A stretch of 50,782 bases of DNA from a virus. This document shows positions 1-50,782 of this stretch, one piece after another (the stretch's first letter is position 1; every line of letters starts with the position of its first letter). A model generated the notes under the pieces. That model was not told the DNA's origin. It saw nothing but the letters and a program-made list of their open reading frames with translations, and did no database searches. The stretch is from the IMG/VR virus record IMGVR_UViG_3300048589_000933, positions 1-50,782 of that record; one strand, 5' to 3'. The translations under genes were made by a program, and so were the position numbers.

Positions 1-44
1 CTTTCACGGTTGCGACCGGGGTTCGAATCCCCGTGGGGACGCCA
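1..44 (+). tRNA. tRNA-Glu(TTC), 3' part
   Basis: The window opens at the anticodon loop CTTTCAC, with UUC at 3-5. The T-arm is CGGGG/TTCGAAT/CCCCG at 17-33, the acceptor 3' strand is TGGGGAC at 34-40, the discriminator is G41 and the encoded CCA is at 42-44. The sequence follows bacterial tRNA-Glu closely. The 5' half lies outside the window. The 3' end is the prophage attachment site, and the gene keeps its CCA because the phage supplies the same bases. Confidence 0.93.
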
Positions 45-1533
45 CCTTAAACCCGCTTGCCGCGTCGAGTGTGTTCAGCTCGACGCGGTAATGCAGGGTG
101 GCGTCGGTAGTCTCTGGATCCAGCTCGACCCGATCGAGCAGTGCGGCGAGCGCGTCTTTGGTGGCTTCTCTGTTGTCCGCGTCGCGCAGATCGTCGAGCA
201 GTTCGACCATGCGCCGGCGGATATCCATGTCTGTGACCTGTGCCAGTGCCATTGCGGCCTGGTAGTCGCGCTCCTGTGCGCGGATCTGCTCGACTAGGGC
301 AACGCGTTCGCGCTCGAGCTGGTCGAGCTTGCGCACGGCGGGTCCTGGGTCGGCGAGTCTGCCGGCGAGATCCACTGCGCGGCTGATGCGGTCGGTGATG
401 CTGGCCAGCTGCGGCCGCAGGGCGGCGGCGGGGTCTTCGGGAGTTTCTTCGCGGCGGGTGGCCTTGGCGAACAGGCGCACCAGGTCGGTGGTCTGCAGGT
501 CGCTATGCACCTGGGCGACGATGGCGGCCTCGAGCTCGTCGCGCGCGACACGCTTGCCGGGTACGCGGTAGTAGCCCGCGCCATCGCTGTGCCAGGCGCG
601 ACCCTGCGGCGTGAACAGCATGCCGGTCAGCAGGTAAGACGCTGGCGTGCGGCGCGGACGGGTGGCTGAGTACTCCTCGAGGTGCTTCAGGATGCGCTCG
701 GCTTCTGCGTCGGTGATTACCCCGGGGTGGGTGTCTCGCTGCATCATCCATTCGGTGCGCGGCCGCCGGCGTGTTTTGCCTGCCTGTTGCTCGCTGTGCA
801 CGTTCCAGACAGTGTGCCCGGCGTAGGTAAGGGCGTTCCATTCGACGCCGACCAGTGAGGCCTTGGCGATGCGCGGGAGGCCTGGCGCGTGCTCGATCGC
901 GCGAGCCCGGGGCAGTCCGTTGGACCTGGCACGCAGGTAAGCGCCGATCGCGGCGGCGGCGGTATCTGCAAGCTCGAGGGTGGACTTGGTGACGGGCAGG
1001 CCCTCGCGGACGATGCCGGTGTCGATCTTGCGCAGGCGGTAGCCGATCGGCGCGCGGCCGCCGGCGCGGTAGCCGTCGCGGACGTTCTGCGCCATGCCGG
1101 CGAGGCCTTTCTCGCGGCTGGTGAGGCTATGCCATTCGTCCATCGCCTGCAGGATGGACTTGAGCAGCATTTCGGTGATGGGGTCAGCCTCGGGCACGCT
1201 CTTGTAGATCACGCGTACGCCGTGTTTCTTGCACTCGACCTCTTCGAACACGATGGAGATATGCCGGCGCCGCGCCAGGCGCGAGGTATCTAGCACCAGC
1301 AGGTGATCCCAGCCGCGGCGGGGGTTGCGCAGGGCTCGCAGCAGCTGCTGGAAGCCTGGGCGGTCGGTGTCTTTGCCGGACTCGACGACGTCGGCGAAGG
1401 TTTCAGCGATCGACAGGCCTCGGGACAGGGCCAGCGCTTTCAGCTCGCGGCGCTGGACGTCGACCGACACGTCCTTTCGATCCTTCGAGCTGCGGCAGTA
1501 GATCGCCGCGCTCCCGTGTGTTTGTGTCGCCAT
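4..1533 (-). CDS. int: large serine recombinase (phage integrase)
   Basis: This 509-residue site-specific recombinase should integrate and excise the prophage. The N-terminal resolvase domain (about 8-150) shows YCRSS with the expected catalytic serine at S16 (Y-x-R-x-S spacing) and the SRLARRR motif. A Recombinase domain follows, with RAGGRAPIGYRL, and then a C-terminal coiled-coil region rich in charged residues. The region where many large serine integrases carry a zinc ribbon (around LLTGMLFTPQG) has no CxxC pairs here. The last codons run through the att core into the tRNA, and the stop lies in the anticodon loop. On the excised circle the C-terminus would differ. It is the last gene of the leftward operon. 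Confidence 0.93.
   Translation of the reverse strand: MATQTHGSAAIYCRSSKDRKDVSVDVQRRELKALALSRGLSIAETFADVVESGKDTDRPGFQQLLRALRNPRRGWDHLLVLDTSRLARRRHISIVFEEVECKKHGVRVIYKSVPEADPITEMLLKSILQAMDEWHSLTSREKGLAGMAQNVRDGYRAGGRAPIGYRLRKIDTGIVREGLPVTKSTLELADTAAAAIGAYLRARSNGLPRARAIEHAPGLPRIAKASLVGVEWNALTYAGHTVWNVHSEQQAGKTRRRPRTEWMMQRDTHPGVITDAEAERILKHLEEYSATRPRRTPASYLLTGMLFTPQGRAWHSDGAGYYRVPGKRVARDELEAAIVAQVHSDLQTTDLVRLFAKATRREETPEDPAAALRPQLASITDRISRAVDLAGRLADPGPAVRKLDQLERERVALVEQIRAQERDYQAAMALAQVTDMDIRRRMVELLDDLRDADNREATKDALAALLDRVELDPETTDATLHYRVELNTLDAASGFKVASPRGFEPRSQP
30..45. repeat. attL core (prophage left junction)
   Basis: CCCGTGGGGACGCCAC is repeated exactly at 43331-43346. The bases on either side differ between the two copies: C before and C after on the left, A before and A after on the right. 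The copy covers the end of the tRNA-Glu T-stem, the acceptor strand and CCA. It therefore marks one end of the integrated element. Confidence 0.93.
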
Positions 1534-1626
1534 CGATCCGACTCCGTTCCCGCGCCCGCAGCAACGGTACCACCACCGCGACGGCGATCGCTGGGCAGGG
1601 GGCGTTCGCGCTGCGGACGCGGATAG

Positions 1627-3423
1627 TCATAGGGTGGCCTGGCACCGCAGCCGCACCACCCGCCCTTCCATCGCCGCCGGGAAGCGCCTCTTGGCGGTGG
1701 CTGCCGGGAGCCAGCGGAAGCGCCGCAGCAGCGTCTGCCGCAGCCTGTGGCTGTCGGCGTGGGTGAAGTGGCCCTGGTAGCTGGCCCACACAGCGCGGAC
1801 CGCGCGCAGGCCGTCTGGCGTGGCGAGAATGCGCCGGCCGCGGACGTGGGTGGTCTCCCACTTCGCCAAGGCTTCGCGTGCGTGGCTGACGATGCGGCGG
1901 CGGACGGTGGTGTGGGTGGGGCGGACGATGTACCCGAGGAAGTCGATGCCGGTGGCGAGCGGCGCCAGGCGCTGATCGGCTTTGAGCTCGAGGCGCAGCG
2001 ACTGCTGCAGGAACTGCTCGATCTGCACTCGCCAGCACTCGAGCTGGGCGCGATCGTGGTGGACGATGACGAAGTCGTCGACGTAGCGCAGGTAGCGCTT
2101 GGCCTTGAGCGTGTGCTTGACGAATTGGTCGAGCTGGTCGAGGTAGACGTTAGCGAAGAACTGGCTGCTGAGGTTGCCGATCGGGATCCCGCAGCCCGTC
2201 GGTGCGTTCTGCAGTTGCTTGTGCAGTGGCACGAGTGCGCGGCGCTCAGGTGTGGTGCGGTAGTTGACGCCGGTGCGGTCAATGGATGAACGCAGCAGCG
2301 CGTGCATGGTGCGCTGGGCCGCCAGGCTGAGACCTTCCCGGGTAGTGCGCGTCTTCAGCAGCGCGTATAGCGTGGGGCGATGGATGCGGTTGAAGAAGTT
2401 GGCCACGTCGAGCTGCAGGAACCAGCCGCCACCCTGGCCGCTGTGTACCTCTCGCACGAACTGCTGCAGGCGGCGTACGGCGGCGTGGCTGCCCTTGCCG
2501 CGGCGATTGGCAAAGCTGTCGTGGATGAATGCCGGCTCATAGATGGCCTCGATCTGCGGCACCAGCCAGTGGTGCACGACGCGGTCGCCGAAGTCTGGCG
2601 CGTGGATCTCTCGCGCCTTTGGCCGGGTCGCGATGAAGCACGTCGACGGTTGCGGCTGCCACGTGCCGGCGTTGAGCTGCTCCTGGAGTTCGATCAGGCG
2701 ATCAGCCCAACGGGCATCGAACGCGAGGCGGTTGGCACTGGGTTTCTTGCTGCGGCGCGCGGCCTTCCACGCGGCGTGCAAGTCGGTGAAGCTGACCTGG
2801 TGTTCATCACCCTGCAACTCACGGGCCGGACCGCGAACCGCGCGCACGCGGTTGTTGTTGTCGCGGTGGTTGTTGTTGGCGTTGCCGTTGTTGAAGCTCA
2901 CGATCCACGCGTAAGCGGCAGGCGACGCGTCCCCGCAGACTTGCGACCCGCTCGAGCAGCCGTGCTGGTAGCGCGAGTTCGTCATTTGTAGACCTCCCAT
3001 CGGGAGGCGGGTACTCAGTTGCTGGGCGCGCTGCACGACGGGCGCTTGCCCTTGCGCATCCTGGCCCTTGGGGTGCTGCCCGGTCAGCTGGCGGTACCAA
3101 CCGCCAGCCTGCTTACCCAGTTCGCGAGCGCTGCGGAACAGCGCTTCAAACTGCGCAAGGCTGGTGAATGCACGCAGTCGGCTGCAAAGCTGCAGCTGTA
3201 TTTTCAGCTCATCAATGGCCCACACCAGATTCCACGCATGCTCGCGTTGCCTGGGTCGATCGCGCCAAGCGCGATGGGTGAGCGTGGCGATCGCCAGGGC
3301 CTTCGCGCGCAGGTCGCTGCCTGCCGCGTACCGGTGGTAGCGCGGGAAGCGACGAACAGCCAGCTCGATATCGAGCATCAGTCGCTCGGCAAGCTGTGCG
3401 ATAGGTGGCAGCGCGAAGGTCAT
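1627..3423 (-). CDS. DGR Avd-like plus reverse transcriptase reading frame, containing the template repeat
   Basis: One uninterrupted 598-codon frame. Residues 1-120 resemble Avd, the small helical basic accessory protein of diversity-generating retroelements. Around residues 165-202 the frame passes through the template repeat. The rest is a group II/DGR-type reverse transcriptase with KAREIHAPDFGDRVVHHW, the DGR-type GIPIGNLSSQFFANVYL and catalytic YVDD encoded at 2074-2085. There is no stop between Avd and RT. A Shine-Dalgarno GGGAGG (2993-2998) seven bases before an in-frame ATG (2983-2985) could give a separate 452-residue RT, with YVDD at 301-304 and the template repeat translated as its N-terminus. 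The enzyme should copy template RNA with errors at adenines and retarget it to the two upstream genes. Whether Avd and RT are fused or separate is unresolved. Confidence 0.93.
   Translation of the reverse strand: MTFALPPIAQLAERLMLDIELAVRRFPRYHRYAAGSDLRAKALAIATLTHRAWRDRPRQREHAWNLVWAIDELKIQLQLCSRLRAFTSLAQFEALFRSARELGKQAGGWYRQLTGQHPKGQDAQGQAPVVQRAQQLSTRLPMGGLQMTNSRYQHGCSSGSQVCGDASPAAYAWIVSFNNGNANNNHRDNNNRVRAVRGPARELQGDEHQVSFTDLHAAWKAARRSKKPSANRLAFDARWADRLIELQEQLNAGTWQPQPSTCFIATRPKAREIHAPDFGDRVVHHWLVPQIEAIYEPAFIHDSFANRRGKGSHAAVRRLQQFVREVHSGQGGGWFLQLDVANFFNRIHRPTLYALLKTRTTREGLSLAAQRTMHALLRSSIDRTGVNYRTTPERRALVPLHKQLQNAPTGCGIPIGNLSSQFFANVYLDQLDQFVKHTLKAKRYLRYVDDFVIVHHDRAQLECWRVQIEQFLQQSLRLELKADQRLAPLATGIDFLGYIVRPTHTTVRRRIVSHAREALAKWETTHVRGRRILATPDGLRAVRAVWASYQGHFTHADSHRLRQTLLRRFRWLPAATAKRRFPAAMEGRVVRLRCQATL
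2821..2929 (-). repeat. DGR template repeat (TR)
   Basis: This copy is nearly identical to segments at 3452-3558 and 3996-4104. In the sense strand it has nine AAC codons and 23 adenines in its variable part, and its 3' end is GC-rich and nearly free of adenine. Both other copies differ from it only at adenines. AAC codons let random adenine changes avoid stop codons, as in known DGR templates. Just past its 3' end, base 2820 differs from both variable repeats (sense G in TR, C in VR), which fits an IMH*/IMH pair. Confidence 0.95.
2983..2998 (-). promoter_or_regulatory. internal ribosome binding site for a separate RT start
   Basis: In the minus-strand sense, GGGAGG lies seven bases before ATG, in the same frame as the Avd-RT frame. 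The start gives an RT beginning MTNSRYQHG, just before the template repeat. The spacing and strength are good enough that translation could restart here. Confidence 0.6.
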
Positions 3424-3442
3424 GGGAGAGCGTCAGAAAGGC

Positions 3443-3955
3443 CTAGAACTGACGGGCCGGACCGCGAACCGCGCGCACGCGGTTGTAGCCGTCGCGGTGG
3501 AAGCCGCTGGCGCTGCCGCTGCCGAAGCACACGAGCCACGCGAAAGCGGCAGGCGACGGCGCGTAGGGCGTGCCGGTCCAGTACCACTCGGACTTGCACG
3601 CGGGGAACGCCTCGGTGTCGATGGCGGGCTCGTGCCGGGTGTCGTCGACCAGCGTGAGCAGCTCGGTGCGTGTCGGCAGGCGCCAGTCGTCGTGCCCGCC
3701 CAAGCGTAGCGCGCGACAGGCGGCCTCGGCGGCCGCCCAGGGCACAGCCTTGGCGGTGGTGTCTTCCTGCGACCACTGCAGGCCGGTGTGCGTGTCGGTG
3801 ACGATGCCATCTGCCGCCTGGAATCGATCGGCGGTTGGGTCGTTGACGGCATGAACTGCAGTCGGCGCCGTCAGCGCAAACGGACGAAGCTCTGCGAGGG
3901 CCGCGAGTGCTGTGATCAAGGTGTCGTCATCGCAGCGCAGGGTAAGTTCGAGCAT
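3443..3955 (-). CDS. DGR target protein 2 (DUF1566, C-type-lectin-like fold)
   Basis: A 170-residue protein with no signal peptide or membrane segment. The first 50 residues are unique. From about residue 55 it has the DUF1566/Lcl-C pattern (TDTHTGLQW, DWRLPTRTELLTLVDD, SEWYWTGTPY) leading into the C-terminal variable repeat. This fold (formylglycine-generating-enzyme/C-type lectin type) displays the diversified residues on a stable scaffold in known DGR targets. A strong Shine-Dalgarno (AGGAG) precedes the ATG. It lies 31 bp downstream of target 1 and 19 bp upstream of the Avd frame. The ligand is unknown, and it has no domain tying it to a tail fibre. Confidence 0.9.
   Translation of the reverse strand: MLELTLRCDDDTLITALAALAELRPFALTAPTAVHAVNDPTADRFQAADGIVTDTHTGLQWSQEDTTAKAVPWAAAEAACRALRLGGHDDWRLPTRTELLTLVDDTRHEPAIDTEAFPACKSEWYWTGTPYAPSPAAFAWLVCFGSGSASGFHRDGYNRVRAVRGPARQF
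3452..3558 (-). repeat. DGR variable repeat in the promoter-distal target
   Basis: Aligned with the template repeat it shows 15 substitutions, all at template adenines (sense strand). The 31-bp adenine-poor 3' end is identical. It forms the last 36 codons of the 170-residue DUF1566 gene and ends two codons before the stop. Confidence 0.95.
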
Positions 3956-3986
3956 GGTGATCTCCTGGAGAAAAGCTCAGAAAGGC

Positions 3987-4418
3987 CTAGGACTGACGGG
4001 CCGGACCGCGAACCGCGCGCACGCGGCCGCTGCCGTCGCGGTGGCTGTCGCGGGCGTAGCCGCCGTAGAAGCTCACGACCCACGCGTAAGCGGCAGGCGA
4101 CGCGGCGTAGGGTGTGGCAGTCCAGTACCAGTCCGACTTGCACGTTGGGAACGCGGCGGTGTCGATCGTGGGCTTGGCGCGCGTTCTGTCGGCAAGCGGG
4201 AACAGTTCCTCGACGGTGGGCAGTCGCCAGTCGGTATGTCCGGCAAACGCCTGGGCGTTCAGTGCAGCGATTGCCGCCTCGGCTTCTGAGTGGTCGACAT
4301 CAGCGTCGACGGCGTCGTCGCGCGTCCACTGCAAGCCGGTGGTGGTGTCGGTGACGACGAGCTGGTCGGATGAGACGGAGAAGCGTGAGGCGGTTACGTT
4401 TGCGGCTTGTGCGTTCAT
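3987..4418 (-). CDS. DGR target protein 1 (DUF1566, C-type-lectin-like fold)
   Basis: A 143-residue paralogue of target 2: TDTTTGLQW, DWRLPTVEELFPLADRT and SDWYWTATPY lead to the variable C-terminus ending in GPARQS. I chose the ATG at 4418 because GAGGAA stands seven bases before it. The frame stays open upstream to an ATG at 4535 that overlaps the parB stop (ATGA), so a 182-residue form with a basic N-terminal extension is possible. No secretion signal is seen. Two adjacent targets served by one template is a less common DGR layout. The role is probably binding, with unknown partner. Confidence 0.9.
   Translation of the reverse strand: MNAQAANVTASRFSVSSDQLVVTDTTTGLQWTRDDAVDADVDHSEAEAAIAALNAQAFAGHTDWRLPTVEELFPLADRTRAKPTIDTAAFPTCKSDWYWTATPYAASPAAYAWVVSFYGGYARDSHRDGSGRVRAVRGPARQS
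3996..4104 (-). repeat. DGR variable repeat in the promoter-proximal target
   Basis: It differs from the template repeat at 14 positions, every one a template adenine in the sense strand. Its pattern is independent of the other variable repeat. Both target genes also share about 17 bp after the repeat (AGTYCTAGGCCTTTCTGA), which the template lacks, so this may be part of the homing signal. Confidence 0.95.
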
Positions 4419-4531
4419 GTGGGATTCCTCGAGTGGTGTTGGGCTACGGGTAACGCGTCTTGCGTCATCGTCGGCATGCCGCTGCCGGCGCAGGGCTCGC
4501 CGCTCCGGCGTGTCGCCGCTGATGTCGGTGC

Positions 4532-6508
4532 TCATTTGGCGGGCTTCTTTGCCGCTGCCTTTTTCGCGGCGGTCTTCGCGGCGGCTGGCTTGGCCTTGAG
4601 CTTGGGGGCGTTTTTGCGTAGCGCGTAGCCCGGGCGGCGCAGGGGCTTGGGCAGCCAGCCGCTGCGGCGGGTGAGCTCCTCGGCTTTGCCGGCGAGTTCG
4701 GCTTTCTTGAGGCCGGTGAGCTGGGCAGCGACGGTCTTGCCGCACACCTCGGCAACGGCTTCGATGGCGAGGGCGGCGGGCACCAGGCTGAAGAACGTCT
4801 CGGCGGTGGGCTGCCAGTGGTCGGCCATGTTCAGGTCGAGGGCGTCTGCGATGGCGACGGCGCCGAAGGAGGTGCCGCCGCCGCGCATGACGGCGTCGAG
4901 CGTCATCACGGGCACGCTGGCCAGCAGGCCGACGACGGTGTCGCGGGTTTGCTCGAGCAGCCAGGGCAGCAGGCCGGCACGAGTGCCAGGCACGTGCAGG
5001 GTGTAGCGCATGTCCTCGAGGGCTTGCGCGGTTTGGGTGAGATCGGGGTTGGCGTCGAGGTCGGCGAAACCGAGCTTGTGCAGCTCACGGGTGGCGCTTT
5101 CGGCCTTCACCTGGATGGGCAGATCGCCGCCGAATTGAGGCGGATAGATCAACGGCACGAGCAAGGTGTAGGCGAGCGTGGCGAGCGCTACGTCGGCGCG
5201 CTTGAGCAGCTCGGCCTGCAGGGCAACAGTGCGGTGGGCACTGAGGCGGCGCAGCATGCTTTCGGCCAGCGTGGGCGCGGGCTTGGGGGCGGGTGTGCCG
5301 TCTTCGGTTTGAGTGGCGGCGGCGGCCTGGCGCGCGGCTTGCGGGGTTTCGGCGATGAGGCCGCGGGTGATCTCGAGCGTGCCGCTGTGGCCGAGCTTGA
5401 CGCAGGCGCCGGCTTTGGCCTTTTGGCGGTCTGACCACACTTCTGCCGTGGCGCTGAGTTCCTTGATGCGGGCGGTGATCAGTTCGCGCTCGTCGTAGGC
5501 GGCCTCGAAGTCGAAATCGCCCGCTTCTTCGGCCTCCTCGGCTTGCGTCAGTTCGTCATCGAGCTGCATCGCGCGGGCTTCGAGCTGCTGCAGCTCGGCC
5601 TTGGCATCGTCACTTAGCTCGCTGCGCCTTGGCTGGCTGCGGTTGAACTTGTAGACGAAGCTGTGATCGTCGTAGTCCAGCAGCTTGACCCAGCTCCATC
5701 CCTCAGCGCGCAGGGCTTCGGCGGCGGCTTCTAGCTTCTCTGTGCCCAGACGGTCGAGCAGGTCGATATCGGCGACGTAGCCGGCGCCAGGCTCGAAGAG
5801 GTCGCGCACCACGGCGCCGCCCGCGGCTTCGTAGGCGGCGAGGCCCACGAAGACCACGCGCCGGTCACTGCTGTGCACGTGCTTCTCGGTGAGGGCCTCG
5901 CGCAGGCGGCGCGGCTCACGCGCCCAGGGTTGCCGACCATCGGGGCCCCACGCGCGCTCCTGGGCGGCGTGGTCGTCGGTGATGGCGAGGGCCATCAGCT
6001 GCTCGAGGGTGGCCTTGTCTTCGCGGAAGAGCCGCAGCAGCACGGGCGAGAGGTTGGCCAAGCGCAGGCGGCGTTCGACGACAAGCGGCGACACGCCGAA
6101 GCGGGCGGCGATAGTGTCGACGCCCATGCCCTCGGCGGCCAAGTCGCGAAAGGCCACGAACTCGTCATGCGGGTGCATGCGCTCGCGCACGGTGTTCTCG
6201 GCCGTGCTGGCTTCGAGCACGCGGCTGGTATCGGTTTCGATGAGGCAGGGGATGCCGTCGGCCAGCTCGGGCGGCAGTCGGTCTTGCTGGGCCAGCAGCT
6301 TGAGGGCGGCGAGGCGGCGGCCGCCGGCGATGACGCCGAAGCCGCCCATCGACTTGGGCGATGGCTCCACGATGAGGTTTTGCAGCAGGCCGAGCGCGGC
6401 GATGTTGGCGGCGAGGCCTTCGACATCCTTGCCGCCGGTGCGGCGGGCATTGTGCGTCGAGAGGTGGAGGTCGGAGAGCGGAATCAGCGTGGCGCTTGCG
6501 TTGGACAT
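4532..6508 (-). CDS. ParB/Spo0J-like DNA-binding protein
   Basis: A 658-residue protein. The ParB N-terminal domain spans about 7-115, with the STHNARR start, VIAGGRRLAALKLL and ENTVRERMHPHDEF boxes. A helix-turn-helix follows (IAARFGVSPLVVERRLRLANL region, about 133-155). Then come a long central part with an acidic coiled-coil stretch (QLDDELTQAEEAEEAGDFDF region) and a Lys/Ala-rich C-terminal tail. It is much longer than a chromosomal ParB (about 290) and resembles the plasmid/ICE/phage type. No ParA gene is seen, so a role in partition alone is doubtful. Regulation, recombination or DNA protection are alternatives. The start has GGGAG upstream. The DGR targets follow directly. Confidence 0.88.
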   Translation of the reverse strand: MSNASATLIPLSDLHLSTHNARRTGGKDVEGLAANIAALGLLQNLIVEPSPKSMGGFGVIAGGRRLAALKLLAQQDRLPPELADGIPCLIETDTSRVLEASTAENTVRERMHPHDEFVAFRDLAAEGMGVDTIAARFGVSPLVVERRLRLANLSPVLLRLFREDKATLEQLMALAITDDHAAQERAWGPDGRQPWAREPRRLREALTEKHVHSSDRRVVFVGLAAYEAAGGAVVRDLFEPGAGYVADIDLLDRLGTEKLEAAAEALRAEGWSWVKLLDYDDHSFVYKFNRSQPRRSELSDDAKAELQQLEARAMQLDDELTQAEEAEEAGDFDFEAAYDERELITARIKELSATAEVWSDRQKAKAGACVKLGHSGTLEITRGLIAETPQAARQAAAATQTEDGTPAPKPAPTLAESMLRRLSAHRTVALQAELLKRADVALATLAYTLLVPLIYPPQFGGDLPIQVKAESATRELHKLGFADLDANPDLTQTAQALEDMRYTLHVPGTRAGLLPWLLEQTRDTVVGLLASVPVMTLDAVMRGGGTSFGAVAIADALDLNMADHWQPTAETFFSLVPAALAIEAVAEVCGKTVAAQLTGLKKAELAGKAEELTRRSGWLPKPLRRPGYALRKNAPKLKAKPAAAKTAAKKAAAKKPAK

Positions 6509-6672
6509 GGGTTGACTCCCGGGGCTTGGGATTGCGCGATCTGGTGGGTAAGCACTGCAGCGATGTCGCGATAGGCCTGCAGTGAGGCGTAAGAGCGGTT
6601 GGTGTTGCTGGCCTTGTCTTCGACGAAGCGCAGCAGCTCGCGCAGGCGAGCGGGCTTCACGGGTTCAGCCAT
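6484..6672 (-). CDS. small hypothetical phage protein
   Basis: 62 residues, mostly helical, with no recognised domain. It overlaps the parB start by 25 bp and is overlapped by the previous gene's stop, so it is translated as part of the coupled leftward operon. The function is unknown. Confidence 0.6.
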   Translation of the reverse strand: MAEPVKPARLRELLRFVEDKASNTNRSYASLQAYRDIAAVLTHQIAQSQAPGVNPCPTQAPR

Positions 6673-6868
6673 GTGTGATCAGCCCTGGGCGCACCCACTG
6701 GAAGGCGTTCTCAGCGTGGTAGGCGGCGAGCTTGCGCAGGCCGGTTGGCAGGCCATCCTCGCCGGCCAGCAAAGGCTCGGACTCTGCGAACGCGGCGCTT
6801 TCGAGCGCGGAGAGGCACTGGCTTGCGTGGTATTGCACGCCGTTGAGTTGCTGCTGCAGACGGCTCAT
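6665..6868 (-). CDS. small hypothetical phage protein
   Basis: 67 residues, starting MSRLQQQLNG. The start overlaps the previous gene's stop (ATGA), typical of translational coupling, and this fixes the start. No domain is recognised. It is probably an early or lysogenic accessory protein. Confidence 0.6.
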   Translation of the reverse strand: MSRLQQQLNGVQYHASQCLSALESAAFAESEPLLAGEDGLPTGLRKLAAYHAENAFQWVRPGLITHG

Positions 6869-7170
6869 GCCTGCAGCACTCCCACGCGCTCGGCCTGCTG
6901 GATGCGCTCGCGGTGCGCGTCGATCCACGCCTGGGCCTGCTGCGCCTGGGCGGCGTTGTCCAGCTCGATCGACGTGCGGCCGATCCACAGGGACCAGTGG
7001 CCGGGGTCGTCGAGTTCTTCGGCTGATCGACAGTTGCGCACGTGGTCGACGGACCACGCGACGAAGCCGGCGACCTGCGGGCGCAGCATGACCACGATCT
7101 CGTCATTGATCGGCGCGGGCTTGATCTCGACGGTGATGCCGCAGGCGAGGCGGATGAGGAGCGGGGTCAC
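6865..7170 (-). CDS. hypothetical phage protein
   Basis: 101 residues from a GTG start that overlaps the upstream stop (GTGA). The longer frame upstream would run deep into the preceding gene and reads as low-complexity Arg/Ala. It has a beta-rich first half and a helical Ala/Gln-rich end, and no family is recognised. Confidence 0.65.
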   Translation of the reverse strand: MTPLLIRLACGITVEIKPAPINDEIVVMLRPQVAGFVAWSVDHVRNCRSAEELDDPGHWSLWIGRTSIELDNAAQAQQAQAWIDAHRERIQQAERVGVLQA

Positions 7171-8060
7171 AGGCAAGCGCCCGCGATGCCGTCGAGCACC
7201 TCGCCGAGCCCTTGGGGCGGCTCGGGCTCTGGCCAGCTTTCGAGCATGCGCGCCACCGCCTGGAGCTTCTTGGCGATGCACTGCGCCGAGCTATCGGCGC
7301 AGGTGGTCTCTTCCAATGTGGCGGTGGTGCCGATGCGGGCCTCGATGGGCGCCACCGCCACCACGCCGTTGGCCTTGAGCTCGCCGTACACGCGGTCTGC
7401 CAGGGCGCGGAAGGCGGTGGCCTGCTCTGCGGGGTCGGGCAGGGTGAAGGCAGGGGTGGCGGCCGGCGGGCATTCCGCTGGAACTGCGCGTTCATCGCTG
7501 GCGGGCAGCTTCCGCAGCTCAGCCAGCCATTCTTCGCGGCGCTTGGGTGTGGCCTTCTCCACAAGCGTGCAGTCGGCCAGATCGGCGCGACAGGGCGGAT
7601 ACCCGGACGGCCAAACGTGTTGATCGGTCACGCGAGCGACCACCCAGTCTTCACCGGTAGGGCCGTGGTGCACGATGTCGGCTACCTCGATCGCCGCTGC
7701 TGGCACTGCGCCCGCTTCAGCGCGAGCTGCTTCGGACACCTCACGGTTCGGGACGTCGATTTCGGCGGCGATCGGCGCTGCAGCGATCGGCGCGGATTCC
7801 ATGCGCGCTGGCGCCGGGTCATCGCTCTGCTCAGGCGGGGCCTTGCGCAACGTCTTGGCCACGCCCGCGGCAAGCAAGTACTTCGCCGGGTAGCTGTCAT
7901 CCACAGTGATGACCTTGCCCTCGGCCTTCAGCACCGACAGTGCGACGGCCACACTCTTGCTGGTGGCCTGCTCTTCGTCGATCAGCTCGCGCACCTCGGC
8001 GGCAGACAGCGCCTCGGCGCAGTTGGCGAGCACGCGCATCACATCCGTCTTGGCGCTCAT
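7167..8060 (-). CDS. putative winged-helix protein with acidic linker
   Basis: 297 residues from ATG at 8060, which overlaps the upstream stop. Residues 1-60 (MSAKTDVMRVLANC..., LSAAEVRELIDEEQ, ALSVLKAEGKVITVDD) look like a winged-helix DNA-binding domain. An Ala/Pro-rich linker follows, then a central part with several Trp and Cys, and a helical C-terminus. It could regulate the leftward operon or be an early-gene regulator. The function is inferred only from the fold-like pattern. Confidence 0.6.
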   Translation of the reverse strand: MSAKTDVMRVLANCAEALSAAEVRELIDEEQATSKSVAVALSVLKAEGKVITVDDSYPAKYLLAAGVAKTLRKAPPEQSDDPAPARMESAPIAAAPIAAEIDVPNREVSEAARAEAGAVPAAAIEVADIVHHGPTGEDWVVARVTDQHVWPSGYPPCRADLADCTLVEKATPKRREEWLAELRKLPASDERAVPAECPPAATPAFTLPDPAEQATAFRALADRVYGELKANGVVAVAPIEARIGTTATLEETTCADSSAQCIAKKLQAVARMLESWPEPEPPQGLGEVLDGIAGACL

Positions 8061-8329
8061 GCGACGGCCTGCTGCGGGGGCGGCACACCGCAGCCGGCGT
8101 CGGCGAGCGACGCGTGATAGGTGCGCAGGCCGGCCGGTGAGGGCATGAGCTGCGACATGTGGCGGTCTGTCCAGGTCAGCAAGCCGTTTCGATGCAGCGC
8201 GTTGCATGCGCGCACGGTGTGGGCGCGGCCGGACTTGCCGCGAAAGCCGCCGCGACAGCGCGGCATGGGTGCGGCGCAGGCGTCTTCGAGTGCCTGCTGC
8301 TGTGTTGCGGGGAGGTCGGTGAAGTTCAT
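8057..8329 (-). CDS. small hypothetical phage protein
   Basis: 90 residues, ATGA-coupled at its end to the next gene. The middle (AHTVRACNALHRNGLLTW) resembles a helix-turn-helix/winged segment in which a short recognition helix precedes a turn. A DNA-binding role is possible but unproven. Confidence 0.6.
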   Translation of the reverse strand: MNFTDLPATQQQALEDACAAPMPRCRGGFRGKSGRAHTVRACNALHRNGLLTWTDRHMSQLMPSPAGLRTYHASLADAGCGVPPPQQAVA

Positions 8330-8682
8330 GCGGACTCCGTGGTGCGCCGGGGCGCGGTGAGGTGGGTGGCGGTGCGGCGCGCGGTGCGGCGGCGCAGGAG
8401 GTACTTGATGCGCAGGCCGTCGCAGATGCGCTGCCAGTGGGCGATGTGCCTGGTGTGGCCGCCGTCGGTCAGGCGCTGGCGGTAGGCGGCGCGACGATCG
8501 ATGACGGTGACGTCGGGCCCTGGCGCGGGTGAAGGTGCCCCAACCACGGGCGCCGATGGGGAGGGCGGCGGAGTCAGCGCGAGGGGGCGCGCTGCCCGGG
8601 GTCGGGACATGAAACGGGAGGTGAGCTGGTGCCAGATTTCGCCGGCGACCAGCAGCAGGCCCACGATGGCGAAGATCTCCAT
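8326..8682 (-). CDS. membrane-anchored hypothetical protein
   Basis: 118 residues. Residues 1-18 (MEIFAIVGLLLVAGEIWH) form one hydrophobic segment, followed by a Pro-rich linker and a basic C-terminal domain. Start and stop overlap the neighbours (TGATG and ATGA). It is the only clear membrane protein of the leftward operon. Superinfection exclusion is one possibility, inferred only from location and topology. Confidence 0.6.
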   Translation of the reverse strand: MEIFAIVGLLLVAGEIWHQLTSRFMSRPRAARPLALTPPPSPSAPVVGAPSPAPGPDVTVIDRRAAYRQRLTDGGHTRHIAHWQRICDGLRIKYLLRRRTARRTATHLTAPRRTTESA

Positions 8683-8918
8683 CACGCACGCTCCTGCGGG
8701 CCGCACTGACTGGCCAGGCTGTGCGCCGCCTGGATGACGTGCGCCGGCCGCTTGCCGGCGTCGAGCAGGCGTGAGGCGTAGCTCTCGACATCGGGCAGCG
8801 CGGCATGCCGGCTGCACGCCGGCCGCGCGGCGAATCGAACGCGGCGCATCAGGGCCTCGGCGCTGAGGTCGGCCGCGGCACGCTGCCAGCGCGGGAAGGG
8901 GATGACGGTGGCGGTCAT
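8682..8918 (-). CDS. small hypothetical phage protein
   Basis: 78 residues, starting MTATVIPFPRWQ. It is coupled to both neighbours by overlapping start and stop codons. The IPFPRW motif near the N-terminus is a common look for small phage early proteins. No function is assigned. Confidence 0.6.
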   Translation of the reverse strand: MTATVIPFPRWQRAAADLSAEALMRRVRFAARPACSRHAALPDVESYASRLLDAGKRPAHVIQAAHSLASQCGPQERA

Positions 8919-9184
8919 GCGCGCGACGCCTGGCGCGTGGCGGTGTGGTGCCCAGCTTCGGCGCCGTGCTTGGCGTCGCGCTTCAATTGCGCGATGGCGC
9001 GCTCGGCTTCGTTGAAGCGCAGCGATTCGAGCCAACTCGCGGCCGACTTGCCGACCCAGGCGTCGTCGGTTCCGAGCCGGCGGTACTTCCGGGTGACCTC
9101 GCCGCGGTCGTAGCCGGCGGCGGCGAGCAGGGCCTTGATCTCGATGCGCTGCTGGGCGGTGGCAGACGCCTTGACCGAGCTCAT
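8915..9184 (-). CDS. small hypothetical phage protein
   Basis: 89 residues, basic and helical, with KYRRLGTDDAWVGKSAASWLE in the centre. It is coupled by ATGA overlaps. No family is recognised. Confidence 0.6.
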   Translation of the reverse strand: MSSVKASATAQQRIEIKALLAAAGYDRGEVTRKYRRLGTDDAWVGKSAASWLESLRFNEAERAIAQLKRDAKHGAEAGHHTATRQASRA

Positions 9185-9375
9185 GCGGCGGCCTGCTGGA
9201 TGGCGATCAGGCGGCGCTGAAAGCGGCTGTTCTCCGCGCGCAGGTCGGCGGCCTCGCGCTCAAGCTCGCGCACCTCGAGGGCCGCGTTGCGGTACGTCAT
9301 GGCCGCCAGATCGTTGTCTGAGCCGGCCGCCTCCTGGGCGAGGTTGTCGAGGAGTTGGGTTGCGGTGGTTGCCAT
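9181..9375 (-). CDS. small coiled-coil protein, first gene of the leftward operon
   Basis: 64 residues from ATG at 9375, preceded by GGAG. The second half (LEVRELEREAADLRAENSRF) is a clear short coiled coil. A longer frame starting at 9444 would begin inside the promoter and operators, so the shorter start is preferred. The function is unknown. Confidence 0.65.
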   Translation of the reverse strand: MATTATQLLDNLAQEAAGSDNDLAAMTYRNAALEVRELEREAADLRAENSRFQRRLIAIQQAAA

Positions 9376-9415
9376 CACTAGCTCCGAAGAGCGCCCCGGC
9401 GGGGCGGATGGCGAA

Positions 9416-9457
9416 ACTATAAACGCGCTTACATCGCAGTGCAAGCGTGCTTACATC
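9416..9457 (-). promoter_or_regulatory. leftward early promoter with overlapping operators
   Basis: On the minus strand, TTGCAC (9439-9444), a 17-bp spacer and TATAGT (9416-9421) make a near-consensus sigma70 promoter. Half-sites TGYAAGC lie at 9427-9433 (between the boxes), 9440-9446 (over -35) and 9449-9455. The same half-site recurs around the CI/Cro promoters, so CI should repress this promoter in the lysogen. Confidence 0.75.
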
Positions 9458-9474
9458 ATCCCGTGCGACTCACC

Positions 9475-10092
9475 CTAGTTGCAGTTCGTGTGCGCAAGCG
9501 CAATCACGTCTTCGGAGACTCGCAGGGAGCGTAATGCCTGCCATAGCTCGAGCAGCGTGGCTGTTGATTCGGCGTTGATTGATCCATCAGACATCACCCC
9601 GCACGTCATGTGCAAAGCCTCGAATCCGCCCATCCTGTTGCGGGCTCGAATCTCGATGCCTAGATGAATGTCGTCTCTTCGGCGGGCCCATGCCGAGGAG
9701 ACAACGTACGCGCTGCGCGGGTCAAGCAAAAGTGGCCGGTACGCGTCGAGGCACTTCTCGGCAGAATTGGCCGGAACGGGCTCTGGGATGGTGCAGAAGG
9801 GGGCATTGTTCTCAGCGTAGCGGCCTTCGCGCTCAGTCTCTTCCGCCACCGATTGCTGCGCCTCCTGTTCAGAGGTGCAGTGCTTGCGCCATATGCCATC
9901 GGGGCACTTGTAGTGGGTGCCACCAGGCGGCTTGTAGGACCAACTCTTGGGGTCTACTTCGTACCGCCTGTCGGTGTCTGAGCAAGACGCTAGTGGCACT
10001 CGGGCGCCATCACGGAAGCAACGAATCTCCGCGCCAACTAAAGATCCTGAAGCAATGAGCAGCGATAGGGTGAGGGCAGAAACATGCGACAT
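9475..10092 (-). CDS. secreted hypothetical protein (possible lysogenic conversion gene)
   Basis: 205 residues with a signal peptide (MSHVSALTLSLLIASGSLVGA, cut before Glu22). The mature part has at least nine Cys, in pairs that could form periplasmic disulfides. It is visibly less GC-rich than its neighbours. It sits alone between the repressor and the leftward operon with its own AGGAG, the usual place for genes expressed in the lysogen. It may alter the host envelope. No family is recognised. Confidence 0.72.
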   Translation of the reverse strand: MSHVSALTLSLLIASGSLVGAEIRCFRDGARVPLASCSDTDRRYEVDPKSWSYKPPGGTHYKCPDGIWRKHCTSEQEAQQSVAEETEREGRYAENNAPFCTIPEPVPANSAEKCLDAYRPLLLDPRSAYVVSSAWARRRDDIHLGIEIRARNRMGGFEALHMTCGVMSDGSINAESTATLLELWQALRSLRVSEDVIALAHTNCN

Positions 10093-10106
10093 GTGGGCTC
10101 CTGACG

Positions 10107-10886
10107 CTAACGAAAGAGGCCGCCTGATCCCGACCGGTCGATGACTTGTCCAAACAATGCAACCCGATCTCCAATGGCATCCGCCTCGACAAAGATGTCT
10201 GGGTAGGCCTGCTTGTCACTGTTCTCGCTGACGATACGATAGCCACCACCGTGCCGGAAGATGTACTTGACGACTACTTCGCCGTCCAACGCGAAGGCAT
10301 ACATGTTGCCGCTGCGGATCTGGGTTTCCTCCAGCGTGAAGTGGACCGCGATCTTGTCGCCATCGAAGAGCACGCGCTCCATGCTGGCGCCGTTGACGCG
10401 CATCACTCTGACATTCTCAGGCTTGGCACCGAAGCGCCGAAACCAATCGCGCTGGAAGGGCATGCGGTACTTGGTCTCCACGTACTCCGGCGACCATTGT
10501 CCCGGCCCCGCGCCAGCGACCATGTCTACGAACGGCACAAGTGATTCGGTCATTTGGTCGACGTCGCCGTCCCCATCGATGGCACGCACGGCATATGCGT
10601 GAAGCGGTTCTTGAATTTGCTTCGCACTGGCGGCCGCTTCGGTGCCATCGCGCGGGGCGAAGAATTTTGGCTCTCGGCCCGAATTGAGCCATGTCCCGCG
10701 GTAGCCAGTCTCCGACTCATAAGCGGCGAGCAGCTTCCCTCCAAGCTGTTGGGTCTTCCCGCCTTCGATCAAGTAGATCGCCTGGGCTGTGACTTTCAGT
10801 CGTCTGGCAAACGCCGCAACGTTTCGTTCGCCAGTTGATAGGCGCGCTTCGGTGGCTCGTTCTGCAAGCGTTGACATGTAAGCCAT
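10107..10886 (-). CDS. cI: CI-type repressor with S24/LexA-like peptidase domain
   Basis: 259 residues that keep the prophage silent. An N-terminal HTH (about 8-60; VAAFARRLKVTAQAIYLIEG) binds the operators. The C-terminal peptidase S24 domain shows GASMERVLFDGD with catalytic S168 and GEVVVKYIF with K207. An Ala-Gly pair near 124-127 (VAGAGPGQW) is the likely self-cleavage site. This predicts SOS/RecA-triggered induction. A second in-frame ATG at 10877 is an alternative start. It diverges from cro. Confidence 0.93.
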   Translation of the reverse strand: MAYMSTLAERATEARLSTGERNVAAFARRLKVTAQAIYLIEGGKTQQLGGKLLAAYESETGYRGTWLNSGREPKFFAPRDGTEAAASAKQIQEPLHAYAVRAIDGDGDVDQMTESLVPFVDMVAGAGPGQWSPEYVETKYRMPFQRDWFRRFGAKPENVRVMRVNGASMERVLFDGDKIAVHFTLEETQIRSGNMYAFALDGEVVVKYIFRHGGGYRIVSENSDKQAYPDIFVEADAIGDRVALFGQVIDRSGSGGLFR

Positions 10887-10950
10887 TTTACAATCTTGGC
10901 GTGTAAGTGGGCTTGCTATAAGGGCAAAGTCTGCTTACACTCCTGCAGCA
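10863..10950. promoter_or_regulatory. CI/Cro divergent promoter and operator region
   Basis: Half-sites TGYAAGC/T lie at 10863-10869, 10877-10883, 10902-10908 and, reversed, 10933-10939. The outer 10901-10907 and 10934-10940 pair (GTGTAAG/CTTACAC) is a perfect inverted repeat. An extended -10 (TGCTATAAG at 10914-10922) faces cro, with a weak TTGGCG at 10896-10901. This is the lysis-lysogeny switch. Confidence 0.75.
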
Positions 10951-11202
10951 ATGACGCCGACCATCGACAAGAAGCAAGCTCTGGATGCCTACGCCGGCAA
11001 CGCAAGTGCGCTCGCTCGCGCGCTGCAGATCACGCCTCAAGCGATCTACCAGTGGCCTGACGGGCCAATTCTCGAGTTGCACGCCCTGAAGCTTTGGTTT
11101 GTTCTGCGTCCCGAGTACTTCCAGTCGCTGGCCGCTAAGGCCTCGGCGGCTGCAGAGGGCGAACCCACCCCAGACCGCGCCGATAGCGCGCAGGCGGCTT
11201 GA
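10951..11202 (+). CDS. Cro-like repressor
   Basis: 83 residues with a short HTH (about 8-40; ALDAYAGNASALARALQITPQAIYQW) typical of Cro/YdaS proteins. It is the first rightward gene, divergent from cI. Its last codons (TPDRADSAQAA) are encoded by the first 28-bp repeat. It should repress cI and its own promoter during lytic growth. Confidence 0.85.
   Translation: MTPTIDKKQALDAYAGNASALARALQITPQAIYQWPDGPILELHALKLWFVLRPEYFQSLAAKASAAAEGEPTPDRADSAQAA
11167..11194 (+). repeat. 28-bp dispersed repeat, copy 1
   Basis: It begins ACCCCAGAC and contains the hairpin-forming core CGCGC-CGATA-GCGCG, ending CAGG. It lies 8 bp before the start of the next small gene and codes for the end of Cro. It is identical to copy 3 and one base from copy 2. 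Confidence 0.85.
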
Positions 11203-11469
11203 ATGCTCAATCCAGCTTACAAGCCCGCAAGCATGCGTTCGGTGGGTATGCCTCCCGCGCATCCCGATGTGGTGGGGCTTTCGCTCAGTTGCGGCACGGA
11301 CTGCCCCGCCGATGCCATGCGCTTTCACTTCACGCGGGAGGAAGCCGAGCGCTTGGCGTTGGCCTTGCTCGATGCGGTCTCCATTCAGCGCTATCGAGTG
11401 GCCCAGTCGTCTATCTGCTCGGGCAAGCCAAATTGCGACGGGTCGCCACAATCGGGCCATGCGCAATGA
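11203..11469 (+). CDS. small hypothetical early protein
   Basis: 88 residues directly after cro. The middle (MRFHFTREEAERLALALLDA) is a convincing amphipathic helix seen in small phage proteins. The last 26 codons overlap the opposing gene that ends at 11391, and they read as poor coding sequence. The function is unknown. Confidence 0.6.
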   Translation: MLNPAYKPASMRSVGMPPAHPDVVGLSLSCGTDCPADAMRFHFTREEAERLALALLDAVSIQRYRVAQSSICSGKPNCDGSPQSGHAQ

Positions 11470-11606
11470 CCGCCGGCCAAGTCGTCCAGCGCGTGCTGAG
11501 CCGTGTGAAACGGGCCGTCGAAACAATCGTCGCCGTGCCAGAGCATCCATCCGCGCGGCTCTCGCACGATTCGGAAAACGCCGGCGCGGGTGTTGTGCCA
11601 GTACAT
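11391..11606 (-). CDS. small minus-strand phage protein inside the rightward early region
   Basis: 71 residues from the ATG at 11604-11606, which has GGAGG five bases before it (11612-11616). An ATG at 11621 is weaker. The sequence is protein-like: VFRIVREPRGWMLWHG, FHTAQHALDDLAGGH and DPSQFGLPEQIDDW. It resembles short hypothetical proteins I recall from other phages. It is transcribed against the early operon. The function is unknown. Confidence 0.65.
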   Translation of the reverse strand: MYWHNTRAGVFRIVREPRGWMLWHGDDCFDGPFHTAQHALDDLAGGHCAWPDCGDPSQFGLPEQIDDWATR

Positions 11607-11661
11607 GGACGCCTCCGTCATGCGGACTGATTCGCACCGCGAAGCATATCGCGAGCCCCAC

Positions 11662-11689
11662 ACCCCAGACCGCGCCAATAGCGCGCAGG
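11662..11689 (+). repeat. 28-bp dispersed repeat, copy 2
   Basis: Same as copy 1 except A for G in the loop (CGCGC-CAATA-GCGCG). It lies between the divergent starts of the minus gene at 11606 and the plus gene at 11697. Confidence 0.85.
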
Positions 11690-11696
11690 TGGCGTG

Positions 11697-11930
11697 ATGG
11701 CCATGTACATCGAGGACCTTTCGCCCAGTGAGCTTGAGTCCGTCGGCATGGACGTCCAAAGCCACGGCACGGTGGTGGCGTACGCCTACACCCTGAAGCA
11801 CGGGTTGGCAGTGTCGCCCTCGCAGCACAGGCAGCTGATGGTGATGCACCGATCGCTGGGAAGAATGCTGACCGACGCCGAGTTCGCGTCAGTCGTTGGC
11901 ACCGAGGGTGGTGACGATGCGCACCACTGA
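11697..11930 (+). CDS. small hypothetical early protein
   Basis: 77 residues, starting MAMYIEDLSPSELE. The start is 7 bp after repeat copy 2, and a GTG one codon earlier is possible. Charged and helical, with no recognised domain. Its end overlaps the opposing gene at 11889. Confidence 0.6.
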   Translation: MAMYIEDLSPSELESVGMDVQSHGTVVAYAYTLKHGLAVSPSQHRQLMVMHRSLGRMLTDAEFASVVGTEGGDDAHH

Positions 11931-12080
11931 CCCGCGCTTTGGTTTCCGCTTGCGGCCGCTGGTGTATGCGCGGATGGCGATGAGCGCCTCGGGCCTGGTA
12001 ACCGGCCGGTACGCACAGATCTCGTACGTCACGCCTGTTTGCGGGTCGCGAAGTGTGGCCTGTACCGATGGCATGTCCAT
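11889..12080 (-). CDS. small minus-strand hypothetical protein
   Basis: 63 residues: ATLRDPQTGVTYEICAYRP followed by a helix and a basic SGRKRKPKRG stretch, more protein-like than the overlapping plus frame. It starts 35 bp from repeat copy 3 and runs against the early operon. The basic patch suggests nucleic-acid binding, which is an inference. Confidence 0.5.
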   Translation of the reverse strand: MDMPSVQATLRDPQTGVTYEICAYRPVTRPEALIAIRAYTSGRKRKPKRGSVVRIVTTLGAND

Positions 12081-12114
12081 GCAGATTGGTCCGCTGGACG
12101 GTGCCCGAATCGTA

Positions 12115-12142
12115 ACCCCAGACCGCGCCGATAGCGCGCAGG
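12115..12142 (+). repeat. 28-bp dispersed repeat, copy 3
   Basis: Identical to copy 1 over 28 bp. It lies between the divergent starts at 12080 (minus) and 12152 (plus). Its final AGG extends into GGAG, placed as a Shine-Dalgarno for the plus gene. Confidence 0.85.
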
Positions 12143-12151
12143 AGACCCGTG

Positions 12152-12349
12152 ATGCCGCGTGAACACTCATCGCCAGAGGGCATCGATGCTGCACTGCTCG
12201 AGCACGAGATCGAAGCGCTGGCGACGCTCGCGCTGTCTGTCCTGCAGACCCGTGGCTGCAGTGCGGCAGAGGCTTCGGCAGAAGCCGCAGTGATACGGCG
12301 CTCTGCCCGCGGCGATGCTGCGGCTATTTTGTCTCGTACGCCTGCTTGA
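12152..12349 (+). CDS. small hypothetical early protein
   Basis: 65 residues, an Ala-rich helical protein (LLEHEIEALATLALSVLQTR). The start follows repeat copy 3 with GGAG. Its end overlaps the opposing gene at 12324. The function is unknown. Confidence 0.55.
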   Translation: MPREHSSPEGIDAALLEHEIEALATLALSVLQTRGCSAAEASAEAAVIRRSARGDAAAILSRTPA

Positions 12350-12485
12350 CCGCCGCTCGAATGTCCTTGAATGCCGCGGTGATCTCTTGGAGGTTCCCAG
12401 TGCCTGATGTGCTGCGTGCGATGGCTTTGGCCTGCAAGGCAGCGATCAGGATCTCGGATGCAATCTCTTCGAAGGACTTGCTCAC
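12324..12485 (-). CDS. small minus-strand hypothetical protein
   Basis: 53 residues from a GTG at 12485 with GGAG upstream. The pattern SFEEIASEILIAALQAKAIA is a strong amphipathic helix, followed by GNLQEITAAFKDIRAAVKQAY. It is again opposed to the early operon. The 171 bp between it and the CII-like gene hold no gene I can support. Confidence 0.5.
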   Translation of the reverse strand: MSKSFEEIASEILIAALQAKAIARSTSGTGNLQEITAAFKDIRAAVKQAYETK

Positions 12486-12656
12486 GTCGGTCTCCGGTGG
12501 TGGCGATGGTGGGGTAGCACTCCCATTCTGCCACCGGCAGGCCGACCCCTTCAGCTTGGCATGCGTGATTCCACCGGCGGCAGGGATGATGACGGCTGTC
12601 CATGTGGGCAGGTTGATGCGTTTGCATAGCAGCGTCATCGTTCATGTGGTGCCCGC

Positions 12657-13109
12657 GTGAACGTTCTCGACGCCGCGCACCGCACGGTCCACGCCTACCC
12701 GGGCGGCAGTGAGTCACTGGGCCCGCGCATCGGCATCGTGCCTGCGGTGCTGCGCTCCAAGGTCAACCCGAACTGCCACAGCCACCGCCTGGCGATTGAC
12801 GAGGCGGACCTGATCATGGGCGCCACGGGTGACCTGTCCATCCTGCAGGCGCTCGCGGCCAACCATGGCTGCACGCTGCAGCGCATCGACGGTTCTGCAC
12901 CCGGGTCGCTGTTCGGCGCGCACCTGGCTAGCACCGGTGCCTCGGGTGATTTGGCCGGTGTTTTAGCTGCGGCGCTCGCCGATGGTCGGGTGTCTGCCAA
13001 CGAGGCCGCCACGATCTCGCGCGCCGGGGCCGCACTGCAGGCCGCGATCGTGCACCTGGTGTCGCTGGCCTACGCCGATGCGGTGCAGTCGAGGGCCAAG
13101 CCCGCATGA
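12657..13109 (+). CDS. phage regulatory CII-family (CP76) protein
   Basis: 150 residues from GTG. The N-terminus (MNVLDAAHRTVHAYPGGSESLGPRIG..., LRSKVNPN, then LAIDEADLIMGATGDLSILQALA) matches the CP76/CII regulatory family of P2-like and other phages, which act in the lysogeny decision and early transcription. The C-terminal half (GDLAGVLAAALADGRVSANEAATI) is a helical oligomerisation-like part. It is coupled by ATGA to the next gene. Confidence 0.8.
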   Translation: MNVLDAAHRTVHAYPGGSESLGPRIGIVPAVLRSKVNPNCHSHRLAIDEADLIMGATGDLSILQALAANHGCTLQRIDGSAPGSLFGAHLASTGASGDLAGVLAAALADGRVSANEAATISRAGAALQAAIVHLVSLAYADAVQSRAKPA

Positions 13110-13303
13110 AGCGCAAGGCCCGGCCAGGCGTCAATCCGTTGGCGGACCCGCGCCGGGCACGATATGTGCGGGCCGCGCTGGATCGCCGCCGAGTGTCGGA
13201 TGAGCAATTGGCGCTGGCGCGACTGCGTGCCGATCCGGAGCGGCAAGCGCAAGCGGTTTCGCGCGTGAAGGGGCTGCTGGCGATGCTGGGTGATTCGACG
13301 TGA
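13106..13303 (+). CDS. small basic hypothetical protein
   Basis: 65 residues, strongly basic (MKRKARPGVNPLADPRRARY). It is ATGA-coupled upstream and GTGA-coupled downstream, in the run leading to the primase. It may bind DNA or RNA. No family is recognised. Confidence 0.6.
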   Translation: MKRKARPGVNPLADPRRARYVRAALDRRRVSDEQLALARLRADPERQAQAVSRVKGLLAMLGDST

Positions 13304-13539
13304 GCGTGAGCCACTGCATGCACCGTGCGCTGGAGATAGCGCGCACGCCTGTCGATACCTGGGGTGCGCAGATCGCTGATCTGCCAGAAGGCTGCACGCA
13401 CTCGGATTGCGGTGCGCCGCGCAGCTGCCGTGAGCGCATTGCTGAGTACATGCGTATGCAGTGGCGCATTGAGCAACACCAGGCGCTGCGACGGGAAGAG
13501 ATCGCCAAGGTGGCGGCAGCGAAAAGGGCGTTTGCGTGA
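13300..13539 (+). CDS. small cysteine-containing hypothetical protein
   Basis: 79 residues from GTG. CTHSDCGAPRSC (residues 32-43) with a nearby His could be a metal site. It is coupled to the primase by GTGA. A replication accessory role is only suggested by position. Confidence 0.55.
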   Translation: MSVSHCMHRALEIARTPVDTWGAQIADLPEGCTHSDCGAPRSCRERIAEYMRMQWRIEQHQALRREEIAKVAAAKRAFA

Positions 13540-14585
13540 GCGATCGTCCGAAAATCGATGTGGATGGAATCAAGGCGCGCGCCGATATTGTCGAGGTGGT
13601 GCAGAGGTATGTGCCACTGAGGAAGGCTGGCAAAGACTGGGTTGGGTTGTGCCCGTTCCACAGTGAGAACTCGCGCAGCTTCACTGTGAGTGAGAAGGGG
13701 TTCGTGCACTGCTTTGGGTGCGGGGCTCACTACGATGTGATCGGGTTCATTCAGGCGATCACTGGCGCGACGTTCGTTGATGCGTGCCGGCAGCTGGGCG
13801 CCGAGGAATTCGGCGAGGCGCGGGCGATCGTGCGGCGCGAGCTGTCGCAGGTGCCTGATGTTCGCTGGGTGCCGATACTGCCGGTGCCAGGTCACGCGCT
13901 TGAGTTGATGGCGGATGAGTCGCGCACAGTGCCGGTGCACAACCCGGGTTCGGGAAAAACATGCGCATGGCGGCCTGAACGAGTTGATGCGTATCGCGAT
14001 GCGCGCGGCGCATTGCTGGGTTACGTGCTGCGCCTTGTGCTGCCAGCGAAGGACGGCAAGAAAGCGGGTAAGTGGACGCCGATGGTGACGTGGTGTGTGG
14101 GGCCTGATGGTGCGCAGCAGTGGTGTCTGCAGGCCTTCCCGGAGCCGCGCCCTATGTGCGGCCTTGACGCGTTGGCGGCAATGCCCTGGGCGCCTGCGCT
14201 GGTGGTGGAGGGCGAAAAGTGCCGCGCGGCTGGCGCTGGCGCGCAGGATCAATACGCCGTGATGACCTGGCCGGGTGGAAGCAACGGCATCGCCAAGGTG
14301 GATTGGTCGCCACTGCATGGTCGTGACGTGGTGTTGTGGCCGGATGCTGACCCCTCCGGGGTGGCGGCGATGATGGGGAAGTCGAATCTGACGGGGTTGG
14401 TTTCACCTGGCGTCGCGCAGCTGGTGGCGCGCGCGGGTGCGCGATCTATCCGAATCATCGATACGAGCGGCCAGCCGAAGGGCTGGGACATAGCGGATGC
14501 GTTGCAGGTGGACCTTTGGACGTGGCCTCAGCTGGCTGCATGGGCGGCCGCGCGGGTCGCTGATGTGCGCGTGGTGCGGGCATGA
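13536..14585 (+). CDS. phage DNA primase (CHC2 zinc finger plus Toprim)
   Basis: 349 residues. The N-terminal DnaG-type zinc finger uses C39, H42, C59 and C62 (CPFH...HCFGC). The Toprim domain follows, with ALVVEGEKC and VVLWPDADPSG. The protein is shorter than DnaG and lacks a helicase-binding domain. The ATPase is the separate next gene, which overlaps by four bases. It should lay primers at the phage origin. Confidence 0.9.
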   Translation: MSDRPKIDVDGIKARADIVEVVQRYVPLRKAGKDWVGLCPFHSENSRSFTVSEKGFVHCFGCGAHYDVIGFIQAITGATFVDACRQLGAEEFGEARAIVRRELSQVPDVRWVPILPVPGHALELMADESRTVPVHNPGSGKTCAWRPERVDAYRDARGALLGYVLRLVLPAKDGKKAGKWTPMVTWCVGPDGAQQWCLQAFPEPRPMCGLDALAAMPWAPALVVEGEKCRAAGAGAQDQYAVMTWPGGSNGIAKVDWSPLHGRDVVLWPDADPSGVAAMMGKSNLTGLVSPGVAQLVARAGARSIRIIDTSGQPKGWDIADALQVDLWTWPQLAAWAAARVADVRVVRA

Positions 14586-15976
14586 CCGGGATGTCGGCGC
14601 GGAAGGTGGTGACGCTGGTCGACGGTGGCAAAGGCAGCAAGGGTGGCCCGCCCGCCGGCGGTGGTGGTGGCATGCCTGGGGGCGACGATTGGCACTACCG
14701 GCTGACGAAGAATCGCGACGGCAAGGTTGAGGGGACGCTCCACAACCTGCTGCTGATCTTTGAGAACGATGAACATCTTGCTGGGCTGTGGTGGCTCAAC
14801 GAGTCATCCAACCAGGTCGTGCTTTCGCGTGATGCGCCGTGGCCAGGTGGCAATCGGGAAGAGTTCACTGACTCCGACAGCTGTGAGCTGGCAGCTTGGC
14901 TGCAGACGCCCGAGAACTACGGGATGAGTTGCAGCGATGAGGCGGTGCTGAAGGCAGTGATTGCGGTGGCGCGACGACACCGGCGACATCCTATCCGCGA
15001 GTATCTGTGCGCGCTCAAGTGGGATGGTGTTGAGCGCATTGATTCGATGCTGGTGGATCTGTTCGGTGCTGAGGACACGAGTTACTGCCGACGCGCAGCG
15101 CGGTGTTTCGTTGTGTCGGCGGTGGCGCGAATCATGTGGTTCGACGCCAAGCAACCGTTTGTGGGTGCGCAGGTGGACTTCATGCTGGTGCTCGAGGGCG
15201 AGCAGGGCAAGAAGAAGAGCTCGGCCATACGTGAGCTGTTCGGATCCAACTGGTTCGTTGAGACCAACGAATCGCCTTCGTCCAAGGATTTCTATCAGGT
15301 CATCCAGGGGTGCTGGGGCGTCGAGATCGCGGAGATGGATTCGTTCGGCAAGGCGGACGTGACCAACGTCAAGACTGCCATCACCAGGCGCGTGGATAAG
15401 TTCAGGGCGCCCTACGAGCGCGTACCTCGCAGCTACAGGCGCGAGTGCGTGTTCGTCGGCACGACGAACGAGGGCGAGTATCTGCGCGACCCAACGGGCG
15501 GTCGCCGGTTCTTGCCGGTGCGCACGGCGGCCATGGTCGATATCGAGGCTATCCACAAGCTGCGTGATCAGCTGTGGGCTGAGGCGGTGAAGCTGTTCAA
15601 CGATGGCGAGCAGTGGTGGGAGTTGCCACCCGAGGCTGGTGAGCAGCAAGAGCAGCGCTACGTAGGTGATTCGTGGGAGGGCATCATCAACCGGTGGCTG
15701 GCCGGCGCGGCAGTAGGCGAGCATTCCTACCCAGGGCGATTGATCGGGGGGCGGCCAGACTGGACGACCACGGCCGAGGTGTTGCAGTACGCCCTGAAAG
15801 TGGAGATCGCCAAACACGGCAAGCCTGAGCAGATGCGTGTCGCGGCCGCCATGAAGCGGCTGGGGTGGCATCACGACCGGGTGATGGTAGACGGCTACCG
15901 CGAACGACGGTGGCTACGCGCAGCGCATGATGTGCAAGCGGCGGCAGGCGGAGGTGGCAGTGATCCGCCGTTCTGA
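14582..15976 (+). CDS. VapE-type phage helicase/ATPase
   Basis: 464 residues, virulence-associated E family (SF3-like). A Gly-rich N-terminus is followed by the P-loop GEQGKKKS (206-213). Further on, the pattern WGVEIAEMDSFGKADV resembles Walker B, and FVGTTNEGEYLRDPTGGRRF is the family's arginine-finger region. It works with the upstream primase. The iteron array immediately downstream is its likely loading site. Confidence 0.88.
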   Translation: MTGMSARKVVTLVDGGKGSKGGPPAGGGGGMPGGDDWHYRLTKNRDGKVEGTLHNLLLIFENDEHLAGLWWLNESSNQVVLSRDAPWPGGNREEFTDSDSCELAAWLQTPENYGMSCSDEAVLKAVIAVARRHRRHPIREYLCALKWDGVERIDSMLVDLFGAEDTSYCRRAARCFVVSAVARIMWFDAKQPFVGAQVDFMLVLEGEQGKKKSSAIRELFGSNWFVETNESPSSKDFYQVIQGCWGVEIAEMDSFGKADVTNVKTAITRRVDKFRAPYERVPRSYRRECVFVGTTNEGEYLRDPTGGRRFLPVRTAAMVDIEAIHKLRDQLWAEAVKLFNDGEQWWELPPEAGEQQEQRYVGDSWEGIINRWLAGAAVGEHSYPGRLIGGRPDWTTTAEVLQYALKVEIAKHGKPEQMRVAAAMKRLGWHHDRVMVDGYRERRWLRAAHDVQAAAGGGGSDPPF

Positions 15977-15984
15977 TCCCGATC

Positions 15985-16213
15985 TGCCCGACCTTTGTCG
16001 GCCACTGCCCAACCTTTGCCCAACCTTTGCCCAACCTCGGGACAGTTGGGGTATGGGTTTGCCCAACCTACCCAACCTTTTCGCCTCGCGCGTATGGGGT
16101 TTGCTCGGCCACTACACAAACAAAATATTCGCATACAGGTTGGGTAGGTTGGGTAGGTTGGGAATCGTCAAGCGCGGCGCGGGTTTCAGACTGCCCAACC
16201 TCCTGCCCAACCT
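15985..16213. other. iteron array, candidate replication origin
   Basis: Eleven copies of a 10-bp TGCCCAACCT-like unit. Six are direct, at 15985 (one mismatch), 16006, 16017, 16028, 16060 and 16069. Three are inverted, AGGTTGGGTA-like, at 16137, 16146 and 16155. Two more are direct, at 16192 and 16204. The 16006-16037 copies repeat every 11 bp. An AT-rich stretch (16113-16136, ACAAACAAAATATT core) separates direct and inverted sets. The 408 bp from 15977 to 16384 have no convincing gene. Confidence 0.75.
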
Positions 16214-16384
16214 CGTCGCATCTCGCGAGGTCAGCCAATCCGCTTCCGTGATCGTGCGCAATGCAACGGCCCCCACCAGTCGACGGGTCCTCCCCAATCA
16301 AACGGAACTGCGGGTAGTGAGGCCGCGATTGGCGTGCGTGTTTGGCGTTCCGGCTTTGGTTCCGGTGGCAGGGTGGGTTGCGCC

Positions 16385-16948
16385 ATGAGTTCCGGCCAGT
16401 GGATGACCGCGGTCGAGTACGCGGTGCATCGCGGCTGCAGCGACAGCTTCGTGCGTCGCCTGCGTCGCCAAGGCCGGCTGGTCACGTCCGCTGATGGCCG
16501 GCTGATCGACGTGGTGCAGTCGGATGCGTTGCTCGACGAAACGAATGACCCGCTGCGCGGCGGCGATCGCACTGCCGTGGCGGCTGACTCAGCGGCTGTC
16601 GCTGCCGCGATCAACCTCCCCGAGTCGGGCGGCCCAAACATCAAAGAGGCTGTGCGCCGCGAGCGCTTGGCGAAGGCACGCTTGGCCGAGCTCGATCTTG
16701 GCGAGCAGGCCGCCGACCTCACGCGCCGGCGCGAGGTGCACCGGGCCGTGTTCACGCTGGCGCGGCAGGCTATGGAGCGCCTGGGCGCGATGGGCAGCCG
16801 CTTGGGCCGGCGTCTGGCCAGTGAAACAGAGCCCGCCGCCTGCGCCGCGCTCATCGATGAAGAAGTTGCGCAGATCTGCAAAGAAATGCAGCGGCAGGCG
16901 ACCGAGATGGGCGCGACGGGCACGCAGGCCGTGCGGAGCGCCGCCTGA
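16385..16948 (+). CDS. terminase small subunit
   Basis: 187 residues from ATG at 16385. An N-terminal HTH-like segment (TAVEYAVHRGCSDSFVRRLRRQGRL) is followed by a helical, Ala-rich C-terminus (ERLAKARLAELDLGEQAADL), as in Nu1-like small terminases. It should recognise the packaging site and recruit the large subunit, whose start overlaps its stop. The nearby iteron region could also contain cos or pac, but no cos was identified. Confidence 0.82.
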   Translation: MSSGQWMTAVEYAVHRGCSDSFVRRLRRQGRLVTSADGRLIDVVQSDALLDETNDPLRGGDRTAVAADSAAVAAAINLPESGGPNIKEAVRRERLAKARLAELDLGEQAADLTRRREVHRAVFTLARQAMERLGAMGSRLGRRLASETEPAACAALIDEEVAQICKEMQRQATEMGATGTQAVRSAA

Positions 16949-19131
16949 TGTTCGACACGCTCTACGACTACGACGTACCCCTCGCCGATGCTTGCGCGCT
17001 GGTCTGCGAGGCCTGGCTAGCGGCCTGGACGCCGCCTGCGAAGCTCACAGTCAGCGCCTACGCCGACGCCCACCGCATCATCGCCAAAGGCTCGGGCGCC
17101 GAGCCTGGGCCGTGGCGCACGGCTCGCACGCCGTATCTGCGTGAGATTCAGGATTCGCTCTCCGCGCATTGCCCGGTTCGCGAGGTCAGCTTCAAGAAAT
17201 CCGCGCAGATCGGCGCGACAGAAGTCCTCATCAACTGGGGCTGCTACGTCATCGATCACACGCCCGATGCGATGATCGTCGCGCAGCCCGTGAAGGATCT
17301 GGCGCGCAGCTGGGCGAGCGGCAAGTTTGATCCCGCCGTCGCGCTCATGCCGGAGCTCGCCGCCAAGATTACCTCCGACAACACGCTCGAGAAGATGTTT
17401 CCGGGCGGAACGATGTGGGTCATCTGGGCCAACTCGAGCAACCAGCTGCGACAGCGCACCGCGCGCTACATCGCGATGGATGAGGTCAACGAGTACCCCG
17501 ATGACCTCGATGGTCAAGGGTCGGCTGACAAGCAGCTCGAGGCGCGCGCGCTGTCCTACGGCGACCGCGGCAAGATCTACCGCGCCTGCACGCCGACAGT
17601 CGCCGGCAAGAGCAAGATCTCGAAGAGCTATGACGAAGGCGACGCCCGCCACTACCTGGTGCGCTGCCCGCACTGCCGTCAGCATTTTTCCTTCACTGAA
17701 GCGCTGCTGCAGGACAACGGAACCTTCCTCTGCGGTCATCAGGGCTGCGGCGTCGAGATCGGCGAAGAGCACAAAACCGCCATGCTGGTCGAGCGCAGCG
17801 CGTGCGCTGACTGCGGCACAGTGCCGGTGCGCACCATTCACGACGTCGGCCGCAACGGCTCGCTAATCTTTGCCGACGCCTGCGAATGTCGCTACATCAT
17901 CGACCCGCCAGTGCCTGACGGCGCATATCACCAGCCCAGCAACCCCGAGGCCGATCCTCTCCACCGCAGCTACCACGTCTGGGCTGCATACACACCGGAA
18001 GGCCTCGGCCTCACCTGGGCAGAGATCGCCAAGCGTCGCGCCGAAGCCGCCGCCGACCCGACCAAGCAAGCCGGCTACACCAACCTGATTCTGGGTCTCG
18101 ACTTCGAAGGCGAGCGGCAGTCGCAAGACTCGACCGAGGTCGCGACGCTCGCCGAGGCTGGCGTGAACCTCGGAGTGGTGCCTCGGGGTGGCTACATCCT
18201 GACTGCCGGCGTCGACTGCCAGCACGACCGCTTCGAAGTGCAGGTGATCGCCAGCGGCCGTGGCCAGCGCGTTCGCGTTGTCGACTACCAGGTGATTGAC
18301 GGCGACCCGTCATTGCCTACCGGATACGAGCAGCTGGATGCCTACCTCAAGCGCACGTTCCGCAACTGGTGTGGCGTGGACATGCCCATCCTCGCCGTGG
18401 CCATCGACGGTGGTAACTGGACGGAGATGGTCGCGCAGTACGTCAAGCGCGCTGTGAGCTTTTCCGGCAACAGCCGGCTGATCGAAACCAGCCGCGGCTA
18501 TCAGCCTCAGCGCGTCTACCTGGTGCGCGGCCGAAGCGAGAAGAAATCAGACCGCGCCGTTTACCGTCCTGCGAAGACCGAGGTCAACCATCGTGATCGC
18601 ACCATCGCCCGCAGCGTTGGTGTGTGGGGCGTCGGCACCAGCGTGCTCAAGCACATGATCTATGGCTGGCTGTCGTCGGCCATCGTCAAGCGCGAAGAGG
18701 CCAACAAGGCCGGCGAGCCCGAGGATATCGACGCCCGCATGCTGCGTTTCCCTGGCGGGCGCGGCGAGCCACACGATCCGCTGAAGCCAGATCCCGGCGC
18801 GCTGCTGCCCACCTACTACGCTGGCCTCACCTGCGAGTACTTCGACCTCGATGCGCAGCAGTGGATCAAGCCGAAGGGCAAAGCCAACGAGCCACTGGAC
18901 ACGCTGGCCTACGCAATCTGGGCAGCCCTCAGCCCAGCCATCAAGGTCGACGCCATGCGCGAGCCGCAGTGGGAAGCACTGCAGGCCCAGCTTGAGCCCG
19001 CGGAGGATGATCTCTTCGCGTCCCAATCGCTGCGCCCTGCACCAAAAGCGCCTGACGCTTCCCGTGAAACATCTCCCCCGCAACCCTCCACCACAAGCGT
19101 CGCCAGCGACGCCTGGAGCCGCCGGCTGTGA
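16948..19131 (+). CDS. terminase large subunit, lambda gpA family
   Basis: 727 residues. The packaging ATPase has FKKSAQIGATE (82-92) in place of a classical P-loop, as in gpA proteins. A Cys-rich zinc-like insert (CPHCRQHF, CGHQGCG, CADCG) is followed by a nuclease domain (ILTAGVDCQHDRFEVQVI, then KTEVNHRD). The length agrees with the family (about 640-750). The gpA family implies cos-type ends, though some members package otherwise. Confidence 0.93.
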   Translation: MFDTLYDYDVPLADACALVCEAWLAAWTPPAKLTVSAYADAHRIIAKGSGAEPGPWRTARTPYLREIQDSLSAHCPVREVSFKKSAQIGATEVLINWGCYVIDHTPDAMIVAQPVKDLARSWASGKFDPAVALMPELAAKITSDNTLEKMFPGGTMWVIWANSSNQLRQRTARYIAMDEVNEYPDDLDGQGSADKQLEARALSYGDRGKIYRACTPTVAGKSKISKSYDEGDARHYLVRCPHCRQHFSFTEALLQDNGTFLCGHQGCGVEIGEEHKTAMLVERSACADCGTVPVRTIHDVGRNGSLIFADACECRYIIDPPVPDGAYHQPSNPEADPLHRSYHVWAAYTPEGLGLTWAEIAKRRAEAAADPTKQAGYTNLILGLDFEGERQSQDSTEVATLAEAGVNLGVVPRGGYILTAGVDCQHDRFEVQVIASGRGQRVRVVDYQVIDGDPSLPTGYEQLDAYLKRTFRNWCGVDMPILAVAIDGGNWTEMVAQYVKRAVSFSGNSRLIETSRGYQPQRVYLVRGRSEKKSDRAVYRPAKTEVNHRDRTIARSVGVWGVGTSVLKHMIYGWLSSAIVKREEANKAGEPEDIDARMLRFPGGRGEPHDPLKPDPGALLPTYYAGLTCEYFDLDAQQWIKPKGKANEPLDTLAYAIWAALSPAIKVDAMREPQWEALQAQLEPAEDDLFASQSLRPAPKAPDASRETSPPQPSTTSVASDAWSRRL

Positions 19132-19451
19132 GTCGCAAGGTCGAGCGTTGCCGGGCACGTGTGGGTGAGCTGGTTGATGAACTATCGATCGGTGCAGCGC
19201 TGCGGCTGCGAACGAACAGCGACGACATTCGCCACGTTGTCGCGGCGGTGGTGGCATATCTGATCGAGGAGTATCCGAGTCAGGACCTCTACATTCCCGC
19301 CGGCGCCAGTGAGCCGCAGTATCCCGTGGCAGCGCTTCGGCGCGCACTGCAATCCGGCAAGTCGGTGCGCTCAATCTGTCGCGAATACCGCATCTCGCGA
19401 CGCACGCTTTACGCCGTGCTCGACAGCGAGGATGTGAGCGCCAGCGCATAG
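19128..19451 (+). CDS. Mor/HTH-type transcription activator
   Basis: 107 residues from GTG. An N-terminal dimerisation-like helix is followed by DLYIPAG and then a recognition HTH (GKSVRSICREYRISRRTLYAVLD). This matches the pattern of Mor/C activators of Mu. Position between terminase and portal suggests it activates late genes. It could be a host-gene regulator instead. Confidence 0.7.
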   Translation: MSRKVERCRARVGELVDELSIGAALRLRTNSDDIRHVVAAVVAYLIEEYPSQDLYIPAGASEPQYPVAALRRALQSGKSVRSICREYRISRRTLYAVLDSEDVSASA

Positions 19452-19457
19452 ACGCGG

Positions 19458-19489
19458 GTGCGTCCCGTTCCCCCGAGACTGGGACGCAC
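19458..19489. repeat. inverted repeat after the Mor-like gene
   Basis: Perfect 9-bp arms GTGCGTCCC (19458-19466) and GGGACGCAC (19481-19489) around a 14-base loop. There is no T-run, so it is not an ordinary terminator. It may be an operator for the adjacent activator or an mRNA processing hairpin before the head genes. Confidence 0.55.
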
Positions 19490-19548
19490 TAGCTCAGGAA
19501 TATGCACCTCGCGCCCCCTTTCATGCGGGGTGGAGAGACCTGAGCCAA

Positions 19549-19797
19549 ATGCCCACCGCCGCCGCCACGATGCTGCAATCCTACATGGACGCCGAAACGG
19601 CGCTCCTGAAAGGGCAGTCGATTCGATGGGGTGAGCGCATGCTCACGCGCGCCGATCTGGCCGTGGTGCAGGCAGGCCGCCGCGAGTGGGAGGGAAAGGT
19701 TGCTGCCGAGTCGGCAGCCGCGCAGGGCCGATCATCGCTGTTTGCAGTGGCGGACTTCAGCGGCCGCGGTGGTGACTGCGAGGGCTTCCGGTCGTGA
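19549..19797 (+). CDS. gpW-like head-tail joining protein
   Basis: 82 residues. LLKGQSIRWGERMLTRADLAVVQAGRREWE has the pattern of the gpW family (about 70 residues), which completes the portal vertex. It lies in the lambda position between terminase and portal and overlaps the portal start (GTGA). Confidence 0.75.
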   Translation: MPTAAATMLQSYMDAETALLKGQSIRWGERMLTRADLAVVQAGRREWEGKVAAESAAAQGRSSLFAVADFSGRGGDCEGFRS

Positions 19798-22700
19798 ACT
19801 GGGTGGCCCGCGCAATCGACCGCACCGTCGAGACCATCGCGCCCATGCACGGCTTGCGGCGCGCCCAGGCGCGCAACGCCCTCGCGTTGTCCAACAAAGC
19901 GTACGACGCTGCTGATCGCAACCGCTTCCGCGACTCCGTGCGCGACTTCGGCAGCGGCAACAACGCCGTGGTCGGCAGCGGCTTGTACGTGCGCAACATG
20001 GCGCGCCACCTGGACCGCAATCACGACATCGTCAGCGGCGGCCTGCACACCCTGGCGCAAAACATCATCGGCGCCACGGGCATCGGCGTCGAGCCGCAGC
20101 CGCGCAACCGCAACGGCGACGTGCTCGAGGATCTCGCCTTCCAGCTCAGCATGCTCTGGAGCGACTTCTGCAAGCGGCCCGAGGTTACCTGGCAGCACGA
20201 CAACGGCAGCATGGAGCGCCTGTTGTGCCGCACCTGGTTGCGCGATGGCGAAGGCCTCGCGCAGGAGTTGATTGGCCCTGTCCCGCTGCTCGATCACGGT
20301 ACGCGCGTGCCGTACAGCCTGGAGATGATCGAGCCGGACTTGCTGCCGTGGGATTTCACCGAGCCGGGCCGAGGCATCACGCAGGGGGTGCAGCGCAACG
20401 CCTGGGGGCGTCCCGTCGCCTACCACCTGTACAAGCAACACCCCGGCGAGATGCTGGCCCTGCTCGGTGAAACCAAGAGCGTGCCGGCCGAGCGGATGAT
20501 GCACATCAAGCTGGTCGACCGCATCGGCCAGGTGCGTGGTATCAGCCTGCTGGCGTCCGTGCTCACGCGCCTGGACGACCTGAAAGACTACGAAGAAAGC
20601 GAGCGCATCGCCGCGAAGATCGCCGCGTGCTTCGCCGCTTTCATCATCAAGGGCGACGCAACCCATCTGCCGGAAGGCGTGCCCGACAAGGATCGCACTG
20701 CGCGCCTTTCGCCGGGCATGGTGTTTGACACGCTGCGCCCTGGCGAGTCTGTCGGCACTGTCGACACCAATCGCCCCAACCCGAACCTTGAAGGCTGGCG
20801 CAATGGCCAGCTGCGTGCCGGTGCGTCGGGCTTCCGCATCAGCTTCAGTTCGTTCGCGAAGAACTACAACGGCACCTACAGCGCGCAACGGCAAGAGCTG
20901 GTCGAGCAGTACGGCGCCTATGGCGTGCTCAGCCAGGAGTTCATCGGCGCGATCGCGCGCCGTAAGTACGAGCGCTTTGCCGCTGTCGCCCTGGCCACAC
21001 CCGGCCTGCTGCGCATCCCGTCCGACTTCGCGGCCATGAGCATTGGCGACGCGATGTACGTCGCGCCGCAGATGCCGTGGATCAACCCGATGCACGAAGC
21101 CGAGGCCATGGCGCTGCTCGAAGAGCACACCTACATGTCCGGCCCCGAGATCATCCGCCGCCGCGGCGCAAACCCGCGCGACGTGCTCGATCAGCAATCG
21201 GCCTGGATCGAGCGCAAGCGCACCTGGGGCATTCCCAGTGCCACGACCGGGCCAGCCAAGCCACCGGAGAACCCCATGCAAAACACCCCCGGCGCGGCAG
21301 CGCCCGCCGCTGCGCGTCATCGCACCAGCCACCTTGCTGCCGAGGCGTCAACCTCGGGCGCAACTGGCCAGCGCTCGGTGCTGCGCGCCACCGCGCTCGC
21401 CTCTGGCGTCGAGCTGCTGATCTACGGGCCCATTGGCCTGAGCTTCTGGGATGACGGCATCACCGTCGAGTCCATCGCTGCGCAGCTGCGTGCCGCGCCG
21501 GCCGGTGATGTACGCGTGCGCATCAACAGCGACGGCGGCTTTGTCAGCGAGGGCATCGCCATCCACAACGTGCTGCGCGAGTGCGGTCGGCGCGTCGTTG
21601 TCGATATCGAAGGCGTGGCCGCCAGCATCAGCAGCCTGATCGCGATGGCGGGCGATGAGACCCGCATCTACTCCAACGCGTCGATGATGCTGCACACGCC
21701 AAAGGCCGGCCAGTTCGGCTCGCCGGAGGACATGGAAGACGCCGCGCAGTACCTGCGCGTGCAGCGCGAGGCCATGGCGCAGAGCTACGCCCGCAAGACC
21801 GGCCGGCCCGCCGCCGAATTTGTCGCTCTGATGGCTGACGGCCGCGACCACTGGTACACCGCCGGCGAATCCATCACCGAGAAGCTGGCCGACACCCTCA
21901 TCGACGGCACGCCCGCGCAGCTCGAAGCCGACGCTGCGGCCGCTGCCCTTGTCGGCTACATCAACGCGATCAGCAAGGCGCCGGATGCCCCGCGCCTCCA
22001 GCTGCGTTCGCACATCAACTCGGCCGTTTCCGTGGCCGCTTTCGCCTCGCTTTCCGAGGCATACCAACGCTCCGTCCTGGAGCACATAGAGGACCCAGCC
22101 ATGCGTAAGCTTTTGGTTGAAGCAATGGCGGCTGTCGCAGGCGCCCCGCCGAACACCACTCCCGCAGCAGCGCCCGCTGTTGCCACCGCTCCAGCACCTG
22201 CCGTTGCACCAACGCCTGCGCCCGCACCGGCAGCCGTCGCTGTGGCGCCCCAGCCAGCCGCCGTGGCTGCCGATGCGATGGCCCTGGCCACCGCCGCCAT
22301 CGCCCAGCGCAACACCACCATCCGCGGCATCTTTGCCAGCTTCCGCGAAATGACCGGCGTCGCGACGCTCGAGGCCGACGTGCTGGCCGATCCCAGCATC
22401 ACCATCGAGCAGGCGCAGGCGCGCTTGCTGGGCCGCGTTGGCCAGGGTTCGCCGGTGCAGGGCACCGCCGGCCACGTCGAGGCAGGCACTGACGAGCGTG
22501 ACCGTCTGCGCGCAGCCGCATCCAATCTGCTGCTGGCCCGCCACAACATCATCCAGGGCCCCGAGGCCGAAGCCGCGCGCCAGGGCAACCCATTCGGCAG
22601 CATGACGCTGACGGCGATGGCGGAATCGTTCCTGCGCCACCAGCACGTCGACACGCGAGAGATGAACCGCGAGCAGATCGCGGTTCGCGCCCTGGCGCAG

Positions 22701-23591
22701 CAGACCGCCAGCGACTTCGTGGTGGCCCTCGAGAACACGATGCACCGCTCGGTGCAGGCCGGCTACCGGCTCATCCCGTTCACCTGGTCGCGCTTCTGCT
22801 CCGTCGGCATGCTCACCGACTACCGCCCGCACAACCGCTACTCGCTGTCGAGCTTCAGCGATCTGAAGGACGTCAACGAATCCGGCGAGTACGAGGACGG
22901 CTCGCTGGGCGACGCCGAGAAGCAAACCATTCAGGGCAAGCGCAAGGGGCGCATCCTGCAGATCACTCCGGAAGTCGTCGTGAATGACGACCTCGGCTTG
23001 ATCCTGCGTGCAGCTGGCGCCCTCGGCCAGGCCGCGGGTCGCACGATCGAGAAAGACGTGCACGCCCTGTTCGCCTTGAACAGCGGCTTCGGCCCGACGA
23101 TGTCGGACGGCCTCGCGCTGTTCCACGCCAACCACGCGAACCTGGCTGCCACCGCCGGCGCGCCGACCATCGCGATCATCGATGCAATGCGTCAGCAGAT
23201 GGCCAGCCAGATGGACCCGGCCGGTAACGACTACCTGGACATCACCCCTGCGCTGTGGGTGGGCCCAATGGCTCTCGGCAGCACGGCGCGCGAACTGAAC
23301 GCGCAGGAATACAACGACGAAAGCAACAAGAACCAGCGCAAGCCCAATGTTGTGCGTGGTCTCTTCCGCGACGTTGTCGACTCACGCCGGATGGCCGCGC
23401 AGGTCTGGTACACGTTCGCCGATCCGAATGTCGAGCCGGTGTTCGAGGTTGCCTTCCTCGATGGCGTGCAGACGCCGACGCTCGATCAGCAGACCAACTT
23501 CCGCACCGACGGCGTCGCCTGGAAGGTCTCGCATCGCTACGGCGTTGGCGGGGTCGCCTGGCGTGGCGCCGTGCGTAACGCCGGCGGCTGA
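19794..23591 (+). CDS. portal - ClpP-like prohead protease - major capsid polyprotein
   Basis: A single 1265-codon frame. Residues 1-490 are a lambda-family portal (RDFGSGNNAVVGSGLYVRN, EMIEPDLLPW, GISLLASVLTRLDDL). Residues about 495-720 are a ClpP-type protease: INSDGGFVSEG, GVAASISSLIAMAGD with S611, and MLHTPKAG with H634. From about 770 comes an Ala/Pro-rich scaffold-like segment and a Mu gpT-type capsid domain (about 910-1265). Protease-capsid fusions are a known annotation class. A fusion that includes the portal is unusual. Two in-frame ATGs with good Shine-Dalgarno sequences (21276 and 22101) may let the ribosome also make protease-capsid and capsid alone, which would solve the stoichiometry problem of 12 portals against hundreds of capsid subunits. 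The capsid half shows no disruption. Confidence 0.9.
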   Translation: MNWVARAIDRTVETIAPMHGLRRAQARNALALSNKAYDAADRNRFRDSVRDFGSGNNAVVGSGLYVRNMARHLDRNHDIVSGGLHTLAQNIIGATGIGVEPQPRNRNGDVLEDLAFQLSMLWSDFCKRPEVTWQHDNGSMERLLCRTWLRDGEGLAQELIGPVPLLDHGTRVPYSLEMIEPDLLPWDFTEPGRGITQGVQRNAWGRPVAYHLYKQHPGEMLALLGETKSVPAERMMHIKLVDRIGQVRGISLLASVLTRLDDLKDYEESERIAAKIAACFAAFIIKGDATHLPEGVPDKDRTARLSPGMVFDTLRPGESVGTVDTNRPNPNLEGWRNGQLRAGASGFRISFSSFAKNYNGTYSAQRQELVEQYGAYGVLSQEFIGAIARRKYERFAAVALATPGLLRIPSDFAAMSIGDAMYVAPQMPWINPMHEAEAMALLEEHTYMSGPEIIRRRGANPRDVLDQQSAWIERKRTWGIPSATTGPAKPPENPMQNTPGAAAPAAARHRTSHLAAEASTSGATGQRSVLRATALASGVELLIYGPIGLSFWDDGITVESIAAQLRAAPAGDVRVRINSDGGFVSEGIAIHNVLRECGRRVVVDIEGVAASISSLIAMAGDETRIYSNASMMLHTPKAGQFGSPEDMEDAAQYLRVQREAMAQSYARKTGRPAAEFVALMADGRDHWYTAGESITEKLADTLIDGTPAQLEADAAAAALVGYINAISKAPDAPRLQLRSHINSAVSVAAFASLSEAYQRSVLEHIEDPAMRKLLVEAMAAVAGAPPNTTPAAAPAVATAPAPAVAPTPAPAPAAVAVAPQPAAVAADAMALATAAIAQRNTTIRGIFASFREMTGVATLEADVLADPSITIEQAQARLLGRVGQGSPVQGTAGHVEAGTDERDRLRAAASNLLLARHNIIQGPEAEAARQGNPFGSMTLTAMAESFLRHQHVDTREMNREQIAVRALAQQTASDFVVALENTMHRSVQAGYRLIPFTWSRFCSVGMLTDYRPHNRYSLSSFSDLKDVNESGEYEDGSLGDAEKQTIQGKRKGRILQITPEVVVNDDLGLILRAAGALGQAAGRTIEKDVHALFALNSGFGPTMSDGLALFHANHANLAATAGAPTIAIIDAMRQQMASQMDPAGNDYLDITPALWVGPMALGSTARELNAQEYNDESNKNQRKPNVVRGLFRDVVDSRRMAAQVWYTFADPNVEPVFEVAFLDGVQTPTLDQQTNFRTDGVAWKVSHRYGVGGVAWRGAVRNAGG
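21266..21278 (+). promoter_or_regulatory. internal ribosome binding site for protease-capsid product
   Basis: GGAGA (21266-21270), five bases, then in-frame ATG (21276), codon 495, at the junction between the portal and the protease. The product would begin MQNTPGAAAP. This is the expected place for a separate gene start if the portal once had its own stop. Confidence 0.6.
22088..22103 (+). promoter_or_regulatory. internal ribosome binding site for capsid product
   Basis: AGAGGA (22088-22093), seven bases, then in-frame ATG (22101), codon 770. The product would begin MRKLLVEAMAAVAG, before the scaffold-like linker and the capsid domain. It resembles the nested C/Nu3 arrangement of lambda. 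Confidence 0.65.
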
Positions 23592-23644
23592 TCGCCGGCA
23601 CAGCGCCTCAGCTCACCTGACTGAGTCAAACCCCTAGCCACATC

Positions 23645-23667
23645 GCCCGGCCCTACATCGGCCGGGC
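23645..23667 (+). other. intergenic hairpin between capsid and decoration genes
   Basis: GCCCGGCC (23645-23652), a seven-base loop, then GGCCGGGC. It has no T-run, so it may slow or process the transcript rather than terminate it. The decoration gene has its own ribosome site after it (AGAGGA before 23689). Confidence 0.5.
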
Positions 23668-23688
23668 ACATTCAAGAGGAAACGTGTC

Positions 23689-24072
23689 ATGGCAAAGAAC
23701 TATGTGTGTCCCGGCGACACCATCCCGTGGGTCAACACCACCGGCGTAGCGGTCGCTTCCGGCCAGCTCGTGCGAGTCGGCCACATGCTGGGCGTGGCGC
23801 TGGTCGCCATTGCCATCGGCGCCACCGGCAGCGTCGCAATCGAGGGCGTGTTCCGCGGCGTGCCGAAGGTCTCCGGCGCAGTCTTCGTTCAGGGCGAGAA
23901 GCTCGTCTTCGACTCGAGCGCCGGCTCCGGCGTGGGCGCATTCGATGACGCCGCAGCCACGCCAGCCACTGGCGACATCACCGGCGGCGCCGTGGCCTGG
24001 GCGGCGGGCACCGATGGCCAGACCACCTGCACGGTGAAGCTCACCCCGGGCAACGCAACGCTCACCGCGTAA
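23689..24072 (+). CDS. DUF2190-family capsid decoration protein
   Basis: 127 residues, all-beta and Gly/Val-rich, with CPGDTIPWVNTTGVAVASGQ and IEGVFRGVPK. DUF2190 proteins are structural, commonly encoded next to the major capsid protein and thought to cement the shell. The gene has a clear AGAGGA site and is followed by a terminator, as expected for a highly expressed virion protein. Confidence 0.85.
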   Translation: MAKNYVCPGDTIPWVNTTGVAVASGQLVRVGHMLGVALVAIAIGATGSVAIEGVFRGVPKVSGAVFVQGEKLVFDSSAGSGVGAFDDAAATPATGDITGGAVAWAAGTDGQTTCTVKLTPGNATLTA

Positions 24073-24104
24073 CCACTCAGGGCGCCGGGCAGCCGCCCGG
24101 CATT

Positions 24105-24138
24105 GCGGTGCCGACCACTCCCCGGCACCGCCTTTTTT
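24105..24138 (+). terminator. rho-independent terminator after the head genes
   Basis: The stem GCGGTGCCG/CGGCACCGC (24105-24113 and 24123-24131) with a nine-base loop is followed directly by C and six T. It would reduce transcription from the head genes into the lysis cassette. Confidence 0.85.
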
Positions 24139-24160
24139 CATCGTCATCCGCGAGGGCCGC

Positions 24161-24367
24161 ATGCGCAGGATTCCGCCAGTCACGTCAGGGCAAACAGAAA
24201 CCGGCGAAGGCCCGGTGCCGCACCGGCTGATGCGGGTTGCCGGGCACACGTTTCGCGCGCCCGTGGTGCTGCAGGACAGTCACTCGCGCGGCAGCCTGCC
24301 GCGGCCGGTGCGCGTTGACGATCGCCTGGTGTACGCGCTGCCCGGCGGCGGGCGGGTGGTGGGCTGA
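24161..24367 (+). CDS. small hypothetical protein before the lysis cassette
   Basis: 68 residues, basic, with no membrane segment and no recognised family. Its stop overlaps the start of the PAS gene (TGATG). Because it follows a terminator, it may have its own promoter, but none stands out. Confidence 0.5.
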   Translation: MRRIPPVTSGQTETGEGPVPHRLMRVAGHTFRAPVVLQDSHSRGSLPRPVRVDDRLVYALPGGGRVVG

Positions 24368-25005
24368 TGGACGCGCAGTCGGCTTACTTCATCGTCTCCA
24401 TCGTCATCACCGTGTTCGGCGCTGTGTACGCGTTTGCGCGTTGGGCGTGGCCGCGCATCAAAGCGGTGACGGAAAAGCTCCGGCCGTACTTTGCGGGCCT
24501 TGCCTCGCTCGACGTGATCTGCGCAGATCTCGCCGCCATCAAGCACGAGCTGCTGCCCAACGGCGGCGGCAGCTTTCGCGATGAGTTTCGTGAGCAGGCC
24601 CGTGAGAACCGGATGCAGGGCGCGATCTTGCGCGCCTCGCTGGACTTCTCCGACGCCGCGATGTTTCAGGCCGACGCCACCGGCGAGTTCCGCTGGGTGA
24701 GCGCTACGCTGCAGGGCTGGGTGGGGCGTTCCTTCTCCCATCTGCTGCGCCGCGGCTGGCTCACCAGCGTGGCCGACGAAGACCGCGAGCGCGTGCGCGC
24801 CGGCTGGGAAGCCGCGCTGCGCGATCAGCGCGAGTACCGCGGTCAGTACACGTTGATCAGCGACACCGGCGAGCGCATCCCCGTTGAGTGCGTCGCGCGC
24901 CCGGTGTGTGACCCGGCCACCGGCGTGCTGCATCGCTACCTGGGCCACATTCGCCGGCGCTCCTCGGCAATCACCAGCGCCTGGCTGCCGGATGACGGCG
25001 CATGA
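24367..25005 (+). CDS. membrane-anchored PAS-domain protein
   Basis: 212 residues. One membrane segment lies at about 5-28 (SAYFIVSIVITVFGAVYAFA), followed by a helical linker and a PAS/PAC-like domain from about 95 (SDAAMFQADATGEFRWVSAT, WLTSVADEDRERVR, then GEYR-type strands and RYLGHIRRR). PAS domains sense ligands or redox state. Finding one on a membrane stub four bases from an endolysin gene suggests a role in timing or triggering lysis. A sensor of host physiology with no link to lysis remains possible. No holin was otherwise identified in the cassette. Confidence 0.75.
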   Translation: MDAQSAYFIVSIVITVFGAVYAFARWAWPRIKAVTEKLRPYFAGLASLDVICADLAAIKHELLPNGGGSFRDEFREQARENRMQGAILRASLDFSDAAMFQADATGEFRWVSATLQGWVGRSFSHLLRRGWLTSVADEDRERVRAGWEAALRDQREYRGQYTLISDTGERIPVECVARPVCDPATGVLHRYLGHIRRRSSAITSAWLPDDGA

Positions 25006-25583
25006 CCACGCCTGCACCTGTCGAAACCACCCCGCCGGCCGGCGCCGGCCGCCTGGGTTTTGTTGGCGCCAGCGCCGCGGCGGTGATGCTGCTGTGGGCT
25101 GCGCTGATCGGCTCCGAGCAGCGCGAGTACGTGCCGTACCTCGATGTGTTCGGGGTGTTGACCGTGTGCGCCGGCATCACCGGCCCGGAAGTGATCGCCG
25201 GCCGCACCTACTCCGACACGGAGTGCGATGCGCTCGAGCACGGCTACATCACACGCATGCTCGCGCGCATGGGTGAGTGCGTGAAGCGCAGCGATCTTGC
25301 GCTGCACCAGGTCATCGCCTGGGGCCACTTCGCCTACAACGTGGGCAATGCCGGCTTCTGCAAATCCACCGCCGCAAGCTACTTGAACAGCAAGCGCGAC
25401 AAGGAAGCCTGCGATCAGATCATGCGTTGGACGTTCGGCACCTCGCGCCGCACTGGCAACCGAATCGACTGCGCTGTGCGTGCCAATCGCTGCTACGGCC
25501 TGTACGACCGGCGCCTGCGCGAGCGCGCCATGTGCAACGGAGACATGGACGCGTTCAAGCCCGGCTGGAGCGCAGCCGCATGA
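25002..25583 (+). CDS. SAR endolysin, GH24 lysozyme
   Basis: 193 residues that cut peptidoglycan. Residues 19-37 are a weakly hydrophobic Gly/Ala-rich N-terminal segment (LGFVGASAAAVMLLWAALI) that should act as a signal-anchor-release sequence. The catalytic triad E39, D48 and T54 has exact T4-lysozyme spacing (E-8-D-5-T). Several Cys could lock the enzyme until release. It overlaps both the PAS gene and the next gene by four bases. Confidence 0.9.
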   Translation: MTTPAPVETTPPAGAGRLGFVGASAAAVMLLWAALIGSEQREYVPYLDVFGVLTVCAGITGPEVIAGRTYSDTECDALEHGYITRMLARMGECVKRSDLALHQVIAWGHFAYNVGNAGFCKSTAASYLNSKRDKEACDQIMRWTFGTSRRTGNRIDCAVRANRCYGLYDRRLRERAMCNGDMDAFKPGWSAAA

Positions 25584-25795
25584 TCAGCCTGCTGCTCGCC
25601 GCAACCATGGTGGTGGTGATCGATCCACCAGCGCCGAAGTCCTGCGAACTTCCTGGCCTTCGCATCGTGCTGGCGGATGGCAACGTGATCTACGCCTTGT
25701 CAGCTGACTACATGCTGCCGCCTGCGCTTGGCATCGTGATCGTGCCGTTGCCCGACCAGGTGTTCTGCCACGGCTTCGAGCGGCCGGCGCCATGA
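25580..25795 (+). CDS. small secreted or membrane-associated lysis-cassette protein
   Basis: 71 residues with a short hydrophobic start (MISLLLAATMVVVIDPPAPK) and two Cys in the rest (22 and 63). It is ATGA-coupled on both sides. It could be a chaperone or regulator of the SAR endolysin or a degenerate pinholin. Nothing is proven. Confidence 0.55.
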   Translation: MISLLLAATMVVVIDPPAPKSCELPGLRIVLADGNVIYALSADYMLPPALGIVIVPLPDQVFCHGFERPAP

Positions 25796-26208
25796 CCGTC
25801 GTTCAGGCACTGCAGACCTATCTGGTCAAGATCCTGGCCGGCGTCATCGTGCTGCTACTGCTGGCGTGCGTTGGCCTTGGCATCGCGCTCTATGTCACCG
25901 ACCAGCGCGCGGATATTGCCGAGAAGGCCGTCACCGAGTCGGTGAAGAATCACAAGGCCTGCACCGACGCCAACACCGCATGGTCGGGCACCGTCGACTT
26001 CATCCAGGGCGCCCTGCAGAACTGTGTGGCCGATCGCGCCGAAGTCGCCAAGACCGGCCGTGCCGCCGTCGGCCGCGTGCGCAACCAGGTGGCCACGCTA
26101 GAGGCCGAGCTGGCCACCTGGCGCAGCCAGTCCACCGCGGCCGAGTTGCTGCCGCAGTGCCGCGGCGTGCTCGAGCTTGAGCTGTGCCCCGAGCTGGCGG
26201 ACTACTGA
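25792..26208 (+). CDS. inner-membrane spanin-like protein (Rz-like)
   Basis: 138 residues: one N-terminal membrane segment (about 12-36, VKILAGVIVLLLLACVGLG) and a periplasmic domain with a long coiled coil (ATLEAELATWRSQST). This is the topology of i-spanins, which fuse the inner and outer membranes at the end of lysis. The lipoprotein that follows is the expected partner. Confidence 0.78.
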   Translation: MTVVQALQTYLVKILAGVIVLLLLACVGLGIALYVTDQRADIAEKAVTESVKNHKACTDANTAWSGTVDFIQGALQNCVADRAEVAKTGRAAVGRVRNQVATLEAELATWRSQSTAAELLPQCRGVLELELCPELADY

Positions 26209-26209
26209 C

Positions 26210-26536
26210 ATGACCAAGATGACCCCCCGCCGCCGACCGCCCACCCGGTCAGGGAGAGCCCTGGCCGGTGTGGCCGTGTGCGTGCTGGTGCTGCCGCTCA
26301 CGGGGTGCTTCGGTCGCGGCGTACGCGACTGTCCCACCACGCCCGAGATCGTCGAGGTCCCGCGCCGCGTCTACGTGCCGGTGCCGGATGAACTGACGCG
26401 CCCGGCCGATATCGCCGAGCCGCGCAACCGTCGCGTGGGCGAGCTGCGCGACGTGGCCAAGCAGCGCAAGACCGCGCTCGAGGCCGTCAACGCGCGGCTG
26501 GCCGAGATCCGCGCATTGGCACCACCGGAGGAATGA
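26210..26536 (+). CDS. outer-membrane spanin-like lipoprotein (Rz1-like)
   Basis: 108 residues, starting MTKMTPRRRP. A basic start and hydrophobic stretch end in the lipobox LTGC (Cys33). The mature part has a PTTPEIVEVPRRVYVP segment and a coiled-coil end. It follows the Rz-like gene in the same direction with one base between them rather than nested inside it. The longer frame from 26177 overlaps the previous gene and lacks a signal at its start. Confidence 0.75.
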   Translation: MTKMTPRRRPPTRSGRALAGVAVCVLVLPLTGCFGRGVRDCPTTPEIVEVPRRVYVPVPDELTRPADIAEPRNRRVGELRDVAKQRKTALEAVNARLAEIRALAPPEE

Positions 26537-26868
26537 CCGTGAACCCGATCAAGTCGCAGTTGCTGCTGTCCGAAGTTCGCGAGAACACTGAGCGCAAGTT
26601 CGGTGCCGCGAACCACGTCTATCCGCAGTGGGTGGAAACGCTCGAGGGCTTCAGGCCGGCGCAGTTCATTCGCAGCGAAGTGGACGCGGCGTTCGAGCGG
26701 GCCCGCAAGAACCCGGAAGACATGCCGCCGCGCTACATCGCGCCGGCGTCCGCCCCGGTTCTGCAGGTTGCCGCTTCGACGAATCGCGTGGCTGCCATCG
26801 CGGTGCTGTCGGCGCTGGTGGCCAGCATCGTGACGGCCGTGCTCATCCTCGAGCTGGTCGCACAGTAA
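26533..26868 (+). CDS. tail-anchored membrane hypothetical protein
   Basis: 111 residues: a soluble helical N-terminal part and one C-terminal membrane segment (about 86-108, AAIAVLSALVASIVTAVLIL). It is coupled upstream and downstream. A late holin-like or antiholin-like role is conceivable because of the location. No family is recognised. Confidence 0.6.
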   Translation: MTVNPIKSQLLLSEVRENTERKFGAANHVYPQWVETLEGFRPAQFIRSEVDAAFERARKNPEDMPPRYIAPASAPVLQVAASTNRVAAIAVLSALVASIVTAVLILELVAQ

Positions 26869-27203
26869 TGCACAGCAGCTTCGCCACCGAGTTCGACGAC
26901 CTGGCGCATGAGGCGTTTGCCGACGCCGGCATGGGCGCCGGCACCGGTAGCTATCTCGCGCCGGATGCGGATCCGGCTGACGTTGTCACCGGCGTGCGGA
27001 TCTACATTGATCAGGAATCTCAGACCGCTGGCGAGTACGGCCCCGTGTTCGCGAAGCGCGTCATCATCACGCTGATCAACGCCGACGTGCCGAACCCGTC
27101 TGTCGGTGCCCTGGTAACGCTCGGGTCTGACCGCTGGCTGCTGCGTCGGCTCGAAGCGTCCGATAGCAACAGCACGTCGTGGGTTGTTGAGGTGGCGCCG
27201 TGA
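26868..27203 (+). CDS. head-tail attachment protein (lambda gpFII-like)
   Basis: 111 residues, close to gpFII in length (117). It has the motif pattern AEFDDLAHEAF... then VRIYIDQE, VIITLINADVPNPSVGA and DRWLLRRL of the phage head-tail joining family. It should form the ring that caps the head and receives the tail. Confidence 0.78.
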   Translation: MHSSFATEFDDLAHEAFADAGMGAGTGSYLAPDADPADVVTGVRIYIDQESQTAGEYGPVFAKRVIITLINADVPNPSVGALVTLGSDRWLLRRLEASDSNSTSWVVEVAP

Positions 27204-28729
27204 GCCGCACAGCCATCACATGCGTGCGCGGTGACCGCTGCCGGTTCGGACTGCGGCTGTCTGCTCGCTTCCCTGATGGCATCCCGGCTGACTACGCCAC
27301 GGCGCGCTTCGAAGTGCGCCACATCCCGGATGACACCAGCACGGCGCTCATTGCCGTCGATCAGACATCAGGCATCACCATCGATCACGACGCAGCGCGC
27401 ATCGACGTGACCGTTGGCGCAAGCGTCACCGGTGCAATGCCCGTCATCACCCGCACACGTGAACCGCACGCACGGCTGCGGCTGTTCCATGCCACCGACC
27501 CGGATGCGTCCATCAGCTGGCTGCTGCCCATGGTGCTGCTGCCCAACGGCGCAGTCGCCGATGGGCAGTATCTGCGCCGCGTGGGCGATGAGGTGGTGGG
27601 TGGCACGCCCGCAGTTGGCGAGGGCGCCGCGGAGTGGGGCGGCATCGGCGGTGATTTGCCTGCTCAGACAGACCTGCAGGCCGCCCTGGACGCCAAGGAA
27701 GCGTCTGGTGCCGCCGCCGCGGCGGTTTCTGCGCACGCCGGCGCAGCTGGCGCTCACGAGATCAGTGGCGTCAACGGCTTGTCGAGCGCGCTGGCGTTGC
27801 TGGCGCCACTGGCATCGCCGGCGCTGACCGGCGCCCCGACGGCGCCGACGGCAGCGGGCGGCACGGCCAGCACCCAGCTGGCAACGACGGCTTTCGTGTC
27901 CGCGGCCATCGCTGCGCTGCTCAACAGCGCGCCAGGCGCACTCGACACGCTCGACGAGCTTGCCGCCGCCTTGGGCGACGACCCGGCTTTCGCGACGACG
28001 ATCACGAACGCGCTGGCGGGCAAGTTGGCCAAGGCCAGCAACCTGAGCGACCTGACAGACGCTGCGGCAGCGCTGAACCTGGGCGCGACAACCATCGGCG
28101 GACAGGTGTTCACTGCGGCCAATGCCGGCGCCATCCGGACGCTGCTGGAGCTTGGCGCGGCCGCGCTCCTGGCTGTCGGCACATCAAGCGGCACCGTGAT
28201 GGCCGGCGACGATGCGCACGCGCCCACATCTGACCAGAAAGCGGCGCTCGCCGGCACGAACGGAACGCCGGCAACCGGCAACCGCTACGTGACCGACAGC
28301 GACGCGCGCAACACGAACGCCCGCACGCCGACGAGTCACGGCAGCGGCCACGGCTATGCCGGCGGCGACCCAGCCAGCGGCCTGCGCAGCGACCAGATGC
28401 CGCGCGCCAACGTCGTCACCGAGTCCACCACCGCGCGCACGATAACGCACACCGACGACACCAACACCGACGCCGGGAAGGTCATTCGATGCACGAATGC
28501 GTCCGGCTGTGTCGTGACCTTCCCGGCCTCGCTGCCGGTCGGTGCCGCGGGGTCGCTCCTGCAGGCGGTCGGGGCGGGGCCCATCGAATGGGCGGTGTCC
28601 GGCTCAATGGTCGCCACGCCGGCCGGTGACGCGCGCGCGGCGCACACCGAGAGCGGCGGCGAAGGCGCAACGATCCATTGGCTTGTCGATGTCGCCAATA
28701 GCGTCATCATCGACGGGCAGACGGCATGA
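27200..28729 (+). CDS. tail fibre / side-fibre protein
   Basis: 509 residues from GTG. The N-terminal 120 residues look like a baseplate-type attachment domain. The middle is a lambda-Stf-like triple-stranded fibre: PALTGAPTAPTAAGGTASTQ, LATTAFVSAAIA, then LDTLDELAAALGDDPAFATT and ALAGKLAKASNLSDL. The end has beta-rich Gly/Thr sequence. It overlaps the next, AT-richer gene. It is probably the stalk of the receptor-binding fibre. Confidence 0.82.
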   Translation: MSRTAITCVRGDRCRFGLRLSARFPDGIPADYATARFEVRHIPDDTSTALIAVDQTSGITIDHDAARIDVTVGASVTGAMPVITRTREPHARLRLFHATDPDASISWLLPMVLLPNGAVADGQYLRRVGDEVVGGTPAVGEGAAEWGGIGGDLPAQTDLQAALDAKEASGAAAAAVSAHAGAAGAHEISGVNGLSSALALLAPLASPALTGAPTAPTAAGGTASTQLATTAFVSAAIAALLNSAPGALDTLDELAAALGDDPAFATTITNALAGKLAKASNLSDLTDAAAALNLGATTIGGQVFTAANAGAIRTLLELGAAALLAVGTSSGTVMAGDDAHAPTSDQKAALAGTNGTPATGNRYVTDSDARNTNARTPTSHGSGHGYAGGDPASGLRSDQMPRANVVTESTTARTITHTDDTNTDAGKVIRCTNASGCVVTFPASLPVGAAGSLLQAVGAGPIEWAVSGSMVATPAGDARAAHTESGGEGATIHWLVDVANSVIIDGQTA

Positions 28730-29385
28730 TCCAGCATCCCACCATGAGGCTTGGTCGCTCGCTGATTGATGCAGCGGCTTCTCCCACGCTGCCCATAGAG
28801 TCATTCGTTACCGATGCCGTGAATGATCCAACCGTCACGTGGTCGGGCACGCCAGCCGTCGGCGAGCTGCTGTTCGCCATGCAACTGTCGCGCTTGGGCT
28901 CGACGCCTACGCACACAACCCCCTCTGGCTGGGGAGTATTCGTTGAGTCTACTTCCAGCAATTGTAGGGTCACGGTTTACACCAAGGTGGCTGGCGCGTC
29001 AGAGCCAACATCCTTCTCCCTGCAAAGCTCCGCGACGATTCTGCATTGCACGTATGCCGCGAGGTTCCCTGTTGGGTCGGTGGCTGAGTCAAGCGGTAGC
29101 AATACATCAAGCTCAGCGCTTGCTCTGAAAGTATCAAACGCACCAATCGAAGTTTCGGCGGGTGCGTTTGTTATCGCCGCGATAGCCATGAACAGCAGCG
29201 TCAGGGCGGACTTTGCATTCGACAACCCGCCGTATGACTTTGAGCTGCTGAAAGATGCTGCAAGTGGCAACTTTGAAGCCGCAATCGCGTCGAGAAATTA
29301 CGATGCTGGCGGAACAATCGACCCTGAGTTTTCTTCGACAGGGACAGCCCAGAATATTTGTTCGGGCATAGCGAGCATCAGATGA
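28726..29385 (+). CDS. probable receptor-binding fibre tip (acquired)
   Basis: 219 residues, beta-rich, with Ser/Thr/Asn patches (VAESSGSNTSSSALAL). Codon use is visibly richer in A and T than its neighbours (for example 28900-29350). It overlaps the fibre gene start and is followed by another coupled gene. Host-range tips are the most often exchanged part of phages, so acquisition by transfer is the simplest explanation. The function is inferred from position. Confidence 0.65.
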   Translation: MIQHPTMRLGRSLIDAAASPTLPIESFVTDAVNDPTVTWSGTPAVGELLFAMQLSRLGSTPTHTTPSGWGVFVESTSSNCRVTVYTKVAGASEPTSFSLQSSATILHCTYAARFPVGSVAESSGSNTSSSALALKVSNAPIEVSAGAFVIAAIAMNSSVRADFAFDNPPYDFELLKDAASGNFEAAIASRNYDAGGTIDPEFSSTGTAQNICSGIASIR

Positions 29386-29969
29386 TCGTCCACCATACGA
29401 CGGGCATTCCCGCCGCAATCCGCGACATCCTGCGCACCCACTCCCGCATCGTCGCCGACGGCTCGCTGCTGATCGGCACCCTCGACGCACAAGGCAAGGG
29501 CTACCGCACGCGCTGGGCAGACACGACGGCGCCCACAGACGCCGAGCTGCGCAGCATCGGCTACAGCTACACGGTCGACACTGAGCAGCCGACGCCTGCC
29601 GAGGGCGAGCAGGTGCGCGCTGGGCCGCTGGAGCTTGTCGAAGACGCCTGGCGGCAGACGTGGATCGTCGAGCCGATCCCGCCTCCGCCGGTGCCGGAGT
29701 CTGTCTACGGACACAAGATGCGCGCGGAGTTGCGCAGCCGCATGTTCGGCGAGCAGACGCTGATGGCCGTTGTGCTGGCAATGGCCAACCAGATGCCCGA
29801 ACAGCCGAGCGCGCCGGGTGGCCTGGCGCGCGCGGATGTGCTCGATGCGCTGCACGGGCCTGTGTTTCACCACGACTCGCTGACCATTGCCGCGTTCGCC
29901 TCGCTGCTGGGCTTGGATCAGGCCTATATCGACGGTCTGTTCATCGCTGCTGACGCGAGGCAGTTTTGA
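29382..29969 (+). CDS. fibre-associated / assembly protein
   Basis: 195 residues from ATG at 29382, which overlaps the preceding stop (ATGA). It has a beta-rich first half, a Pro-rich linker (EPIPPPPVPES) and a helical C-terminal half. The site directly after fibre genes suggests a tail-fibre chaperone. No family is firmly recognised. Confidence 0.55.
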   Translation: MIVHHTTGIPAAIRDILRTHSRIVADGSLLIGTLDAQGKGYRTRWADTTAPTDAELRSIGYSYTVDTEQPTPAEGEQVRAGPLELVEDAWRQTWIVEPIPPPPVPESVYGHKMRAELRSRMFGEQTLMAVVLAMANQMPEQPSAPGGLARADVLDALHGPVFHHDSLTIAAFASLLGLDQAYIDGLFIAADARQF

Positions 29970-30448
29970 TGAGCCGCCAGGAACCTCTCACCTGGCGCGC
30001 GCTCGAGGCGATCAAGGCCCTGGTTCAGCGCGTTCGCGCGGCCGATGGCTACTACACCGACCTCGGCAGCAATGTGAGCCTCGAAGCGCCATCGGCGGAT
30101 GCGAATGTCGAGCGCGTGGTGATCGTCAGCCCGACGGACGATCTCAGCGACGCGCGCGCATCGCGCGGTCTGCGTGGCCCGGGCGCGATCAGCGGCACGA
30201 TGACGGTGGTAGTCGAGTACTCGATCCCAGCCACGCGCACCGATGCGATGCGCCAGGCGCACCGCGGTCGCGCGGATCTGGTGCGGGTGTTGCGCGACGA
30301 CCCCGCGCTGCTGCCCGCGCGCATCACGTCGCTGACGATCACTGGCCGGCAGATTCTGCAGCCCGAAGACATGCCCTGCGTCATCACCCAAATCACGCTG
30401 AGCGTGGGCCTGTCTGAGCCCACGCCGGCGCCGCAGCTCACCCCCTAG
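29969..30448 (+). CDS. tail terminator-like protein
   Basis: 159 residues. The pattern WRALEAIKALVQRVRAADGYYTDLG... then VVIVSPTDD and the beta strands of GTMTVVVEYSIPAT match minor tail/tail-terminator proteins (lambda gpU-like) that stop tube growth and bind the head. It lies just before the major tail protein, in the usual order. Confidence 0.72.
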   Translation: MSRQEPLTWRALEAIKALVQRVRAADGYYTDLGSNVSLEAPSADANVERVVIVSPTDDLSDARASRGLRGPGAISGTMTVVVEYSIPATRTDAMRQAHRGRADLVRVLRDDPALLPARITSLTITGRQILQPEDMPCVITQITLSVGLSEPTPAPQLTP

Positions 30449-30484
30449 CTCGCATTCGCGAGCACCCACCGCCAGGAGAACACC

Positions 30485-31288
30485 ATGGCCGCTCCAAAAG
30501 TTCGTCAATTCGCCGGTGACATCCGGTTCTGGGAGAAAGATTCCGATGGCAATCTGACCCCCGTCATCCCCGAGGCTGCCGACGCATCGGGCAATCAGCC
30601 GCTGGAAGTCGACGCGCTCACCTTCAGCTATGAGGCCGGCGAAGAGATCAACGTCGTGAGCAAGCGCCGCGATGCGCGCTACAACCAGCCCATCCACAAC
30701 GAGACGCTGCCGGGCACGACCAACGTCAGCGTGGGAACGCTCGAGGTGCCGCCGCTCATCCTGGCGCGCATGCTGTACGGCGAAGGCACGACTGCCACGG
30801 TGGCCGGCGGCACGGCCACCGCTGCGGCGTTCACGCTTCCGGCCAACATCGACGCACCGGTCCAACTGCCCCATCGGTTGTTGACCGATGCCACGGCCAC
30901 GGTCACCAACAACGCAGCTGACGTGACGTACGTTGCCGGCACGGACTACATCCTCGACCGCCGGCGCGGGCAGATCATCATTCCGGCGACCGGCTCTGCC
31001 ATTGTGGCCGGCCAGGTGATCAAGCTCACCTACACGTACGCCTCGCACGTGAAGACCGACATCGTCGGCGGTGCAACGCCCACCAAGGCGTTCTACATCA
31101 CTGGCGACATGCAGGACCGCATCTCTGAGGAGAACGGTGAGCTGCGCATCCCGCAGGCCAATCTCACCACGGATGGTGATGTGGACTGGCTGGCGGCCGA
31201 GCCGATCAAGGTCACGCTCACCGGCCCGTGCGTCGTCGCCGACGGCGAGTCTGCGCCCTACACGTTCACTGCCTACAAGGCCAGCTGA
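30485..31288 (+). CDS. major tail (tube) protein
   Basis: 267 residues with a strong ribosome site (AGGAG). A tube-like N-terminal part has an inserted beta domain at about 115-195 (VTYVAGTDYILDRRRGQIII, VIKLTYTYASH), and the C-terminus is YTFTAYKAS. The inserted domain is common in siphovirus tube proteins and may project outward. Position before gpZ and the tape measure supports the call. Confidence 0.83.
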   Translation: MAAPKVRQFAGDIRFWEKDSDGNLTPVIPEAADASGNQPLEVDALTFSYEAGEEINVVSKRRDARYNQPIHNETLPGTTNVSVGTLEVPPLILARMLYGEGTTATVAGGTATAAAFTLPANIDAPVQLPHRLLTDATATVTNNAADVTYVAGTDYILDRRRGQIIIPATGSAIVAGQVIKLTYTYASHVKTDIVGGATPTKAFYITGDMQDRISEENGELRIPQANLTTDGDVDWLAAEPIKVTLTGPCVVADGESAPYTFTAYKAS

Positions 31289-31363
31289 CCCCGGCCTGAG
31301 CGCCACCGCGTAGCACCCACGCTGCGGCCTCGCACTGAGGCCGCAGCGCACACCGAGGCCCCA

Positions 31364-31942
31364 ATGGCAAACGACCGTCGAAACTCCAGCCGCACCGACA
31401 CGTCGGCGATCAACCGCGCCCTGGCGCGCGTGCTGGGCGTCAAGAGAGGCGTGGAGGCCGCGCGCAAGAAAGCGATCGCCAGCGTCGGCCGCAAGCTCAA
31501 AACCGAAACCTCGCGCGCCGTGTCTGACCTGCAGCTCAATGCCGCTGCCCGGTCGCTGGTGCCCTACCTGCAGACGTCGACCGACCCCGATGGCGTCACC
31601 GTGTCGGCCAGCGGCACACGCCTGCCCATCAAACTGTTCAAGCCGCGCGTGAGCAAGACCACCGGCGTGCGCGTCAAGATTTGGCATGAGCGCGGCGAGG
31701 AGCACTGGCCGATCGCGTTCAAGCATGACGGCAACATCAAGCAGCGCGTGGGCCGCTCGCGCCTACCCATCACCACGCGCGTGGGGCCGTCGCTGTCGCG
31801 CGCCCTGGGCAGCGTGCGCACCGGCAACTCGCGCACCCTTGCCGCCGGCCCCGGCCGCGAGAAGGTGGTCGATCGGCTGAAGGGATTCGCGCAGCAGACG
31901 CTCTCCGATGAGCTGGCGCGCCTGAAAAAGGCGGGCTTCTGA
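31364..31942 (+). CDS. minor tail protein Z (gpZ-like)
   Basis: 192 residues. AARKKAIASVGRKLKTETSRAV and LPIKLFKPRVSKTTGVRVKIWHE are typical of the gpZ/prophage minor tail protein Z family, which connects tail and head. It overlaps the tape measure start by one base. Confidence 0.83.
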   Translation: MANDRRNSSRTDTSAINRALARVLGVKRGVEAARKKAIASVGRKLKTETSRAVSDLQLNAAARSLVPYLQTSTDPDGVTVSASGTRLPIKLFKPRVSKTTGVRVKIWHERGEEHWPIAFKHDGNIKQRVGRSRLPITTRVGPSLSRALGSVRTGNSRTLAAGPGREKVVDRLKGFAQQTLSDELARLKKAGF

Positions 31943-34900
31943 TGGCCGCCAATTTTGAGGAAGTCATCCGCCTGGTGCTGGAAGCCGCTGGCGAGAAAGA
32001 CGTTGCCAAGCTGCAAACTGCGCTGACCGATCTAGTCAAGACTGGCGACCTCACCGAGGACCAGCTCGCCGGTCTGTCGGAAGCGATGCGCGACTTCGGT
32101 GCCGCCGCGGCGGTCACCGATGGCGTCAAGCAAGCCATCGACACGTATGCCGCGCTGGCCGCCAAACAAGGCGAGCTGGCCGATGCGGCCGAAGCCGCTG
32201 GCCTGCGCCTGAAGCTGGCCAGCGAAGCCGAAGCCGGCGCCGCAGCGGTGCTCCGCGAGAAGCAACAGGCCGTCGAGCAGCTGGTGGCCGCGCAAAAGGA
32301 ATACCGCGACAGCAACGATGCCACGCGCGACGGGCTGAAGGAGTTCGCAAAGCAGGTACGCGAGGCGAAGGACGCGCAAGCCGAGGCCAAGAAGGAATAC
32401 CGCGACAGCGCCTCATCGCTCGATGCCGCCACCAAGGGCTACGAAAGCGCTGCGACCGCGCAGCAACGCCTGGCCGACGGCATCGACCGCGCCGCCACCA
32501 CCATCCGCGCCGCCGGCGAGAGCACGGATGATCTGGTGGGCGCGCAAGAGCGGCTGGATGCATCGGCGAAGGCCGCGGCGGCGGGCATCGCTGAGCTGGT
32601 CACGAAGGCCAAGGCCACCGCCGACGCCACGCGCTCTGTGCGCGAGCGGCTTGATGAGCAGGACGAAGCGTTCCGGCGCCAGGCAGCCGCCAGCAAGACG
32701 TCGGCCGATGCGCTGGCCGCGTACCAGCAGCGAGCGAAGGCCGCGGCGGATGAGTCCGCCAACCTGGGCGAGGAGGCCTCGAAGACCGGCGGCGTGCTGG
32801 ACAAGCTGAAGGGCATCGCAGCCGGCGTGTTCGCGTTTTTCAGCGTCGACAAGGCCATTGACGGGATCAAGTCGATCTTCGCCGAGGCCTCGGAGGCAGA
32901 GCAGTCGCTCGCCCAGCTGGACGCCGCGCTGGCGTCCACCGGCCGGCAGGCCGAGTTCAGCGCTGACCAGCTACAGGAAATGGCCACGGCGCTGCGTGAC
33001 AGCAGCAACTTCAGCGACGACCAAATCCAGAGCGCGCAAACGCGCCTGCTGAGCTACGTCAACATCGTTGGCGAGCAGTTCCCGGCCGCGCTGCAGATCT
33101 CCATCGACCAGGCCGCGCGCCTGGGCATCAGCGTGGAGTCGTCGGCCGAGATCGTTGGCAAGGCGCTGCAGACGCCATCGAAGGCGATGGAGGGCCTGGC
33201 CAAGCAGGGCTTCGTGCTCGATGCGGGTCAGCGCGATCTGCTCAAGACGCTGGAAGCCACCGGCCGCACGGCCGAGGCGCAGGCGATCATTCTGGATCTG
33301 CTGGTGGAGTCCTACGGCGGCGCCGCGGCGGCGCAGAAACTCGGTACGGCGGCAGGTCTCTACAAGGCGCTGCAGGACCAGATCGACGATTTCAAGCAGA
33401 GCATCGCCGATGCCGGCGTGTTTGACTTCTTCAAGTCGCGGCTCGCCGCGCTGACCGAGCAGGTGCGTGCAGCGGCGGCAGATGGCTCGTTGCTTGAGTA
33501 TGCGCGGAAGATCTCGGACGGCATTGTCGCAACGGCCAAAGCGGTCGAGGGCGCAGTCGTATTTGTGGTGCGCTACAGCGATGCGCTGATTCAGCTGGCT
33601 AAGGCGTATCTGGCCATCAAGTTCGCCGCGTTCCTGCAGGGCATGGCGCAGAGCGCAGTGCGGATGTACGAGGCGGGGCGTGCGGCGGCAGCGGCGGCGA
33701 CGCAGGTCGGCGGGCTTCGTGGTGCGCTGGCCAGCGTGCCGGCGAACATCAAGATTGCCATTGCTCTCATCGCGATCGAGTATGTTCTTGGAAAGCTGGT
33801 TGAGCTCAAGGACGCCATCGATGAGCTGCGGGCGGTGCAGGCCCAGCAGGTGGAGTCGAACAGAGCGCTCAGTGATGCTCAGATTCAGCTGCGGAAGAAC
33901 TTGGATGCAACGCTTGCGGTACTGGGCAAGTACCGCGACACAGCCATCAGTACTCGCGAAGAGACCGACAAGCTTACCGACCGCGAGTTGAAGAGCTACC
34001 AGGAGCGGCTTGAGGCTGCTCGTCGCTACTACAGTGCGGTAGAGATCAGCGCGAGGCGCGCTGGAGATGCCGCTACGTCGGCACTCGCGGCGGAAAGAGT
34101 TCGCGAGTACCTGGCAGAGATTGCGCGCATTAAGGCAATCTTTGACGGGATTGCCGCCAGCACGAAGGCCGCCGAGGACGCGCAACTCCAGTTCCGCCAG
34201 GCTCTTCGAGATCTCGGCGTGGACGCCCAGAACGCCGGTGATGAAGTCACCGAGGCAGGTCGGAAGATCCTCACCAACTTCGAGCTGGTGGCCAACGGCG
34301 CGAAAGCATCGGCCCAGCAGATCGGCGCCGCCTATGCTCGTGCCATTGACCAGGTGCAAACGACGGCCGAAGTCGACGAGCTGGCGCAGTCGCTGCGGGT
34401 GGCGTTTGAGTCCGGAAAGATCAGTGCGGCGGAGTATGCCGAGGGCGCAGAAGTCGCCGCCGCGCGAACGCGGGAGATCAAGGCCGCGGCCGTGGAGGCG
34501 GCCGGCGGCTTTGGGACGCTGAAGCAATCCAGCGCGGATGCCGCCCATGCGCTGATCGCCAACTGGACGACGGCGCGCGACACGCTGGTGGTGCAGTCGG
34601 CCCAGATCGCAGCGGCCATTGCCGATGCGCTCAAGCGTGGCGTGGCACAGGGCAGCGAAGAGATGAAGGGCTTGCTGGGGAAGTCCAGTGAAGTCGAGGC
34701 CGGCATTCGTGCGCTTAACGAGCGCATCGCCAACGCACAGAAGGGCCTGGAAGGAACCAAGGACCCGGTAGACGCGTTGGCTGACAGCATCGGCGCGCTT
34801 GGGGCGGCAGGCACCGAGGCCGGCGATGGGGCCGAGCGTGCGGCGGCTGGCGTCAAGCGGGTGGGCGACGAAGCCAAGGCATCCGGCGGTGCGGCGCAAG

Positions 34901-35853
34901 TCTTCGCGAGTTTCCTGGGCGACCTGACGGCCGAGTTTGCTGCCGTCAGTGACGCCGCGCGCGAGTACTTTGTCGATCAGCAGATTGGCATGACCCGTGC
35001 GGTGGGCACGCTCAGCGAGTACCTCGCTGCGACGCGGGCGGCAGCCGATGCCACCCGCATGGCCATCGCCGAGCAACGCCGCTCCCTGGAGGAAAACACT
35101 GTCGGCATCCAGCGGTTGGTGGATGCAAGCGAGAGTGGCTTTGACGCGGTGGGCCGCGCCATTGGCAACACCGCGCTGGACATGCAGCAGCTGGAACGCG
35201 TGGCGAGCCAGGGGGTGGCGCAGTTCTCGCTGCTCAATGATTCGGACCTCAGCCGGCTGCAGGCGCAGATCGATCGCGCCAAGGGCCGGCTGCAGGCGCT
35301 GCAGGACCAGGCACTCTCGGCGCAGGAGGAGCTGGGCTCGCTGGGCGACAGCCTGCAGGCCGCGTTGGACCGGCGCGCGGGCGACGAAAGCGCGGTGCGT
35401 GAGCGGGAGTTCGCGCGCGAGCTGGAGCGCATCAAGGAGCTCGCCGATGCGGGGGGTGCCGGTGCGCGCGATGCTGCGAACCGCGCACGCGAGCTGGCCA
35501 AGCGCAACTTCGACGCCGACATCGAAGAGATCAACCAGCGCCGCGCCGCCGAGGCATTACGCGCACAGGAGGAGGCTGCTGCGCAGCAAGAGCGCCTGGC
35601 GCGCATCGAAGAAGAGTCCCGCGCCCGCGAGGCGGCCGCGCGGGAGGGTGAAGCGCGGCGCGCCGGCTTTGAGAACCAGACCGCGACCGTGCGATCTGAG
35701 GTTACGGTGAATGTGCGCCTGCAAGACACCGTGACGACACAGGTCTCCGGCGAAGGCCTGACAACGCAGCAGGCGCGCGAGCTGTGGCGCGTGCTGGGCC
35801 CGGTGGTCATCGAAGAGCTGCGCCGCGAGCGCTCATTGAAAGGGGGTGGATGA
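31942..35853 (+). CDS. tail tape measure protein
   Basis: 1303 residues, mostly Ala-rich coiled coil, with a few hydrophobic stretches (for example AAGVFAFFSVDKAIDGI) and a long helical C-terminal half. At roughly 0.15 nm per residue the tail would be about 190 nm, a long flexible siphovirus tail. No lysozyme or peptidase motif was recognised inside. There is no separate gpG/GT-like frameshift gene before it. Confidence 0.9.
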   Translation: MAANFEEVIRLVLEAAGEKDVAKLQTALTDLVKTGDLTEDQLAGLSEAMRDFGAAAAVTDGVKQAIDTYAALAAKQGELADAAEAAGLRLKLASEAEAGAAAVLREKQQAVEQLVAAQKEYRDSNDATRDGLKEFAKQVREAKDAQAEAKKEYRDSASSLDAATKGYESAATAQQRLADGIDRAATTIRAAGESTDDLVGAQERLDASAKAAAAGIAELVTKAKATADATRSVRERLDEQDEAFRRQAAASKTSADALAAYQQRAKAAADESANLGEEASKTGGVLDKLKGIAAGVFAFFSVDKAIDGIKSIFAEASEAEQSLAQLDAALASTGRQAEFSADQLQEMATALRDSSNFSDDQIQSAQTRLLSYVNIVGEQFPAALQISIDQAARLGISVESSAEIVGKALQTPSKAMEGLAKQGFVLDAGQRDLLKTLEATGRTAEAQAIILDLLVESYGGAAAAQKLGTAAGLYKALQDQIDDFKQSIADAGVFDFFKSRLAALTEQVRAAAADGSLLEYARKISDGIVATAKAVEGAVVFVVRYSDALIQLAKAYLAIKFAAFLQGMAQSAVRMYEAGRAAAAAATQVGGLRGALASVPANIKIAIALIAIEYVLGKLVELKDAIDELRAVQAQQVESNRALSDAQIQLRKNLDATLAVLGKYRDTAISTREETDKLTDRELKSYQERLEAARRYYSAVEISARRAGDAATSALAAERVREYLAEIARIKAIFDGIAASTKAAEDAQLQFRQALRDLGVDAQNAGDEVTEAGRKILTNFELVANGAKASAQQIGAAYARAIDQVQTTAEVDELAQSLRVAFESGKISAAEYAEGAEVAAARTREIKAAAVEAAGGFGTLKQSSADAAHALIANWTTARDTLVVQSAQIAAAIADALKRGVAQGSEEMKGLLGKSSEVEAGIRALNERIANAQKGLEGTKDPVDALADSIGALGAAGTEAGDGAERAAAGVKRVGDEAKASGGAAQVFASFLGDLTAEFAAVSDAAREYFVDQQIGMTRAVGTLSEYLAATRAAADATRMAIAEQRRSLEENTVGIQRLVDASESGFDAVGRAIGNTALDMQQLERVASQGVAQFSLLNDSDLSRLQAQIDRAKGRLQALQDQALSAQEELGSLGDSLQAALDRRAGDESAVREREFARELERIKELADAGGAGARDAANRARELAKRNFDADIEEINQRRAAEALRAQEEAAAQQERLARIEEESRAREAAAREGEARRAGFENQTATVRSEVTVNVRLQDTVTTQVSGEGLTTQQARELWRVLGPVVIEELRRERSLKGGG

Positions 35854-36275
35854 TGCCACTGACCATCGGCGGCCTGACGCTGTCTGGCGTCGCCGGCAGC
35901 GGCGAGGATCTGCGCTGGATCGATGAGTTTGCCGACGGCTCGGATCTGGTTGGCCAGTCTGAGCGCGTGACCATTACCGGTGCGCTGGTGATTCAGGCCA
36001 GCGCGCAGCAAAGCGGCCGCCGCATGACGCTCGAGGGTGGCAATGACGCCGGCGAGTACTTCGGCGTGATCACCCGCGCGGAGGTCGAGGCTCTTCGCGA
36101 ACTGGCCGCCGAGCCAGGCGAGATCTACGAGGTGGTACTGCCCGATGGCCGCGAGTTCGAGGCGGTGTTCAGCCGCGCGAGCGGTCCGGCGGTTGAGGCC
36201 TCGCCGCTGCGTCACATCGTGCCGCACCAAGCGGCTGACCTGTACATCCCCACACTACGACTGGTACTGCTCTGA
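35850..36275 (+). CDS. minor tail protein, likely distal-tail type
   Basis: 141 residues from ATG at 35850 (a second ATG follows directly). A strong purine run (AGGGGGTGG) precedes it. It is beta-rich (LTIGGLTLSGVAGSGEDLRWIDE, RMTLEGGNDAGEYFGVITRAE) and lies first in the tail-tip module. Confidence 0.65.
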   Translation: MMPLTIGGLTLSGVAGSGEDLRWIDEFADGSDLVGQSERVTITGALVIQASAQQSGRRMTLEGGNDAGEYFGVITRAEVEALRELAAEPGEIYEVVLPDGREFEAVFSRASGPAVEASPLRHIVPHQAADLYIPTLRLVLL

Positions 36276-39200
36276 TGACGATTACCTCGCTCGACCTGCG
36301 CGTGATGCAGTCGCAACGCATGACGGACTTCTCGGACGGCGGCGGCCGGATGTCGGCGACCGAGGTGGTCGACGGACAGATGAACAACGTGTTCCCCGAT
36401 CAGTCGGATCTCGACCGCATCAACGGCCGTGTGTCGCTGCGCAAGATATTTCTGAACGTCGACACCGACAACGCCGACACGTACCTGGGCGCGTTCGGCT
36501 TTCTGACCGATCCGCCGCTTGATCCGTCTGTCGCGTGCCTGATCTTCACCACGCAGTCGCCCACCGACTTGCGCTCGGCTGCGCGCAGCTACGTTGAGAA
36601 CTACCGGATCAAGGGCAGTCGCTCGCAGCTGGTGCTCTACGGCACCCATCTGGCTGGGCAGAGCACGCTGCAGATGTACTGCCGTCCGACCATCGCGTCG
36701 CCCGATATCGGTGACGTGCTGTGCTTGTCGATCGAGGCCAGTGGCTACGCTGCTGCGGAGCAATTCGTTGCCGTGCAGGAGGTGCTGAGTCGGCAGACGG
36801 TGCGGTTCTACGATGCCGGCAGCAATGCCGAGTTTGACCGCGACGTGCTGATCATCCGCATCACGACAGCGCTTGGGCAGGACTTCCCAGGCCGTGACGA
36901 GCCCATCCAGGCGGCCACGGCGGCACCCACGCTGGTGCGTACGACGCAGGTGTCGGACGGCGCGCGCTATTACGGCGTGCTGCCGCTGACCGACGTGGCC
37001 GAGATCGGCGACCTGAGCGTCAAGACCGAGACGCCCTACGTGACCATCGTGCCCACCACGACGGCAGAGACGCCGCTGGTCGACCAGCTGGCAGGGCTGG
37101 GTAACGTGGCCATGATCCGCTCGGGTGCTGTGGATGCGCTGAGCTATGCCGGAAGCGTTACCGGCGCGGCAGCCACGCTGGTGCGGCGCTACCTGGGCAC
37201 GCCCTACACGCGGCGGTCGCTGTTCATCACCATCGGCGCCACGCAGCTGCGCGACGACGGACACGGCGGCATCGTGGCGGTGGATCCATCCGCCACGGGC
37301 TGGAGCGGCGAGGCGGACTACACGACCGGCGCATTCGCCGTGGCGCGCGATGTGGGGTTCAGTGGCACGCTGTCAGCCACGGCGACGCCGGCCGGTGGCG
37401 TGCTCGAGCAGGGCCAGACGTTCGCGCTGGACATCACTGCGGGCAACCGCAACACCTCATACGTGTTTCAGCTGAGCGCATCGCCGGCGCCGGGAACGGT
37501 GTCGCTGGATTATCTGGCGCTGGGCAAGTGGATCCGGCTGAGCGACACCGGTGCCGGACAGCTGGCGGGTAACGCCGGCGAGGGCAGCGCCACGCTGAAC
37601 TACTCGACGGGTACGCTGGCGGTGACGCTGGGCGCCCTGCCGGATGTGGACAGCCAGATCCTGCTGGCATGGGGCACCGACCTGCGCGCCCGCAACAGCA
37701 GCGGCGACATCACCACGCCGCCGGTGCGGCATCGGCAGGTGCTGGCGCATGGTGATGTGGTGCCTGGCACGCTGGTGATGACGTGGGAGACGGCCACCGT
37801 GGCCAAGACTGCGTCGGCCAACGCCGCCGGCGTGATCAGCGGTGACGCCTCCGGCACGATCGACGCGGTATCCGGCACGGTGCTGTTCACGACGTCGGCC
37901 AGTCCTGACGCCAACATCACCTACAGCTATGACTACGCCGAGGGCGTGCACTCGGAGACCTTCACGCCGACACCGGCCAGCGGCACGGTGTCGTTCACGC
38001 TTGGCAGCGGTGTGCCGCTGTCGGCAGGCAGCGTGCGGGCGACGTGGGTCGCGCGGCTCAGCTATCTGTATGGCACCGCCGGCGTGGCGCAGACGCAGCG
38101 CGTGATCAACGTGGTGGACGACAGCGCTGGCGCGTTCTCGCTGCCGATTGGCAACGATGGCTACGGCACCAGCAGCTTCGAGGGCACGATCAACTACACC
38201 ACGGGCGCGGTGAGTCTGGATGTGGAGGCGCTGTTGCCGTCCTGGGTGCCGACACTGCAGTCGCGGCTGCTCTCGAATGGCCGCGTGTGCACCTACATCT
38301 CTGCGTACACGCTGGAGGATCACGGCTACACGTTCCCCGCCGGCACGGCCATCGATGTGCGCTGGCAAGAGGCCGGTGCGTCGGAGATCAGCCACTCCGA
38401 GGGCCACCCGCTGCCGCCGATCGACATCTATCTGGGGCAGGGTGCGGCGGGGCCAACGGTGCCCGGCTCGCTGCGCTTCACGTTTCGTGGTCGCACATAC
38501 GTCGATCGCGCCGGTTCGCTGGTGTACGGCGTCAACAGCACGACCAACGCCGGCACCGCGGGCGGCAGCTTCGACTACGTGAGCAACGTGGCCACCATCA
38601 GCGACTTCGGCAGCGGCAGCGGCAGCACCGTGGCCATTGAGTCCATGCTCACCCGGTGGGTGAATGTGGGCGTGGCGTCGGTGCTGTTCCGCGCGCCGGG
38701 TACACCGTTGCGGCCCGGCAACTTCACCGTGCGGGCCACGACGCTGCTGGGCACGCTGCTGACGGCCAGTGCCGACATCAACGGCGTGATCACTGGCACG
38801 CTGGTGCGCGGCGAGGTGAGTTGGGGCAGTGGCGCGGCGTCGGTGAGCTTTGGCGAGTGGGTGACCGCGGCGGGCAATGAGGCAGAGCCGTGGTACGACC
38901 CGGACGGCATCGTCGAAGGTGAGGTATGGAAGCCCACCCTGGTCGACCCGTCGACGGTGTTCTTCGGCTGTGTAGTGTTTCGCTCGATTCCGGTCGACCC
39001 TGAGCTGATCGGCATCGATCCCGTGCGCTTGCCGAGCGATGGCAGGGTGGTGGCCATCCGCGCTGGCGACACCATCATCATCCACAACACGCAGGAGCTG
39101 GAGATCGCCACGCCGGTGGCCGGTACCGAGCATGATCTGGGTCGGCCCCGGCTCGCATTCTGCGAGGTGTTCGATGCGACGGGCGCGGCGGTGGAGTCGA

Positions 39201-39862
39201 TCTGGTACACGCAGGACCTCGATGCCGGCACGCACACGTGGGCAGACCCGCTGAACCTGAGCGCGTACACCATGCCGATCACGCTGCGGCATCGGATTGA
39301 AGACGCCATGCTGTGCACCGATGTGCAGATCACCGGCGAGGTGACCCTGCAGCGTGCGCTGACGCACGAGTTTGGCGAGGGCTCGCAGGTGTCGGCGGCG
39401 ATCACGTACGGCGACATGCAGGCGAGGTACACCAACCTGTTCGATCAGGCGACGTACTCCGCCGGCGTGTGGTCTGACGTGGTGGTGGGCGCCAATGCCG
39501 CCGCAACGTACAACGACGTGGTCTATCCGATCGGCATCACCAACGATGGCGCGATTGATGAGCGCTGGGCACTGGTGTTCACGTCGTCTGGCCTGATCAA
39601 CGTGATCGGTGAAAGCGTTGGCCAGGTGCTCACGTCAGCATCGATTGCCAGTACGGTCGCGCCTATCAACCCGGTGTCTGGCGAGCCGTATTTCAGCATG
39701 GCCGCGGCGGGGTTTGGGTCGGGTTGGGCGGCGGGCAACGTGATTCGGTTCAACACGATCTCGGCGACGCGGCCCACGTGGGTGGCGCGCGTCACGAAAC
39801 CCGGGCCGGTCGTCGAAGCTGATGACCGTACGCGGTATCAGGTCTATGGGAACGCTTACTGA
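36275..39862 (+). CDS. large tail-tip structural protein with repeated beta domains
   Basis: 1195 residues. It contains several related beta modules (ASGTIDAVSGTVLFTTSASP, SFEGTINYTTGAVSLDVEAL, GSFDYVSNVATISDF) of about 100-150 residues, which look like internal duplications. It starts on the stop of the previous gene. No enzyme motif was seen. It takes the place of the tip-attachment proteins of other siphoviruses, and host contact is likely. Confidence 0.75.
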   Translation: MTITSLDLRVMQSQRMTDFSDGGGRMSATEVVDGQMNNVFPDQSDLDRINGRVSLRKIFLNVDTDNADTYLGAFGFLTDPPLDPSVACLIFTTQSPTDLRSAARSYVENYRIKGSRSQLVLYGTHLAGQSTLQMYCRPTIASPDIGDVLCLSIEASGYAAAEQFVAVQEVLSRQTVRFYDAGSNAEFDRDVLIIRITTALGQDFPGRDEPIQAATAAPTLVRTTQVSDGARYYGVLPLTDVAEIGDLSVKTETPYVTIVPTTTAETPLVDQLAGLGNVAMIRSGAVDALSYAGSVTGAAATLVRRYLGTPYTRRSLFITIGATQLRDDGHGGIVAVDPSATGWSGEADYTTGAFAVARDVGFSGTLSATATPAGGVLEQGQTFALDITAGNRNTSYVFQLSASPAPGTVSLDYLALGKWIRLSDTGAGQLAGNAGEGSATLNYSTGTLAVTLGALPDVDSQILLAWGTDLRARNSSGDITTPPVRHRQVLAHGDVVPGTLVMTWETATVAKTASANAAGVISGDASGTIDAVSGTVLFTTSASPDANITYSYDYAEGVHSETFTPTPASGTVSFTLGSGVPLSAGSVRATWVARLSYLYGTAGVAQTQRVINVVDDSAGAFSLPIGNDGYGTSSFEGTINYTTGAVSLDVEALLPSWVPTLQSRLLSNGRVCTYISAYTLEDHGYTFPAGTAIDVRWQEAGASEISHSEGHPLPPIDIYLGQGAAGPTVPGSLRFTFRGRTYVDRAGSLVYGVNSTTNAGTAGGSFDYVSNVATISDFGSGSGSTVAIESMLTRWVNVGVASVLFRAPGTPLRPGNFTVRATTLLGTLLTASADINGVITGTLVRGEVSWGSGAASVSFGEWVTAAGNEAEPWYDPDGIVEGEVWKPTLVDPSTVFFGCVVFRSIPVDPELIGIDPVRLPSDGRVVAIRAGDTIIIHNTQELEIATPVAGTEHDLGRPRLAFCEVFDATGAAVESIWYTQDLDAGTHTWADPLNLSAYTMPITLRHRIEDAMLCTDVQITGEVTLQRALTHEFGEGSQVSAAITYGDMQARYTNLFDQATYSAGVWSDVVVGANAAATYNDVVYPIGITNDGAIDERWALVFTSSGLINVIGESVGQVLTSASIASTVAPINPVSGEPYFSMAAAGFGSGWAAGNVIRFNTISATRPTWVARVTKPGPVVEADDRTRYQVYGNAY

Positions 39863-40875
39863 TGACCACTCGATACTTCCGCTGGGATGACCCGTCGGCG
39901 CCGACGCTGGACGGGCAGGCGGGCACGTTCATCGATCTGATGATCAAGTGCCTGGTGGGCACCGCCGGCGTGGCCTACGGTACCGGCGCAGACGAAAAGC
40001 TGGCAGCGGGCTGGAGCATCGCGTACCAGGATCTGCCCGGCAAGATCGTGTTTCGGAACGATCCGACGCTCGGCAGCGGGTGCTATCTGCGCATCCTGGA
40101 TGACGGCTCGGATGCGACCTACGGCGCCCGGGTGGCGCGCATGCAGGTGTACGAGTCGATGTCGGACATCGACACGGGCACGGCGGCCGCGTCGTCGATC
40201 TCGGGCGGCGTTTACATCCGCAAGTCGGAGGCGCTGAGCAGTGCGGCGCGCGTGTGGGTGGTTTGCGCGGATGAGCGAACGATGTATTTCAACCTCTACT
40301 CCGCCGGCAGCACGCCGTTGAGTGCCTCGACGGGCGATTCCTATTCGACGCTGGGTGGGGCCGGCGACTACGAGCCCATGATTGCGGGTGACCCGGGTGT
40401 GTTCGTGGCTGGGCGGCATGCCAATGGCACGATCTTCGCGGTTTCGGGCATGGTCTTGGCGGCGACGCCAGTGGCGGCGGCCGTGTCGATTGGCGTAGGC
40501 AGCTTCGGAGTTACGCGTGACACGGCGCTCAGCGCTTCTGCGAGTGCGGTAGATATTCCGTTCACAGCGGGTAGCACGACATCACAAGCGATCGGAAACT
40601 CCACTCTGGCCATGATGACGAGCCCTGCACCCGGCACGTCCGGTGACTTCTTCATTCCGGCGCTGATCAAGCAGGGGGCGGCGCTGCGCGGCAAGATGCG
40701 CGGGCTGTATGCGCCGATCACGCGCATTGCAGGCAACAAGACAATGGCCGATGAGGTGATTCCGCTGGCGGCGGGCGCCTCCCGTCTGGTGATCATGAGC
40801 GGATCGGGTATCGCCGCGGGCGGCAACTCGCAAATGCGTGGCCGCGTAGCGGTCGAGACGGACCTGGCCTGGTGA
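39862..40875 (+). CDS. tail-tip structural protein
   Basis: 337 residues, beta-rich, with RYFRWDDPSAPTLDGQAGTF at the start and many Gly/Ser/Ala turns. It overlaps the preceding stop. It probably belongs to the tip complex. No firm family. Confidence 0.62.
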   Translation: MTTRYFRWDDPSAPTLDGQAGTFIDLMIKCLVGTAGVAYGTGADEKLAAGWSIAYQDLPGKIVFRNDPTLGSGCYLRILDDGSDATYGARVARMQVYESMSDIDTGTAAASSISGGVYIRKSEALSSAARVWVVCADERTMYFNLYSAGSTPLSASTGDSYSTLGGAGDYEPMIAGDPGVFVAGRHANGTIFAVSGMVLAATPVAAAVSIGVGSFGVTRDTALSASASAVDIPFTAGSTTSQAIGNSTLAMMTSPAPGTSGDFFIPALIKQGAALRGKMRGLYAPITRIAGNKTMADEVIPLAAGASRLVIMSGSGIAAGGNSQMRGRVAVETDLAW

Positions 40876-40881
40876 TGCGCG

Positions 40882-41187
40882 ATGGCCGCTGATCTGACGG
40901 TGTTTCGAGTACTTGCCACCGACACTCTGCACGGTGGCCGGGGGTTGATTGCCGGGACGTTGCCGGATGGCATCGTGACGGTTGGCAGTGTGCCGACGGG
41001 CGGCTGCGAGATCGAGGTGCGCGAGCGGCTCAGCCGGCACCTGGTTGCGACAAGGCGGTCGCTACCGGATGGGTCCTACGAATTCCGGGGGCTCAATCCC
41101 GCAGAGAGGTTCGACGTCATCGCCCGGGACTGGTCGGGCACGTATGAGGACGTGATCGTCGGCGGCGTGACGCCGATCCCGTACTGA
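40882..41187 (+). CDS. small tail-tip protein
   Basis: 101 residues. LNPAERFDVIARDWSGTYEDVI and the earlier TVGSVPTGGCEIEVRER pattern resemble a carbohydrate-type beta sandwich often found in phage tail tips. It lies two bases before the next gene. Confidence 0.55.
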   Translation: MAADLTVFRVLATDTLHGGRGLIAGTLPDGIVTVGSVPTGGCEIEVRERLSRHLVATRRSLPDGSYEFRGLNPAERFDVIARDWSGTYEDVIVGGVTPIPY

Positions 41188-41189
41188 CG

Positions 41190-43274
41190 ATGACCGTCGC
41201 CGGCGACCAGGTCGCGCTCGCGTTTGCCGCGCTGCGCAGCACGCCGGCGGGTGATCAGGTTGCGCTGGCATTTGGGCTGGAAGGCCCAGACCCGCCGCTG
41301 CCGCCGCCGGATCGGTACGCCTATGTTTCGGCGGGCATGCCCTGGGGCGTACAGCCGCGCCGCCGGCGACTACTGCGGATTCCTTATGGCCTGGCCCCGC
41401 GGGCTACAAAGGCCGTCGAAGTCCCTTGGGGCGATGCGCTGCGCGCGATCGTAGCGGCAGAGGTTCGCTGGCAACGGGTGCCGGCGGCGCGGGCGGCGGT
41501 GGATGTGCCTTGGGAGGGCGCCGCCCGGCTCGATGCTGGATCCACGGCGATGCCGTGGCAACACATCCCTCGAGTGCAGGCGGCCGCCACCATCCCGTGG
41601 TTGGGCGACATTGACCGTGCGGCGGTGGGTGCCTCGCTGCCGTGGCGCAACCCGCCCCGTCAATCGGTTGACGCGCAGTTGCCCTGGCGCATGCCTCCGC
41701 TGCACCTGACCCTGGCGGGCCTGCCATGGCGATCGGCCCCGCAGCAACCGGTGCGAGTCGTGTTGCTGTGGGGGCAGGCCGGCGCGGTGCGCTGGTTTGT
41801 GGGCTCGCCCGGCGTTGATCCACCCGGCCCGGTGCCGCCCTGGGTCAACCCTCGCCCGCCGGGTGGCAGGGTCGCGCTCAGGTTTCTATGCCCTCGCGTC
41901 GCGCCACGCGCGCTGGCCAACGCCATTCCACTTGCCTTCGGTCGCGCGCAATGCGCGATCGCGTGGCCTCGCCCCAGGAGGTACATCGTGCTCAATACTG
42001 CCAGCGTCGTGCGGCTGCCCGAGCGCACGCCCATCGCCGTCGAAAGCGGCCGCATCTCGGCTTCGCGCGACAACGCCTTTCGATCGTTCGATCTGGATCT
42101 CGCCGACCCTGCGCACCTGGCGTTGCTGCGCCCGGGTGAGGACGGCCCCAAGTCGGTCGAGATCAACCTCAACGGCTACGTGTGGACCGCCATCATTGAG
42201 AGCTGGACGCGCAACCGCCGGCACCTGCTCGATGGCGGCAGCGGCGAGACCGTGAGCGTGAGCGGGCGCAGCCGCCCCGCGCTGCTGGCCGCGCCCTGGG
42301 CGCCGGTGCGCGCGCACGTAGTGGCCGTCGACCGGCTATCGCAGCAGCTCATCGATGACGAGCTCGACGGTACGGACTTCACGGCCACGGTGCCGGCGGA
42401 CTGGAGCTGGCTGATCGACGGCGGCGCGTATCACTACGACGGCCTGACCCCGATGGATGCCATCAGCCGTGTGGCGGGCGCTGCCGGCGCCGTCGCGCTG
42501 TCGCATCCGTGGGATGACGTGATCGACATTCGCCCGGCGTACCCGGTGTCGCCATGGGCGTGGAGCGTGACACCGCCCGATGTGCAGATCCCCGTCGACG
42601 TGATCTTGCAGGACGGCCGCGGCGCGGGTGCCGGCGAGCGTGCGAGCGAGTCGATCACGATCCCGCTGTGGCCGCCCAGCGCGACCGACATGCCGCGCTT
42701 GGTCGAGCCGCTGGATCTGGTTGAGGTCGTCGAGGAGGAGTCGCACAAAGCACTGGCCGCGGCGGTGGAGATCACCTTCAGGCGCGAACGCAGCAGCAAC
42801 GGCGCGGCCGCGCTGGTGGTCGAACAGTCCATCGTGCTCGACCCGGCGCCCGCCGAGCCGCTATACAACCAGGTGCTGGTGAGCGGCGAGCAGGTGGGCG
42901 TCAGCGACCCCATCATCCGCGACGGCACCGCCGGCGACGTGCGCCTGGCGTCCGTCATTGATCCGCTGATCACCACGCACGCCGTCGCCCGCGAGCGCGG
43001 CCGCATCGCCCTCGCCGCCGGCACCGCGCAGCGCGCCTCGAGCAATCTCTGGTCGTCGCTGGTCGGCCTGCAGCCTACCGCGCCCCAGCGGAAGGGCAAC
43101 GTCACGGCATTGAACCCGGACGGCAGCTACACCATCGCCACCGCCGACGGCGGCACCCTCCGCGCCCGCCCGCTGCCTGGCCAGACGTGGGAGATTGGCG
43201 TTGGAGTGTTCATCCGCGATGGACGGATCGTGGATAGCGCCCCGTCGCTGGCCAGCGTGTCGCAGGTGGTTTGA
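41190..43274 (+). CDS. tail hub protein with tandem PW repeats
   Basis: 694 residues. The start carries two copies of AGDQVALAF (4-12 and 20-28). Residues 51-199 hold eleven tandem 14-15-residue units, each starting PW or a variant (51, 65, 79, 93, 107, 122, 136, 151, 165, 179, 194). From about 265 the protein looks like a gp27/gpD-type tail hub (RLPERTPIAVESGRI, then VSVSGRSRPALL), ending in a small OB-like beta domain (GNVTALNPDGSYTIATADGG). It is the last late gene. Its stop nearly abuts the integrase stop on the excised circle. Confidence 0.72.
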   Translation: MTVAGDQVALAFAALRSTPAGDQVALAFGLEGPDPPLPPPDRYAYVSAGMPWGVQPRRRRLLRIPYGLAPRATKAVEVPWGDALRAIVAAEVRWQRVPAARAAVDVPWEGAARLDAGSTAMPWQHIPRVQAAATIPWLGDIDRAAVGASLPWRNPPRQSVDAQLPWRMPPLHLTLAGLPWRSAPQQPVRVVLLWGQAGAVRWFVGSPGVDPPGPVPPWVNPRPPGGRVALRFLCPRVAPRALANAIPLAFGRAQCAIAWPRPRRYIVLNTASVVRLPERTPIAVESGRISASRDNAFRSFDLDLADPAHLALLRPGEDGPKSVEINLNGYVWTAIIESWTRNRRHLLDGGSGETVSVSGRSRPALLAAPWAPVRAHVVAVDRLSQQLIDDELDGTDFTATVPADWSWLIDGGAYHYDGLTPMDAISRVAGAAGAVALSHPWDDVIDIRPAYPVSPWAWSVTPPDVQIPVDVILQDGRGAGAGERASESITIPLWPPSATDMPRLVEPLDLVEVVEEESHKALAAAVEITFRRERSSNGAAALVVEQSIVLDPAPAEPLYNQVLVSGEQVGVSDPIIRDGTAGDVRLASVIDPLITTHAVARERGRIALAAGTAQRASSNLWSSLVGLQPTAPQRKGNVTALNPDGSYTIATADGGTLRARPLPGQTWEIGVGVFIRDGRIVDSAPSLASVSQVV

Positions 43275-43330
43275 TTACCCCGCGCGGCGCAAGGGCATTG
43301 AGGCGCAGAGAGCGGGGATAGGGTCGGTTA

Positions 43331-43346
43331 CCCGTGGGGACGCCAC
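43331..43346. repeat. attR core (prophage right junction)
   Basis: Exact copy of 30-45. It is followed by ACAAGC and the original tRNA terminator, which is what an insertion into the tRNA 3' end should leave. It therefore marks the right end of the prophage. Confidence 0.93.
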
Positions 43347-43362
43347 ACAAGCAAAGACTTAG

Positions 43363-43384
43363 GCCACCTTCGGGTGGCTTTTTT
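43363..43384 (+). terminator. terminator of the displaced tRNA-Glu transcript
   Basis: GCCACC, TTCG loop, GGTGGC and six T. It stands 16 bp beyond attR and would have ended the tRNA transcript before integration. Now it can end rightward phage transcription. Confidence 0.85.
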
Positions 43385-43470
43385 GTTTCTTCCGGAGCAG
43401 TTCCGGGACTGATCGTCGGTCCTCCGCAGATCCAGGGTTCCGCACCGTGTGCGCAGGCGTGGACTGCCGA

Positions 43471-43686
43471 CTACGCGACTGGCTTCTCAGCCGAAAGCGC
43501 AGAGAGCATGTCGGTCATCCACATGCCGTGACGGCCCCTCAGCGTTACCAGCGCGATCGATCCCCACGGGACTGCACCGCTGGCGGTTCGGTCCTCGATG
43601 GTGTCGCCATTGGCCAGCCTGACCCGCACGGGTGTGCCGATCGGGTGCTCGCGATTCCAGCGCTCGGCGGCGTCGTTGTGCGGCAT
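43471..43686 (-). CDS. small hypothetical protein
   Basis: 71 residues, with ERWNREHPIGTPVRVRLANGD, a pattern recalled from small phage and plasmid proteins, and a beta-rich remainder. It lies just outside attR. It may be a scrap of an older insertion at the tRNA. Confidence 0.6.
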   Translation of the reverse strand: MPHNDAAERWNREHPIGTPVRVRLANGDTIEDRTASGAVPWGSIALVTLRGRHGMWMTDMLSALSAEKPVA

Positions 43687-43727
43687 GATGCGGCGATGGC
43701 TCTCGTTGCGTTTCGGGACGGCGGGGA

Positions 43728-44015
43728 TCAGGAGGCAACCCTTACCTGTTCACTGCCGATCCGGCGCAGCACCAGGGCGTGTTCGGCATCGCTTTCCGCT
43801 TCGCGCGGTCCGATCACCAGCTGCTGCAGCATGCGGCCGGCGAAGTCCTCGGCGAAGATCTCGCCAGTGTGACCCAGCTTGTTTGCCTCGATGGTGGCCA
43901 TGAAGACCGCGGCGTCCAGCGCCCGTTGCCGGGTGGGGTGGCTGCCTTGCACCTTGCCTTCGCGCATCAGGGCGTAGCGATCACTGCTGGGGACCACGTA
44001 GTAGCGGATAAGCAT
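43728..44015 (-). CDS. DUF2188-like small protein
   Basis: 95 residues from ATG at 44015 (GGAG upstream). The start YYVVPSSDRYALMREGKVQG and the RALDAAVFMA helix fit the DUF2188 pattern. The longer upstream frame is Arg/Pro-rich and non-coding in look. The function is unknown. Confidence 0.65.
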   Translation of the reverse strand: MLIRYYVVPSSDRYALMREGKVQGSHPTRQRALDAAVFMATIEANKLGHTGEIFAEDFAGRMLQQLVIGPREAESDAEHALVLRRIGSEQVRVAS

Positions 44016-44175
44016 GCGTTTCTCCAGGGTGGTCAGGCGTGTTCGCGGAGTGCCGCCGCGTGCATTCGGAAGGCCTGGTCTTCGGCGGCTTGGTGGATGT
44101 TCCGTCGATGTCCGCGAACTCCGCTCAGGGTGTAGTCGAAATGCTCGACGCGCCATCGGACGATGTCGTGACGCG

Positions 44176-44195
44176 GTGTAGGAAAATTCCTACAC
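44176..44195. repeat. 20-bp palindrome with AA centre
   Basis: GTGTAGGAA-AA-TTCCTACAC, nine-base arms. It lies in front of the divergent DUF2188 gene and shares TGTAGGA with the REP element. It could be an operator or the remains of a REP unit. Confidence 0.55.
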
Positions 44196-44252
44196 GGGCG
44201 TGCGTGTGTTGCGGGAGTTGGCGCGCGTCAGCGTCTGGATGGACCCCTCTCC

Positions 44253-44329
44253 TGTAGGAGCGGCCTTGGCCTCGGTGCGAGTCTGTCGGCAAGGGGGCTT
44301 AGGGCATCGCGCCTTCCGGCGCTCCTACA
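44253..44329. repeat. REP-like inverted repeat
   Basis: Perfect 10-bp ends TGTAGGAGCG (44253-44262) and CGCTCCTACA (44320-44329) around an internal GC-rich stretch. The TGTAGGAGCGGC head is a hallmark of REP elements in pseudomonads and Xanthomonadales, which supports the host placement. Confidence 0.75.
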
Positions 44330-44468
44330 AGGGCTGGGATGCTTTGGCCCTGGCCGTGAACTGACAAGGGCATCGCGCCGAGCCCTGTTGAAGTTTGCGA
44401 GCTTCGGCGTAAGCTCTGCTCAGGTTCGGGACAGACCCGGACCGCCACCACCACCGTGAGGGAGCCTC

Positions 44469-45518
44469 ATGGAACACGACTACTTGGTCTTCATTGGCCG
44501 CTTCGAGCCGTTTCACAACGGCCACGCCGCCGTCGCCCGCCACGCACTGGCTCGGGCACGCAAGCTGATCGTTCTGGTCGGCTCGGCCGACACCCCACGC
44601 ACCATCCGCAATCCGTGGTCCGCGTCCGAGCGGGCGGTGATGATCCGTGCCGCTTTGGGCGAGGATTCTGCACGCGTGCTGGTGCATCCCTTGCGCGACC
44701 ATCTGTACAACGAGGCGCAGTGGATCACCTCGGTGCAGCGCACGGTGGCGGAAGCCATCCGCATCGATGGCGGTGCCGAGGATGCACGCGTCGGGCTGGT
44801 CGGTCAGGACAAGGACGCCAGCAGCTATTACCTCGCCGAGTTTCCGCAATGGCCGCTGCTTGATGTACGGCGCAGTGAAACGCTGTCGGCCACCGACCTG
44901 CGGCGCTATCTGTTCGAGGCCGATGGTCCCTCCGCCTCCGGTGCCTTGCGCCTGCTCGAGGCCAATGTGCCGACGCCGGTCTACGAGATGCTCGACGCAT
45001 TTCGCCGGAGCTCGCCGGCCTATGCGCAGCTGGTTGCCGAACACCGTTTCATCGATGCCTACCGTGCCGGTTGGGCGGTCGCGCCGTATCCGCCGACCTT
45101 TGTCACCACCGATGCGGTGGTCGTCCATTCCGGCCACCTGCTGCTGGTCCGACGTCGGGCCGAACCCGGCAAGGGTCTGTGGGCGCTGCCCGGTGGCTTT
45201 GTCCAGCAGGGCGAGCGCCTGCTTGATGGCTGCCTGCGCGAGCTGCGCGAGGAGACTCGGCTGCGGGTGCCGATGCCCGTGCTGCGCGGCTCGCTGCGCG
45301 GCACGCATGTGTTCGATCACCCGGAGCGCTCGCTGCGCGGTCGCACCATCACCCACGCTTTCCACTTCGATTTTCCCACCGGCGAGCTGCCGCTGGTGCG
45401 CGGCGCCGACGATGCCGACAAGGCACGCTGGCTGCCGCTGAGCGACGTGCTGGAGATGGGCGCGCAGCTGTTCGAAGATCATCTGCACATCATCGAGTTC
45501 TTCGTCGGTCGCGGTTGA
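44469..45518 (+). CDS. nadM: bifunctional NMN adenylyltransferase / Nudix hydrolase
   Basis: 349 residues. The N-terminal nucleotidyltransferase has GRFEPFHNGH (10-19) and a SATDLRRYL region, and makes NAD from NMN and ATP. The C-terminal Nudix domain (about 210-349) has GGFVQQGE...LRELREET (242-263), with R264 in the place where the Nudix consensus has Gly. The Nudix half usually hydrolyses ADP-ribose. It is followed 57 bp later by nadV in the same direction, giving a two-step nicotinamide salvage route. Confidence 0.93.
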   Translation: MEHDYLVFIGRFEPFHNGHAAVARHALARARKLIVLVGSADTPRTIRNPWSASERAVMIRAALGEDSARVLVHPLRDHLYNEAQWITSVQRTVAEAIRIDGGAEDARVGLVGQDKDASSYYLAEFPQWPLLDVRRSETLSATDLRRYLFEADGPSASGALRLLEANVPTPVYEMLDAFRRSSPAYAQLVAEHRFIDAYRAGWAVAPYPPTFVTTDAVVVHSGHLLLVRRRAEPGKGLWALPGGFVQQGERLLDGCLRELREETRLRVPMPVLRGSLRGTHVFDHPERSLRGRTITHAFHFDFPTGELPLVRGADDADKARWLPLSDVLEMGAQLFEDHLHIIEFFVGRG

Positions 45519-45575
45519 CCGACGTTCCGGCCGGGGACAGACCCCCGCCATCACCGACGCGAAGGAGCTTCCGTC

Positions 45576-46997
45576 ATGCGCCACCTCGACAACCTCATCC
45601 TCAACACCGACAGCTACAAGGCCAGCCACTGGCTGCAGTACCCGCCGAACACCGACGCGACCTTCTTCTACGTCGAATCGCGTGGCGGCCAATACGAACG
45701 CACACTGTTCTTCGGTTTGCAGGCGATCATCAAGCAGAGCCTGCTGACGCCGATCACCCATGCCGACGTCGACGAAGCGCGCGACTTCTTCGCTGCCCAC
45801 GGCGAGCCGTTCAACGAGGCGGGCTGGCGGCGCATCGTCGAAGTCCACGGCGGACGCATGCCGGTGCGCATCCGCGCCGTGCCGGAGGGCAGCGTGGTGC
45901 CGACGCACCAGGTGCTGGTCACCATCGAGTCGACCGATCCCGAGGCGTTCTGGCTGCCGTCCTATCTGGAGACCCTGCTATTGCGGCTGTGGTATCCGGT
46001 GACCGTTGCCACGGTCAGCTGGCATGCCAAACGCACCATCCGCAAGTTCCTGCTCAAGACCTCGGACGACCCCGAGGGCCAGCTGCCCTTCAAGCTGCAC
46101 GACTTCGGCGCCCGCGGCGTGTCCAGCAACGAATCGGCCGGCCTTGGTGGTGCCGCGCATCTGGTCAATTTCCTCGGTACCGACACTGTCGCCGGCGTGC
46201 TCACCGCGCGTGCCTACTACGGTGCCGAGATGGCCGGCTTCTCGATCCCGGCCGCCGAGCACAGCACTATCACCAGCTGGGGGCGCGACAACGAGGTCGA
46301 GGCCTATCGCAACATGCTGCGCCAGTTCGCCAAGCCCGGCGCGCTGCTTGCCGTGGTGTCCGACAGCTACGACATTTATCACGCGATCGACCAGCACTGG
46401 GGCGTGACCCTGCGCGACGAAGTCATCGCCTCGGGTGCGACGGTCGTCATCCGCCCGGACTCCGGCGAGCCGGTCGAAGTGGTCCACCGCTGTCTTGAGC
46501 GGCTCGAGGCGCAGTTCGGCAGCAGCACCAACAGCAAGGGCTTTCGCGTGCTCAACCACGTACGGGTGATCCAGGGTGACGGCGTCAACCCGGCCAGCAT
46601 CCGGCAGATTCTGGAACGCATCACCGCCGCCGGCTTTTCCGCCGACAACCTCGCCTTCGGCATGGGTGGGGCGCTGCTGCAGCGGCTCGATCGCGATACC
46701 CAGAAGTTCGCGCTGAAGTGCTCGGCGGCGCGGATTGAGGGGCAATGGCGCGACGTCTACAAGGATCCGATCACCGACACCGGCAAGACCTCAAAGCGCG
46801 GGCGTCTGACACTCGTGCGCTCAGAAGAGTTCGACACCTGGCGCAGCGTGCCGGTGCCAGCCAACCTCGATGCGGTTGAACAGATGTCGGCGCCGGCCGG
46901 CTACCGGCACGCGATGGAAACCGTCTACGAGGATGGTCGACTGCTGCGCGAGTGGACGCTGGAAGAGGTTCGCGCCGCCAGCCGTGGAGCGCTCTGA
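45576..46997 (+). CDS. nadV: nicotinamide phosphoribosyltransferase
   Basis: 473 residues. It makes NMN from nicotinamide and PRPP, and nadM then makes NAD. The family pattern KLHDFGARGVSSNESAGLGG and the IRPDSGEPVEV phosphoribosyl-binding segment are present, and the length is normal. AAGGAG precedes the ATG. It lies 57 bp after nadM, probably in one operon. Such pairs occur in bacteria and also in some phages, but this one lies outside the prophage. Confidence 0.93.
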   Translation: MRHLDNLILNTDSYKASHWLQYPPNTDATFFYVESRGGQYERTLFFGLQAIIKQSLLTPITHADVDEARDFFAAHGEPFNEAGWRRIVEVHGGRMPVRIRAVPEGSVVPTHQVLVTIESTDPEAFWLPSYLETLLLRLWYPVTVATVSWHAKRTIRKFLLKTSDDPEGQLPFKLHDFGARGVSSNESAGLGGAAHLVNFLGTDTVAGVLTARAYYGAEMAGFSIPAAEHSTITSWGRDNEVEAYRNMLRQFAKPGALLAVVSDSYDIYHAIDQHWGVTLRDEVIASGATVVIRPDSGEPVEVVHRCLERLEAQFGSSTNSKGFRVLNHVRVIQGDGVNPASIRQILERITAAGFSADNLAFGMGGALLQRLDRDTQKFALKCSAARIEGQWRDVYKDPITDTGKTSKRGRLTLVRSEEFDTWRSVPVPANLDAVEQMSAPAGYRHAMETVYEDGRLLREWTLEEVRAASRGAL

Positions 46998-47316
46998 GGG
47001 GGCGTCGCCGCAGTGGCCCATTCCCGGGCGCAAGGCGACGGCTCTCGCGTCGCGGCGCGAGCGCCGCCCCGGCGGCTCCGCTGGGTCAGTTGGTCGGCGA
47101 CGTGCTGGGCGTTCTCCACGTCGCCTGAAGGGGCAAACGTCAGTGGTGTGCTGCGAGGAAGTGGTGGCGGCACATGGCGGGCGCCTGCGGAGATGAATGG
47201 CCCTGTTCGGGCAACTCACCTGGGTGCGCTGGCCAGGCGACGAGCCACCCTTTGGCCGCTTATCCTTCAGTCGAGAACAAGCGGCCAACTGCCGACTTGA
47301 GGGTTTCGGAACACGC
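46998..47316. other. intergenic region between nadV and the response regulator
   Basis: 319 bp with GC-rich sequence. The frame upstream of 47317 is open from 47197 but has no good start. An opposing frame (46925-47173) is biased toward Arg and Ala and is not convincing. No terminator with a clear T-run was seen. Confidence 0.45.
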
Positions 47317-49650
47317 ATGAGTCCAAATACTGCCGCTCCCCTTGGAATGCCGTCCTTGCTGACCCGCTGTGGCCAGGTGTTTGGTGCGGAATGGACTGCC
47401 ACCGAGGCAGCCGAGATCCATCAGCGCATCGAGGTGATGGCAGAAGAAGTGGACAGCGCAGGCTTGGCTGAGCTGTCAGAGTCGCTGCTTGAGCTGTCGG
47501 TCTTTCTCTGCTCCCTGGTCGACATGGGCGCGGCGCCCAGTGCCGCCTCGCAAGCGCGAATTGCCGCGATGTGCGCCGCTATGCTTCCTCAGGAGGTCGC
47601 GGCCGCGGCGCCGGTGCAAGAGCGTGCTGCGCTCGCCGAGCGCGCTCCGCTGGTGCTGTTGCTGGTTCCGCCGGGTGTGTCTGCGGCGGCGCTGGTAACC
47701 GAGATCGGTCGCCGCAAGCTGCTGGCGAGCCAGGTCGATTCGCTGGAAGGGCTGGCAGCCGAAGTGTCAAAGCGACCGGTAAGTGTGGTCGCCATCGACA
47801 TCAGTTGGGTGGACCGTGCGGCCGAAGTCTCCGCAGCCATCGAGCGCGCGCATCCGCATGCGTTGACCCAGCCTGGCCTGCTGGCGGTCATCGAGGCCGG
47901 CAACCGGTCACGCCGCATGTTTGCGCTGCGCGCCGGCGTCGATCAAGTGGTCGAGGAGTCATCCGCCAGTACCTTGGCGGACGAGATCTCGGCCTTCGTC
48001 CACAAGCGACGTCACTCTGCCTTTCGCGTGTTGGTGGTGGAAGACGATCACGCCCAGGCCCTCTTTGCCCAGAGGGTGCTGGGTCACCGCGGCATCGAGA
48101 CGCGGGTGGCCGCCAGCGCTGAGGCGGCGCTGGCGATGGTCGAAGACTTCCGCCCCGACCTGTGTCTGCTCGACCTCAACCTGCCGGACCGCAACGGCAT
48201 CGAACTGGCGCAGATGTTGCGCGAGCGCCCCGGCTTCGAACTGGTCCAGATTGTTTTTCTGACCGGAGAGATGGACCCCGATGCCCGCGCACTGGCCGTA
48301 CGTCTGGGCGCCGATGACTGGATCGTCAAGCCGGTGCGACCGCGCGATTTGCTGACCGTGGTGGAAAGCCGCGCGGAGCGCGCGCGGCGTGCGGCGCCGC
48401 ACGACCCGGTGGCCGGGCTGGGCCGCGATGCTGCCCGCGGCGTGCATTCGCGGCGCCGAGTGGTGAGCGCCATCGCCAGCGCCATTGCCGAGCCACCTTC
48501 CGACGACCGCAGCGTGTTGATCGCGGTGTCGCCACAGCTGCCGCCGGAAGATCTGCCGGGCGTCAGCTGGGAGGCGCAGGCCGAACTGGGCGGCGAAATC
48601 GCGCGAGCACTGCGCGGCGACGGGCTGGTGCGCTCTGAGGTTTGCCAGGCCGAGACGCTGTGTTGCCTCTTCATTGCCGACCCCTCGGCGGCCGGTCAGG
48701 TTGCGCTGGCGGCGCTGGCCAACAGCCTCGACCGGCGGCAGTGGCTTGGGGCTGCCGAGAGCGGCGTGCGCCTCGCCTTTGCCGTGGCCGGCCTGCCGCT
48801 GGACCCGCAGCTCACGCCGCACGGCGCCATCGAGAGCGTGCTGTCGTTGCTGCGCAAGGCCCGCGAGCAGGCGCCGCGAGTGCGCTTTCAGGCCGGTGCG
48901 AGCGCCCAGGCTGCGCCGCCGGGCTGGCCGCAGCTGCGCAAGATGTTCAACGACGACGCCCTTGGTCGTTCGCATCGGCTCGCCTTCCACCCGCTGGTGC
49001 CGGTGACCGGCACGCGCAGTGGTCAATTCCTGCTCAGCGCGGAATTCGAGGTCGTGCTGGACGACGGCGGCAGCGTGGTTCCCGACCACCGCGCCTTTGC
49101 CCGCTCGGCTGGATTTCACCTCAAGCTCGACCAGTGGCTGCTGTCGCGCTGCCTGGATCGCCTGCGTCTGTCGCGCGGCGGCCTCAGCCTGCACGTCGAG
49201 GTGTGTCCGGAATCGCTTGAGGACCCGGCGCTGGCGGCCTGGCTGCAGGCCGAACTGCAGCGGCGCCGGATTCCGGCGCCCGATCTGATGCTCTGGGTGG
49301 CCGCGGATCGCATGCGTGGCGCCGGCAGCCGCGTCTCGCAGTACCTGCGGCCCTACGCGGCCATGGGCGTGCAGATCGGCATCGGCCCACTCGGCGATAC
49401 GCCGGCTGAGCTCGAACTGCTGAAGTTGGACGAGGTGCACATGATCAGCTGCAGGGCAGGGGCCACGGCAACGGAAATCTCGCCGGTGCTGCTGCAAGCC
49501 GCCGCAGAGCGCGGCAAGTCCGTGCTGGTGGACAGTGTGGACGACCCGAGCACGGCGGGCGCCGTGTTCCGCCTGCCCATCCACTACGTCACTGGCCTGG
49601 CCATTTCGCCACCGCTGACGCGACCGGAGTTCGAGTTCCCCAGCCAGTGA
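47317..49650 (+). CDS. response regulator with degenerate EAL domain
   Basis: 777 residues from the ATG at 47317. The first 75 residues are helical (HPt-like). About 90-225 is a degenerate receiver-like domain. A true receiver (about 235-355) follows, with VVEDDHAQAL, the phospho-acceptor in LCLLDLNLPDRNG, and the KPVRPRDLL Lys. The rest resembles an EAL domain, but the EALLR signature is replaced (LSAEFEV), so c-di-GMP hydrolysis is unlikely. It may bind c-di-GMP or a partner. A translation start at 47197 would add 40 residues. Confidence 0.78.
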   Translation: MSPNTAAPLGMPSLLTRCGQVFGAEWTATEAAEIHQRIEVMAEEVDSAGLAELSESLLELSVFLCSLVDMGAAPSAASQARIAAMCAAMLPQEVAAAAPVQERAALAERAPLVLLLVPPGVSAAALVTEIGRRKLLASQVDSLEGLAAEVSKRPVSVVAIDISWVDRAAEVSAAIERAHPHALTQPGLLAVIEAGNRSRRMFALRAGVDQVVEESSASTLADEISAFVHKRRHSAFRVLVVEDDHAQALFAQRVLGHRGIETRVAASAEAALAMVEDFRPDLCLLDLNLPDRNGIELAQMLRERPGFELVQIVFLTGEMDPDARALAVRLGADDWIVKPVRPRDLLTVVESRAERARRAAPHDPVAGLGRDAARGVHSRRRVVSAIASAIAEPPSDDRSVLIAVSPQLPPEDLPGVSWEAQAELGGEIARALRGDGLVRSEVCQAETLCCLFIADPSAAGQVALAALANSLDRRQWLGAAESGVRLAFAVAGLPLDPQLTPHGAIESVLSLLRKAREQAPRVRFQAGASAQAAPPGWPQLRKMFNDDALGRSHRLAFHPLVPVTGTRSGQFLLSAEFEVVLDDGGSVVPDHRAFARSAGFHLKLDQWLLSRCLDRLRLSRGGLSLHVEVCPESLEDPALAAWLQAELQRRRIPAPDLMLWVAADRMRGAGSRVSQYLRPYAAMGVQIGIGPLGDTPAELELLKLDEVHMISCRAGATATEISPVLLQAAAERGKSVLVDSVDDPSTAGAVFRLPIHYVTGLAISPPLTRPEFEFPSQ

Positions 49651-49735
49651 AGCGGGCAGAGGATGGCGGACAAACACCGTGCGACGCCGAAGTTTGACGA
49701 AGCAGCGCGCCAGCCCTATCATTCCGGGCTGACTT

Positions 49736-49810
49736 GGGCGGTTAGCTCAGCGGTAGAGCACTGCTTTCACACGGCAGGGGTCACAGGTTCAATCCCTGTA
49801 CCGCCCACCA
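49736..49810 (+). tRNA. tRNA-Val(CAC)
   Basis: 75 nt. The acceptor is GGGCGGT/ACCGCCC and the D-stem GCTC/GAGC. The anticodon stem CTGCT/GGCAG has loop TTCACAC (anticodon CAC). The T-arm is ACAGG/TTCAATC/CCTGT, with discriminator A and an encoded CCA. Only 14 bp separate it from the terminator that follows. Confidence 0.95.
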
Positions 49811-49823
49811 AGGCTTCAAGACA

Positions 49824-49857
49824 ACACAGGCTCGCTTCGGCGGGCCTGTGTCGTTTT
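49824..49857 (+). terminator. terminator of tRNA-Val
   Basis: Twelve-base stem ACACAGGCTCGC (49824-49835)/GCGGGCCTGTGT (49840-49851) with one T-G pair and a TTCG loop. CGTTTT follows. Confidence 0.8.
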
Positions 49858-50194
49858 CGGCCGCTGAAGCGCCGAAAGGGGAGCAGCCGAGGCGGCTCAG
49901 GGCTTCCTGAAGCGCTGGTTGAAGCAGTGGGAAGCGGCCGTCGCCTGCTCTCGGTAACGCATGCCAGCGTTGCTCACCCTACCGAAAGCGCTAGCATGCG
50001 CTTGCGCCGGGACGGGCTTGATCGGGGCACGCAAGCGACGTTAGCGTCATCCGATGGGTGGCTCGTTTTCGGAGCCGATGCGTCTGGCGGCGTGCCCGGA
50101 TCGGCGCTTGAAGCACTGCATTGCACCGCCTGGTAATGAGTCGACAAGGAAGCCGTGTCTTGCAGACGATCAGCGTGCCCTCGATGCTGCCGCC
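49858..50194. other. intergenic region after tRNA-Val
   Basis: 337 bp with no gene I can support. A short frame through it (49663-50136) begins in the tRNA upstream and is a shadow. No repeat or operator stands out. Confidence 0.5.
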
Positions 50195-50782
50195 ATGAGA
50201 TTCCTGGCCGAACTGCGGCGCCGCAACGTCATACGCATGGCGGGGCTTTACATGGTCGGGGCGTGGTTGGTCATCCAGGTGGCGGCGACGCTGCTGCCCG
50301 TGTTCGACGCGCCTGGTTGGGTGATGAAGGTTCTGGTGGCGGCGCTCGCAATCGGGTTTCTGGCGGCGCTCGTGGTGTCATGGATCTACGAGCTGACGCC
50401 CGCGGGCCTGCAGCGCGAAGTGGACCTGGCGCCAGGCCAGTCCGCCTGGCAGGGCGCAGATCGACGCTTGCGCCGCATCAGCGACCGCTCACCGCAGCCT
50501 TCGGGTGAGCCGCATTTGCCGGCGTCGCAGGCGCGCAGGCAGGAACGGCTGATCATTTTCCTGCTGTTGCTGGCGGTGGGCTACTTCCTTGTCGAGAAGA
50601 TGCTGGTGACGCGATCCGCGTCGCCAACCAGTGCGTCAGGCAGCTCGAATGTGAAAACGATGGTCAGCGGGAAATCGATCGCGGTGCTCGCCTTCGCCGA
50701 TCTCAGCCCTGACCAGAAAAGTGAGTACTTCGCCGACGGCATCAGCGAGGAGATCCTCAACGCGTTGGCCAAGGTCGAGGAT
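50195..50782 (+). CDS. TolB-domain membrane protein (partial)
   Basis: The first 196 residues of a longer protein, cut by the window end. Two N-terminal membrane segments lie at about 13-35 and 45-70 (MAGLYMVGAWLVIQVAATLL and VLVAALAIGFLAALVVSWIY), then a linker, a third membrane segment near 115-135, and a TolB/FlgO-like start (SIAVLAFADLSPDQKSEYFADGISEEILNAL). Proteins of this layout usually continue with tetratricopeptide repeats. They are frequent in Xanthomonadales. Confidence 0.8.
   Translation, partial: MRFLAELRRRNVIRMAGLYMVGAWLVIQVAATLLPVFDAPGWVMKVLVAALAIGFLAALVVSWIYELTPAGLQREVDLAPGQSAWQGADRRLRRISDRSPQPSGEPHLPASQARRQERLIIFLLLLAVGYFLVEKMLVTRSASPTSASGSSNVKTMVSGKSIAVLAFADLSPDQKSEYFADGISEEILNALAKVED

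Follow-up and report, generated by a model that had tools for sequence, protein, structure and literature searches.

A portal gene has probably been fused in frame to a tripartite capsid gene of the Gifsy-2 type, with its ribosome sites kept, in the viral DNA analyzed here (IMG/VR record IMGVR_UViG_3300048589_000933, positions 1 to 50,782; all 50,782 nucleotides are called the window below). One frame of 1265 codons encodes a portal, a ClpP-type protease, a scaffold region, and a major capsid domain (19794 to 23591; this and all other features described are on the plus strand). Three nested products of 1265, 771, and 496 amino acids are most likely made from it, with the protease freeing the portal. 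Two points are new. The portal joined in frame is, on the sequence evidence, a clade-specific four-part gene, and a nested start for the scaffold-capsid part appears to be general across the tripartite capsid family.

The frame starts with GTG and contains no internal stop. Because long chance frames are common at the G+C content of the window (66.7%), the length of the frame alone is no proof; homology is. Domains along the frame were identified using Pfam, NCBIfam, and PHROGs, and all Pfam matches are above the curated cut-offs. Phage_portal_2 covers residues 53-375 of the 1265 (E = 3e-81), CLP_protease covers residues 567-704 (E = 2e-22), and Phage_capsid_4 covers residues 966-1262 (E = 2e-43). 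The portal part (19794 to 21239) belongs to the lambda-family portals both by curated score (TIGR01539, residues 42-482, 291.8 bits against a cut-off of 172.7) and by fold. The best solved match of its AlphaFold model in Foldseek is the lambda portal 8xow (E = 6e-22). The protease domain (21492 to 21905) is recognized by Pfam, by alignment with solved ClpP chains, and by its fold. The same alignment places an intact catalytic triad at Ser611 (21624-21626), His634 (21693-21695), and Asp685 (21846-21848); with this Ser-His-Asp triad the domain is of the ClpP type (S14) and is predicted from its sequence to be active.

AlphaFold models of the frame, made as two halves, match the lambda portal, ClpP, and HK97-fold capsids, and have linkers modelled with low confidence at residues 484-534 and about 778-820. 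In the model of the 496-aa product, an Ala/Pro-rich disordered stretch is followed by a helical scaffold-like region (together 22101 to 22493), with helices at 22260-22439 and a flexible gap at 22449-22487. By analogy with MD8 and HK97, this region may act as a scaffold. The major capsid domain (22494 to 23591) has the HK97 fold according to Pfam, the AlphaFold model, and Foldseek matches to HK97-fold capsids. A gene for a capsid cement/decoration protein lies directly downstream of the frame (23689 to 24072; PF09956, E = 4e-18; phrog_122). Upstream, an 82-aa ORF (19549 to 19797) is found at the position of the head-tail adaptor gene of relatives, e.g., F10. Since it has no Pfam match, the name head-tail adaptor is positional only.

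The unbroken four-part frame is also found in three other IMG/VR contigs (L002, L003, and L089), at 78-82% amino acid identity to the window. The four fused contigs come from different metagenomes and represent three distinct sequences. The TGA of the 82-aa ORF overlaps the portal start codon, as GTGA in the window and as ATGA in the other three. L003 also has an ORF of 1322 codons on its antisense strand, an example of how long chance frames can be at such base composition. For a census, loci were fetched by portal, protease, and capsid queries, annotated with domain profiles, and cleared of duplicates, the best 80 loci being taken per scan. In the resulting sample of 254 distinct loci having both portal and protease, which is weighted towards the query sequences, five are fused (the four of the window clade and the singleton L306) and 249 are split. 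L306, 33% identical, carries both internal SD-led ATGs. As its nearest relatives are split, it is counted only as an unreplicated second case. A search of 274 genomes, all from one class, revealed no fused case. Scans of two species' genomes yielded no full-length relative, phage and plasmid records gave no near match, and no portal-protease-capsid fusion was found in the literature searched (mostly freely readable articles). The original prediction had placed portal, ClpP-type protease, and capsid in a single 1265-codon frame and had called a frame including the portal rare. The first claim is confirmed by Pfam and by the three further contigs, and the second agrees with a census that, from the best 80 loci per scan, holds one four-contig clade and one singleton.

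In the nearest split relatives (56-64% portal identity) among the best 80 loci per scan, the portal gene ends in a four-nucleotide ATGA overlap, the ATG of which begins the protease and is in most cases preceded by a GAGG site. Throughout the fused clade, the portal is in frame and conserved to residue 478 and is followed by a linker of 17, 11, 18, or 18 codons leading to the internal ATG, in frame in all four contigs. The predicted disordered linker as a whole (residues 484-534, 21243 to 21395; pLDDT < 50) varies in length and sequence in the alignment of the clade and is the place where cleavage freeing the portal would be expected. Within it lies internal start 1 (21266 to 21278), consisting of GGAG (21266-21269), a 6-nt spacer, and ATG 21276, which is codon 495. 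This start sits where the protease gene of the split relatives starts, and its predicted product is a protease-scaffold-capsid protein of 771 amino acids. The GGAG-6 nt-ATG arrangement is kept in all four fused contigs despite the diverged linker (dG -6.6; SD energies were computed with the anti-SD of E. coli). The SD codon is GAG in each of the three distinct sequences, for which the chance calculated by hand is 0.64 x 0.39 x 0.57 = 0.14, and the chance that the linkers of these three sequences stay in frame is about 1 in 9. Because three sequences give no firm statistic, the argument for start 1 is its conservation amid divergence together with the match in place to the start of the split gene.

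The same layout could have arisen as a near-neutral change, when an indel at the tail end of the portal gene removed the stop. The portal, once fused, would be tolerated or trimmed by the protease, the layout would have no purpose, and the internal starts would persist as the downstream products are needed. Such a history would agree with the rarity of the fusion among the 254 loci (best 80 per scan), and the independent singleton L306 suggests that such losses can occur. In L002, L003, and L089, three of the four fused contigs, an A follows internal ATG 1; this ATGA, which is ATGC in the window, resembles a remnant of a former stop and is possibly its fossil. However, the frame has been kept over about 20% divergence and at least two changes of linker length, all in multiples of three, and a flexible linker is found in place of the hydrophobic N-terminus of the split proteases. 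Both observations argue modestly against a purposeless loss, which we consider unlikely while giving it real weight.

Internal start 2 (22089 to 22103) consists of GAGG (22089-22092), an 8-nt spacer, and ATG 22101, which is codon 770, and its layout is identical in all four fused contigs. The predicted product is a scaffold-capsid precursor of 496 amino acids. The ATG is located within a peak of A/T-ending codons, to which the Ala/Pro repeats add. According to the original prediction, two ATGs with good ribosome sites stand at the exact domain borders. The SD cores are indeed present, but the borders are not exact, codon 495 being inside the disordered linker and codon 770 being about 130 codons ahead of the folded capsid domain. 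Nor is the second ATG the start of the capsid, as had been proposed; it opens the scaffold together with the capsid.

Start 2 was examined across the family in 105 representatives (75% identity) of protease-capsid frames. The criterion was an in-frame ATG with an SD dG of -5 or better in the protease-capsid linker, and domain segments of equal length served as controls. An SD-led ATG is found in the linker of 97 of the 105 representatives, compared with 14.4% of the control segments. The surroundings of the start differ between subfamilies (GAGGAGTTTGAGCATATG in Gifsy-2, AAGGAGAGCAACACCATG in L066, and GAGGACCCAGCCATG in the window). Therefore, it is the ribosome site and not one peptide that is common to the family. 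Synonymous recoding around the best linker ATG has little power (median p 0.48, Fisher 0.02), because the upstream Glu, Lys, and Gln residues themselves favour an SD. It was replaced by a test in which sites are chosen on amino acids only. At each site matching [Glu/Gln/Lys]-[Glu/Asp]-[Phe/Tyr/Val/Trp]-x-x-Met, the last letter of the first codon was examined, which is either the G needed for an SD (NAG) or A (NAA). The SD-forming codon is NAG in all of 128 loci and in all of 61 distinct DNAs, while the same dipeptides elsewhere in the same frames have NAG in 39%. With one sequence per cluster, which partly cures relatedness, NAG is found in 32 of 32 (expected 17.2, P = 2e-11). Several family members with a NAG usage of only 0.12-0.35 still have NAG at the SD codon. 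The SD signal is weaker in the window-type subfamily. For its motif, NAG is found in 16 of 16 (expected 10.2, P = 4e-4) and, among distinct DNAs, in 13 of 13 (P = 3e-3), both uncorrected for relatedness. These codon choices are read as selection acting on synonymous sites at the capsid start for a ribosome site, family-wide.

In all four fused contigs, both internal starts rank within the 2-15% of frame positions with the weakest structure, whereas the portal start surpasses 90-99.8% of positions in structure. Translational coupling through the overlap with the upstream stop could override the structure of the portal start. Which starts are used, how often relative to one another, and how the products are cleaved can be predicted as follows. 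Ribosomes entering at the structured portal start would make a smaller amount of the 1265-aa portal-protease-scaffold-capsid protein. Entry at ATG 21276 would give the 771-aa protein, and entry at ATG 22101 would give the 496-aa precursor, the expected bulk of the shell. Inside the procapsid, the ClpP-type protease probably cuts in the linker that follows the portal and in the flexible gap ahead of the capsid domain, which would free portal and capsid and remove the scaffold. By eye, no shared cleavage motif was identified at the borders. The earlier idea that internal initiation sets the ratio of portal to capsid is supported, as far as sequence can tell, by the weak structure at the internal starts, the strong structure at the portal start, and the selection for the SD.

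Two other ways of producing the parts can be compared with these nested starts. The gene may encode a polyprotein without internal initiation, so that the 1265-aa chain is the sole translation product and is cleaved by the protease into equimolar parts. The frame and the triad-bearing protease would permit this. However, an equimolar supply would be unfit for a 12-portal ring and some hundreds of capsid subunits. In addition, SD-led ATGs are kept at both borders, and synonymous sites at the capsid start are under selection for the SD. Such a polyprotein is improbable. Slightly less credit still goes to programmed frameshifting near the border, which would yield a lone portal terminated by the TGA that lies out of frame within the ATGA. 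This +1-frame TGA is present at the internal ATG of L002, L003, and L089, and a CCCCC run is found just upstream of that ATG in L003 and L089. In the window, however, such a stop is absent and the next +1 stop is 142 nt further on. As the four contigs share no slippery site and no stop, the production of a lone portal by a frameshift or an early stop was rejected. A sequencing or assembly artefact hiding a stop or frameshift is scarcely credible and was rejected for the window. L365 shows what such an artefact looks like: portal and protease seem to be fused, but the end of the portal is out of frame and the capsid is read in a different frame. In contrast, the unbroken frame of the window recurs in three other contigs (about 80% identical), and all four contigs, which come from different metagenomes, have portal C-termini that are conserved and in frame.

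Under the nested-start reading, one gene could make virus-head proteins in very different amounts. The C-terminal part of a portal forms the crown. In a capsid, the crown points inwards (PMC10359639), so that a C-terminal extension would bring the domains for protease, scaffold, and capsid into the shell as it forms. More tentatively, and with some doubt on our part, the 1265-aa chain may be a purpose-built seed, a portal ring with protease, scaffold, and capsid tethered at its crown, within the procapsid as it forms. Nucleation of assembly by the portal and loading of the protease would then be built in, the nested starts would supply the remaining shell subunits, and the 'protease-capsid fusion' genes of the family would really be two nested genes. 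How a procapsid gains exactly one portal and how the protease is loaded are long-standing questions, and a natural covalent portal-protease-scaffold-capsid chain would be a ready-made test object for both. A family-wide nested start would also explain how fusion phages avoid a protease on every shell subunit. In databases that list a single 'fusion protein' for each such gene, the main capsid precursor is probably missing.

The known protease-capsid fusion to which the original prediction referred does exist; it is the tripartite capsid gene, which includes a scaffold as well. Such a gene was reportedly described in Gifsy-2 in 2010. In the Pseudomonas phage MD8, gene 5 combines protease, scaffold, and capsid, and the section on gene 5 mentions no internal start (PMC8508860). 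The family model of this type (NCBIfam NF045540) matches residues 539-1264 of the window frame with 501.3 bits, above its cut-off of 475, and the window has the protease, the scaffold-like region of presumed scaffold function, and the HK97-fold capsid in one frame. A separate portal gene, which is part of the tripartite arrangement, is lacking in the window, L002, L003, and L089, where portal and protease share one frame with no stop. Since this frame includes the portal, the gene as a whole is a variant of the tripartite family, and from 21276 onwards it is a member. Gifsy-2 resembles the window in having a strong SD-led ATG, codon 221, in the same protease-capsid linker. In contrast, the nearest annotated phages have a separate portal gene in another frame, which overlaps the protease-capsid gene by 29 nt in F10, 83 nt in Fels-1, and 86 nt in Gifsy-2.

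Another related example is C/Nu3 of lambda, where a scaffold product is started in frame inside the protease gene (Shaw and Murialdo 1980, cited in PMC8508860). Similarly, the in-frame ATG 22101 with its SD leaves out the protease. While the nested product of lambda is scaffold alone and the capsid gene is separate, the nested product of the window would carry the capsid, and the window frame has the portal ahead of the protease. In HK97, the capsid protein carries its scaffold at the N-terminus, as is predicted for the window, and this scaffold wraps the portal. Scaffold domains from 30 capsid subunits are in contact with the portal, which is regarded as a hub of assembly (PMC10275583). Portal, protease, and capsid are three separate genes in HK97, whereas the chain of the window would be covalent at synthesis. 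By this analogy, a covalent link to the portal would be an extreme form of the HK97 assembly hub.

A frame in which portal, protease, scaffold and capsid are joined is also found on a distant contig, L306 (33% identical), where it covers 1309 codons (L306:2809-6738). An in-frame ATG with a Shine-Dalgarno site exists at each of its two borders, portal/protease (position 4414) and protease/scaffold-capsid (position 5389). The relatives of L306 at 62% identity are split, with the portal gene separate from the protease-scaffold-capsid frame.

In L365 (1483-5278), portal and protease appear to be fused, with the portal tail out of frame and the capsid in a different frame; this apparent fusion probably reflects indel errors or a decayed copy. 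In L007, the Rahnella aquatilis HX2 plasmid PRA1, a portal gene of the same family is split over two frames and lacks annotation. It is probably a decayed prophage copy.

The window also encodes a diversity-generating retroelement on the minus strand (1627-4560), with an open reverse transcriptase frame that contains the template repeat (2811-2927). The element's two variable repeats lie at 3442-3558 and 3986-4102. Mismatches to the template are chiefly at A in both variable repeats (15 of 18 and 14 of 18, respectively). The N-terminal part of the reverse transcriptase frame has a weak Avd-like match. Elsewhere (44469-45518), a cytidyltransferase/Nudix-type protein is encoded (phrog_395, E 8e-73), possibly a phage-carried gene of NAD metabolism.

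Within the fused clade, L003 and L089 have almost the same portal and protease parts, while their capsid parts are strongly divergent, as if recombination within the fused gene had swapped the capsid half. The proteases of split relatives (L009, L010, L012, L014, L030, and L091) begin with a hydrophobic, signal-like stretch (e.g., MKRSVLAVAITAAILAAPALPA). In the fused clade, this position is taken by a linker rich in Pro and Ala.

Follow-up and report, generated by a model that had tools for sequence, protein, structure and literature searches.

Holin timing is usually viewed as an internal clock that is driven by the build-up of protein in the membrane. May some phages instead time the bursting of their hosts with a built-in sensor? 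The locus considered here raises that question, as a gene for a membrane protein with a PAS domain overlaps the start of an endolysin gene, and the initial annotation had proposed that it could link lysis timing to the redox or energy state of the host, perhaps as a 'sensory pinholin'. A sensor domain fused to a protein in the holin slot would, if the reading is true, give a phage a direct route for coupling lysis to host state, and the PAS protein makes such coupling testable by experiments on a single gene. What is new is a one-helix lysis-cassette protein bearing a sensor-type domain; the literature searched yielded no paper that connects a PAS domain with phage lysis proteins.

The locus and its PAS protein

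The DNA analysed (the window) is a whole record of 50,782 bases. A gene for a serine recombinase lies at the left end and genes that seem host-like lie at the right, and for these reasons the record is considered prophage-like. Near the right end there is also a nicotinamide phosphoribosyltransferase-like gene (45576-46997, +; NAPRTase 5e-65, NAMPT_N 1e-27), either phage cargo or host flank. The lysis cassette (23689-26868 region; Table 1) sits within the head module, flanked by a head-decoration gene (23689-24072) and a head-tail attachment gene (26865-27203). A single reading frame of 1265 aa (19794-23591, +) holds portal, protease and capsid together, with matches to lambda-type portal (PF05136, 2.6e-81), Clp-type protease (PF00574, 1.8e-22) and a major capsid domain (PF25209, 1.6e-43).

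Table 1. Genes and protein features of the lysis region, in window coordinates
Feature	Coordinates	Strand	Evidence or remark
Small ORF, 68 aa, soluble	24161..24367	+	No family match; ends in a TGA that runs into the start codon of the PAS gene (TGATG)
PAS membrane protein, 212 aa, holin slot	24367..25005	+	Pfam PAS_4 8.2e-9; AF2 pLDDT 90
Transmembrane helix, residues 6-24, predicted N-out/C-in	24382..24438	+	Hydropathy 2.18; flank charges
PNGGGSFRD motif, residues 64-72, helix-helix joint	24556..24582	+	PNGG.S.RD invariant among PAS members
PAS domain, residues 95-196	24649..24954	+	Pfam, model, PDB matches
Endolysin of 193 aa, a SAR-like phage lysozyme with intact E39-x8-D48-x5-T54	25002..25583	+	PF00959 7e-19, phrog_7 6e-32; Mu gp22 alignment
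71-aa ORF, hydrophobic N-terminus, ATGA overlap at either side	25580..25795	+	Gene overlaps
Rz-type inner-membrane spanin	25792..26208	+	phrog_5151 5e-4; TM at 14-32
Rz1-type outer-membrane lipoprotein spanin	26210..26536	+	LysC PF23793 9e-7; phrog_11951 5e-13
Tail-anchored membrane protein of 111 aa, rival candidate for the holin	26533..26868	+	C-terminal TM KD 2.75; no family match

Pfam, hydropathy, structural modelling and the gene overlap all agree with the initial description of a single membrane segment joined to a PAS domain and encoded by a gene running into the endolysin start. Third-position GC of the PAS frame is 0.85, matching that of neighbouring genes and so marking it as coding sequence. 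Its product has one hydrophobic segment (residues ~6-24, KD 2.18), flanked by charges of 0+/1- on the N side and 5+/2- on the C side, and PAS_4, PAS_3 (3e-8) and PAS (1e-4) all exceed the Pfam cut-offs. The alignment-based AlphaFold model (pLDDT 90; 50 in a single-sequence run) has a helix at 3-62, an NGG turn, a second helix at 68-93 and a complete PAS fold at 98-197, which on comparison with the PDB matches solved PAS structures. The TGA of the gene overlaps the endolysin ATG (ATGA, 25002-25005). With the helix, the Pfam PAS matches, this overlap, the lysozyme match, the spanins and the third-position GC taken together, the observation is real.

The endolysin is a phage lysozyme by its family matches. 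Its N-terminal segment is Gly/Ala-rich and weakly hydrophobic, and its catalytic E-x8-D-x5-T spacing is, by alignment, as in Mu gp22, features that suggest a SAR-like enzyme. One basic residue, an Arg, precedes the SAR segment, which is fewer than in its holin-paired relatives.

The holin slot

Relatives of the window lysozyme indicate what would ordinarily be found upstream of it. Viral contigs provided 38 loci with such a relative. In 37 of them, as in Xanthomonas phage FoX3, the lysozyme gene is overlapped at its start by a small membrane gene; the 38 loci are not independent lineages, and the remaining one, L003, is cut near the gene. Four representatives of these slot genes, when scanned against profiles, match the phrog_920 holin and, weakly, Phage_holin_2_2. 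That holin is absent from the window record and from L179, L187 and L182, all four of which carry a PAS gene. This gene runs into the start of the lysozyme gene in both the window and L187, and in L179 it is directly upstream of the lysozyme gene with a possible 47-aa one-helix ORF between. By comparison of gene order, then, the PAS gene occupies the position of the class-II-type (phrog_920-type) holin of the lysozyme's relatives. It is position that the two share, each overlapping the start of a homologous lysozyme gene, whereas the phrog_920 holin is unrelated in sequence, has 80-84 residues with the hydrophobic helix near the middle, and lacks a cytoplasmic sensor domain.

A family with a helix, a motif and, in some members, a PAS domain

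A single-sequence search of phages, IMG/VR and GTDB with the window protein found no relative, and matches in Gordonia and Synechococcus (E 0.6-6) were dropped, their frames being unannotated or opposite. Relatives were instead reached by a pattern search with PNGGGSxRD, the motif lying between the membrane helix and the PAS domain, and in the end ~24 different proteins with PAS and over 100 shorter proteins were collected. The core of the family is a membrane helix predicted to be N-out/C-in, a long helix, an invariant PNGGxSxRD turn and a cytoplasmic coil. All 24 PAS members keep both PNGG.S.RD and the single N-terminal helix, and in all 24 the N-out/C-in orientation is predicted from the positive-inside rule, as the C-terminal flank of the helix is the more positive (L185 is the least clear case).

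Short members, mostly ~64-110 aa and without PAS, make up the majority of the family and correspond to phrog_9869, for which no function is annotated. Alignment of the short-member profile with the PAS alignment (hhalign 99.3%, E 1e-20) makes them one family; against the window protein alone the phrog_9869 model gives only 0.078. The short proteins have in common with the PAS members the helix, the coil and, as the joint, PNGGxSx[RK]D, and also the lysis-cassette location. Motif and membrane helix, not PAS, form what is conserved throughout. On these sequence grounds the PAS protein is assigned to a largely uncharacterised phage family, TM-PNGGxSxRD-coil.

Divergence within it is deep. The closest sampled relative of the window protein, L179, is merely 32% identical, and the tree of the 24 PAS proteins is poorly resolved with lysis-adjacent members intermixed with the others, from which it follows that linkage to lysis is neither the trait of a single clade nor universal. 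Two uncultured-phage proteins in UniProt, A0A6J5NY05 and A0A6J5QVN9, match the PAS-protein model over most of its length; they are annotated 'PAS domain' only, with no lysis annotation in their records.

Linkage to endolysin genes across phages

How general is the association with lysis genes? Whole records of the PAS members were scanned with six predefined endolysin families, superseding a biased count that had been seeded by neighbouring endolysins; phrog_465 was included after its appearance in L185, so the scan is not fully blind. The PAS gene is at most ~1.2 kb from the endolysin gene in 9 of the 12 records with a standard endolysin family match, against 1.2 expected were it placed randomly (Poisson-binomial P ~3e-8, and 1.7e-5 on contigs >30 kb only), and the endolysins concerned differ in class (GH24, M15, CHAP). 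Adjacency is seen further in L167 (amidase) and L168 (Rz), both from bacterial MAG contigs, and in L183. The short members neighbour amidase, CHAP, GH25-type and NlpC/P60-type enzymes, many of these loci being closely related to one another, and in Thermobifida phage P1312 the short-member gene overlaps that of an amidase (ATGA).

There are also ~8 PAS lineages away from a recognised endolysin (L040/L177, L178 at 6 kb, L180, L181, L188, L189 at 30 kb, the L199 group at 12 kb and L201), and about a third to half of the PAS lineages do not adjoin one, a figure blurred by fragments and incomplete families. Comparative genomics nevertheless supports well a link of the PAS protein to lysis. A separate feature of L185 is that its M15-type endolysin match (8962-9542; record G012:31580-32092) crosses one in-frame TAG, for which readthrough, recoding or simple truncation are possible explanations.

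Likeness to known lysis proteins

Known pinholins have two membrane helices, the first of SAR type. The pinholin part of the initial proposal fails on the single helix of the PAS protein, which is an ordinary N-out/C-in one as against the two of S21-like pinholins. Type III holins, exemplified by T4 T, have one helix oriented N-in/C-out and a globular periplasmic domain; the topology predicted from charges across the PAS members opposes assignment to this class.

Two one-helix proteins offer closer parallels. Mu gp25, a releasin (DUF2730, PF10805), frees the SAR endolysin of a phage that has no holin (PMC9239132). It has in common with the PAS protein one N-terminal N-out/C-in helix and a cytoplasmic C-terminal part (PMC9239132), and where Mu has a SAR endolysin, a two-component spanin and no holin, the window has a SAR-like endolysin, a two-component spanin and no recognised holin; the releasin gene is within a few genes of that for the endolysin. 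Both the gp25 family and the PNGG family also occur with non-SAR endolysins. On the other hand, gp25 has neither PNGG motif nor PAS domain, and its gene is downstream of the endolysin gene rather than at -1. The dependence in Mu rests on lysines 6 and 7, in place of which the lysozyme of the window has one Arg only; with just that one basic residue before the SAR segment, the Mu charge model is not directly transferable, and a charge-based releasin logic does not obviously seem needed for this enzyme. Membership of DUF2730 (PF10805) was considered and set aside, with no Pfam match and hhalign values of 0.4-6% against gp25.

The second parallel is mycobacteriophage LysF1b (DUF2746, PF10874), whose deletion alters lysis timing and for which holin activity, as well as lysis triggered by energy poison, has been reported (PMC13056207). 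It too has one N-terminal N-out/C-in helix and belongs to a lysis cassette, and its cytoplasmic domain is charged and helical; it differs in lacking PNGG motif and PAS domain and in host and endolysin type. DUF2746 (PF10874) membership is likewise rejected (hhalign 0.5%; no DUF2746 match in PNGG proteins). Since homology to either is undetectable, the PAS protein can be said to work like, not to be, a releasin or a LysF1b. By this analogy, the best reading is of a holin-slot lysis protein that would act as LysF1b or the Mu releasin does.

How the PAS protein may act

We consider it somewhat probable that the PAS protein is a membrane lysis effector or trigger of the prophage, standing in for a holin. 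Late in infection it would build up in the inner membrane, assembled into an oligomer through helix, coil and PAS, until a threshold was reached or the PAS domain underwent a change. Once triggered, it would either depolarise the membrane, as LysF1b may, or directly help the tethered, inactive SAR lysozyme to exit the bilayer, as a releasin would. Freed lysozyme would then cut the peptidoglycan, with Rz/Rz1 completing lysis. PAS itself would be a regulatory or dimerisation input added onto a core that the short members have without it.

What, then, is the PAS domain for? It probably gates or dimerises the lysis protein. In the earlier suggestion that lysis timing is tied to host redox or energy state, the tie to lysis is favoured by the holin slot and the diversity of neighbouring endolysins; redox or energy sensing is not, for no His, Cys or flavin-type residue is conserved in the alignment of the 24 PAS members (the best columns have Cys in 10/24 and His in 8/24, neither of them present in the window protein). 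That lack is also a point for the view that PAS is a structural dimerisation module without sensing, in an otherwise ordinary one-helix lysis protein, as is the existence of many family members that have only the motif and membrane helix as core. Such a view shares its core with the effector reading and is compatible with it, and we hold it to be quite possible, if short of probable. Against it, residues typical of PAS_3/PAS_4 (G106, W131, DR 139-140, W147 and G193) have been retained over deep divergence, the model is of a complete PAS fold, and PAS domains without a cofactor can still bind small ligands. A stronger version of the effector reading is a lysis clock with its own cytoplasmic sensor, used across unrelated phages: a one-helix holin or releasin, gated by PAS, would respond to a metabolite or to the physiological state of the host and release SAR lysozyme accordingly. 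This version is tentative and seems to us somewhat unlikely.

Alternatively, the PAS protein could be an accessory regulator, delaying or licensing lysis as an antiholin or co-holin, with the pore coming from another small membrane protein, either that at 26533-26868 or an unrecognised ORF. Whether a holin is present elsewhere is pertinent here. The earlier statement that none was otherwise recognised is borne out to the extent that the window has neither a multi-spanning ORF of this kind nor phrog_920: among plausible late-region ORFs none has two membrane segments save the lysozyme and one out-of-frame ORF, with 26533-26868 left as a formal candidate. This tail-anchored protein is in the same overlapping gene string and has a weak homologue in L187. 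Like a small ORF of L187 (59 aa), it could be a holin that has escaped recognition, but the 26533-26868 protein has no match among holin families, and its matches to phage proteins, all hypothetical, are confined to the soluble part. PAS phages with non-SAR endolysins usually do have a separate multi-helix holin-like gene (phrog_3427 in L041; also L185, L167, L184, L186 and L183), in most of them a 2-3 helix protein beside the PAS gene, and in such phages the holin role need not fall to the PAS protein. A multi-helix gene likewise shares the cassette with short relatives in phages of actinobacteria (L220, L228, L229). Yet no multi-helix holin is recognised in the three SAR-lysozyme PAS phages (window, L179, L187). 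A contrast of 3 with ~6 cases is suggestive, not proof, and we judge an accessory role unlikely.

That the PAS gene is not for lysis at all, being a membrane signalling or host-takeover gene merely located in a late operon, is improbable: several PAS members do lie amid genes for packaging or structure and have no lysis gene near them (L040/L177, L181, L188, L201) and PAS proteins and PAS histidine kinases are known in other phages, but the excess of endolysin proximity, the replacement of the holin in its slot and the repeated pairing of short members with differing endolysin classes all argue otherwise.

Short PNGG proteins and an associated gene family

The effector reading extends beyond PAS. 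Short TM-PNGGSS-coil proteins of the phrog_9869 type (L048, L098 and ~100 other loci) are very common in virus contigs, often beside endolysins, and judging from sequence and location are probably unannotated lysis proteins. A widespread and practically unannotated group is thereby flagged. Its member in Thermobifida phage P1312 (L235 4698-5141) currently carries the label 'sensory protein kinase CreC', which is probably mistaken.

A further family, phrog_32486, which has no functional annotation, is present in 77 fetched loci (L098 and 76 others), where it often adjoins the short PNGG gene and is the dominant neighbour in freshwater contigs. It has no match in Pfam; by eye, an SxHxxGxAxD / HxH peptidase-like pattern can be made out, and it is possible that phrog_32486 is an unrecognised endolysin family.
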